Below, piece by piece: positions 1 to 40,463 of a DNA stretch of 40,463 nt (the stretch's first letter is position 1; every line of letters starts with the position of its first letter). A program made the translations under genes and the position numbers. Location of the stretch: contig CACHJT010000009.1 in the NCBI GenBank assembly GCA_902580215.1, positions 1 to 40,463 on the forward strand, in the 5' to 3' direction. The notes under the pieces are model-generated. The model did no database searches. It had not been told where the DNA came from and was given only the letters and a program-made list of their open reading frames with translations. This DNA is from an uncultured Candidatus Actinomarina sp. (GTDB lineage: Bacteria > Actinomycetota > Acidimicrobiia > Actinomarinales > Actinomarinaceae).

Positions 1-1
1 A

Positions 2-1384
2 CACGTTGGAGCTTATAAAGTAGATACTGGAGAGTCAGGAATTACTTTTATTGATACCCCTGGTCACGAAGCATTTACACAAATGAGAGCTAGAGGTGCA
101 AATGTCACTGATATAGTTGTCTTAGTAGTAGCTGCTGATGATGGAGTAATGCCTCAAACAATTGAAGCAATCAATCACTCAAAAGCTGCAGATGTACCCA
201 TAGTTGTCGCCATAAATAAGTGTGATTTACCTGAAGCTAATCCATCTATGATTAAAGCTGAGCTTACAAAATATGAAGTAATTTCTGAAGACTTAGGTGG
301 AGATACACCTGTAGTTGAAGTTTCCGCACTTAAAGGTGATGGAGTTGATGATTTGCTTGAAACACTTGCACTCGTAGCAGAAATAGAAGAACTAAAAGCA
401 AATTATAATACAAATGCTTCTGGGTATATTGTTGAATCACGCATGGAAGTAGGTAGAGGTAATGTTGCTACGGTAATAGTTACAAGAGGTACTCTAAAAC
501 AAGGTGATTTTCTTTATGCTGGTCAGGCATTTTGTAGAGTGAAGTCAATGTTTGATCACAATAATAAAACAGTAAAGTCTGTAGAGCCAGGCTCTCCGAT
601 AGATATTATAGGCTGGGATGAATCACCAACTGCAGGGGATCAATTTGTTGCTGTTAAAAATCAAAAAGAGGCTAAGGCAAAAGCTGAAGAAAATAAAACT
701 AAATTAAAAGAGCATGACAACTCATCATTTTCAGTTGAGTCACGAGTTAGTGACATGATGAAACTTTTACAAGAAGGTGAGTTAAATACAGTAAATGTAA
801 TTTTAAAAGCTGACACCAACGGTTCAGTTGAAGCAATTAAAGATGGAATAAACAAATTAGCAACAGATGATGTAAATATCCAAGTAGTTCACTCAGCAGT
901 AGGGGGAATTGTATTATCTGATGTTGATTTAGCCAGTGCTACAGAGTCACTTATTATTGGTTTTAATGTAAGACCTGATAGCCAGGCAAGAAACATGGCT
1001 CAAAGCAAAGGTATTGACGTAAGAACATACAACATTATTTATGAATTGCTTGACGATATTTCTGAAGCTGTACTTGGACAAATGACTATAAAAACTGAAG
1101 AAGCAATTATTGGTATGGTTGAAGTTAAAACTACATTCCGTGCACCAAAAGTTGGTGTAGTTGCTGGTTCTGTAGTTTCTGAAGGTAAAGTAGAGCTCGA
1201 CGCAAAGGCACGATTACTAAGAGACGGTGTAGTAATTTATGAGGGTACCATTGTTTCATTAAGAAGATTTAAAGACAATGTTGAAGTCGTTAACGAAGGT
1301 CTTGAGTGCGGTATTGGTCTTTCAGATTATAAAGATATTAAAGAAGGCGACACAATAGAGATACTTGGAGAAGTAGAAGTTTAG
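2..1384 (+). CDS. infB: Translation initiation factor IF-2, 3' part (5' end outside window)
   Basis: GTPase that delivers initiator fMet-tRNA to the small ribosomal subunit. The frame is open from the first bases of the window, so the gene begins upstream; the first internal ATG (83) lies after the G3 motif and cannot be the true start. Visible are G3 DTPGH (nt 53-67), G4 NKCD (nt 215-226) and a G5-like SALKG, followed by the domain II barrel, domain III and the C-terminal barrel that binds fMet-tRNA. It heads a cluster with rbfA 9 nt downstream, a common bacterial arrangement. The N-terminal IF2_N region and the P-loop are missing only because of the window edge. Identification is very secure. 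Confidence 0.97.
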   Translation, partial: HVGAYKVDTGESGITFIDTPGHEAFTQMRARGANVTDIVVLVVAADDGVMPQTIEAINHSKAADVPIVVAINKCDLPEANPSMIKAELTKYEVISEDLGGDTPVVEVSALKGDGVDDLLETLALVAEIEELKANYNTNASGYIVESRMEVGRGNVATVIVTRGTLKQGDFLYAGQAFCRVKSMFDHNNKTVKSVEPGSPIDIIGWDESPTAGDQFVAVKNQKEAKAKAEENKTKLKEHDNSSFSVESRVSDMMKLLQEGELNTVNVILKADTNGSVEAIKDGINKLATDDVNIQVVHSAVGGIVLSDVDLASATESLIIGFNVRPDSQARNMAQSKGIDVRTYNIIYELLDDISEAVLGQMTIKTEEAIIGMVEVKTTFRAPKVGVVAGSVVSEGKVELDAKARLLRDGVVIYEGTIVSLRRFKDNVEVVNEGLECGIGLSDYKDIKEGDTIEILGEVEV

Positions 1385-1393
1385 AAAAAAACG

Positions 1394-1744
1394 ATGAGTA
1401 ATCAAACACGTGGTGGAAGAATAAATAGAATAAACCCCCTCATTCAAAAAATTATCTCAAGCGCACTTTTAAGAAATTCTGATCCAGTCCTAAACAAAGC
1501 AACTATTACTCATGTTTCTACTTCACCAGATTTAAAGAAATCAATGGTATTTGTTTCAACACTCGATGGTAATGAAGGCTCTTTAAAAACTGCACTTGAG
1601 AAAAATAGAACAAAAATTCAAAAAGTATTAGCAAGAGAAATGACAACTAAAAATGTACCAAAAATCATTTTTGAAGTAGATAGCACATTTAATAATGTTC
1701 TAAGAATCAATGAACTGTTAGATAGGACTGCTGAGAATGAGTAA
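1394..1744 (+). CDS. rbfA: Ribosome-binding factor A
   Basis: Small KH-fold protein that helps mature the 30S subunit and the 5' end of 16S rRNA. The 116-residue length and the order infB-rbfA-DHH protein-truB match the family. The N-terminus (RINRINPLIQKIISSAL) resembles the basic RbfA start, and the VSTSPDLKKSMVFVS segment is the usual KH-type beta strand region. It begins 9 nt after infB and its end overlaps the next gene by 8 nt, so it is probably co-transcribed and translationally coupled. The assignment rests on family pattern and context. Confidence 0.9.
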   Translation: MSNQTRGGRINRINPLIQKIISSALLRNSDPVLNKATITHVSTSPDLKKSMVFVSTLDGNEGSLKTALEKNRTKIQKVLAREMTTKNVPKIIFEVDSTFNNVLRINELLDRTAENE

Positions 1745-2678
1745 ACTTTTTGAAGACATTAAAGATTCTTCTAATTTAATTACAGGCCATATTAACCCTG
1801 ACGGTGATGCTTTAGGTTCCGCTTTAGCTTTTAAATTAATACTGGACAGTAAAGGCATAGATTCCGACGTATCTTTTGATATGAAAGGTAACGTTCCCTC
1901 TAATTTAAATCATTTACCTATTGAATTGATTTTGGATAAGCCAAAGAAAAATTATGACAGTATATATGTTTTTGATTGTGGAAACTCAGAAAGGCTTGGT
2001 GATTTAGAAGATTTAGCATTAAATGCTAAAAGAGTCATTGTAGTAGATCATCATATCAATCCTTCTTTTGGTGATATTCAGATAATTGATTCAAAAGCGG
2101 CTAGTACTACACAAGTACTATTCAGAGAAATTCTTTCGGCAAATATTGACATCGATAAAAATATCGCCAATTGTCTTATGACAGGATTAATCACTGATAC
2201 AGGTAGATTTCAATATTCAAATACAGATAATGAAGTATTTGAAATCGCATCAAAACTAATGTTAAGTGGTGCTGAGCTTACAAGTATAAGTGATAATATC
2301 TATGGGTCTATTCCCATGAATGCAATGAAACTACAAAGTGAAGTGTTAAACAGAATTGAATTACATAAAGAAGAAGAATTGGTTGTTTCGTATGTTTTAC
2401 AAGAAGATTATCTCAATTACAACATTGAATCTTCTGAAACAGATTTTTTAATTGATTCTATTAGATTGGTGAAAGAATCAAGTGTGGCGTTATTGTTAAA
2501 AGAACAAGAAGATAAATCATTTAAAGGAAGCTTGAGGTCTCGCAATGAATTAGATGTTCAACAGATTGCTTCTCTGTTTGGTGGCGGTGGACATAAAGCA
2601 GCGTCTGGATTTTCTACAAATTTAAGTATGGAAGAAATAAAAAATAAAGTTAAGAATGCAATTAAGTCACAAGTCTAA
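1737..2678 (+). CDS. nrnA: DHH/DHHA1 phosphoesterase (NrnA-like oligoribonuclease / pAp phosphatase)
   Basis: Predicted to degrade nanoRNAs and/or dephosphorylate pAp, using Mn2+ bound by DHH-family residues. Seen: an N-terminal GHINPDGDALGSALA motif (first metal ligands), VVDHH near residue 103 (the DHH motif), LITDTGRFQ (further ligand), and C-terminal GGGGHKAASGF, the DHHA1 substrate-binding motif. At 313 residues it is a normal length. It lies between rbfA and truB as in many Gram-positive genomes, overlapping both (8 nt and 23 nt). The choice between NrnA and pAp-specific activity cannot be made from sequence alone. Confidence 0.88.
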   Translation: MSKLFEDIKDSSNLITGHINPDGDALGSALAFKLILDSKGIDSDVSFDMKGNVPSNLNHLPIELILDKPKKNYDSIYVFDCGNSERLGDLEDLALNAKRVIVVDHHINPSFGDIQIIDSKAASTTQVLFREILSANIDIDKNIANCLMTGLITDTGRFQYSNTDNEVFEIASKLMLSGAELTSISDNIYGSIPMNAMKLQSEVLNRIELHKEEELVVSYVLQEDYLNYNIESSETDFLIDSIRLVKESSVALLLKEQEDKSFKGSLRSRNELDVQQIASLFGGGGHKAASGFSTNLSMEEIKNKVKNAIKSQV

Positions 2679-3537
2679 CTTTTATTTATTAGACAAACCA
2701 AAAACATGGACCTCTCAAGATCTATGTACTAAATTAAAAAAAAATTTTAAATTTAAAAAAGTAGGACACTCAGGCACCTTAGATCCAAACGCAGATGGTT
2801 TAATGCTTCTTGCTACTAATGGGTATACAAAATTATTTGATTACATTGATAACACAAACAAAACTTATAAAGTAATTGCAATATTAGGTTACTCTTCTCC
2901 AACTCTTGATGTTGATTCAGAAATTACAAAACATGATGATATAAGCGCAGAACAGTTGAAACCTCAAATACAAGAATTTCTTACTAATTTGGTTGGCGAG
3001 TCTACCCAGACTCCACCAATTTATTCAGCAATTAAAGTAAAAGGAAAACGATTATATAAATATGCACGCCAAAATCAAGATGTAGAAATTCCTGATAGAA
3101 AAATATTTGTAGAAAGAACAGAATTGTTAGAAGCATTAGATAACAAAGCCACTTTTGAGATAACTGTTAGCAAGGGAACATATATAAGAAGCATTGTTCA
3201 ACAATTAGGTGAGTATCTAAATACTTATGCAATAGTAGATACTCTTACAAGGACAGCCGTTGGTAATTTAAATATTAATCATAAAAATCTAAATACAAAT
3301 GTTGAAGCTATAAATCACAACTCAAAAATAATGTCATTAGATTGGGGAGAAGTTATTAATCTGCCAAAAATTGAACTGGATGTGGAAATGCATAAAACAA
3401 TTAAGAATGGTCAACTTCTACCTAGAAATATGTTTTCAAATGAAGAAAATTATATAATATCTATCGAGAACAATATTGTGGCAATTTATAAACCTTTTAA
3501 TGAGAAATATTACAAACCAGAGAAAGTACTCGTATGA
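2656..3537 (+). CDS. truB: tRNA pseudouridine-55 synthase TruB
   Basis: Converts U55 of the tRNA T-loop to pseudouridine. The catalytic motif GHSGTLDPNADG carries the nucleophilic Asp of the TruB family, after the typical opening (LLDKPKTWTSQDL). The later KGTYIRSIVQQLG segment is the usual active-site Arg region. The start ATG at 2656 overlaps the preceding DHH gene by 23 nt; a nearby start is not excluded. At 293 residues it is of usual length, with a short divergent C-terminal PUA-like tail. Its stop overlaps the ribF start in an ATGA arrangement, suggesting coupling. Confidence 0.93.
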   Translation: MQLSHKSNFYLLDKPKTWTSQDLCTKLKKNFKFKKVGHSGTLDPNADGLMLLATNGYTKLFDYIDNTNKTYKVIAILGYSSPTLDVDSEITKHDDISAEQLKPQIQEFLTNLVGESTQTPPIYSAIKVKGKRLYKYARQNQDVEIPDRKIFVERTELLEALDNKATFEITVSKGTYIRSIVQQLGEYLNTYAIVDTLTRTAVGNLNINHKNLNTNVEAINHNSKIMSLDWGEVINLPKIELDVEMHKTIKNGQLLPRNMFSNEENYIISIENNIVAIYKPFNEKYYKPEKVLV

Positions 3538-4427
3538 GAATATATGAAAATTTTACTTCCGACAATTATATTGATGATGATATTCCAGCTGTGTGTATCG
3601 GTGGATTTGATGGAGTACATTTAGGCCATCAGGAACTATTAAAATATACAAAAGAATCAAGTAATTTATTTCAAATAGTTACTTTTGATACACTTCCAAA
3701 AAAATACTTCAATAATGAACATATGTTACTAACAACTAATAATGAGAAGATTGAATTATTCAAAAAATTTGAACCTAGTAATTTAGTATTTATTAACTTT
3801 GAACATGTAATGAAGTATTCACCTAAAACTTTTTGTGAGATGTTAAAAAACAATATGAAAACTAAAAATATTTATGTAGGTAATGATTTTAAATTTGGTG
3901 CAAACCGTGAGGGTGACGTAGATTACTTAATTAAATATTTTGGTGAAGATTCAGTACATACTATTCCTGATTATGAACACAACAATGAAAAAATATCTTC
4001 AACCTTAATTAAGTCATTTTTGAGTGAAGGTTTTGTTGAACAGGCTAATGAAGCTTTGGGTTATGAATATTCTTTAACAGGAACTGTTATTAAAGGTGAT
4101 CAAAGAGGTTCTCAGATAGGATTTCCTACTGCAAATTTGAACATTGATAAGAGTATTCAAATACCCAAAAATGGAGTATACAAAGTAGACGTGCTCTTAA
4201 ATGAATATCTTTATGAAGGTATTATGAATATCGGTTATAAACCTACGGTGTCTGAAGGGACTAAGCAAAGTTTAGAAGTACATATTTTTGATTTTAATGA
4301 CGATATTTATGACACTAATTTAACAGTACATTTTAAAAAATTTATAAGAGATGAAATAAAATTCTCAAGTATTGATGAATTAACTCAACAAATATCTAAA
4401 GATATTGAAGATATTAATAAAAATTAA
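3534..4427 (+). CDS. ribF: Bifunctional riboflavin kinase / FAD synthetase
   Basis: Makes FMN from riboflavin and FAD from FMN. The N-terminal adenylyltransferase domain shows IGGFDGVHLGHQELL (the HxGH-type nucleotide-binding motif) and a later SSTLIKSFL segment. The C-terminal flavokinase domain begins near residue 180 with GDQRGSQIGFPTANL, where the PTAN motif binds metal and ATP. At 297 residues the two-domain length is complete. It overlaps truB by 4 nt (ATGA), and truB-ribF-rpsO is a classical bacterial order. Identification is secure. Confidence 0.95.
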   Translation: MRIYENFTSDNYIDDDIPAVCIGGFDGVHLGHQELLKYTKESSNLFQIVTFDTLPKKYFNNEHMLLTTNNEKIELFKKFEPSNLVFINFEHVMKYSPKTFCEMLKNNMKTKNIYVGNDFKFGANREGDVDYLIKYFGEDSVHTIPDYEHNNEKISSTLIKSFLSEGFVEQANEALGYEYSLTGTVIKGDQRGSQIGFPTANLNIDKSIQIPKNGVYKVDVLLNEYLYEGIMNIGYKPTVSEGTKQSLEVHIFDFNDDIYDTNLTVHFKKFIRDEIKFSSIDELTQQISKDIEDINKN

Positions 4428-4469
4428 ATAATCTCACATTAGATATAGCAGCTACTATTATTATCTCGA

Positions 4470-4727
4470 ATGAAAACAAAGCAAGAAATTATAAAAGAAT
4501 ACGGTAAATCCGATACAGATACTGGTTCTGCTGAAGTTCAGGTTGCTTTATTGAGTAATAGAATCGATCATTTAACAGATCATTTGAAAACACATAAAAA
4601 AGACCACCACACAAGAAGAGGTTTATTAATGCTTGTTGGTAAAAGAAAGAGATTACTTCAGTACCTTCAGAATCAAGATGTACAAAGATATCGTGATCTT
4701 ATAGATAAACTTGGCTTAAGAAGATAA
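4470..4727 (+). CDS. rpsO: 30S ribosomal protein S15
   Basis: Primary 16S rRNA-binding protein of the small subunit platform. The 85-residue sequence has the full S15 signature: [34 protein letters not shown], and KRKRLLQYL. There is no clear Shine-Dalgarno before the ATG; a TATTAT at 4456-4461 ends 8 nt upstream, so a leaderless or very short leader transcript is possible. It is followed by the pnp leader hairpin and pnp, the widely conserved rpsO-pnp pair. Confidence 0.97.
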
Positions 4728-4733
4728 TAAATT

Positions 4734-4793
4734 TGACCTTGCGTTGTTAATTGAGAGCTTTTGTTGAAAGCTGACAATTAATAACCTTGGTCA
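4734..4793 (+). promoter_or_regulatory. Long stem-loop in the pnp leader
   Basis: Between rpsO and pnp the RNA can fold into a long hairpin: 5 bp (4734-4738 with 4789-4793), an internal loop, 11 bp (4743-4753 with 4775-4785, one G-U), a 2x2 internal loop, then 7 bp (4756-4762 with 4766-4772, one G-U) closed by a 3-nt loop. There is no U-tract after it, so it is not a typical terminator. In E. coli a hairpin in this same rpsO-pnp gap is cut by RNase III and is the basis of PNPase autoregulation; the same role here is inferred. Confidence 0.7.
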
Positions 4794-4806
4794 CGAAAGA
4801 GGTTAT

Positions 4807-7110
4807 ATGTCGATCGATAATGTAAAAGTAAACATTGGTAATTCAGAAATTGGTTTTGAAACAGGTAAATTAGCTCTACAAGCACCTGGTTCTGTAGTTG
4901 TTACATCAGGTGATACCACAGTTTTAGTGACAACAGTTGCTAACAAAAGTGTAAGGGATGGTATTGATTTTTTCCCTTTAACAGTGGATGTAGAAGAAAG
5001 AATGTATTCCGCTGGAAAAATTCCTGGAGGGTTTTTTAGAAGAGAGGGTAGGCAAACGGAAAAAGCTATATTAGCTTGTCGATTAATAGATAGACCACTG
5101 AGACCTTCTTTTAAAGATGGATTTAGATGTGAAACACAAATTATTGCAACTGTTTTAAGTGTTGATAACGAAAATGAATATGATATTTTAGCTCTTAATG
5201 CTGCATCATTAGGTCTTCAATTAGCAGGGGTACCACTTGAGTCAGCTGTAGGTGCTGTGAGAATGTCTTTAATTAATGACAACTGGGTAGTTCAAGCTAC
5301 GAATACTGAATTAGAAGAATCAGTGTTTGATATGGTTGTTGCAGGAAGTCTTAACCCTAAAGGTGAAATAGATATTGTAATGGTTGAGGCTGGAGCAACA
5401 GACAATGCATTTAACAAAATTGATGAAGGTAGTGCTGCACCATCTGAAAATATTGTTGCTGATGGAATTGATATGTCCAAAGAATTTATTTCAAAATTAA
5501 TAGAAGCTCAAAAAGAATTAGTTGCTAAAAGAGATGTTCCTGAGATTGACTGGCCTATTATTGAAGACTACTCAGAAGAGCTAAAGTCCCAAATTGGTGA
5601 AGCTTTTGGTTCCGATATTGAAGCAGCAATGGCTCTAACAGATAGATCTGAAAGAAGTGAAAAGCAAAGTGAGCTTGAAGAACAAGCTGTTGAAAGATTC
5701 TTAGATGAAGAAGATGACAATACTAAAGCAATTAAATTAGCTTTTAAATCTATTGTTAAAAATACAGTCAGAGATAGAGTTTTAAATGGTGGTGCCAGAT
5801 TAGATGGACGAACACCAACTGATATTAGAAATATATCTGCTGAGATAAACTTACTTCCAACTGTTCATGGTTCTTCATTATTTTTAAGAGGAGAAACACA
5901 GGTTTTGAATGTTACAACTTTAGGTATGTCAAGGCTTGAACAGATGCTAGATACTATTGATACAGTCACATCAAAAAGATATATGCATCATTATAATTTC
6001 CCTCCATACTCAACAGGTGAAGCCTATCCAATGCGAGGCCCAAAGAGAAGAGAGATTGGTCACGGTGCTTTGGCTGAAAAGGCATTGGTACCTGTTATTC
6101 CTCCAAAAGTTGACTTTCCGTACACTATCAGAGTCGTAAGTGAAGCAATTTCTTCAAATGGATCTACTTCTCAGGCTTCAGTATGTGCATCTAGTTTGTC
6201 ATTGATGGCTGCGGGTGTTCCTATTAGAGAACATGTTGCAGGTATCGCTATGGGGCTAATTTCTAAAGATGATACCTATGTTACTCTCACAGATATCTTG
6301 GGTGCTGAAGATGCTCTTGGCGATATGGATTTTAAAGTTGCTGGAACAAGAAATGTGATTACAGCATTACAACTAGATATGAAAATAGAAGGTCTGCCTG
6401 CTGATGTATTAAGAAAAGCATTAAATCAAGCTATGGATGCGAGACATCATATATTAGATATTATGGAAGATACCATTGCTGAACCAGCGGAAAGTCTTTC
6501 TGGTAATGCACCTAGACTTGAAACGATCGAATTACCTAAAGATAAAATTGGTGAAGTCATTGGTCCAAAAGGTAAAAATATCAAGAAAATCGAGGAAGAA
6601 ACCGGATGTTCTGTAGAAATTGATGATGATGGTATCTTAACTCTTGGGTCAACTGAAGAAGAAGCAATAGCTGCAGGTAAAGAAATGGTTATGTTAATAA
6701 TCGATCCACCTGAAGCGGAAGTTGGGGCAGAATATGATGGAGAAGTTGTAAGTGTTGCAACTTATGGAGCTTTCATAAATATTCTTCCAGGTAGAGATGG
6801 ATTATTACATGTATCAAGGTTTCACTCATCTAAAAGAGTAAATAATACCGAAGCAGTTGTATCAGTTGGAGACAAAATTAAGGTCACTGTAGATTCAATT
6901 GAAAATGGAAAAGTAAGTCTTTCACCAGTTGAAGATTTAGAAATCCCAGAAGAAGCAGAAGGCGGAGATTCAAAAAATTCCCGTGATAGAAAACCTTCCA
7001 GATCTAGAAATGGTAATAGAAACGGTAGAGATAAGAAATCCGACAACGGGGGAAAGTCTTCAAACAGAAAAAGAGTTTCTTTTGAAGATGAATTTGAAAA
7101 AGGACTCTAG
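4807..7110 (+). CDS. pnp: Polyribonucleotide nucleotidyltransferase (PNPase)
   Basis: 3'-5' phosphorolytic exoribonuclease of mRNA turnover. The order is RNase PH domain 1 (about residues 1-150), an all-helical linker, RNase PH domain 2 (about 310-540) with the catalytic segment EDALGDMDFKVAG (Asp502 and Asp508 match the conserved pair), KH domain with VIGPKGKNIKKI (near 583), S1 domain (about 640-705), and a basic Arg/Ser/Asn-rich tail of about 50 residues. At 767 residues it is complete. The AGAGG at 4797-4801 is a good ribosome-binding site for the ATG. The leader hairpin suggests autoregulation. It converges with the next gene, with one base between the stops. Confidence 0.97.
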   Translation: MSIDNVKVNIGNSEIGFETGKLALQAPGSVVVTSGDTTVLVTTVANKSVRDGIDFFPLTVDVEERMYSAGKIPGGFFRREGRQTEKAILACRLIDRPLRPSFKDGFRCETQIIATVLSVDNENEYDILALNAASLGLQLAGVPLESAVGAVRMSLINDNWVVQATNTELEESVFDMVVAGSLNPKGEIDIVMVEAGATDNAFNKIDEGSAAPSENIVADGIDMSKEFISKLIEAQKELVAKRDVPEIDWPIIEDYSEELKSQIGEAFGSDIEAAMALTDRSERSEKQSELEEQAVERFLDEEDDNTKAIKLAFKSIVKNTVRDRVLNGGARLDGRTPTDIRNISAEINLLPTVHGSSLFLRGETQVLNVTTLGMSRLEQMLDTIDTVTSKRYMHHYNFPPYSTGEAYPMRGPKRREIGHGALAEKALVPVIPPKVDFPYTIRVVSEAISSNGSTSQASVCASSLSLMAAGVPIREHVAGIAMGLISKDDTYVTLTDILGAEDALGDMDFKVAGTRNVITALQLDMKIEGLPADVLRKALNQAMDARHHILDIMEDTIAEPAESLSGNAPRLETIELPKDKIGEVIGPKGKNIKKIEEETGCSVEIDDDGILTLGSTEEEAIAAGKEMVMLIIDPPEAEVGAEYDGEVVSVATYGAFINILPGRDGLLHVSRFHSSKRVNNTEAVVSVGDKIKVTVDSIENGKVSLSPVEDLEIPEEAEGGDSKNSRDRKPSRSRNGNRNGRDKKSDNGGKSSNRKRVSFEDEFEKGL

Positions 7111-7111
7111 G

Positions 7112-7627
7112 CTACTTTCTATTTCCAGTTAATTTAGTTGGATTTGTAGGCTCTGTCGTTACATAAGCATCAGGATTAATTTCTGATACAATCTTTAACA
7201 CTTCTTTAAGTCTTTTTCTTGGAGTTACGCACCATGCGATACTGACTTCTCCTTGCATGCCTTCTCCATTAATAATTGTTACACCGAAATCATTTTTTCT
7301 CAATTCTTCGGCTACTTGCATGCTGTCACTATCTTTAGGTGCAAAGATTCTCACAACAATATCACCAATCGCTATTGTGTTTTCAATGTAAGATCCCATA
7401 ATTGTTCCTGATGCAAACCCAAGCGCATAGCCAAAAATCAATAATGGATCATTTAAGTCTTGAATTACTCTTGAAATAGCCACTACCCATATTGCTGACT
7501 CAACGAATCCTAGTACAGCACCAAAGACTGGCTTTCCTTTATTTACATAAAGCACTCTTAATGTGCCTAATGTTTGGTCCAATAATCTTAATAAAAAAAT
7601 TGAAAGAGCTGCTACTAAGATGTTCAT
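7112..7627 (-). CDS. DUF2179/DUF5698 membrane protein (UPF0316 family)
   Basis: Membrane protein of unknown function. An N-terminal hydrophobic half with about three membrane segments (LVAALSIFLLRLLDQTLGTL; AVLGFVESAIWVVAIS; IFGYALGFASGTIMGSYIE) is followed by a soluble DUF2179-type domain (RKNDFGVTIINGEGMQGEV, CVTPRKRLKEVLKIV). The gene converges on pnp. A TACAAT box ends 6 nt before the ATG, so the transcript is probably leaderless. Family resemblance is good, but the biochemical role is unknown. Confidence 0.8.
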   Translation of the reverse strand: MNILVAALSIFLLRLLDQTLGTLRVLYVNKGKPVFGAVLGFVESAIWVVAISRVIQDLNDPLLIFGYALGFASGTIMGSYIENTIAIGDIVVRIFAPKDSDSMQVAEELRKNDFGVTIINGEGMQGEVSIAWCVTPRKRLKEVLKIVSEINPDAYVTTEPTNPTKLTGNRK

Positions 7628-7633
7628 ATTCGT

Positions 7634-7639
7634 ATTGTA
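7634..7639 (-). promoter_or_regulatory. -10 box of the DUF2179 gene (leaderless type)
   Basis: TACAAT on the minus strand ends 6 nt before the ATG at 7627, which would place the transcription start at the start codon itself. No Shine-Dalgarno is present. Confidence 0.55.
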
Positions 7640-7648
7640 AGTTTTTTA

Positions 7649-8380
7649 TTATTTTATGGAGGCAGTTAATTGTTTATACACATTAGACATTTTTTCATAT
7701 GTTTCTTCAACTAATTGATCGATAGTCTCTTTTGTATATTTTGAAATATCTATTGGTTCCAGCGTATTGATGATTGCTTTACCACTAGTCATAAATTTTC
7801 CACCTCTTGGCCATATGTCACCAGTTCCAGCAATGACAACAGGAAGGATTGGGATATTATTATCTAACGCAATATGAAAAGCACCACTTTTGAAAGGTAA
7901 AAAATTATCTTTCTTTGCTCTTGTTCCTTGAGGGTAGACCATAAGCGACCATCCATTATTAAATAGAGTTTTTGCTTGCTCATTTATACTTTTTCTATCA
8001 TTTTTATCTGATCTATCAACTTTTATAAAATTAAAAGACTTTGCAGCAGTTCTAAAGAATGGCAGTTTGTACACTTCTTTTTTTGCCATAAACACCCACT
8101 TTATTTTAAGATATCGAAATTGCATCATCGGATCTAAATTTGATAAGTGATTTGAAATAACAACATAAGGCTGATTTTTTTTATAATCGTAATTTTTAAT
8201 CAACGTTACCTTTGATCTCGCAGCCCACATCCAAGGTATCGTCCAGCTTTGTGCTATGTAATATTTAGCTTTTGTGAATTTGTTAAAAAGACCTACAAAC
8301 CAAATTGAGTATGCAACTGGAATGGTGTAAATACCCATGATTAACAGATTGAACCATGTAAGTAATTTGTTCTTCAACAT
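7649..8380 (-). CDS. 1-acyl-glycerol-3-phosphate acyltransferase-like protein (PlsC family)
   Basis: Membrane-associated acyltransferase, expected to add the second fatty acid in phosphatidic acid synthesis or to acylate another lysolipid. An N-terminal hydrophobic anchor (about 8-30) precedes the catalytic HX4D motif NHLSNLD (about residue 98) and block III, which reads YPQGTR in place of the usual FPEGTR. PVVIAGTGDIWP is the block IV region. At 243 residues it is a normal length. It is divergent from the cyclo-ligase gene, and a TACACT ends 6 nt before its ATG. The substrate cannot be told from sequence. Confidence 0.85.
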   Translation of the reverse strand: MLKNKLLTWFNLLIMGIYTIPVAYSIWFVGLFNKFTKAKYYIAQSWTIPWMWAARSKVTLIKNYDYKKNQPYVVISNHLSNLDPMMQFRYLKIKWVFMAKKEVYKLPFFRTAAKSFNFIKVDRSDKNDRKSINEQAKTLFNNGWSLMVYPQGTRAKKDNFLPFKSGAFHIALDNNIPILPVVIAGTGDIWPRGGKFMTSGKAIINTLEPIDISKYTKETIDQLVEETYEKMSNVYKQLTASIK

Positions 8381-8386
8381 GTTGTA

Positions 8387-8392
8387 AGTGTA
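8387..8392 (-). promoter_or_regulatory. -10 box of the plsC-like gene (leaderless type)
   Basis: TACACT on the minus strand ends 6 nt before the ATG at 8380, with no Shine-Dalgarno between, consistent with a leaderless transcript. Confidence 0.5.
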
Positions 8393-8418
8393 ATGTAGAA
8401 CTATCTAGATAATAAATT

Positions 8419-8931
8419 ATGTTAGAAAAAATAGAATTAAGGAAGAAACTAAAAGAAATTTCATTGGTCAATGCTGAATACACTCAGATAGTTATTGATA
8501 GGCTACAAAATGTTATTAAAGATAAGATTGTATGTACGTATATTCCTCTTGAAAACGAAGTTAACATAAACATGCATCTAAAGGGTCAGTCAGTTTTGGC
8601 AACAACATGCCTTGAAGATGGAGAAACAAAAATATGCATTTATGAGGAACCGTTAGAAAAAAACAGTTTTAATGTTTTTCAACCAATTAATTTAAAAATA
8701 ATTGATAAAGTAGACATATTTTTAGTCCCAGGACTCGGATTTGATAAAAAAGGTACTAGGCTAGGCAAGGGTAGGGGTATATATGATCAGCTCTTATCTC
8801 GCCATTCAACATCTACATTTATTGGTATTACAGATAAAAATCATTTAATAAATGAAATTCCATCTGAAAGTCACGATATTCAAATGCACAGTTTGATAAC
8901 TCATGATGAATTTATTGAAGTAAATTTATAG
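8419..8931 (+). CDS. 5-formyltetrahydrofolate cyclo-ligase family protein
   Basis: Converts 5-formyl-THF to 5,10-methenyl-THF with ATP, salvaging a dead-end folate. The C-terminal signature FLVPGLGFDKKGTRLGKGRG followed by IYDQLL matches the family's conserved ATP/folate-binding loop, and the N-terminus (LRKKLKEIS) is the usual opening basic helix. At 170 residues it is slightly short for the family (about 180-200) but has both conserved blocks. It is divergent from the plsC-like gene, with 38 nt between starts. The position of the -10 box here is less clear than for its neighbours (TAGATA or GATAAT). Confidence 0.88.
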   Translation: MLEKIELRKKLKEISLVNAEYTQIVIDRLQNVIKDKIVCTYIPLENEVNINMHLKGQSVLATTCLEDGETKICIYEEPLEKNSFNVFQPINLKIIDKVDIFLVPGLGFDKKGTRLGKGRGIYDQLLSRHSTSTFIGITDKNHLINEIPSESHDIQMHSLITHDEFIEVNL

Positions 8932-8937
8932 TATCCT
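8932..8937 (+). promoter_or_regulatory. -10 box of the LLM oxidoreductase gene (leaderless type)
   Basis: TATCCT overlaps the last base region of the preceding gene and ends 6 nt before the ATG at 8944, consistent with transcription starting at the start codon. Confidence 0.5.
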
Positions 8938-8943
8938 ATACCT

Positions 8944-9984
8944 ATGGAAGTAAGTGTAAATGTTGGGTATTTTGGTCCTCATATATCAAGTGAAAAATCT
9001 TTAATCAAAGAATTGGATGAAATAGGTATATCTTGTATCTGGACAGCTGAAGCATATGGATATGACGCAGTCACCCCACTTTCATATTTTGCCGCATTAA
9101 CAGAGAAATTAAAACTAGGATCTGGCATTATGCAGATTCCTGGTAGGTCTCCTGCTATGACTGCAATGACAGCCGCTACTTTAGATAAACTCTCTGATGG
9201 TAGGTTTAGATTGGGGATTGGGGTTTCTGGTCCACAAGTTGTTGAGGGTTGGCATGGTGTTGCTTATGGAAAACCATTAAAGAAAACAAGAGAATATGTT
9301 CAGATAGTTAGAGACATATTACAAAGAGATGGCAAAACTTCATTTGAAGGGGAGTATTACAACCTGCCATACAAAGGTGATGACGCTTCCGGTTTAGGGA
9401 AGCCATTAAAGCTTATTGAACAACCTTTAAGAAGCGATATTCCAATTTATCTTGCAGCTATTGGTCCAAAAAATATTGAACTTACAGCAGAGATCGCAGA
9501 TGGATGGCTTCCTTTCATGTATTCACCGACTCTTGGTGATAAATTTTTTAATCAATTTTTAGAAAAAGGTTTCGAAAAGTCAGGTGATCTAAATAAAAAA
9601 GAAAAATTTCAAATATCTGCACCAGTATTTGCAAAGGTGTGCGACGAATCTGAAAGAGATGCATATTTAGCTCCTGCAAGAAATAATTACACTCTATATG
9701 TAGGTGGTATGGGTGCCAAAGATAAAAACTTTTATTTTAATTTGATGTGTGAATACGGCTATGAAGAAATCGCTACACAGATTCAGGAATTGTATTTAAA
9801 AGGTGAAAAAGCAGAAGCAGAATCAATTTTTCCTGATGAATTGCTCGATGACTTAACTCTTGTTGGTTCTAAAGATCGAATAAAAGAAAAGCTTGAAGAC
9901 TGGAAGAACTGTAACGTTACTGAACTGTCTATAGCAATACCATTAGATATAGAAACTATTAAATTTATCAAAAGTTGTTTGTAA
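8944..9984 (+). CDS. Luciferase-like (LLM class) flavin/F420-dependent oxidoreductase
   Basis: A TIM-barrel enzyme of the bacterial luciferase superfamily, of unknown substrate. Seen: the opening strand VNVGYFGP, TAEAYGYDAVTPLSYFAALT, LGSGIMQIPGRSPAMTAMTA and LDKLSDGRFRLGIGVSGPQV, all typical of actinobacterial F420-dependent members (methylene-H4MPT reductase-like). At 346 residues the barrel is complete. The next gene starts immediately at its stop (TAA then ATG) and encodes a flavin reductase-like protein, so reduced FMN from that partner is an alternative cofactor source. Cofactor choice (F420 or FMNH2) is not settled. Confidence 0.85.
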   Translation: MEVSVNVGYFGPHISSEKSLIKELDEIGISCIWTAEAYGYDAVTPLSYFAALTEKLKLGSGIMQIPGRSPAMTAMTAATLDKLSDGRFRLGIGVSGPQVVEGWHGVAYGKPLKKTREYVQIVRDILQRDGKTSFEGEYYNLPYKGDDASGLGKPLKLIEQPLRSDIPIYLAAIGPKNIELTAEIADGWLPFMYSPTLGDKFFNQFLEKGFEKSGDLNKKEKFQISAPVFAKVCDESERDAYLAPARNNYTLYVGGMGAKDKNFYFNLMCEYGYEEIATQIQELYLKGEKAEAESIFPDELLDDLTLVGSKDRIKEKLEDWKNCNVTELSIAIPLDIETIKFIKSCL

Positions 9985-10491
9985 ATGAGTGAATTGACCC
10001 CTGAAGAGATAAATGTTTCCACTTGGAAAATACCAAGTCCTCTTGGAATAATTGGAAGTCATGCAAATGGCGAATTTAATGGTATGACAGCAAGTTGGAT
10101 AACTCAGGTTAGTATGGAGCCAGCCCTAATTGGTGTTGGTATTGATAATAAGAGTGTAACGTTCAGGTTAATGAATCAGAGTGAATATTTTACTTTAAAT
10201 ATGTTTTCGCCTGATTACACAAAAGTATTTGTAAAATTTTCTAAACCTGCTGAATACACGGAAGGCTTTCTTAATAAAGAACCTATTTTTTTAACCAAAA
10301 ATAATGTACCGATCTTTCAAAATGCAACAGTATGGTTTGAGTTAAAAACAACACAAAAAATTGACTTTGGTACCCATACATTTTTTTTGGGAGAAATAAT
10401 TGATTGCAAAACATTAAATCCTGAAGATAGAGTTGCATATATGGGAGATACTCGTATGAAATATGGTGGTGTTCCAAGAGGAGGGCACTAA
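9985..10491 (+). CDS. Flavin reductase-like domain protein
   Basis: Split-barrel FMN-binding protein of the flavin reductase family, which reduces FMN or FAD with NAD(P)H for a monooxygenase partner. The segment SPLGIIGSHANGEFNGMTAS followed by WITQVSMEPALIGVGID is the classic FMN-binding core, and SEYFTLNMFS and the GEIIDCKTL strand follow. At 168 residues it is full length. It begins at the first base after the stop of the LLM oxidoreductase, so the two are surely co-translated, suggesting a two-component oxygenase or a redox pair. Confidence 0.87.
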   Translation: MSELTPEEINVSTWKIPSPLGIIGSHANGEFNGMTASWITQVSMEPALIGVGIDNKSVTFRLMNQSEYFTLNMFSPDYTKVFVKFSKPAEYTEGFLNKEPIFLTKNNVPIFQNATVWFELKTTQKIDFGTHTFFLGEIIDCKTLNPEDRVAYMGDTRMKYGGVPRGGH

Positions 10492-10539
10492 TTTACAAAT
10501 ATTTAATATTTAGAGTTAGTACTTTTCATTTTCACTCTT

Positions 10540-10545
10540 TATAAT
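10540..10545 (+). promoter_or_regulatory. -10 box of the redoxin gene (leaderless type)
   Basis: Perfect TATAAT ending 7 nt before the ATG at 10553, in a 61-nt gap otherwise holding only AT-rich sequence; no Shine-Dalgarno is visible. Confidence 0.6.
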
Positions 10546-10552
10546 TTAAAAA

Positions 10553-11092
10553 ATGAAAATTAAAAAAGGTGATCTGATTAACGAACTTTCCTTACCTTCT
10601 ATTAATGGCTCTGTATTCGACCTAGAAAATATAAAAGGAAAGAAAGCACTTATATCTTTTTATAGATATTCGTCTTGTCCATTTTGTCATCTAAGAATTA
10701 ATGAGACTATCAACAATAAGGATAATTTTGGTGAAAATTTTGAGACCATTGCTATATTTAATTGCTCATTGGAAAGTTTGCAAAAAGCATCTACCAAACA
10801 TGATTCCTCTATTTTCATACTTGCTGATGAAAACAGGTTCTATTTTGACAAATATGATGTTGAAAAAAGTGCTTTTGGTGTTTTTCTTGGCTCGATTATT
10901 GGTTTTTTTAGATTTATGAAAGCAATATTCGTAAAAGGTTTCAACCCATTAACAAGTATGAGTGGTGCGTTTACAGGTTTGCCAGTCGATGTATTAATTG
11001 ATGAAAATGGGGTAGTACAGGATGTAAAATATGGAAAAACTACCATTGACCACATTTCAATGGTCGAGGTAATTTCATTCTCAAAGGATTAA
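10553..11092 (+). CDS. Redoxin / peroxiredoxin-like protein (AhpC/TSA family)
   Basis: A thioredoxin-fold protein predicted to reduce peroxides or disulfides in the cytoplasm (no signal peptide). The active site SFYRYSSCPFCHLRINE has a CxxC pair at about residues 43-46, after the usual opening (GDLINELSLPSINGSVFDL). A later GLPVDVLIDENGVV carries the cis-Pro-type strand and the turn typical of AhpC/TSA proteins. Between them lies an inserted hydrophobic stretch (FGVFLGSIIGFFRFMKAIF), found in related redoxin-like proteins. At 179 residues it is complete. The methyltransferase gene begins 4 nt downstream. Confidence 0.82.
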   Translation: MKIKKGDLINELSLPSINGSVFDLENIKGKKALISFYRYSSCPFCHLRINETINNKDNFGENFETIAIFNCSLESLQKASTKHDSSIFILADENRFYFDKYDVEKSAFGVFLGSIIGFFRFMKAIFVKGFNPLTSMSGAFTGLPVDVLIDENGVVQDVKYGKTTIDHISMVEVISFSKD

Positions 11093-11096
11093 TAAA

Positions 11097-11789
11097 TTGA
11101 AGAAATATATTTACTTATTTGTTTCTAATTTACTTCTTTTTTTTATTTTTCCAATAATTCGACTTCTAAATAAATCTTTTTATGAAAAAAATATACTGCC
11201 TAAATTAATAAACTTTACATGCAATTCAAGGCCAATTGATTACCAAAGAAGAAAAGTAATTCCTGACGCTACAGGTAAAGTTCTTGAGATAGGGATTGGA
11301 CCTGGTTCAAATTTAAAACATTATGACAATGAAAAAGTTTCAAAAATTATTGGAGTGGATCCTTCAAAGGAGCTGAACACTATTGCAAAGAAAAGAGCTG
11401 ATTCAAAAGAATTAGATATTGAATTTTTAATAGAATCTGCAAGTAATTTATCGGTAGATTCTGAATCAATTGATACAGTTGTTAGTACCTATGCCTTATG
11501 TTCAATTCCTGAACCCAATAAAACTTTACAGGAAATAAAAAGAGTCTTAAAAAAGAATGGTGTTTTTATTTTCAGTGAACATGGTTTATCACCGGATAAA
11601 TCTGTTTCATTTATACAAAATTCTACTGATTTTTTCTATCCCAAAATTGCTGGTGGATGCCATACAAATAGAAATATTAAAGAATTACTAATTGAAAATG
11701 GATTTAACTTATTAGAAATGAATAATATTTATTTGCCAGGTACACAAAAATTTCTAGGTTACAACTATTGGGGAAAAGCTACAGTTTAA
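11097..11789 (+). CDS. Membrane-anchored class I SAM-dependent methyltransferase (METTL7-like)
   Basis: Rossmann-fold methyltransferase with an N-terminal hydrophobic anchor (about residues 4-23). SAM-binding motif I is VLEIGIGPGSNLKHY (about 60-74), followed by the acidic IGVDPS turn, and VVSTYALCSIPEP as motif IV. The C-terminal GGCHTNRNIKELLIENGF resembles METTL7-type (thiol/alkyl) methyltransferases. The start is a TTG, chosen because it is 4 nt after the redoxin stop and no ATG is nearby. The natural substrate is unknown; a thiol or a small lipophilic compound is only a guess. It converges with the dehalogenase gene, overlapping it by 4 nt. Confidence 0.8.
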   Translation: MKKYIYLFVSNLLLFFIFPIIRLLNKSFYEKNILPKLINFTCNSRPIDYQRRKVIPDATGKVLEIGIGPGSNLKHYDNEKVSKIIGVDPSKELNTIAKKRADSKELDIEFLIESASNLSVDSESIDTVVSTYALCSIPEPNKTLQEIKRVLKKNGVFIFSEHGLSPDKSVSFIQNSTDFFYPKIAGGCHTNRNIKELLIENGFNLLEMNNIYLPGTQKFLGYNYWGKATV

Positions 11790-12682
11790 TAGTCCATTAT
11801 TGACAAGATAGCTTTTACACATGCATCAGGATTATCTTCCTGTAAAAAATGTCCTGCGTTCTCTATTGTTACATGAGGCATATTTTCACATCCTGGAATG
11901 TGTTTTAAAAATGAATTTTCTACACCTGCAAATATTGGATCATTATCACTAAAAGCACATAAAAAAGGTTTATGCCATTTCTTTAATTTTTCCCAAGCTT
12001 CTTCGTTAAATTTTCTACTTGGAGTCATGGGAGATGAAGGTACAATATTAGGAAATTGCCTTACACCTTGTTTGTATGTTTCATCTGGAAATGGAGCATT
12101 GTATGCATCTAAAGCTGCTTGATCCAGTCCATTAGTGCCATTTCTGACTTGACCAGCTACGTGAAGATCTTCTTTAATATTCATAAATTCTTTAAAGATT
12201 AAAAATCCAGGATTTAACGGTGCTTTACCAGTCGGCAATCCAGTGTTTGCTGCAACTATACGATTAAATCTATCATCATATTTTGCTGCCAACCTTAATC
12301 CAATTAAACCACCCCAGTCTTGACAAAATAATGTGACGTTTTTTAGATTAACTCCTTCAATCCACTGGGACATCCAATCAACAAATTCTTCATATGTATA
12401 GTGATACCTGGAAGTAAATTTATCTGATTTTCCAAACCCTGGTAAGTCTGGAACAACAACCCTATATCCAGCATCTTTTAAAGGATCAATCATATTTCTA
12501 TACAAATAACCCCAGGTAGGATTACCGTGCATTAAAAGTATGGTTTCATCCTTGTCTGAATTTTCGTCTACATAGTGAATATTTATATCACCATGACGTG
12601 AATTAACAGTATAAAAGTTCTCTTTATACTCCCAGTTTTCAATATTTTTAAAATCTTCTAAATTTGTTTTTAATATTTCCAT
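11786..12682 (-). CDS. Haloalkane dehalogenase-like alpha/beta hydrolase
   Basis: Predicted to hydrolyse carbon-halogen bonds through a covalent alkyl-enzyme intermediate. The oxyanion/halide loop is HGNPTW (52-57), the nucleophile elbow is CQDWGG with Asp122 and the halide-binding Trp123, the probable catalytic acid is Asp248 in FSDNDP, and the base is His278 in NAGHF. Asp in the nucleophile position, the Trp directly after it and the HGNPTW loop are the hallmarks of subfamily I (DhlA-like) dehalogenases and separate it from most esterases. At 298 residues it is normal length. A TAAAAT at 12691-12696 lies 8 nt before the start. Epoxide hydrolase is the main alternative. Confidence 0.85.
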   Translation of the reverse strand: MEILKTNLEDFKNIENWEYKENFYTVNSRHGDINIHYVDENSDKDETILLMHGNPTWGYLYRNMIDPLKDAGYRVVVPDLPGFGKSDKFTSRYHYTYEEFVDWMSQWIEGVNLKNVTLFCQDWGGLIGLRLAAKYDDRFNRIVAANTGLPTGKAPLNPGFLIFKEFMNIKEDLHVAGQVRNGTNGLDQAALDAYNAPFPDETYKQGVRQFPNIVPSSPMTPSRKFNEEAWEKLKKWHKPFLCAFSDNDPIFAGVENSFLKHIPGCENMPHVTIENAGHFLQEDNPDACVKAILSIMDY

Positions 12683-12733
12683 CTACCATTATTTTACAAT
12701 TTATCGTTGGTCCATTCAGCTTTATTTTGAAGT

Positions 12734-13249
12734 TTATAAGTTGTGGATAACATTTGTAACGACTCCCCAAACGAAAGCCTCGCTCTCACGGGGAATAACA
12801 ATTGGATCAAACGCTTCATTTTCTGGCTCTAAAATTATGTTCTTGCCTTTTTTACGATATCTTTTTACAGTCAGTTCATTATCTACAACAGCAATAACTA
12901 CTTTTCCATCTTCAGCTTTTAAGCTTCTATCTACAACTAAGATATCGTCTGGAAATATTCCAGCATTGATCATTGATTCTCCAGAAGCTCTTACTAAAAA
13001 TGTTGATGCAGGATGCTTTACTAAATATTGATTTAAATCTATTTTGTCTTCTAAATAGTCGTCTGCAGGGGATGGGAATCCAGCTGCAACTTTATTACTA
13101 TACATTGGTACTTCATATAGCCCTTTGTTGATGACCTCAGAGATATACTTAACCTTACTTACAGGAATACGGACAGCTTTTGTCTGCTCTCCATACTTGC
13201 CTTGACCTTTTGGTCTACCGGCTCCTTTTCTTGCTCCACCTCGTGGCAT
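12734..13249 (-). CDS. umuD: UmuD-like S24 autoprotease with basic N-terminal extension
   Basis: SOS mutagenesis subunit whose RecA-stimulated self-cleavage activates Pol V. The C-terminal 120 residues match UmuD: cleavage site VAAGFPSPADDYLE (Ala56-Gly57), catalytic Ser92 in ASGESM, and Lys129 in ELTVKRY. Unlike E. coli UmuD (139 residues) it has an extra N-terminus: a Gly/Arg/Lys-rich start (GGARKGAGRPKG) followed by TKAVRIPVSKVKYISEVI, which looks like a ribbon-helix-helix or AT-hook-like DNA-binding segment. It is divergent from umuC, whereas the usual layout is a umuDC operon, with a palindrome between them. Self-cleaving repressor activity is inferred only. Confidence 0.88.
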   Translation of the reverse strand: MPRGGARKGAGRPKGQGKYGEQTKAVRIPVSKVKYISEVINKGLYEVPMYSNKVAAGFPSPADDYLEDKIDLNQYLVKHPASTFLVRASGESMINAGIFPDDILVVDRSLKAEDGKVVIAVVDNELTVKRYRKKGKNIILEPENEAFDPIVIPRESEAFVWGVVTNVIHNL

Positions 13250-13272
13250 AAAAATGTCTTTCTTTTTTCTTA

Positions 13273-13290
13273 GAATAGTGTACAGTATTC
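13273..13290. promoter_or_regulatory. Near-perfect palindrome between umuD and umuC (candidate operator)
   Basis: GAATAGTGTACAGTATTC is an 18-bp inverted repeat with a single mismatched pair (G opposite G in the two arms). It lies in the 55-nt divergent gap, immediately before the AAAGGAG (13291-13297) ribosome-binding site of umuC. It differs from the GAACAAATGTTC boxes at recA and lexA, so it may bind another repressor, possibly the UmuD-like protein itself. Confidence 0.55.
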
Positions 13291-13304
13291 AAAGGAGTAA
13301 GTAA

Positions 13305-14570
13305 GTGAATAATAAAATTTTTGCCCTAGTGGACTGTAATAACTTCTATGCGTCTTGTGAGAGAGTATTCAATCCAAAGCTAGAAGGAAAGCCTATTGTT
13401 GTTTTGTCTAACAATGATGGATGCGTGGTTGCTAGATCAAACGAAGCAAAAGCTTTGGGCATACCGATGGGAGCCCCGTACTTTAAATACAAACAACTTA
13501 TCAATAGAAACAAAGTTCATGTATTTTCATCAAATTATACCTTTTATGGTGATATGTCGGCCAGAGTGATGACCTCACTGAAATCTCTTGTCAGCGATAT
13601 AGAGATTTACTCTATTGATGAAGCGTTTCTCGATATCAGTAGCTTTTACTACTGTGATTTAGAAGAGACAGCTCAAGAGATACGAAGATTAATCAAACAG
13701 TGGACAGGGATTCCAGTTTCTATAGGTATAGGCCCAACAAAGACATTGGCAAAAGTAGCAAACAGACAAGCTAAAAAATACACAACATCTAATGTCTTCG
13801 ACATACGAGATCAGAGTGTAAGAGATGAGATTTTAAAAGACCTACCACTTGAAGAGATATGGGGAATCTCGACAAGATGGGGAAGAAGGCTTCGAAGAAT
13901 TGGAGTCGACACCGCTTATGATTTAACACAGGCAAATGCTCGTCATGTCAGAAAAACAATCAGCATTGTAGGGGAGAGGATACATCATGAGCTAAATGGG
14001 ATTTCCTGTATTGGTATAGAAGAGGTGAAGAATAAGAAAAACATCATATCCTCTAAGTCATTTGGTAGAAAAGTAATGCTAGTAAGTGAGTTAGAGGAAG
14101 CTGTTTCCAACTATGTTGCTAGAGCATGTGAGAAGCTGAGAGCACAGGGTTCTAGAGCACAAGGCTTGTATGTGTTTTTAAGAACCAGTCCATTTGTTGA
14201 TCCAGAGAAAAGATACAGCAACGGTACGAGTACATTTTTTTCAATACCAACAAGCAATACGTCAAAGATTGTCAAAGAAGCAAAACATCTAACACGAAAA
14301 CTCTTTGTCTACGGATATGAATACCAGAAAATTGGTGTAATGCTGTTAGATATTACTGACGCAGAGAATGAGCAGTATAGTTTTTATGAATATGAGAACT
14401 ACGATCAATCAGACCGTGTCATGGAGGTACTGGACGGCGTTAATAGCAGGTATGGATCAAGTACATTGACACTGGGAGCACAGGGCATAAAAAAAGACTG
14501 GAGAATGAAGTCGGAAAGAAAGTCTGCTGCTTACACAACAAATATGCTTCAAATACCAGTTGTGAAGTAA
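13305..14570 (+). CDS. umuC: Error-prone Y-family DNA polymerase V catalytic subunit UmuC
   Basis: Translesion DNA polymerase. The metal-binding Asp10 lies in [18 protein letters not shown], and the second pair Asp105-Glu106 is in [28 protein letters not shown] is the dNTP-binding fingers region, [16 protein letters not shown] follows, and the helix-hairpin-helix and little-finger domains complete a 421-residue protein. The start is GTG with a strong AAAGGAG 7 nt upstream, unlike the leaderless style of many neighbours. The DNA looks richer in G and C than flanking genes, and together with the divergent layout this hints at horizontal transfer. Confidence 0.95.
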
Positions 14571-14592
14571 GAAAAGTGTGAAGTAATCTGTT

Positions 14593-14598
14593 TAAATT
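14593..14598 (+). promoter_or_regulatory. -10-like box before the HMUDK-helical family gene
   Basis: TAAATT ending 6 nt before the ATG at 14605; same spacing as other leaderless promoters in the window, but the hexamer is weaker. Confidence 0.35.
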
Positions 14599-14604
14599 AA
14601 AGTT

Positions 14605-15468
14605 ATGGTTTTAGAGAATCCATATGCACACTCACTAGATGGTCTTGAAATAGAGGACCCAGTACAAAGCTTTTTTGATTACTGCAAGAAACGTGAGGCT
14701 GTGCGAGTAAAAAGAGAGTCAGGAGAAGCATATCCTTGGAGTGATGACCCGATTTTACAAAAAGGACGTTTTTTAAATGTTTTTAGAGAGGATGACAAAG
14801 TAAGTAAATCCATTATTAAATTTGCTGAACCAGCAAAAGAAGACTTACCTTTGTTAATCCAAGCTGTATTTTTTAGTCGGTGGTGCAACAGAGATTTAAC
14901 TATTGATCAGTTAACGATAAATGATTTAGGTAATCCAGAAACTTTAAAAGAGAGACTTCTTGGTTTAGAGCAATGGGAGAACTACACAGCGTACCCAGTA
15001 GAAGATTCTTATTGGAATGAAAATTTATATAGTCGAATAGATGCAGCTACATACAAATTTTATGAAAAAAAAGAAGAGTTAACTGAAATAGTTTTAAATT
15101 CTAATAAAGATGTTATTACTGCTACAAACAATGTAAATAAGCAATTTAAGATGATTAATGACTTCCCAATATTTATGGCTTTGATAGATATTGCCTGGTT
15201 TAGAGAAGATGTTATACCAATGACCACTGATGTTCCAACTGGTATTGGTGCAGAACCATATTTAGATAGGCTCCAAAATTTTCTTAATTTAAATAGCCAC
15301 CAAGATGTAGGCCTTAAAATGATAGAACTTCAAACAGAGTATTGGCCTGAAGCCAAAAGAGAGTTTTACCCTATTGACATAGAGTATCAATCTTGTGAAT
15401 GCAGAAAGTACTTTAGCTATGTTAATGGCACTAAAAAATTTGAAGGTAAAAATCTTTTTTCTGTTTAA
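14605..15468 (+). CDS. Putative 5-hmdU DNA kinase helical-domain / thymine-pyrophosphorylase family protein
   Basis: The motif AYPWSDDPILQKGRFLNVFR (about 42-61) followed by EDDKVSKSI closely resembles the conserved PW(S/T)xDPIL...RF.NV.RE.D.V block of the HMUDK_hel family. These include the alpha-glutamyl/putrescinyl thymine pyrophosphorylases predicted to act in phage thymine hypermodification and related HhH-fold proteins. The C-terminus IDIEYQSCECRKYFSYV also fits the family's closing C..KY element. No kinase P-loop is visible, so this would be a stand-alone helical domain of 287 residues. It lies 34 nt after umuC. The motif was recognised from memory without a database search, and the function is inference. 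Confidence 0.55.
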   Translation: MVLENPYAHSLDGLEIEDPVQSFFDYCKKREAVRVKRESGEAYPWSDDPILQKGRFLNVFREDDKVSKSIIKFAEPAKEDLPLLIQAVFFSRWCNRDLTIDQLTINDLGNPETLKERLLGLEQWENYTAYPVEDSYWNENLYSRIDAATYKFYEKKEELTEIVLNSNKDVITATNNVNKQFKMINDFPIFMALIDIAWFREDVIPMTTDVPTGIGAEPYLDRLQNFLNLNSHQDVGLKMIELQTEYWPEAKREFYPIDIEYQSCECRKYFSYVNGTKKFEGKNLFSV

Positions 15469-15528
15469 TTACAATGATTTCCGCCTCAATCTTAAACTAC
15501 AACTTAAAATTATTATGAGGATTAAATA

Positions 15529-17766
15529 TTGAAGGTTTTTGAGTTAGCTAAAAAGTTAGGTAGATCCTCAAAAGAAATCTTGCAAGCTGCTGATCATCTA
15601 GAGATATTGATAAAAAGTCATTTATCAAGTTTAAGCGAAGAAGAAGTTAAGCAAATTATAAAATATTTTAGAAAAAGAAGATTCCTTTTATTTTATAAAA
15701 AATACTTTTCTTTGTTTCTTTTAATTTTTTTGTTAACAATATTATTTACCATAATTAACCCTCAGTCTGTTATGTCTGGCGAAGTAAACGCTTCTGTAAA
15801 TGAATTAGGAGAATTAACTTTAGATTGGGAATTTGATAATTCCGCAGAAAGTGCAATTTTAGTTATTGAGACAGATTCAGAATTATTTTTAATTGAAGTG
15901 TTTGAGAGTGGTGGAAGCACAATAGAGTGTTGTTATGATGAAAATTTAGCCGTTACATTATTATTAACTGATAAACAGGGTAATGAAGAAGAGCTCGAGA
16001 CTAAAAATATAGAAGTTTCAAATAATATTTCAACCACTTCTACTTCATCAACATCAACAACAACGCCCTCTACTTCATCGACATCAACTTCTTCTTCAAC
16101 TACATCAACTACAATACTTCTAGAATGTAATGATCAAAATTTTAAACCATACACACTTTATGATTCTGATGGCAATGCTAATACCGTATTGACCTGTAGA
16201 AACGAAAAAGATGCGCTTGAATCAGGTTATATTTACACTATTAATCCAAAGCCAACATCTACTCAGCCAACCACTACAACTACTCAGCCAACCACTACAA
16301 CTACTCAGCCAACCACTACAACTACTCTATTTAATTTATTACCTGAATCAGAAGAAATACTAAGAAAAAAATATAAATGTGAATTAGGTATAAATAAAAA
16401 AGGAGAGGAACTTTATTATTTTCAATTTACTTCAACTATCAAAAGTGATACCAGAGATTTAAAATATAGACTCTCATACAGTATCAATGGCAATAACTTT
16501 AAAGATACAAAACTTAAAAAATTTCCAAAAAAACAAAGTAGAGATTTAACGATAAAGTACAAAAGGTTCTTTTCAAGGAAAAAATTTCAGATAGAGACTT
16601 TTGAATACTCTTTTAAATATGAATATCCAAATGGAGATATTGGAGAAACATCTGTTTATACAGTGGATAAAAAACTTCCTTGTGGTTTTTATGGTCAAGT
16701 CCCTACTACCACTACCACTAGTATTCCAATAGTAGATAGAAATTTTAGATTAAACGATGATACTGATTTAAGAACTCCAAACACGACCGTATCAACTACA
16801 ACTTCTTCTTCAACTACATCAACTACAACTTCTTCTTCAACTACATCAACTACAACTTCTTCTTCAACTACTACACTTCCAGAATGTAATGATCAAGATT
16901 TTAAACCTTACACTTTATGGGATTCAGATGGTAATGGAAATACAGTAATGACTTGTAGCAATGAACAAGATGCTTTAGATTCTGGATATACATTTACTGT
17001 TAATCCAAAACCACCCCCACCTACAACAACTACTACCTCTACAACAACAACTACTACTATTCCTGACCCATCCTCAACAGTCTCACAATCTCTTGGATCA
17101 TGTTCTGGTCCGTCAGGCACTAGAACTTCTACTTTAAGCATTACAAATAATGAAAGCTATACAGCTTATTATCTAGTTGAGTATTCGACAAATAGTGGAA
17201 GTAGTTTCACGACTGCACAAACAAATCAATCTATTTCTGGTGGTACCACAAATACAACTAATACGGTTGTTGTATCAGATGGTGGGTCAATTACATGGAG
17301 ATATAAAGACTCAAGAACATCGAATGATTTTTCTAATGCAACTTATGTAACATTAAGTACAAGCGACACAGTGGACTGTCCAGATGGATATTATGTAAAT
17401 GTTGATGGGTCCAATACATATGCTTTGAACGTCGAATGTAGAAAATGGAATGACACTACAAAAGTTAGGTTTAGAGCTAATCCCTGGTGGGGAGATTATA
17501 ACTTAGCTAAAGATTATATGTTTGCTTTAATTGCATTAACTGGTGATTATGACAATGGTGACATTAGCGTAGATGTAGAAGACTATTTTGATTATTCTCA
17601 ATTTACATGTGGAGTTGTTCCAGGTGCTTACTTCGCATATCAAAAAGGTTTCGTTCAATTTATTGGACAAGCAATAACATCTCCTTCATGGAATTCAACA
17701 ACTGATGTTGAAGATGGTTCTAGCAATAATAGAGATTTTTACATATTTTCTGAATTAGTACCTTAA
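15529..17766 (+). CDS. IF2_N-domain membrane protein with Thr/Ser-rich repetitive ectodomain
   Basis: Residues 1-45 (MKVFELAKKLGRSSKEILQA and on to the LSSLSEEEVKQI helix) look like the IF-2 N-terminal domain. A basic stretch and one membrane segment (about 60-78) follow, then an exported part of about 665 residues. The ectodomain has Thr/Ser linkers (about 165-198, 243-265, 423-450, 496-512), two copies of a 43-residue CNDQ module (199-241 and 452-495, with YTL.DSDGN.NTV.TC and DAL.SGY), a beta-rich middle domain with paired Cys, and a C-terminal part with SCSGPSGTRTSTLSITNN. The start is TTG with GAGG at 15517-15520. Role unknown: perhaps adhesion or envelope attachment. It overlaps the MFS gene by 4 nt, tail to tail. 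Confidence 0.75.
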   Translation: MKVFELAKKLGRSSKEILQAADHLEILIKSHLSSLSEEEVKQIIKYFRKRRFLLFYKKYFSLFLLIFLLTILFTIINPQSVMSGEVNASVNELGELTLDWEFDNSAESAILVIETDSELFLIEVFESGGSTIECCYDENLAVTLLLTDKQGNEEELETKNIEVSNNISTTSTSSTSTTTPSTSSTSTSSSTTSTTILLECNDQNFKPYTLYDSDGNANTVLTCRNEKDALESGYIYTINPKPTSTQPTTTTTQPTTTTTQPTTTTTLFNLLPESEEILRKKYKCELGINKKGEELYYFQFTSTIKSDTRDLKYRLSYSINGNNFKDTKLKKFPKKQSRDLTIKYKRFFSRKKFQIETFEYSFKYEYPNGDIGETSVYTVDKKLPCGFYGQVPTTTTTSIPIVDRNFRLNDDTDLRTPNTTVSTTTSSSTTSTTTSSSTTSTTTSSSTTTLPECNDQDFKPYTLWDSDGNGNTVMTCSNEQDALDSGYTFTVNPKPPPPTTTTTSTTTTTTIPDPSSTVSQSLGSCSGPSGTRTSTLSITNNESYTAYYLVEYSTNSGSSFTTAQTNQSISGGTTNTTNTVVVSDGGSITWRYKDSRTSNDFSNATYVTLSTSDTVDCPDGYYVNVDGSNTYALNVECRKWNDTTKVRFRANPWWGDYNLAKDYMFALIALTGDYDNGDISVDVEDYFDYSQFTCGVVPGAYFAYQKGFVQFIGQAITSPSWNSTTDVEDGSSNNRDFYIFSELVP
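16087..16113 (+). repeat. 27-bp Thr/Ser linker unit, distant copy
   Basis: The same 27-mer (starting ACTTCTTCTTCAACTACATC) that is tandemly repeated at 16801-16854 also stands here, just before the first CNDQ module. It encodes TSSSTTSTT. Confidence 0.8.
16261..16323 (+). repeat. Three exact 21-bp tandem repeats (TQPTTTT)
   Basis: The unit begins ACTCAGCCAACCACTACAAC and occurs three times in a row without a mismatch, encoding (TQPTTTT)3 in the linker after the first CNDQ module. Exact identity, including codon choice, points to recent slippage or copy-number change. Confidence 0.9.
16801..16869 (+). repeat. Tandem 27-bp Thr/Ser linker repeats (2.5 copies)
   Basis: Two exact copies (16801-16827, 16828-16854) and a partial third copy encode TSSSTTSTT units, ahead of the second CNDQ module. 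Each module is therefore preceded by the same linker sequence, which indicates duplication of linker plus module. Confidence 0.88.
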
Positions 17767-19001
17767 GCTATATCTAAATCCTTCCAAATTTTTCTTGTAG
17801 ATAAATACCAAACAAATCCAAATATGAAACCTAATACGGGAAATAGCTTAAAGACAAAAAGCACACCATATACAGTTGCAAGGTATCCAATCATAAGGGT
17901 TGAAATTGTATTCATAAAAAAATAAAGTGAATAATCAATTCCAGCAATTCTTCCCCTGAGCCTGTCTGGTGTCAGTACTTGTAATCCATATGTAGAAAAC
18001 GCCCACTGAGAACCACCACCAGAATGTCCAAGGATTAATAAGAACACTGTTAGGTACAGTGATACCGAGAACGGTATAAAGAAATAAAATAAACCCCAGG
18101 CCATGATGGTTATGCCGATTGTGTTCAGTAGTTTTCCATCTGTGCTTCCAAAAAAATATCTAATTGCAATTGGACCAATCAGTGCACCAACGCCTCTTGC
18201 ACCAAACATAAGACCTGTACCAAAGTCTCCAGTTTTATATATATCATAAGAGAGAACAGTAAACAAAGAGAGTAAACCGCTAGCTGAGATACTAAAGGTT
18301 GCTTTTGTAATAATTAAGGAAAAAATTTCTTTCTTTGATGCAGCATATTTAAGACCTTCTTTATAACTTATATCCTCTTCTTCATCTTTATCTTGAGATT
18401 TTTCACTCAAATTTTTCTTTATCGAGAAGACTATTAAAGCTGAAAGCACAAAGGTTAAACTATCGATTGCAAATAACATATTTCTACTGATTACTGTTGT
18501 TAAGTAACCACCAAGACCAGCTCCTAGACCGGCCATCACACCCCAGCTTGAAAAAAATATAACATTTGCTTCAGCTAAATTTTCCTTTTTTACAACGTTT
18601 GGCAAAGCTGCATCAGAAGTAGGCATGTATGGAGAACCTACAACGGACAGCAATCCAAATGAAAACAAAATAAACACTACATTTTCAGTTGTGACTGCGT
18701 AAAGAATTAACAACACCGTCATTCCTGATAAGAACTCTGAAATTGCGATTATTTTTTTCCTGTCGAATCTATCTGCCAAGTAACCACCAAAGCTTCCAAG
18801 CATAAACAACGGCGCACTCTGAACCACTAACACAAGAGAGGTGATAAATGGATTTTCAGTTAACTCGTAAATTATACCTAAGAGAGGCACAGTTAATAAC
18901 CAATCTCCACCTAGTGTGATTAAACGAGCAGCAAATAGTTTACGAAAGTTTTGGTTTTGCGTAAGTAGTACTCTATATTTTTGAAAATTTTCCATTTGCA
19001 T
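17763..19001 (-). CDS. MFS transporter (MFS_3 / exporter-like)
   Basis: Twelve-helix secondary transporter, probably an exporter. The N-terminal pattern FRKLFAARLITLGGDWLLTV, the loop GGYLADRFDRKK after the second helix (the MFS motif A), and a mid-protein charged loop (SEKSQDKDEEED, about 213-224) are typical of MFS_3 proteins related to macrolide or enterobactin exporters. At 412 residues it is full length. The ATG at 19001 is used here; the ATG two codons later is equally possible, since a TACAGT lies only 4 nt before the first one. Its 3' end overlaps the IF2_N-domain gene by 4 nt. The substrate is unknown. Confidence 0.85.
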   Translation of the reverse strand: MQMENFQKYRVLLTQNQNFRKLFAARLITLGGDWLLTVPLLGIIYELTENPFITSLVLVVQSAPLFMLGSFGGYLADRFDRKKIIAISEFLSGMTVLLILYAVTTENVVFILFSFGLLSVVGSPYMPTSDAALPNVVKKENLAEANVIFFSSWGVMAGLGAGLGGYLTTVISRNMLFAIDSLTFVLSALIVFSIKKNLSEKSQDKDEEEDISYKEGLKYAASKKEIFSLIITKATFSISASGLLSLFTVLSYDIYKTGDFGTGLMFGARGVGALIGPIAIRYFFGSTDGKLLNTIGITIMAWGLFYFFIPFSVSLYLTVFLLILGHSGGGSQWAFSTYGLQVLTPDRLRGRIAGIDYSLYFFMNTISTLMIGYLATVYGVLFVFKLFPVLGFIFGFVWYLSTRKIWKDLDIA

Positions 19002-19047
19002 TTCAACTGTAACTGAATTGAGAAATAACTACTATACTTTAACAATA

Positions 19048-19755
19048 ATGAAAACTGCACTTGTAACCGGTGGAACAAGAGGTATAGGACTTTCCACTGC
19101 TCAAAAATTTATTGAACAAGGTTGGAATGTATATATTACATCTAGAAAAGAGGAGAATCTAGAAGCGGTACTTTCTGAAAATTCACAGTTAAAGGGTTTC
19201 GTTGCAAGAGCAGATGATCTTGCTGCTGCAACTGAGACTTGTAATAAAATTGTCGATGAAACAGGGTCTTTAGATGTTTTAATTAACAATGCTGGCACAA
19301 ATCCCTCTGGTGGTAGTTTGCTTGATGTTGATTTGTCAGCAGTACAAAAAACATGGGATGTAAATTTAATGGGTCCTTTAATGTGGACAAGAGAAGCTGT
19401 AAAAGCTGGATTAAAAGAATCTGTTTTGAATGTTTGTTCTGTTGGTGGAATTAAGCCTGCGCACTACATGGGTGCTTACAATATTTCAAAAGCCGGATTA
19501 ATTTATATGACAAAACAACTAGCAATGGAACTCGCACCTGATATTAGAGTGAATGGTATTGCTCCCGCTGTAGTTAAAACTAAGCTTTCAGAAATGCTCT
19601 GGGCAGGTGATGAACAGGGAAGTGCAGACCTCCATGCTCTTAAAAAACTAGGAGAACCAGAAGATATTGCTAGTTTGATTTACTTTCTTTCAAGTGATGA
19701 TGCATCATGGATTACAGGCGAAGTTGTAACCATTGATGGAGGCTTTCTTCTCTAA
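19048..19755 (+). CDS. Short-chain dehydrogenase/reductase
   Basis: NAD(P)-dependent oxidoreductase of the classical SDR family. MKTALVTGGTRGIGLSTAQK holds the TGxxxGIG cofactor motif, followed by VLINNAG, the SV..G serine region (VCSVGGIKPAHYMGAYNISK) with the catalytic YxxxK, and the C-terminal ITGEVVTIDGG. The ATG at 19048 was chosen over an upstream TTG (19018) because the canonical N-terminus begins here. TATACT (19033-19038) lies 9 nt before it. At 235 residues it is normal length. The substrate is not predictable. It is directly adjacent, tail to tail, to the SbtA-like gene. Confidence 0.9.
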   Translation: MKTALVTGGTRGIGLSTAQKFIEQGWNVYITSRKEENLEAVLSENSQLKGFVARADDLAAATETCNKIVDETGSLDVLINNAGTNPSGGSLLDVDLSAVQKTWDVNLMGPLMWTREAVKAGLKESVLNVCSVGGIKPAHYMGAYNISKAGLIYMTKQLAMELAPDIRVNGIAPAVVKTKLSEMLWAGDEQGSADLHALKKLGEPEDIASLIYFLSSDDASWITGEVVTIDGGFLL

Positions 19756-20694
19756 TCAGCCAATAAAGTATTTAGCTAATTCGTTATACAAAGGTATTCC
19801 AACAATGATATTGAATGGAAATGTGACACCCAAACTAAGTCCAAGGTATATAGCAGGATTTGCATTTGGTATAGCGTCTTTTACAACTGCTGGTACTGCA
19901 ATATAGCTTGCACTTGCTGTTAACACCATAAGCAATGTTGCGTTGCCGACAGAAAAATTAAAGTTTAGAGATGCCAATAAAGCAATAATAGAACCAATCA
20001 ATGGAGTACATAAAGCAAAAGCAATTAGGCTAGCTCCTTTACCTTTAAGTTCTCCAATTCTCTTTGCGACCCTAGTTCCCATAACAAATAAAAACACATA
20101 TAAAACGTAATCAAATATTTCAACAATTATGAAATCTAAATTAGATAAAAGTGTTTGATTGACAAAATATCCTATAAACAAGGATGAGATCAAAATGATA
20201 TTTGGTATTTCTAAAAATGCTGTCTTAATAGTCTCAAAATTATTACTTTCATTTTGTTTGTTTTGTGTAACTAAATAGAGTGCCATAAATATTGCTGGGA
20301 ACTCCATCACAACTAAAACAGCAGACATATAGTTATCAAAGTTTTGATTAGTACTTGTAAGATATGCAATAGCTGTCACAAATGTAACAGCACTTACTGA
20401 TCCGTAAGTTCCAGAGAGTGCGGCTGCATCGTCACTATTGAGTAAATTTTTAAGATAAAGATAAGCAATAATTGGAATTAAAAGAGCAAACACTACTCCA
20501 AGTGTTAATGCGCTTATAACTTCATTTATAAATCCATTTTCTTGAAGGCTTGCACCACCTTTAAGTCCCAGTGAAAGCAACAAATAATATCCCAAGTATT
20601 TAGAAATAGAGTTAGGAAGAATTAATTTAAATAGAGTTCCAATCAGAATTCCTAAAAGGAACAATAGTAGTGCTGGATTAAGTATGGCTTCCAT
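19756..20694 (-). CDS. SbtA-type sodium-dependent bicarbonate permease family protein
   Basis: Polytopic membrane protein with about ten helices, of the family named for the cyanobacterial Na+/HCO3- symporter SbtA. Diagnostic segments are ALSGTYGSVSAVTFVTAIAY (the SbtA GSVSAVTF signature) and the inverted-repeat counterpart LLMVLTASASYIAVPAVV. At 312 residues it is close to the shorter bacterial members. No SbtB (PII-like) gene is next to it. In a presumed heterotroph or photoheterotroph it would supply bicarbonate for anaplerosis, or transport another anion; this is inference. Confidence 0.82.
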   Translation of the reverse strand: MEAILNPALLLFLLGILIGTLFKLILPNSISKYLGYYLLLSLGLKGGASLQENGFINEVISALTLGVVFALLIPIIAYLYLKNLLNSDDAAALSGTYGSVSAVTFVTAIAYLTSTNQNFDNYMSAVLVVMEFPAIFMALYLVTQNKQNESNNFETIKTAFLEIPNIILISSLFIGYFVNQTLLSNLDFIIVEIFDYVLYVFLFVMGTRVAKRIGELKGKGASLIAFALCTPLIGSIIALLASLNFNFSVGNATLLMVLTASASYIAVPAVVKDAIPNANPAIYLGLSLGVTFPFNIIVGIPLYNELAKYFIG

Positions 20695-20744
20695 TCAAAT
20701 AAAAATGATAGTTAAGTAACAGATTTGTACTGTAGTAATAAAAA

Positions 20745-21506
20745 TTATTTTATTTTTCTTACTAACTCTTCAACTCTATTGATGTCAACCCTTTTAGCTA
20801 CATCGTTTTCAAATTTAAAACTAGTACCTACAATCAGTATGTCTGCCAAATCTTGATAGGCATCTACATTTGTTGAAGTTACTCCTGATCCAATAGCCAG
20901 TTTACCAGTTGGAACAATGTTTCTTACTTTTTGTAAATCTTCAATATTTATTTCATGTCCAGTACCATCTCCTGTAACAATCACCACATCTGCACCAGCT
21001 CTATGAATCAATTCTTCTGCATGGTTTTCAATTTTTGAACCGGGAGGTGGTACAGCATGTTTAACAAATACATCAGCATAAATTTCTACATAACTATTGA
21101 GGCTTGATTTAAACTGATTAACTCCGTGAGCATCACCTTCTATAACGCCCTGATCGGTGAACATAGTGTTATTTAAAACATTGATTCTTACAAACTGTGA
21201 TTTAGTAGCCTCGGCAATTGCAAGAGCTGCAATACCATCATTTCTTAGAACATTTATTCCAACTTTAATATCTCTTTCTATTGATAAATTTTCTACAACT
21301 GTAGTAAAGCTAGCAAGAGTACGTTTAGAAATATCATCTTTCACAAAAGGAGTGTCTCCAAAATTTTCAATTATGATTCCATCAACACCACCATAAACTA
21401 AACTATTAACATCTTCTTGTGCGGAATCAATAATTTCATCAATAGTTAACCTGTTAGAAGGGGAGCCAGGGAGGCTTTTTAAGTGAACTACTCCATAAAC
21501 TTGCAT
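20745..21506 (-). CDS. BtpA/SgcQ family TIM-barrel protein
   Basis: Member of the BtpA family, a TIM-barrel group named after a cyanobacterial photosystem I biogenesis factor but widespread in non-photosynthetic microbes. Typical segments are the opening YGVVHLKSLPGSP, GGVDGIIIENFGD, KVGINVLRNDG, FVRINVLNNTMFTDQG, and a phosphate-binding style end LAIGSGVTSTNVDAY ... ILIVGTSFK. At 253 residues it is complete. Its start codon overlaps the stop of the upstream gene by one base (TAATG), so the two are coupled. The enzymatic role is unknown; photosynthesis is not implied. Confidence 0.85.
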   Translation of the reverse strand: MQVYGVVHLKSLPGSPSNRLTIDEIIDSAQEDVNSLVYGGVDGIIIENFGDTPFVKDDISKRTLASFTTVVENLSIERDIKVGINVLRNDGIAALAIAEATKSQFVRINVLNNTMFTDQGVIEGDAHGVNQFKSSLNSYVEIYADVFVKHAVPPPGSKIENHAEELIHRAGADVVIVTGDGTGHEINIEDLQKVRNIVPTGKLAIGSGVTSTNVDAYQDLADILIVGTSFKFENDVAKRVDINRVEELVRKIK

Positions 21507-22270
21507 TATATTTTTACGTGATTAAATTTAACGAATTTTTTGGCAAAATCACCTTCAGTAGAAAGTGTAAGTTTATGACCTTTGGGTACTCTACCAGTAA
21601 CCACTCTACACCAGTCACTAGCATTTCCTTTTATACTATTTTCGCTTTCTTCATCACCAAACTGCCAAGCCTTATATTCTGGTCCGATTAGCTCTATTCT
21701 TAAATCTTGATATTTAGTTTTATTGACCTTACTTGCTCGTTCTGCATTTAGCCATCCAAAAAGCGCTACGTGCTCAACGCGAACAGTGTCTTCGTAATCT
21801 TTTTTCATTGCATCATAAACATCTAAACTGTGTGCCCATGTCTCTGCCAGTTTTGTGACTGCGAACGTTCTACAATCAATTTCATTTTTCCACCAAGTTA
21901 ATTTTTTTCCTGGAGATGATTTAGCTAATGTTTCAATGACAGAAGCTCTAGACATTCTCCACCATTCAATAACATCTTGTGGTCTCATGTCATTTCCTTT
22001 TTTAATCGCTTCTTTTTCAAATTTTTCTAAACCCTTAGGCCCTTTATATTTATTAAAGTCAGTACCTTTTTTCTTTAGTGCATTGTGAGCAAGATCTTCA
22101 AGAGCTGCAAGGTAGCTGACATGAGCTGTGATATCCCAATTTTTGTATGTAGTTTTAGTATTCCAATTTCTAACAGGAATACTTTGAAGGTATTGATCTA
22201 ATAATTGCTGTTCTGCAACGAGATTACTTAATATTTCTTGCACTTTATTAAGTTTACTTGAGGTCAACAA
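21506..22270 (-). CDS. TIGR03084 / maleylpyruvate isomerase-like (DinB-fold) protein
   Basis: A helical DinB-superfamily protein of the actinobacterial TIGR03084 group, related to mycothiol-dependent maleylpyruvate isomerases. The N-terminal part holds WDITAHVSYLAALEDLA with a metal-ligand His, and a later AETWAHSLDVYDAM supplies the second His region. The C-terminal part resembles the MDMPI C-terminal domain. The start is one of two tandem TTG codons; GGAG lies 4 nt before the first and 7 nt before the second, so the second may be preferred. It is coupled to the BtpA-like gene. The family fits an actinobacterial host that makes mycothiol. Confidence 0.75.
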   Translation of the reverse strand: MLTSSKLNKVQEILSNLVAEQQLLDQYLQSIPVRNWNTKTTYKNWDITAHVSYLAALEDLAHNALKKKGTDFNKYKGPKGLEKFEKEAIKKGNDMRPQDVIEWWRMSRASVIETLAKSSPGKKLTWWKNEIDCRTFAVTKLAETWAHSLDVYDAMKKDYEDTVRVEHVALFGWLNAERASKVNKTKYQDLRIELIGPEYKAWQFGDEESENSIKGNASDWCRVVTGRVPKGHKLTLSTEGDFAKKFVKFNHVKI

Positions 22271-22325
22271 TTAACTCCAGTGGCAATTTCATCAAAAAAA
22301 ACTTTTTTTAAAATAAGTTTCTATT

Positions 22326-22331
22326 TATGAT
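22326..22331 (+). promoter_or_regulatory. -10 box of the 71-residue protein gene (leaderless type)
   Basis: TATGAT ends exactly 6 nt before the ATG at 22338 with no Shine-Dalgarno. Confidence 0.45.
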
Positions 22332-22337
22332 GCATTT

Positions 22338-22553
22338 ATGAAGAAAATCTTTAAATTTGTTCTTTTAGCACTTGGATTGAGATATGTTTTAAGGCTTATG
22401 GATGAAAACGTCGATATTAAAATCCAAATTAAAAAGCTTAGAAATGAGTTAGCAAATTTAGAAACTGATGATTTAGAAAATAAATTAAAAGATTTTTTCA
22501 AAAAGTACGACCCAAAATTTAAAGATCAAGAAGAAAATCAGGAAGATTTTTAA
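22338..22553 (+). CDS. Small hypothetical protein with N-terminal hydrophobic helix
   Basis: A 71-residue protein with a basic, hydrophobic N-terminus (MKKIFKFVLLALGLRYVLRL) that could be a short membrane anchor, followed by a charged, heptad-like helix (IQIKKLRNELANLETDDLENKLKDF) and an acidic tail. No known family was recognised. It is supported as a gene by its -10 box, by codon use like its neighbours, and by the next gene starting 12 nt after its stop. Confidence 0.55.
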   Translation: MKKIFKFVLLALGLRYVLRLMDENVDIKIQIKKLRNELANLETDDLENKLKDFFKKYDPKFKDQEENQEDF

Positions 22554-22565
22554 ATTAAGTAATCA

Positions 22566-23015
22566 ATGTGGAGATTACTAGGCAAGTCAGCACATCTCTG
22601 GCCGGAATGGTTTTATAAGTTAATTTCAAAAATTCACTCCAAAATTATAAGATTCAATCACTCTTTCCTTGGTGAAAAAATAATAGGGGACCATATTCTC
22701 TTACTTGAAACTATTGGGAGTAAAACTAATCAAGTTAGAAAAACACCTTTAACTTATGCAAATTTTGAAAATGATTTTATAGTTGCAGCTTCATATAGTG
22801 GAAATGATAAAACACCAGATTGGTTTTATAACCTTTCAACTGACAATCCATTTATCACAATAAACAATGAACGCTTCGAAGCTACTTACGAATTAATCGA
22901 GTCTTCCGAAAAAGAATATTACTGGGGTTTATTAGACGAAGTGTATCCAACGTTTCAAATGTACAGAAAAAGAACAAACAGAGATATCCCTTTAATAAAA
23001 TTTTCTAAAGCTTAG
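22566..23015 (+). CDS. Ddn-like F420 (deazaflavin)-dependent nitroreductase family protein
   Basis: Split-barrel protein of the actinobacterial Ddn/DUF385 family that uses reduced coenzyme F420 for quinone or nitro reduction. Diagnostic are LLLETIGSKTNQVRKTPLTY (the GxxSGxxR.TPL block), FIVAASYSGNDKTPDWFYNL, and the short beta region after it. At 149 residues it is of usual length and has no signal peptide. It supports an F420-using actinobacterial host. Its 3' end overlaps the AAA+ ATPase gene by 11 nt tail to tail. Confidence 0.85.
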   Translation: MWRLLGKSAHLWPEWFYKLISKIHSKIIRFNHSFLGEKIIGDHILLLETIGSKTNQVRKTPLTYANFENDFIVAASYSGNDKTPDWFYNLSTDNPFITINNERFEATYELIESSEKEYYWGLLDEVYPTFQMYRKRTNRDIPLIKFSKA

Positions 23016-23994
23016 GTTTTATAGAAGGCCCTTTTCTAACTATTGTGTTCCACAAAGTTTTGTAATGATCTAAGTCTTCTTTATTAACATGAGGTAATAC
23101 AAAATTTTCCCAAGTATCCTTTAATGGATCTGCTGAGTCAGCATAAACATCTAAGCCAATAGGTATTCTCTCTACTATTGTTCGCAAACTCATAGGGGTT
23201 TCTATATTGATACTTATATCATCTGACATAAATGAGTTGTTAATTTCTGTTGCTAATTTAATGATTAGTTCTCTATATTCTTTTTGAAGTTTGGGATATC
23301 TTTTTTCAAAAATAGCATCTAATTGTTCTTTATTCGGAAAGGGCTTGTCCCATATGACCCACCTATCGGCAAATGCCTTATTTAATGACTGGGTACCCGC
23401 ATAATCTCTCAAACTTGTGGGGTTCATGGTTCCAAAAATATATGTATCTTCTCTTAAAGAAAGAACTTCTCCGTTTGGTAGTTCTAGTTTCCTATGTCTA
23501 TCAAGTAACGAATGAAGGGCAAATAAAACTTCAGGACCTGCTGCGTTAAGCTCCGACAGGTTAACAATTGCTGGTCCTCTTAATGCTCTTGTTAGCTCAC
23601 CATCTTGCCATCTGCTTTCAGTTCCACCCTTACCATCTCCATACAACTGAACAGAACCTAAAAGCGTTACGTCTCTAACTTCTCCTGATAAAGGAATTCT
23701 GTAATATGGAAATCGTAGTTTTGCTGCAAATTGTTCTATGTCATGATCTTTTCCTGTTCCCATATGACCCATTAATGCTATGTGTATAGGAATCTCATTT
23801 TTAAAAGATTTACTTTTTGAATTCATAACCTGTGCAAGTCTGTACTGCATACCTAGGTCTACATAAAATTCATCAACTTCAGGAATTCGATTATTACGTG
23901 AGTCAAAATCTTCTAATTTTTTATCTAATTTACATTCCTCTATTTCAACAGATTGTTTTTCATTATCAGGATTTATAAATTCTTGTGAACCCAT
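23005..23994 (-). CDS. CobS/MoxR-like AAA+ ATPase with altered Walker motifs
   Basis: A MoxR-branch AAA+ ATPase closest in layout to CobS, the cobaltochelatase motor, but with no cobalt pathway genes nearby. Walker A reads GHMGTGKD (76-83), with Asp83 at the position of the Mg2+-binding Ser/Thr. Walker B reads AIVNLSE (142-148), with Ser147 at the position of the usual Asp. Sensor 1 (FGTMNP, Asn191) and the arginine finger region (NKAFADRW, Arg211) look intact. The start overlaps the stop of the VWA gene by one base (TAATG), so the two proteins are made together and probably form a MoxR-VWA machine. At 329 residues it is normal length. Confidence 0.85.
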   Translation of the reverse strand: MGSQEFINPDNEKQSVEIEECKLDKKLEDFDSRNNRIPEVDEFYVDLGMQYRLAQVMNSKSKSFKNEIPIHIALMGHMGTGKDHDIEQFAAKLRFPYYRIPLSGEVRDVTLLGSVQLYGDGKGGTESRWQDGELTRALRGPAIVNLSELNAAGPEVLFALHSLLDRHRKLELPNGEVLSLREDTYIFGTMNPTSLRDYAGTQSLNKAFADRWVIWDKPFPNKEQLDAIFEKRYPKLQKEYRELIIKLATEINNSFMSDDISINIETPMSLRTIVERIPIGLDVYADSADPLKDTWENFVLPHVNKEDLDHYKTLWNTIVRKGPSIKPKL

Positions 23995-25946
23995 TAGGCA
24001 ACTCCAGATGTTAATTTAATGTTTTTAATAAGTATATCCTTTGTGATGTTTACTATGGAATGAATTAGCTGTTCAGGTTTTTCAATTTGTACATTATTAA
24101 TATATTCTCTCCAAGAACCTCTATTACCTATTCCTATACCTATTACATCAACACCATTTTTGGTCGCAAAGTTTATACTATTTTGAAGTTCACTCAACGA
24201 CCCTCTAGTCATACCATCAGACAGCACAACCAACATCTTTGTATTCGAAGGATGGTTTAGTAATCTTTTTGTTGCATGCATGATATTTATTTCATCGATG
24301 TTAGTTCCTTTTTCAAACATACTTACTGGTGGAATTGACTCTTCACTTATTCCTATGTCAATCGAGTCTCTTAAGTTTCTTGAAAATTCAATTAGTCCTA
24401 TAAATTGCTGATAGTTCTCTCTCCACGAGTCTTTAAACTCTTTTATAAAATAATGATTTGCCGTACTATAAAGCTCTTGTGCTGAAGATCCGTAGGTTCT
24501 ATTTAACATTGATGAAACTGCAAATTTTCTTTTATTGTATGTATCTTCATTTTCAGTATGCTCAGATGCAAAGGCTCTGTTAAAAATAGAAACTTCAAAA
24601 TCGATATCAAGTTCAAAACATATTTGGGACAGATAACTAGCACCAATTAATGCTGAAGCTAAAGACCAAGGATGAAGTTCATCTTTATTTTTCTCAATCA
24701 TTGAACCACTTCCATCAATTAAAAGCGATATGGCATATGATTTATTAGACAGTCTTTGTTTTTGTTCAAACATTCTCTCGTACCTGCCTGACGCAAGCAT
24801 GATTGGAACGTGTGGAGATAAATCTCCTTGATCGAATCCACTAATTCTTTGTCTTTTTTGGTTGTGTATAAAGTAGGGTTTTATTTTGTTTGTAACTTTA
24901 TAAATAGGTAAATTCCATTGTTGTAATAACGATTCGTATGTTTCTAGACCATTTTTGTATAAGTTTTTGTAATTGTTTGGAATTTTATTTTCAACGACTT
25001 TTGCAGTATTTCCTGAAGGAAAATAGATTGTAGTTGAGGCACCAACTTTGGATATATGATCATCCATTAGATTTAATTTATCATCAGTTGATTTAGACTC
25101 TGTCTGTCCAAGAAATTTCTGCAAAGTATTGCCTGTTGTCACATTGTTGGAGGAGGGGATAAGAACTTTACTTAAATCATTTACTACACTTTCATCAAGC
25201 GATTCTTCAATCTCTTTTTGTTCTCCAAGTGTGTAGTTGTCTAAGTCTGGAAGAATATTATATCGTCTACATATGTCAACCATCTGAACTGTAGCTTCTA
25301 TTAATTCAGACACATTTACATTTTCATAGTTCAACGTTTTTAAAATATGTAAAGATTCATTCAATGAACTTACGACAGGCTTTTTGTAGGTTTCAAATTC
25401 AGGATCTATATAAGAGGTTATTGAGTGAAATAATAATGAAAGATACTGACTAAAATTACCAAGCTTTTTTATTTCTGAAAATGACTCAGTATAAATATCT
25501 TCAAGAATTGAATTTAAACCTTCATATTGTTTCACAAAGATTTTTTCTTCGATTGAGTGAATTAAGATGTCAAAAACATATTTTCCAAAGGGACCTGTGA
25601 GTATTTCGAGAACATCATCAATATCTTCTACATCATCGAGTTCTTCAGGGAATAGTTTGTTTAAGGATTCAGAGTCTAAACTATAGTTATTTGTTGCATG
25701 TATAGCTTCGTGCACAACTGTACCAATCATAACCTCATCTCTATCAAGATTTGTTTTTGAAATTGTATTAACAAGTATTGATGGATTTATTACAATATCA
25801 TTTTTACTGTTAGATTTTGATCTTCCATATCGAAGAGATAAATCATCATTTTTCATTTGAGTTTGCAATAGTCTGGTAATTGCAGGCCTGATCTTTTCAA
25901 AATCTTCTACTATTTGAGCTTCGATGTTTTTTTTCTTTGAATTCAT
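23994..25946 (-). CDS. CobT-like VWA protein with N-terminal HExxH motif
   Basis: A 650-residue partner of the AAA+ protein. The N-terminal domain holds GTVVHEAIHATNN with a zinc-protease-type HExxH (His79-Glu80-His83) and a downstream Glu-Glu (133-134 in LIHSIEEKIF) that could supply a third ligand. A variable acidic middle follows. The C-terminal VWA domain starts near 404 with a complete MIDAS: LLIDGSGSM (Asp411, Ser413, Ser415), Thr548 in KGTNIDE, and Asp577 in VLSDGM. It lacks a signal peptide, so it is cytoplasmic. CobT-type VWA/AAA+ pairs remodel or activate protein complexes; the client here is unknown. There is no sign of cobalamin genes. Confidence 0.82.
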   Translation of the reverse strand: MNSKKKNIEAQIVEDFEKIRPAITRLLQTQMKNDDLSLRYGRSKSNSKNDIVINPSILVNTISKTNLDRDEVMIGTVVHEAIHATNNYSLDSESLNKLFPEELDDVEDIDDVLEILTGPFGKYVFDILIHSIEEKIFVKQYEGLNSILEDIYTESFSEIKKLGNFSQYLSLLFHSITSYIDPEFETYKKPVVSSLNESLHILKTLNYENVNVSELIEATVQMVDICRRYNILPDLDNYTLGEQKEIEESLDESVVNDLSKVLIPSSNNVTTGNTLQKFLGQTESKSTDDKLNLMDDHISKVGASTTIYFPSGNTAKVVENKIPNNYKNLYKNGLETYESLLQQWNLPIYKVTNKIKPYFIHNQKRQRISGFDQGDLSPHVPIMLASGRYERMFEQKQRLSNKSYAISLLIDGSGSMIEKNKDELHPWSLASALIGASYLSQICFELDIDFEVSIFNRAFASEHTENEDTYNKRKFAVSSMLNRTYGSSAQELYSTANHYFIKEFKDSWRENYQQFIGLIEFSRNLRDSIDIGISEESIPPVSMFEKGTNIDEINIMHATKRLLNHPSNTKMLVVLSDGMTRGSLSELQNSINFATKNGVDVIGIGIGNRGSWREYINNVQIEKPEQLIHSIVNITKDILIKNIKLTSGVA

Positions 25947-25994
25947 CTAATTATCATTATCATTAACAACTATAAGTATAAGGAATTATCAAAG

Positions 25995-26744
25995 ATGAAT
26001 GAAATCGCACAAAATACTGTTTTGATATCTGGTGGCGCGGGCTCAATGGGTCTACTCGTTTCAGATTACATAAACTCAAGAGACGATTTTACTCTAACAG
26101 CAATTCATGATCCTAATTACAAAGGACAAGAATATAAAAGCTATGAAGATTTAACAAATATAGAAGAAAATGTTGTCTTAGAGTTTTCGCCTGCCACGGT
26201 AATTAACGAAAATATAGACTCACTACTTAATTCAGATGCTGATTTAATTATTGGTTCATCTGGTGTGAGCTCAGAAACGTTATCAAAATTAAAAACAATC
26301 ACAGATAGAAAAGTTATAGTGATACCAAACTTTTCTATAGGCGCAGCATATCAAAAGCTTTTCTCGCTAGCTCTTTCTGATAAATTTAATTCTGTAAATA
26401 TTACTGAAAAACATCATGGAAAGAAACAAGATGCTCCATCTGGCACTGCAATAGATTTAGCAAATTCTTTGCCAGCAGAAATAAACTCTCACGAACAAGA
26501 TGGCGACTTTTATCAAATTAATAATGTGAATAACAAAAATATATATTCTTTAAGAGACGATAAATTTCTAGCTGAGCAAGAGGTAGATTTCTTAAATGAA
26601 TATGAATCTTTTAATTTAGATCATAAAGTAAATGATAGAAAAGCATACCTCTACGGAGTAAAAGTTGTTCTTGATCTTTATCATGATTTAGAGGGTTTTA
26701 ATCTAGGTTTAGAAAATTTAATAGCTAAGAAGATTAATATCTAA
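25995..26744 (+). CDS. dapB: 4-hydroxy-tetrahydrodipicolinate reductase
   Basis: Lysine/diaminopimelate pathway reductase. The N-terminal nucleotide-binding fold has VLISGGAGSMGLLVSDYI, the middle has LIIGSSGVS, and the catalytic/substrate block KHHGKKQDAPSGTAIDLA is diagnostic (the family pattern is HH..K.DAPSGTA). At 249 residues it is complete. AAGGA at 25980-25984 precedes the ATG. It is followed after 2 nt by dapA, the actinobacterial dapB-dapA-ftsK order. Its start is divergent from the VWA gene. Confidence 0.95.
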   Translation: MNEIAQNTVLISGGAGSMGLLVSDYINSRDDFTLTAIHDPNYKGQEYKSYEDLTNIEENVVLEFSPATVINENIDSLLNSDADLIIGSSGVSSETLSKLKTITDRKVIVIPNFSIGAAYQKLFSLALSDKFNSVNITEKHHGKKQDAPSGTAIDLANSLPAEINSHEQDGDFYQINNVNNKNIYSLRDDKFLAEQEVDFLNEYESFNLDHKVNDRKAYLYGVKVVLDLYHDLEGFNLGLENLIAKKINI

Positions 26745-26746
26745 GT

Positions 26747-27628
26747 ATGAGCGATTTCGGTAAGCTATTAACAGCAGTCATAACTCCCTTTGATAGCAAT
26801 GGGGTCCTTAATACCGATACTATGTGGAGACTATGTAAAAAATTAGTTCACGAAAAATCTGACGGCTTAGTTTTATCAGGAACAACTGGTGAATCACCAA
26901 ATTTAACAAAAGAAGATAGAAAAATTATCTATTCAACTGCTAAAGACTCTGTAGGAGATAAGGCAAAGATAATTGCTGGAACTGGTACATACTCTACTAA
27001 AGAATCTATAGAGTATACAAAAATGGCTAATGACATAGGTGTCGACGGCATAATGATTGTTACACCATATTATTCAAAACCATCTCAATTTGGAATTTTG
27101 AAGCATTTTGAAGAGGTTTCTAAACACACGGACTTACCAATTATGGCATATAACATTCCTGGTCGAACAGCAACGTTAATTGAAATTGATACTTTAGAAA
27201 AACTTGTTGATGATATTGGAATACATTCCATCAAAGATGCGGTAGGGGATTTGGAGTTCTCTAAAAATGAATTAGAAGCACTCAAAGATAAAGTTGATAT
27301 TTATTCAGGTAATGATGGTGAAACTATAGAGTTTATGAAGATGGGTGGAAAAGGTGTTGTCTCAGTTGCTTCCCATGTTGTCGGAAATGAAATTTACGAT
27401 TTAATAAACCATGTACTTAACGATGAGGTTGAATCAGCTGAACATTTGCAAAATCAACTTTTACCTCTTTTTGATTTATTATTTGAAGAACCAAGTCCTG
27501 GTCCAGTTAAGTACTTACTTACGCAAACGTGGGAAGATGTTGGATCACCGTTAATGCCTATTACTGACATTTCTAGTGAATTAGCCAATAAATTATTGGA
27601 TAATTTCCAAAAAATTAAGAATAATTAA
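26747..27628 (+). CDS. dapA: 4-hydroxy-tetrahydrodipicolinate synthase
   Basis: TIM-barrel aldolase that condenses pyruvate and aspartate semialdehyde in lysine and peptidoglycan precursor synthesis. GTTGESPNLTKEDRK is the substrate-binding loop, Tyr135 lies in YNIPGRTA, and the Schiff-base Lys163 lies in SIKDAVGD. The 293-residue length is normal. It starts 2 nt after dapB, so the two are co-translated. Confidence 0.96.
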   Translation: MSDFGKLLTAVITPFDSNGVLNTDTMWRLCKKLVHEKSDGLVLSGTTGESPNLTKEDRKIIYSTAKDSVGDKAKIIAGTGTYSTKESIEYTKMANDIGVDGIMIVTPYYSKPSQFGILKHFEEVSKHTDLPIMAYNIPGRTATLIEIDTLEKLVDDIGIHSIKDAVGDLEFSKNELEALKDKVDIYSGNDGETIEFMKMGGKGVVSVASHVVGNEIYDLINHVLNDEVESAEHLQNQLLPLFDLLFEEPSPGPVKYLLTQTWEDVGSPLMPITDISSELANKLLDNFQKIKNN

Positions 27629-27651
27629 GCTTTTTCTCCACTTTTTTATGT

Positions 27652-27657
27652 TATAAT
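27652..27657 (+). promoter_or_regulatory. -10 box of ftsK (leaderless type)
   Basis: Perfect TATAAT ending 6 nt before the GTG at 27664. This is strong support for that start codon and for a leaderless transcript, because no Shine-Dalgarno is present. Confidence 0.65.
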
Positions 27658-27663
27658 ATATCC

Positions 27664-30024
27664 GTGGCTGTGAAGACATCCACTCGCAAAAGGGTAAATG
27701 GGCGTAAGCGGGTGTCTAAACAAAACAAGTTAATAAACGTAGACAGGGCAGTAACTACACTTAAATCTACAACTTCTAGTACGTTTTCTAAATTCGTCCA
27801 ATCTTATCAAGCTGTAGCAGTTTTTATGTTTTCCTTCGGAATGCTTACTGTGTTGTCAATATTCTCACAAGGAGGGCCTGTTGGTGAAGTTGTTTTCAAT
27901 GTGCTTCAGTGGGCATTCGGTTATGGCGTGTTTGCTTTACCAGTATTCTTTTTCTACGGTGCCGCAATACTCATAAGAGATCGTGAGACAGTAAAAGCAC
28001 AAAGAGTGTTAGTTGGAACATTTTGGGTTCAAATATTTTCAGCTTCTATGTTTCATTCTTTAATCCATGCACAACCTTTGTCACTAAGCGCTGGTTCAGA
28101 GCTGTTATTAAAGTCTGGTGGTCATATTTCAGCTTTTATTGTTTATCCACTTACCAACAGTGTTGGTCTTCAAATGACTCATACAATACTTTTATTAGGA
28201 TTAATCATGTCAGTTCTTTATATGACTGATATAGAACTTAAAGATTTAATTGGTGGTATCCAAGCAATATTGAAATACATTTATAAATTCATTTATGCAT
28301 TCGTTTTAGCTAGAAAAGAAGCCAGAAATATATATCTTGAAGATATTTACAAGGATCCAGTTATTAACGATGACAAACCTAATACTGTCTCAAAATCTGC
28401 ATCAAAAATCAAAGAAAAAGTTTCAAATGTATCAGATATAAAAGATTTTAAAGACAAGAAGACTCAAACCACTAAACCAAAAGCCAAGAAGCAAAGCAAA
28501 TCTGGCACATATACATTACCTCCAGTTAAATTGTTAAAAAATGGATCTTCTGTATCAACTTCTAAAAAACTATTACAAGAAACTGCAAATGACTTAACTC
28601 AACTATTAAAGGAACATGGTGTAGAAGCAGAACTTACAAATGTTGTACCAGGTCCAACAGTAACTCGTTATGAAATCGAGTTAGCACCTGGTGTCAAAGT
28701 TTCAAAAGTAACTTCTCTTTCTCATGACATTGCATATGCATTAGCTACTCCAGATGTACGTTTACTTGCTCCAATTCCAGGGAGAAGTGCTATTGGTATA
28801 GAGATACCAAATAGGCAAAGAAAGCTCGTTTCATTAGGTGATGTACTTTCTTCAAAAGAAGCTGCAAATTCTGAACATCCATTAAATGTTGGACTAGGTT
28901 TAGACATATCAGGAAAACCAAGATTACTTAACCTATCTGAACTTCCACACGTATTAATTGCTGGTCAAACTGGAGCTGGTAAATCTTCATGTATTAACTC
29001 AATTGTTACATCGCTTTTAGTAAGAACTAATCCGGATGAAGTAAAAATGGTTATGGTTGATCCGAAAAGAGTTGAATTAGGTCAGTACAATAATGTTCCA
29101 CACTTGCTTACAAAGGTCATTACAAATCCTAAAAAAGCTGTTGATGCACTTGGTTGGGCTGTCTCAGAGATGGACAGAAGATATGACTTATTAGCTGATG
29201 GACAAGTTAGAGATATTAATGGTTATCACGAAAAATATGATGCTGGTCTACTTGATGAGGAAAAGTTTGATAGATTTCCATACATAGTTGTTTTTATAGA
29301 TGAGTTAAATGACTTGATGATGGTTGCTGGTAGGGAAGTAGAATCTGCAATTGTAAGACTTGCTCAAATGGCACGAGCAATTGGTATACACTTAGTAGTT
29401 GCAACACAGAGACCATCAGTAGATGTTATCACTGGTGTTATGAAAGCAAACATACCTTCACGGCTTGCATTTTCAGTAGCTTCGACAACAGATTCAAGAG
29501 TTATTCTAGATCAATCCGGTGCAGAGAAATTAATTGGATTAGGTGATATGTTAGTTGTTACTGCTTCAAACCCTAGATTAGAACGAATCCAAGGTGCATG
29601 GGTAACTGAAGGTGAAATTAAAGACGTTGTTTCTTGGGTTAAAGATCAAAAAGAAGCAGTGTATAATCCAGCAGTAACAGAAGAACAAAAAACTAGTTCT
29701 TCATCATCATCTGAAGATTATGATGAAGACGAAGAATTATTAGCAACTGCTAAAGAACTGGTTATACGCTCACAACTTGGTTCAACATCAATGCTCCAGA
29801 GAAAACTCAGAGTAGGTTTTGCAAGAGCAGGAAGGTTAATGGATATATTAGAAGCTCAAGGTATAGTAGGTCCATCTGAAGGTTCAAAAGCAAGAGAAGT
29901 TTTAATTACTGTAGAAGAATATGAAACCAACAATTTATCAACAATTGAAGATTCAGAACAATCCACTGAATCCGAAGATTTATCAGAAGAAGTTAACACT
30001 GAAGAAAATTGGTTTGAGGAGTAA
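27664..30024 (+). CDS. ftsK: DNA translocase FtsK/SpoIIIE
   Basis: Septal DNA pump that clears chromosome termini during division. About four membrane segments lie in residues 45-195, then a Lys-rich linker, the alpha/beta translocase motor with Walker A GQTGAGKSS (434-442) and Walker B YIVVFIDELNDL, and a C-terminal winged-helix gamma domain (LVIRSQLGSTSMLQRKLRVG) that reads orienting sequences. The final acidic Ser/Glu-rich tail is disordered. At 786 residues it is complete. The start is GTG directly downstream of a TATAAT. It abuts the phnE gene tail to tail with no spacer. Confidence 0.95.
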   Translation: MAVKTSTRKRVNGRKRVSKQNKLINVDRAVTTLKSTTSSTFSKFVQSYQAVAVFMFSFGMLTVLSIFSQGGPVGEVVFNVLQWAFGYGVFALPVFFFYGAAILIRDRETVKAQRVLVGTFWVQIFSASMFHSLIHAQPLSLSAGSELLLKSGGHISAFIVYPLTNSVGLQMTHTILLLGLIMSVLYMTDIELKDLIGGIQAILKYIYKFIYAFVLARKEARNIYLEDIYKDPVINDDKPNTVSKSASKIKEKVSNVSDIKDFKDKKTQTTKPKAKKQSKSGTYTLPPVKLLKNGSSVSTSKKLLQETANDLTQLLKEHGVEAELTNVVPGPTVTRYEIELAPGVKVSKVTSLSHDIAYALATPDVRLLAPIPGRSAIGIEIPNRQRKLVSLGDVLSSKEAANSEHPLNVGLGLDISGKPRLLNLSELPHVLIAGQTGAGKSSCINSIVTSLLVRTNPDEVKMVMVDPKRVELGQYNNVPHLLTKVITNPKKAVDALGWAVSEMDRRYDLLADGQVRDINGYHEKYDAGLLDEEKFDRFPYIVVFIDELNDLMMVAGREVESAIVRLAQMARAIGIHLVVATQRPSVDVITGVMKANIPSRLAFSVASTTDSRVILDQSGAEKLIGLGDMLVVTASNPRLERIQGAWVTEGEIKDVVSWVKDQKEAVYNPAVTEEQKTSSSSSSEDYDEDEELLATAKELVIRSQLGSTSMLQRKLRVGFARAGRLMDILEAQGIVGPSEGSKAREVLITVEEYETNNLSTIEDSEQSTESEDLSEEVNTEENWFEE

Positions 30025-30849
30025 TTAAACCTTAATTTCTCTACCTTTTATAATCCGTCTCCTAATTGCAGCTGAAATTGTATCTACTATTAGGACCATT
30101 AATATAGTCACAACTAAAACTGTGCCAGCACGTGGAAAATCTCTAAATCTTAATTGATTAATAAGTTCTGCACCAACCCCACCAGCACCAACTACACCTA
30201 AAACAGCTGAAGCTCTTAAATTAATCTCAAATCTGTACAGCCAGTAAGAAGTAATTGTGGGCATTACTTGAGGTACAACACCAAATAACAGCTCACTTAA
30301 TTTAGATCCACCAGATGATTTTATCGACTCTAAAGGACCCTCGTCTATTCCCTCTATCACTTCAGATGAGAGTTTTCCTAAGGTACCTATTGAATGTATA
30401 CCTACTGCAAGGGTACCTGTTAAAGGTCCTAAACCAGTTATAGGTAAAAACACAAAAGCAAGAATTAATTCTGGAAATGCCCTGATAATATTTAAAATTT
30501 GTTTAGTAACTCTACTAACCATATTTAACGCAACGTTATTAGCAGCTAAAAATGATACAGGAAAACTAAATATAGCTCCAATTACAGTACCTGCCCATGC
30601 AATGAAAAGCGATTCACCTACCTTTGGTACTATTCTACTAAAGGCCTCTTCTGATAAATCTAAAGGAAACATTGCAGATATTAATATCCATACTTTACTC
30701 GGAGCAGTTAAAAATCTTTCAGGTGTGATTTCAAGTCCAGACGCTGACCATATAGAACCAATTACTATCAGAAATGTAATAATGTATCTTAAAATTTTTT
30801 GATTAAATGGTTGTTTAGGAATTTTCATAATATTTTTCTTCTTAGCCAT
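30025..30849 (-). CDS. phnE: Phosphonate-type ABC transporter permease (PhnE), second copy
   Basis: Inner-membrane permease with about six helices. The EAA-like cytoplasmic loop is GPLESIKSSGGSKLSELLFG followed by VVPQVMP, and the C-terminal RASAVLGVVGAGGVGAELI matches the PhnE signature. It overlaps the first phnE by 25 nt at its start and is the last gene of the phnD-phnC-phnE-phnE operon. Two permeases imply a heterodimeric channel. Its 274-residue length is normal. Confidence 0.9.
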   Translation of the reverse strand: MAKKKNIMKIPKQPFNQKILRYIITFLIVIGSIWSASGLEITPERFLTAPSKVWILISAMFPLDLSEEAFSRIVPKVGESLFIAWAGTVIGAIFSFPVSFLAANNVALNMVSRVTKQILNIIRAFPELILAFVFLPITGLGPLTGTLAVGIHSIGTLGKLSSEVIEGIDEGPLESIKSSGGSKLSELLFGVVPQVMPTITSYWLYRFEINLRASAVLGVVGAGGVGAELINQLRFRDFPRAGTVLVVTILMVLIVDTISAAIRRRIIKGREIKV

Positions 30850-31616
30850 ACACTAAATTGTTCAATAGCTATTACCGCAATAAGTATGAGCACAATAATA
30901 GGGGTGATTCTATCAAATCTTAAAAATATACGCTGTGTCTCAATTATCCTACCAACTCCACCTGCTCCAACCAATCCCAAAATAACTGATGCCCTGATGC
31001 AAAGCTCGAAAATATATAAAAAGTAAGCAGTAAAGTTTGGGAGTATCTGAGGAAGTGCCGAACTGAAAACTGCTTGATTGTGTTTAGCGCCACTTGCTTT
31101 TGCTGCTTCTAATGGTCCTAGATCGATACTATCTATGGTTTCTGACAATAACTTACCCATAATTGCCATAGAAAACATAATCAGAGCCAACACACCAGCA
31201 AATGGACCTATTCCCACAGCTACGGTGAACAACATAGCCCAAAATAAGTCTGGTATTGTTCTAATAAAATTTAGAAATGATTTATATATGTAATAAGAAA
31301 CAGTTGTTTGGTTTGTTGCTCTTGAGGCATAGAATGATAATGGTAACGCAATAAAGCAACCAAGTATACTTGCTAATATTGCAATCTGAATTGTTTCTAA
31401 TAATGCCTGCGAAGCGTTTTCAATTGCCCACTCCCATTTAGGGTTGAATAGTGGATCTGTAACAATTCTCCTATTTTCGAGATTTCTTTTAAAATCTTCT
31501 AAATTAAATCCAATTTGTAAAAAAGAGTAGATACTAAAAAAAATTGCAAAAGGGTAACCTAAAACAGTTAATAAAGAAGGTAGCGGCTTCTTAGGTACTT
31601 TAATCTTCTTCTCCAA
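30825..31616 (-). CDS. phnE: Phosphonate-type ABC transporter permease (PhnE), first copy
   Basis: Permease homologous to the neighbouring phnE, with an EAA-like loop GPLEAAKASGAKHNQAVFSS and ALPQILP, and the C-terminal RASVILGLVGAGGVGRII. It has six predicted helices in 263 residues. Its start overlaps phnC by 17 nt and its end overlaps the second phnE by 25 nt, a tightly coupled operon. The related imported ion could be a phosphonate or phosphite; the sequence does not decide. Confidence 0.9.
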   Translation of the reverse strand: MEKKIKVPKKPLPSLLTVLGYPFAIFFSIYSFLQIGFNLEDFKRNLENRRIVTDPLFNPKWEWAIENASQALLETIQIAILASILGCFIALPLSFYASRATNQTTVSYYIYKSFLNFIRTIPDLFWAMLFTVAVGIGPFAGVLALIMFSMAIMGKLLSETIDSIDLGPLEAAKASGAKHNQAVFSSALPQILPNFTAYFLYIFELCIRASVILGLVGAGGVGRIIETQRIFLRFDRITPIIVLILIAVIAIEQFSVWLRRKIL

Positions 31617-32370
31617 GTAGATCAGAAGATTTTATTGCTCTACCATATATATTTTCAAAATCTTGGTCGCTAACGTCATCAACTTTTCCATCGTAAACAA
31701 GTTCTCCATCTTTTAGACCTATTAGTCTTTCGCCAAATTCCTTGGCTAAATCTAAGAAATGTAAATTTACAATAGTTGTTATTCCAAGTTCTTGATTTAT
31801 TTGTTTTAAATATTTCATTACTACCCTAGAAGTAATTGGGTCTAAAGAAGCAACTGGTTCGTCAGCGAGCATTACTTTTGGCTTTTGTGCGAGAGCTCTC
31901 GCTATACCCACTCGTTGTTGCTGACCGCCTGATAGGTTGGACCCTCTAACATATGCTTTTTCTAAAATTTCTACTTTATTTAATGATTCAAAAGCAATTT
32001 CCTTATCTTCTTTTGGCCAAAGGCCAAAAACTGATCTAAGAGTTGATACTTGACTCAATCTACCCGTAAGTACATTTTTTAATACTGAAGATCTGTTGAC
32101 TAAGTTAAATGTTTGAAAAATCATACCAATATCGGATCTAATTTCTTTAAGTTCTTTTTTGGAGGCTTTAGTTACATTTTTTGAATTGACTATAACTTCA
32201 CCTTCAGTAGGTTTAACTAAATTATTTATAGTTCTAAGTAATGTAGATTTACCTGCACCAGACATGCCAACAATTATTACAAAATCTCCTTCTGTTATGT
32301 CAAGGGAGACATTGTTTAATGCTTTTACACCACCAGGGTAGGTAACACTTATATTTTTAAACTCAATCAT
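31600..32370 (-). CDS. phnC: Phosphonate-type ABC transporter ATPase (PhnC)
   Basis: Cytoplasmic ATPase of the importer. Walker A is GMSGAGKST, the Q-loop is GMIFQTFNLV, the signature is LSGGQQQR, Walker B is VMLADEPVASLDP, and the H-loop follows at VNLHFLD. The order and spacing of LTGRLSQVSTLRSVFGLWPK are typical of PhnC rather than generic ABC ATPases. At 256 residues it is normal. A terminator-like hairpin lies just upstream, between phnD and this gene, so it is probably translated from the read-through portion of transcripts. Confidence 0.93.
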   Translation of the reverse strand: MIEFKNISVTYPGGVKALNNVSLDITEGDFVIIVGMSGAGKSTLLRTINNLVKPTEGEVIVNSKNVTKASKKELKEIRSDIGMIFQTFNLVNRSSVLKNVLTGRLSQVSTLRSVFGLWPKEDKEIAFESLNKVEILEKAYVRGSNLSGGQQQRVGIARALAQKPKVMLADEPVASLDPITSRVVMKYLKQINQELGITTIVNLHFLDLAKEFGERLIGLKDGELVYDGKVDDVSDQDFENIYGRAIKSSDLLGEED

Positions 32371-32382
32371 AAAATTTGAAAA

Positions 32383-32416
32383 AAAAACTAGGGTGACTTA
32401 TGCCACCCTAGTTTTT
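32383..32416 (-). terminator. Intrinsic terminator/attenuator between phnD and phnC
   Basis: Perfect 13-bp inverted repeat (arms 32383-32395 and 32404-32416, 9 GC-containing core pairs around ACTAGGGTG) with an 8-nt loop, followed on the minus strand by a run of T that starts within the arm. The placement directly after phnD would let most transcripts stop there, giving more binding protein than transporter. It is nearly symmetrical and could also act on the other strand. Confidence 0.8.
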
Positions 32417-32422
32417 ATTTAA

Positions 32423-33559
32423 TTATTCGTCGTATAGTCCAAATTCTTCTGCAGCTTGTTTTACTACATCAAATTCAGAGTTTACAGCTGGAACGATATC
32501 AGTCCATCCATAAATCTCATCCATTACTGCTGCACCTTCATCAGTAGATATATAGTCACTTAATATTTGATATATTTGCGCTTTTATATCTTCAGGTAAG
32601 TCTGTTCTAACAGCTACAACATCATTTGGTATTTCAGCTGTTATGCCCATAGCAATAACTTTTTCACCAACATCAGGATTGGTTTTTCTCAATGTTCTTC
32701 GTGCGTCATCATAACTGACACCAAACTTGGCATCTCCATTATAAAGACCAGCTATAACACCATCATGAGATCCAGCAAAAACTTGGGTTATATCACTTGT
32801 GTAATCAATACCTGCATTTTTCAACTGTAAGGATGGATAGAGATATCCAGAAGTCGAACCTTCCTCAACAAAAAGTACTTCTTGCCCAACGAGCACACTT
32901 AAATCAGCTTCACATGCATATCCCGGACTAACAGTTACTTCTACTCCATCAATTGTTCTGACTTCAGGAATCATACCATCATCGCCAAAGCCCCAACCTA
33001 CTTGTAAAGCTTTTACATCTGGTGGCATTGTTGCTGAACCAGTAATTAATGTAGGAACACCATCAATATTTTCAAATGCCCCAATTACAGGTGCTGATTT
33101 ACAAACACTTGAATCAGTTGTCCAAAAAGTTCCATGATATGAACCAGATCCATATCTAACAACTTTTGCAATAGCCTCGAGCCTGGTTGGAAAAGCATTG
33201 AGAGCATTAACATATCCTAAAGTGTTGAATGCACCAATATCTGCTTGACCAGATCCCATAGCTACAAGTAATCCTGAATAGTCACTTGTTACGAAACCTT
33301 CTACTTCAATACCTAAACCATCACTCAATACTTTCATTAAAGGTTGAATATTGTCTAATAGTTCAGCTTGTTCTGCGCTTGGAACGAAACCAAAAGTAAT
33401 TTTATCTAATGTCTCAGCTACAGTTGTAGCTGGTGCATCTAGCGTTTCGGCTTCTTCCACAGCAACAGGTTCTTCTACTGTCTCTTCATCAGCACTACCC
33501 CCACAGGCAGCAAGAACTAATGATAAAACAAGTAAAATAAGAAATGATTTTTTAGTCAT
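32423..33559 (-). CDS. phnD: Phosphonate-type ABC transporter substrate-binding lipoprotein (PhnD)
   Basis: Exported lipoprotein that captures the substrate. The signal peptide ends in lipobox LAAC with Cys19, followed by an acidic linker (about 20-45) and a PhnD-like domain: ITFGFVPSAEQAELLDNIQP, GQADIGAFNTLGYV, and VEEGSTSGYLYPSLQLKNAG. Compared with classical PhnD there is an extra stretch of about 65 residues (roughly 155-225) between the DS and STSG motifs, bounded by two Cys. It is the first gene of phnDCEE, with GGAGGA as ribosome-binding site. No C-P lyase genes are in view. Phosphonate, phosphite or a related ester are possible ligands. Confidence 0.9.
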   Translation of the reverse strand: MTKKSFLILLVLSLVLAACGGSADEETVEEPVAVEEAETLDAPATTVAETLDKITFGFVPSAEQAELLDNIQPLMKVLSDGLGIEVEGFVTSDYSGLLVAMGSGQADIGAFNTLGYVNALNAFPTRLEAIAKVVRYGSGSYHGTFWTTDSSVCKSAPVIGAFENIDGVPTLITGSATMPPDVKALQVGWGFGDDGMIPEVRTIDGVEVTVSPGYACEADLSVLVGQEVLFVEEGSTSGYLYPSLQLKNAGIDYTSDITQVFAGSHDGVIAGLYNGDAKFGVSYDDARRTLRKTNPDVGEKVIAMGITAEIPNDVVAVRTDLPEDIKAQIYQILSDYISTDEGAAVMDEIYGWTDIVPAVNSEFDVVKQAAEEFGLYDE

Positions 33560-33621
33560 TCTTCCTCCGCTAGCTTATAAGCTCATCATACTTGTTTGTA
33601 ACTTTAGAACATTGTTTTAAG

Positions 33622-34104
33622 TTAAAAATTTGTTAAATCAATTTCACCATAAGTACGAGAAATTATTTCACCATTGGTGTCAAGCACAATTGAAATTGGT
33701 TGACCAACAATCTTAAAGTAGTCTCTTAACTCAGGTGTAGAAAATCCTATTGTGAGGTCTCCATTAAGATTCTCATTCACCCATTCCATTGTTGGTTCGT
33801 ACTGACTGTGTGCTAAAGCGATAACATCATAATCATCAGAAATGTTAGCTAATTCTTTTTCTACGACAGGTAACTCCCGCCTACATACGCCTCAGTAGTC
33901 AGCCCAGAAAATGATGATTGTTTTTTTATCTGTAAAATTCTCAGTGACAACAGCTTCAGATGTATCTATATACTTAAAAGTACTTTCTGTAATAGAACCT
34001 GTAGATTCTGACACAGCTTCTAGTATTTCACTTTCCAACTCTCCACTGGCTCCATACGAACAGGAAATAAAAAATATGATAAATATTGGCAAGAAACGTT
34101 TCAT
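33622..34104 (-). CDS. Candidate selenoprotein: TlpA/thioredoxin-like lipoprotein with in-frame TGA (UxxC)
   Basis: Reads as 160 residues if the TGA at 33892-33894 is decoded. Residues 1-15 are a lipoprotein-type signal (Cys15 in FISC), then an acidic linker. The thioredoxin core starts with KTIIIFWADY; residue 71 (TGA) is exactly at the first redox Cys, giving UGVC with Cys74, followed by RRELP as in TlpA proteins. The rest is intact: strand VIALAHS, cis-Pro136 in VGQPISIVLDTNGEI, then TAA. No other stop or frameshift occurs. A Cys would be TGT/TGC, so a single point mutation is the main alternative. A hairpin after the TGA fits a bacterial SECIS. A TATCAT box ends 6 nt before its ATG. It is predicted to reduce disulfides or peroxides outside the membrane. 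Confidence 0.75.
33861..33898 (-). promoter_or_regulatory. Candidate bacterial SECIS element
   Basis: On the minus strand, downstream of the TGA, GGCGGG (33881-33876) pairs with CCTGTC (33870-33865) in 6 bp, including two G-U, closing a 5-nt loop AGTTA. The loop begins 17 nt after the TGA and has G at its second position and a GU, as in the usual description of bacterial SECIS elements. CTAC just before the TGA can pair with GTAG just after the stem (4 bp). Confidence 0.5.
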
Positions 34105-34110
34105 AACTTA

Positions 34111-34116
34111 ATGATA
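34111..34116 (-). promoter_or_regulatory. -10 box of the TlpA-like gene (leaderless type)
   Basis: TATCAT on the minus strand ends 6 nt before the ATG at 34104. It stands back to back with the cinA -10 box in a 47-nt divergent gap. Confidence 0.5.
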
Positions 34117-34139
34117 ATCTTATTGGTGAATAACCTTGC

Positions 34140-34145
34140 TATCCT
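34140..34145 (+). promoter_or_regulatory. -10 box of cinA (leaderless type)
   Basis: TATCCT ends 6 nt before the GTG at 34152; identical hexamer and spacing to the LLM oxidoreductase promoter. Confidence 0.5.
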
Positions 34146-34151
34146 AAATAT

Positions 34152-35345
34152 GTGAATATTGCACTTTTAAGCGTTGGAACTGAGATTTTACTTGGCGATA
34201 CTATTAATACTAACCTTGCATCACTTGGGCAAGCTTTATATAACAATGGATTTATGCTCTCAACTGAAAAAACTGTACCTGATGATAAAAAATTAATACA
34301 AGATGCTGTAAATGAACTACTTGAGAACAATGATGTCATTATTACATGTGGAGGAATCGGGCCTACAGAAGATGATTTTACAAAAGAAGTCATTTCTGAA
34401 ATGTTTGACTTAAAACTTGTTGTTGACGAAGTTCATCTGAACTGGATGAAGTCAAGGTGGGAGAGTAGAGGTATGACTATGCCTGCAACAAATGTAAAAC
34501 AAGCAGAAATCCCAGCAGGTGCAACTAAATTAAACAATACAAACGGAACCTCACCAGGGATATATATTGAATATAAAAGTAAACATGTTTTCATACTTCC
34601 TGGTCCACCGAGAGAGTTCATACCGCTAGTAACAGATGAGTTAGTACCATTTTTAAAAGATAACTTTACAAAAATAGAAAAAGATTATGAATTTATTTTA
34701 TTTTTTAACGAAGCAGAGTCTGCTTTGGCAGAAAAAATTGACAGGTTTAAACCTGAAGGTTTAGATATCGCTTATTTAGCGAGCAAAGGAATCATTAAAT
34801 TACGAATCGATAAAAATTCGGTCAGTGAAGATGCGTTAAAAGATTTTAAAAATCAAATAAAAGAATCATTAAGTCACAATGTATTAAGTTATGAAAATAT
34901 CCCTGCTTCAAAAGTTTTATTAAGAGAACTAAAAGCTAAGAATTATACAATATCACTAGTAGAGAGCATTACAGGTGGATCATTTTCTAAAGAGCTTGTG
35001 TCTCATCCAGGTGCAAGCGAAGCATTAATTGCATCTAATGTTTTGTATTCTATGGATGCAAAAAAAGAACTATTGAATGTAGAACCTAATGAAGACTGGG
35101 CCCTACTCACTGAAGAGTTAGCAGTTGCATCTATGAAAAAATATAATTCTTCTGTCGGTTTAGCAGTATTAGGTGAAGCAGGCCCCGTTCCATCAAGTAA
35201 ATATAAAATAGGTGAAATATTTATATCCATCTGTATCAATGGTGAAATATCTAATTTCACACACAATTTACGCGGTAATAGGGAAGATATAATAAATAGA
35301 GCAGTAAATAACTGTATATGGGATCTATTAAATTTAATTAAATAG
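34152..35345 (+). CDS. cinA: CinA family protein (nicotinamide-nucleotide amidase type)
   Basis: Competence/damage-inducible family protein. The N-terminal MoCF-like domain shows LLSVGTEILLGDTINTN, VIITCGGIGPTEDD and HVFILPGPPREF. The C-terminal amidase-like domain (about 250-397) shows VESITGGSFSKELVSHPGAS, with the Ser kept but the usual Cys of ESCTGG replaced by Ile, and NLRGNREDIINRAV. At 397 residues it is a normal two-domain CinA. It precedes recA, as in many Actinobacteria, but with its own GTG start and -10 box. NMN amidase activity is likely but not certain. Confidence 0.9.
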   Translation: MNIALLSVGTEILLGDTINTNLASLGQALYNNGFMLSTEKTVPDDKKLIQDAVNELLENNDVIITCGGIGPTEDDFTKEVISEMFDLKLVVDEVHLNWMKSRWESRGMTMPATNVKQAEIPAGATKLNNTNGTSPGIYIEYKSKHVFILPGPPREFIPLVTDELVPFLKDNFTKIEKDYEFILFFNEAESALAEKIDRFKPEGLDIAYLASKGIIKLRIDKNSVSEDALKDFKNQIKESLSHNVLSYENIPASKVLLRELKAKNYTISLVESITGGSFSKELVSHPGASEALIASNVLYSMDAKKELLNVEPNEDWALLTEELAVASMKKYNSSVGLAVLGEAGPVPSSKYKIGEIFISICINGEISNFTHNLRGNREDIINRAVNNCIWDLLNLIK

Positions 35346-35351
35346 TTGTAT

Positions 35352-35367
35352 TCGAACAAATGTTCGA
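35352..35367. promoter_or_regulatory. SOS box (LexA operator) of recA
   Basis: TCGAACAAATGTTCGA is a perfect inverted repeat (7-bp arms) matching the Gram-positive/actinobacterial LexA consensus. It lies 66 nt before the recA ATG. A TTGTCA (35375-35380) follows and could be the -35 of recA. Confidence 0.9.
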
Positions 35368-35432
35368 TTAAAATTTGTCATATAGAGATGTTTAAATACT
35401 TATTAATTATTGTTAATAAATAGGAGAAAATA

Positions 35433-36485
35433 ATGGATAAAGACAGGGCAAAAAAACTTGATACAGTTTTTTCGCAGATAGAAAAACAATTTGGTGAAGG
35501 TTCTTTGATGAAGCTTGGATCCGACCAAGTTAGAAAGATACCTTCAATTTCTACAGGAGCACTATCAATAGATCTTGCATTAGGTATAGGTGGTGTACCC
35601 AAAGGTAGAGTCATAGAAATCTATGGTCCTGAAAGCTCAGGTAAAACAACATTATCTTTACACATTGCTGCTGAAGCTCAAAAAGCTGGTGGAGTAGCAG
35701 CATTCATTGATGCAGAACATGCACTTGATCCCATCTATGCAAGCGCTCTTGGTGTTGATGTTGATGAATTACTTGTATCACAGCCAGATACAGGAGAACA
35801 AGCTCTAGAGATTGCAAATATGTTGATCGATTCTGAAGGTGTCGATGTAGTAGTTATTGACTCTGTTGCAGCTTTAGTTCCTCAAGCTGAAATTGATGGA
35901 GAAATGGGTCAATCCCATGTAGGATTACAGGCAAGATTAATGTCACAGGCGTTAAGAAAGCTTACATCTTCTATCAATAAAACACAAACAACTGTTATAT
36001 TTATCAATCAAATTAGAGAAAAAATTGGTGTTATGTGGGGTTCACCTGAAACTACAAGTGGTGGTAGAGCGCTTAAATTTTATGCATCAGTAAGAATTGA
36101 CATTAGAAGAATTGAAACTCTTAAAATTGGAGCTGAAATGATTGGTAATCGTGTACGAGCAAAAATTGTAAAGAACAAGGTTGCGCCACCATTTAAAGAA
36201 GCTCAATTTGATATTATGTTTGGTCAAGGTATTTCTAGAGAAGGAAGCTTGCTAGATGTAGGTGTAGATCATGGAATAGTTAGAAAAGCTGGTGCATGGT
36301 TTACTTATGATGAAATTCAACTAGGTCAAGGTAAGGAAAATTCTAAGAGATTTTTAAGAGAAAATGCTGATATTGCTTTGCAGTTAGAAACTGATGTGTA
36401 CAAGGCAGTTGGCATGATTGAATCTGACGAGGCTACAGAAGAGGATACTGTAGAAGAGTCAGAGGATGCAACACCTGAAAAATAA
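35433..36485 (+). CDS. recA: Recombinase RecA
   Basis: Strand-exchange protein and SOS co-protease. The Walker [10 protein letters not shown] begins at residue 65, Walker B is [12 protein letters not shown], and loop 2 with the [20 protein letters not shown] segment is intact. No intein is present. At 350 residues with an acidic tail it is normal. AGGAG (35423-35427) is the ribosome-binding site. The upstream SOS box shows LexA control. The expected actinobacterial neighbour recX is missing: miaB follows 38 nt later. Confidence 0.98.
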
Positions 36486-36511
36486 TATAGAGATTATTTA
36501 AAAAACAATTT

Positions 36512-36517
36512 TATAAT
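36512..36517 (+). promoter_or_regulatory. -10 box of miaB (leaderless type)
   Basis: Perfect TATAAT ending 6 nt before the GTG at 36524. This argues for the GTG as start in preference to the later ATG at 36554. Confidence 0.6.
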
Positions 36518-36523
36518 TCAATT

Positions 36524-37900
36524 GTGGAACAAACAGTTGTAATTAAGCAAAAAATGAATTTTACTCCTTCGCGAGAGGGTAAAAAATATTTTGTTAAAAC
36601 ATTTGGTTGCCAAATGAATGAACATGACTCTGAAAAAATAGCTGGCATGTTTGAACTAGACGGTATGACAAAAGCTACCATTGAGGATTCCGCAGATATT
36701 ATGTTTATCAATACATGCACAATCAGAGAAAATGCTGATGATAGATTATATGGAACACTTGGTCAGTTAAAAAAATGGAAAGATGAAGGAATTGATCGCA
36801 AGCTACTTGTTGGTGGATGTGCTGCACAGAAAGATAAAGAACTTGTAAGAGAGAGAGCTCCATGGGTAGATGTCGTAATTGGTACTCACAATTTAACCAA
36901 TATCATTAATCTACTCAACCAATCTGAAGATTGGGGTCCTATAACTGAAATAATTGATGAAATAGAAGATCTTCCAACTGACGCTCCATCGATTAGAGAG
37001 TCTGAGCATTCTGCATGGCTAACAATTCAAATCGGTTGCAATAATTCTTGTACATTTTGTATTGTTCCATCTGTCAGAGGTCCAGAGATAAGCAGACGAC
37101 CAAGTGACATCATTAATGAAGCACAGGAATTAGTAGGGTCAGGGATTAAAGAAATAACTTTATTAGGACAAAATGTAAATTCCTATGGGAGAGATTTAAA
37201 AATTGATAATAAGAGTAGACCATACTTTGCTCAGTTGTTACATAAGCTTAATGAGATAGACGGACTTGAAAGAATTCGTTTTACATCACCACATCCAAAA
37301 GATTTTAAAGAAGAAACTATAAATGCAGTCAAGTCACTAAGTAAAGTATGCAATCAGATACATGTACCATTGCAAAGTGGAAGTAGTGATATCCTGTCAA
37401 AAATGCATCGTGGATACAATAAGGAAAAATTTATACAAAAAGTCGACATGATTAGAGGCATTATTCCAGACGTTTCATTGACAACAGATATAATTGTTGG
37501 CTTCCCTGGAGAAACTGAAGAAGATTTTCAAGACACTATGGACATTGTAAAATATGTTGAATTTGACTCTGTTTATATGTTTCAATTCTCACCAAGACCA
37601 GGCACAAAAGCATACGATATGGAAGATGAATTTGTTGAACAAGATATTATTAAGAAACGATTTCAACATTTAAAAGACGTTCAAACAGATATTAGTGAAA
37701 AAAGACTAAAAAGATTTGTTGGAACCGAACAAGTCTTATTAATCGAAAAGCCATCGAAAAAAAATAACCAGGTTCTAACTGGCAAAATTGATAGTGGGCA
37801 GATTACACATATTGATAAGAAGAATGTTTCTACTGGAGATGTTGTTGAAGTTAAAATTATTGATTCAACACCTTTTTATTTAAAAGCAGAATTAATTTAG
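36524..37900 (+). CDS. miaB: tRNA-2-methylthio-N6-dimethylallyladenosine synthase MiaB
   Basis: Radical SAM methylthiotransferase that acts on A37 of tRNA. The N-terminal UPF0004 domain has TFGCQMNEHDSE with a first cluster Cys, then INTCTIREN and GGCAAQ with the other two. The radical-SAM CxxxCxxC is at Cys172, Cys176, Cys179 (GCNNSCTFC), and a C-terminal TRAM domain completes 458 residues. The start is GTG, set by the TATAAT 6 nt upstream. It acts with MiaA, encoded 1 nt downstream. Confidence 0.96.
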   Translation: MEQTVVIKQKMNFTPSREGKKYFVKTFGCQMNEHDSEKIAGMFELDGMTKATIEDSADIMFINTCTIRENADDRLYGTLGQLKKWKDEGIDRKLLVGGCAAQKDKELVRERAPWVDVVIGTHNLTNIINLLNQSEDWGPITEIIDEIEDLPTDAPSIRESEHSAWLTIQIGCNNSCTFCIVPSVRGPEISRRPSDIINEAQELVGSGIKEITLLGQNVNSYGRDLKIDNKSRPYFAQLLHKLNEIDGLERIRFTSPHPKDFKEETINAVKSLSKVCNQIHVPLQSGSSDILSKMHRGYNKEKFIQKVDMIRGIIPDVSLTTDIIVGFPGETEEDFQDTMDIVKYVEFDSVYMFQFSPRPGTKAYDMEDEFVEQDIIKKRFQHLKDVQTDISEKRLKRFVGTEQVLLIEKPSKKNNQVLTGKIDSGQITHIDKKNVSTGDVVEVKIIDSTPFYLKAELI

Positions 37901-37901
37901 T

Positions 37902-38726
37902 TTGTTATATTTTCTCACAGGCATAACAGCATCTGGAAAGTCAGATTTAGCACACAGAATTGCAGTTGAGAACAACATGTCTATTCTTTCAGTTGATTCA
38001 ATGGCTGTCTATAAGGGGCTTGACGTACTAACTGCGAAACCATCGGACGTTATGCAAGCCCAAGTAAAATATTATGGTTTAGATATTGCAGATTGTGATC
38101 AGAATTTTTCAATAATTGATTATTTAAACTATCTTATTGATCAGGATATTCCTGAAAAATCATTTAATGAAAATATATTAGCGGTTGGAGGATCAGGATT
38201 ATACGTAAAAGCAATTATTGATAGGTACGAATTTAAACCAACTGATCCAACAATAAGATCAGAATTAGAACAGTTAAATTTTGATCAATTAATAAAATTT
38301 CATGAACTTAATGAGATACCAATACCCGATATGGAGTTAAACAAAAGAAGATTAATGAGAAACATTGAAAGCTTTATGTTGGAGGAATCAAAGTATGTTT
38401 TTCCAGAAGTAAATTTGCCTTTAGATAAAGTTGGAATATTTTGGAATCATCCTAATCATAAAAATAATATTGAAATTAGAACTAAGAAAATGATTGATAA
38501 TGGTTTGGTAGAAGAAATAAACAAAATTAGCAATCCTTCTAAAACAGTTCTTCAAGCTATAGGTATGAATTTATCAGACAATCTTGAAGAAAATATAAAT
38601 ATAAAAACTAAAAGATTAGCTAAAAAACAAATTACGTGGTTTAAAAAAGAATCAAAATTAAATATGATTGAAACTGATGACGAAGACCATGTATACAATG
38701 CAATGATGGAGATAATTAATGTCTAA
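37902..38726 (+). CDS. miaA: tRNA dimethylallyltransferase MiaA
   Basis: Adds the isopentenyl group to A37 that MiaB later thiomethylates. The P-loop is GITASGKS, then SVDSMAVYKGLDVLTAKPS (DSxxxYKGLDIGTAKP in the family) and VGGSGLYVKAIID. The start is a TTG one base after the miaB stop; it gives the canonical N-terminus with few extra residues. At 274 residues it is shorter than the usual 290-310, with a reduced C-terminal zinc-finger-like region, but the core is complete. It overlaps dapF by 8 nt. Confidence 0.92.
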   Translation: MLYFLTGITASGKSDLAHRIAVENNMSILSVDSMAVYKGLDVLTAKPSDVMQAQVKYYGLDIADCDQNFSIIDYLNYLIDQDIPEKSFNENILAVGGSGLYVKAIIDRYEFKPTDPTIRSELEQLNFDQLIKFHELNEIPIPDMELNKRRLMRNIESFMLEESKYVFPEVNLPLDKVGIFWNHPNHKNNIEIRTKKMIDNGLVEEINKISNPSKTVLQAIGMNLSDNLEENINIKTKRLAKKQITWFKKESKLNMIETDDEDHVYNAMMEIINV

Positions 38727-39453
38727 TTTTGCATATATGTCTGGAACAGGTAATGATTTTATTGTTGGTCAATATGAAGGAGAAGTTTCTGAAATTCAAA
38801 TTATTGCTCTTGTGAGCGATGCTGAATATGAAGTAGATGGTGTTATATTTGTAGAACCATTAGATAATAATTCTGTAAAAATGCATTATTACAATAATGA
38901 TGGTTCTGATGCCGAACTATGTGTAAACGGCGTACGATGCGTTGCTAAATTTGCACTTGATAATAACTATGTGGAAGTTGATAGATTTATTGTTAAAGCA
39001 CCAGTAGGGGATTTAGAAGTATACGTAGATGACAATATAGTTGAAGTATCAGCTCCTATTCCTACTTATGAAGAAGAAAAAATTAATGTAAATTCATTCG
39101 AAGGCGTGAAATCTTCAGTTGGCAATCCTCATTTTATGATCGAAGTAAAAGACGTTGATGGATTAGATTTAGAAAATTTGAATTCAGAAGTAATGAAAGA
39201 AAATATTTTCCCTGACGGTGTAAATGTTGAAATATATCAAATAGTTAGTAGAAATTATATAAAAGCTAGAGTATTCGAACGTGGAGTGGGTGAAACAGAT
39301 GCCTGTGGATCAGGTGCACTATGCATGTTTAATTATCTAAACAAAACAAATCAAATTGATAATAATTCATATGTGATGTATCCGGGTGGAGATTTAAATC
39401 TTAGATTTGAAAATGGAAATTTATACTTATCAGGAGAAGTTATATATCTCTAA
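38719..39453 (+). CDS. dapF: Diaminopimelate epimerase
   Basis: Interconverts LL- and meso-diaminopimelate for lysine and peptidoglycan. The two catalytic Cys are Cys68 in AELCVNGVRC and Cys196 in DACGSGALC; SGTGNDFIVG is the conserved N-terminal substrate loop. At 244 residues it is on the short side but has both lobes. Together with dapA and dapB it shows the pathway is present. It overlaps miaA at its start and lexA by 14 nt tail to tail. Confidence 0.95.
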   Translation: MSNFAYMSGTGNDFIVGQYEGEVSEIQIIALVSDAEYEVDGVIFVEPLDNNSVKMHYYNNDGSDAELCVNGVRCVAKFALDNNYVEVDRFIVKAPVGDLEVYVDDNIVEVSAPIPTYEEEKINVNSFEGVKSSVGNPHFMIEVKDVDGLDLENLNSEVMKENIFPDGVNVEIYQIVSRNYIKARVFERGVGETDACGSGALCMFNYLNKTNQIDNNSYVMYPGGDLNLRFENGNLYLSGEVIYL

Positions 39454-40024
39454 ATAAACTGACAACTTTTCCAATTGGTTGTGTATTTTCATTAACTTCA
39501 AAATTTTCATAATTTTTATTTGCTGGTATTAAATATTTTTTACCAGAAATTGTATCCAGATATTTAACAGTTGCTTCTGTCTCATTAATCATAAAAGCTC
39601 CGATATCTCCATTTTTTGGTTCAATGTTTTTATCAACGACGACAATATCGTTATCATGAATACCGGCATCAATCATGGAATCACCATTAACCTTCAACGC
39701 AAAGAGGTCTTTATTATATTTTTTTTCAACAATTGGAATCTCTCCAATTTTATTTTCCTCAGCTAGAAGGGGAGTACCTGCAGAAATCTCTCCGATAACT
39801 GGTACTGACATAAATGTATTGAGTTTTTGATTATTTGATAACGATCTTGATAAGTTTGCTTTTTTAGATAGTAAACCTTTTTTAATCAAATTATCTAAGT
39901 GGTACTGTACTGAACTTGTTGACTTTAGGTTTACCGCTTTTGCTATCTCTCTAACTGAAGGAGAGTTTCCTTCAGTAGTTAATTTATGATTAATGTACTC
40001 TAGAATCTCTGATTGTTTGTTCAT
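39440..40024 (-). CDS. lexA: LexA repressor
   Basis: SOS master repressor and self-cleaving S24 protease. The N-terminal winged helix has SPSVREIAKAVNLKSTSSVQ, the cleavage site is Ala82-Gly83 (EISAGTP), the catalytic Ser116 lies in VNGDSMIDAG, and Lys154 in ATVKY. At 194 residues it is near the typical 200-230. The upstream SOS box shows autoregulation, and a TATAAT ends 8 nt before the ATG. It is divergent from the LysM gene. Confidence 0.97.
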   Translation of the reverse strand: MNKQSEILEYINHKLTTEGNSPSVREIAKAVNLKSTSSVQYHLDNLIKKGLLSKKANLSRSLSNNQKLNTFMSVPVIGEISAGTPLLAEENKIGEIPIVEKKYNKDLFALKVNGDSMIDAGIHDNDIVVVDKNIEPKNGDIGAFMINETEATVKYLDTISGKKYLIPANKNYENFEVNENTQPIGKVVSLFRDI

Positions 40025-40032
40025 ATAAGTAA

Positions 40033-40038
40033 ATTATA
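40033..40038 (-). promoter_or_regulatory. -10 box of lexA
   Basis: TATAAT on the minus strand ends 8 nt before the lexA ATG at 40024. The SOS box at 40049-40060 lies where the -35 region would be. Confidence 0.6.
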
Positions 40039-40048
40039 ACATAATTTA

Positions 40049-40060
40049 GAACAAATGTTC
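40049..40060. promoter_or_regulatory. SOS box (LexA operator) between lexA and the LysM gene
   Basis: GAACAAATGTTC, identical at the core to the recA box, lies 25 nt from the lexA start and 40 nt from the LysM gene start; it could regulate both divergent genes. Confidence 0.88.
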
Positions 40061-40087
40061 GAATAATTTTTTGTCATACTCAATTTC

Positions 40088-40093
40088 TACAAT
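40088..40093 (+). promoter_or_regulatory. -10 box of the LysM gene (leaderless type)
   Basis: TACAAT ending 6 nt before the ATG at 40100, without a Shine-Dalgarno. Confidence 0.45.
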
Positions 40094-40099
40094 TGTTTT

Positions 40100-40372
40100 A
40101 TGAAGTTAAAAATCAAATTAATAATATATCTGTATTTTTTTAGTAGCTTAATGATATTTTTTGTTAAAAAACCAATTAACGAACAATATCAGTATCAAAA
40201 TACACCAACTGTTGAATATAAAATACAAAAAGGAGACACACTATGGGGTATTTCGCATAAATTCACAAATAAAAATCATCAAGAGTTTATTTATTTGATT
40301 AAAAAGATGAATAACTTAGATAATTCATTACTTATTGAAGATCAAATACTGATATTACCCGTAAATATTTGA
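40100..40372 (+). CDS. LysM-domain membrane-anchored or secreted protein
   Basis: A 90-residue protein with an N-terminal hydrophobic segment (about 5-22; signal anchor or signal peptide) and one LysM domain (about 40-89): EYKIQKGDTLWGISHKFTNK followed by LIKKMNNLDNSLLIEDQILI and LPV. LysM binds N-acetylglucosamine polymers such as peptidoglycan. A LysM gene at this position next to lexA and nrdR is a well-known actinobacterial feature (SOS-induced cell-division inhibitors in mycobacteria and corynebacteria lie at the same locus). The shared SOS box with lexA suggests DNA-damage induction; a division-inhibitor role is inferred. Confidence 0.85.
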   Translation: MKLKIKLIIYLYFFSSLMIFFVKKPINEQYQYQNTPTVEYKIQKGDTLWGISHKFTNKNHQEFIYLIKKMNNLDNSLLIEDQILILPVNI

Positions 40373-40395
40373 TACAAGATTTAGAGGTAACTATA

Positions 40396-40463
40396 ATGAC
40401 ACTATATATGGTATGTCCTTACTGCAATAAAGAAGAAACTAATGTAGTTGATTCACGAAAAAA
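40396..40463 (+). CDS. nrdR: Transcriptional repressor NrdR, N-terminal fragment (3' end outside window)
   Basis: Repressor of ribonucleotide reductase genes. Only 22 codons are visible: MTLYMVCPYCNKEETNVVDS then RKK, the first half of the NrdR zinc ribbon (CPYC and the VxDSR motif). ATG 40396 is chosen because GAGG at 40384-40387 precedes it by 8 nt; the in-frame ATG at 40408 gives the more usual family length. Its place after lexA and the LysM gene is the standard actinobacterial order. Confidence 0.88.
   Translation, partial: MTLYMVCPYCNKEETNVVDSRK

What the first reader, a model, noticed from the sequence alone, without database searches (positions are those of the whole stretch)
33622..34104. 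Probable selenocysteine-containing TlpA-like lipoprotein (UGVC active site)
Seen: an in-frame TGA interrupts a thioredoxin-like gene exactly at the first redox Cys (FWADY-TGA-GVCRRELP). The next 89 codons are open and encode the remaining fold with cis-Pro (VGQPISIVLD). A random nonsense mutation would be unlikely to hit this codon and leave the rest unscathed. TGA is a stop in this genome (for example truB, the SbtA-like gene and the LysM gene), so reassignment does not explain it. Established: Cys-to-Sec replacement in UxxC thioredoxin-fold proteins is a known selenoprotein pattern, also in marine bacteria. Inference: this host uses Sec in an exported thiol-redox lipoprotein, which I have not seen described for this lineage.
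Basis: partly seen in the sequence, partly recalled or inferred. Interest (0 to 1): 0.92.

Follow-up and report, generated by a model that had tools for sequence, protein, structure and literature searches.

The report
Selenocysteine thioredoxin-like lipoprotein in marine Actinomarina
A tiny-genomed ocean bacterium (Candidatus Actinomarina) reads a "stop" codon as the rare amino acid selenocysteine at the active site of a cell-surface thioredoxin-like protein; the kind of protein is known, but we found no description of selenium use for this abundant lineage.

Summary
On the minus strand, 34104-33622, a 160-codon thioredoxin-fold gene carries an in-frame TGA (33894-33892) exactly where the first active-site Cys is expected (FWADY-U-GVCRRELP), with 89 open codons after it. 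The selenoprotein reading is strongly supported by every test available here. The genome has selC, a selA-selB operon, and a selD that itself contains a Sec codon. All 35 orthologues found among 42 genomes of the genus have exactly one in-frame TGA; in the 30 read in full, and in 35 named records (an overlapping set), it is the active-site codon. The named records identify Candidatus Actinomarina, class Acidimicrobiia. A six-pair SECIS hairpin starts 10 nt after the UGA and pairs in 216/216 cells across 36 sequences, with compensatory changes. Codons after TGA are under purifying selection. Fifteen other Acidimicrobiia genomes have TGA at the site, all with tRNA-Sec. One relative (G063) with no detectable tRNA-Sec, selD or SelB wing domain has a 63%-identical orthologue with Cys and no hairpin. 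Inferred function: an exported TlpA/ResA-like thiol-disulfide oxidoreductase. UxxC selenoproteins of this type are known from marine metagenomes: a new member of a known kind. No paper in the searched library reports Sec in Actinomarina.

The parts
33622..34104 (-). Selenocysteine-containing TlpA/ResA-like lipoprotein gene (160 residues, Sec71, TAA stop)
   Evidence: Translation with TGA=U; Pfam Redoxin/Thioredoxin above cut-off; AlphaFold2 model matches ResA
33892..33894 (-). In-frame UGA = Sec71, first residue of the UxxC active site
   Evidence: Exactly one in-frame TGA in 35/35 genus orthologues; at this codon in all 30 read and in 35/35 named Actinomarina-type loci
33865..33881 (-). bSECIS-type hairpin, 6-bp stem and 5-nt loop AGUUA, 16 nt between UGA and apical loop
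   Evidence: 216/216 cells paired over 36 distinct sequences, 3 of 6 pairs with double changes; codon use at these positions is atypical for the genome
33883..33885 (-). Cys74, second active-site (resolving) residue of UGVC
   Evidence: Invariant in alignments A2 and A3
33697..33699 (-). Pro136, the cis-Pro position of the thioredoxin fold (GQP)
   Evidence: Invariant in A3; cis-Pro role by analogy to the fold
34060..34062 (-). Cys15, probable lipidation site after the hydrophobic N-terminus
   Evidence: Invariant Cys in A3; class relatives have classical lipobox motifs
32423..33559 (-). PhnD-like substrate-binding protein, next gene downstream on the same strand (62-nt gap)
   Evidence: TIGR01098 above cut-off; adjacent in most, not all, Actinomarina genomes
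34152..35345 (+). CinA-like gene, divergent neighbour, used as synteny anchor
   Evidence: Pfam CinA and MoCF_biosynth; adjacent in every orthologous locus read

Best explanation
The gene encodes a selenoprotein. UGA codon 71 is decoded as selenocysteine by SelB with Sec-tRNA-Sec, directed by a SECIS hairpin just downstream inside the coding sequence. The product is an exported, probably lipid-anchored, TlpA/ResA-like thioredoxin-fold protein whose Sec71-Cys74 pair replaces the usual CxxC. It most likely works as an envelope thiol-disulfide oxidoreductase: Sec71 attacks an oxidised substrate, Cys74 resolves the mixed selenosulfide, and a membrane electron donor re-reduces it. Shown here by sequence: conserved UGA, covarying hairpin, complete Sec machinery, purifying selection after UGA, natural Cys replacement in a relative without detectable Sec machinery, ResA-like fold. 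Inferred: Sec insertion in the cell, lipidation, reductase direction, partner and substrate. The confidence given is for the selenoprotein reading; for the reductase direction it is about 0.65.
For: selC 75.4 bits, cut-off 47, anticodon TCA; selA above NCBIfam cut-off, overlapping selB with a C-terminal SelB-wing_3 domain; selD with its own TGA in a GUACK motif. One in-frame TGA in 35/35 genus orthologues, at the same codon in all 30 read and in 35/35 named records. Hairpin: 100% of cells paired, covariation score above all 500 shuffles and all slid controls. Rare codons fixed in the stem: CGG is 0.9% of Arg codons in the window but 13/13 at Arg76; GAG 22% but 29/29 at Glu77; GTC 9% but 16/16; CTC 5% but 13/13. 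dN/dS downstream of TGA 0.03-0.13 for most pairs. In 57 other class genomes, 15/15 with TGA at the site have tRNA-Sec, against 19/42 of the rest, Fisher P = 8e-5. G063 shows no tRNA-Sec, selD or SelB wing domain, and its 63%-identical orthologue has Cys and no hairpin. Fold: pLDDT 81, best PDB match ResA, E 4.4e-9.
Against: No protein-level proof of Sec. The hairpin of this one sequence is not more stable than shuffles (-7.6 kcal/mol, z -0.68), so the RNA case rests on covariation and codon use. SelB is divergent and below the NCBIfam equivalog cut-off (190.7 vs 242.25), though it has the SECIS-binding wing domain. The Fisher test ignores shared ancestry. The clear Cys orthologue is a single case, from another family of the class.
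Confidence: 0.96

Rival explanations
1. A decayed gene: TGA is a random nonsense mutation, giving a truncated, useless protein.
For: TGA is a genuine stop elsewhere in the window.
Against: Same codon in all orthologues read across the genus and 15 class genomes; low dN/dS after the TGA; no other stop or frameshift in the genes read.
Confidence: 0.01
2. TGA is read through as another amino acid (for example Trp or Cys by a near-cognate or altered tRNA), or the code is reassigned.
For: The reading frame stays open after TGA, and an active-site Cys would also make sense here.
Against: TGA ends 3 of 38 ORFs in the window; tRNA-Sec, selA, selB and selD are present; TGA is tied to tRNA-Sec across the class and to a covarying hairpin.
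Confidence: 0.02
3. It is a selenoprotein as above, but works as a peroxidase-like or oxidising enzyme rather than as a reductase.
For: Redoxin and AhpC-TSA profiles also match; Sec often serves in peroxide reduction (established knowledge); the same genome has an AhpD-like Sec gene.
Against: Best fold matches are ResA, DsbE and TlpA reductases; the UxxC plus RxELP motif is that of TlpA/ResA.
Confidence: 0.25

Closest known systems
UxxC 'thiol-disulfide isomerase-like' selenoproteins of the Sargasso Sea (PMC1088965) and the COG0526 Trx-like 1 family of GOS (PMC2398784); listed as cd02966 in PMC13188914
   Same: Thioredoxin-fold, Sec in UxxC, bacterial SECIS downstream, marine bacterioplankton
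   Different: Those were unassigned metagenome reads; here host, synteny, Sec machinery and a class-wide SECIS are established. The published sequences could not be compared directly (not held).
ResA / TlpA / DsbE(CcmG) / StoA thiol-disulfide oxidoreductases
   Same: Fold, position of the redox pair, RxELP after it, extracytoplasmic location
   Different: Sec replaces the first Cys; below NCBIfam cut-offs of the named subfamilies
NF041054 ResA-like WAxxUGC selenoprotein family
   Same: ResA-like domain with Sec
   Different: 21 bits against a cut-off of 300; motif UxxC rather than UGC

Membership tests
Bacterial selenoprotein | In-frame UGA conserved at a catalytic Cys position of homologues | tested here: met
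   One in-frame TGA in 35/35 genus orthologues; at this codon in 30/30 read and 35/35 named records; Cys in a 63%-identical class relative of a Sec orthologue
Bacterial selenoprotein | bSECIS: stem 4-16 bp, loop 3-9 nt, G in first two loop positions, 16-37 nt from UGA to loop, MFE at most -7.5 (rules quoted from PMC13188914) | tested here: met
   Stem 6, loop AGUUA (G second, then U), 16 nt, -7.6 kcal/mol; 16 nt and -7.6 are at the edge of the rules
Bacterial selenoprotein | selA, selB, selC, selD in the genome | tested here: met
   SelB below its NCBIfam cut-off but with SelB-wing_3
Bacterial selenoprotein | Sec demonstrated in the protein | not testable with these tools
   Needs mass spectrometry or 75Se labelling
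TlpA/ResA-like thiol-disulfide oxidoreductase (cd02966 type) | Thioredoxin fold with UxxC/CxxC at the start of the first active-site helix and cis-Pro opposite | tested here: met
   AlphaFold2 model, Foldseek to ResA with TM-score 0.73 by target; invariant C74 and P136
TlpA/ResA-like thiol-disulfide oxidoreductase (cd02966 type) | Membrane anchor or lipoprotein signal | tested here: inconclusive
   Hydrophobic N-terminus with invariant Cys15; lipobox weak in some Actinomarina sequences, clear in class relatives
TlpA/ResA-like thiol-disulfide oxidoreductase (cd02966 type) | Reductase activity | not testable with these tools
   Needs biochemistry
NF041054 WAxxUGC ResA-like family | Score above curated cut-off (300 bits) | tested here: not met
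   21.1 bits
Sargasso Sea thiol-disulfide isomerase-like selenoprotein family | Sequence similarity to the published members | not tested
   Published sequences are not in the held text; only the UxxC motif and fold class can be matched

The most novel reading that the evidence does not exclude
The selenoprotein is functionally coupled to the PhnD/C/E-type importer encoded just downstream, for example as a surface reductase serving uptake of a selenium or phosphorus oxyanion. The linkage is common in the genus, and the binding protein has a weak match to a putative selenate-binding family (57 bits, cut-off 250). Against it: three genomes lack PhnD next to the gene, and no PhnD match was found near the gene in eight class relatives.
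Probability: 0.06. Interest if true: 0.65.

Novelty: new member of a known kind. Interest (0 to 1): 0.42.

Why it matters
Actinomarina is a widespread marine lineage with genomes of about 1 Mb, where every gene is under pressure to be lost. Finding the whole selenocysteine apparatus kept across the genus, for at least three selenoproteins (this one, SelD and an AhpD-like enzyme), points to a selenium requirement in a streamlined marine bacterium. It also assigns a host to a type of selenoprotein known from marine reads, and shows a gene that standard annotation would truncate or miss. The class-wide hairpin and the natural Sec-to-Cys swap make the Sec reading directly testable in a laboratory host.

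Tried and rejected
Pseudogene and code reassignment: rejected (see rivals). Gene loss or Sec-to-Cys change within the genus: of the 7 genus genomes without the gene, 5 lack the CinA neighbour too and in 2 the contig ends inside CinA, so absence looks like missing assembly. Single-sequence folding gave no significant stability. PhnDCE as partner: linkage not strict. Other TGA-joined ORFs in the fetched stretches were not convincing. An earlier regex for selD found nothing because the motif is GUACK, not the one assumed.

Full report
Observation. The gene lies on the minus strand at 34104-33622. Translating it with TGA as U gives one uninterrupted 160-residue protein, U at position 71, in the context FWADY-U-GVCRRELP. 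The window contains no other TGA that joins two open stretches of 40 or more codons outside long ORFs. TGA is a real stop in this genome: 3 of 38 ORFs in the window end with it.

Lineage. Close relatives in named records are Candidatus Actinomarina / OCS155 / Actinomarinales, class Acidimicrobiia. The window's genome is 996 kb in 23 contigs, 87% complete.

Sec machinery. tRNA-Sec scores 75.4 bits against a cut-off of 47 and has the TCA anticodon. selA (381 bits, cut-off 268) overlaps selB by four bases; SelB is divergent (191 bits, cut-off 242) but keeps the C-terminal SelB-wing_3 domain. selD has an in-frame TGA in GUACK. tRNA-Sec and selD are each found in 40 of 42 genomes of the genus, most of which are incomplete.

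Conservation. Of 42 genus genomes, 35 have an orthologue, each with exactly one in-frame TGA; in the 30 read in full it is the active-site codon. A separate search of named genomes gave 35 of 35 with TGA at that codon; the two sets overlap. Of the 7 genomes without the gene, 5 lack CinA too and in 2 the contig ends inside it. dN/dS after the TGA is 0.03-0.13 for most pairs with this sequence, values at high divergence being unreliable.

SECIS. A hairpin with a 6-bp stem and loop AGUUR starts 10 nt after the UGA, leaving 16 nt to the apical loop. Within the genus all 150 cells pair and a C-G pair flips to G-C in about half the sequences. With class relatives added, 216 of 216 cells pair in 36 distinct sequences, three of six pairs show double changes, and the covariation score exceeds every shuffle and every slid control. 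The stem fixes codons that are rare in this AT-rich genome, such as CGG for Arg (0.9% in the window, 13/13 here). It satisfies the bSECIS rules as quoted in PMC13188914, at the edge for spacing and energy; folding energy of the single sequence alone is unremarkable. The selD gene has its own covarying hairpin with a GU(U/C/A) loop, 33 nt downstream.

Class-wide test. Fifteen Acidimicrobiia genomes outside the genus have TGA at the active site of a TlpA-like protein, many in FWAEW-U-xxCRRELP with the same hairpin; all 15 have tRNA-Sec, against 19 of the other 42 (P = 8e-5, not corrected for ancestry). Some of the 15 (for example L109, L110, L113, L115) belong to more distant TlpA-like families with other hairpins. 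Genome G063 shows no tRNA-Sec, no selD above cut-off and no SelB wing domain; its orthologue is 63% identical to the Sec protein of G042, from the same family, but has Cys, and the hairpin is gone.

Function. Pfam Redoxin and Thioredoxin match above cut-off. The AlphaFold2 model (pLDDT 81) matches ResA, DsbE, Etrx and TlpA structures best. Cys15, Cys74 and Pro136 are invariant. The genome has separate Cys-type relatives, including a DsbE-like protein next to a CcmH-like gene and a CGYC protein next to a DsbB-like gene, as read by eye from the translations, so this protein is probably not the cytochrome-c DsbE. In two class relatives the Sec gene lies within a few kb of ccmF-type genes. The most likely role is an envelope thiol-disulfide reductase; donor and substrate are unknown.

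Known context. UxxC thiol-disulfide isomerase-like selenoproteins were reported from the Sargasso Sea (PMC1088965) and GOS (PMC2398784) and are listed in a 2026 review (PMC13188914). No paper in the library joins selenocysteine with Actinomarina or Actinomarinales; five mention selenium and Actinomarina, and the one most on topic, on the sister order UBA5794, mentions selenium only as the end-product of selenate and selenite reduction. The verdict is a real selenoprotein, new member of a known kind, with lineage-level interest.

Noticed in passing
L190 (G000:C3:90950-91507, minus): A further selenoprotein gene in the same genome: AhpD/CMD-like peroxidase-related protein with CEYU (CxxU) and a nearby GGUC-type hairpin; exactly one in-frame TGA in all 32 genus genomes where it was found.
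   Followed up: partly
L078 (G000:C2:81706-82623): SelD is itself a selenoprotein (GUACK) across the genus, and Cys in several class relatives.
   Followed up: yes
window 30025-33559: PhnD-PhnC-PhnE-PhnE type ABC importer directly downstream; linkage common in the genus but missing in three genomes.
   Followed up: partly
L109, L110, L113: More distant Sec-containing TlpA-like proteins (WFWAP-[FY]-U-xxCxxEAPS) in other Acidimicrobiia; their hairpin differs, a CCUC-GGUC-GAGG stem-loop.
   Followed up: no
L115: A WSSWUGC protein, probably of the known WAxxUGC ResA-like selenoprotein type.
   Followed up: no
L138 (PAEE01000009.1): Contig labelled Euryarchaeota archaeon MED870 carries the Actinomarina gene order recA-cinA-tlpA-phnD; probably a mislabelled or misbinned MAG contig.
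   Followed up: no
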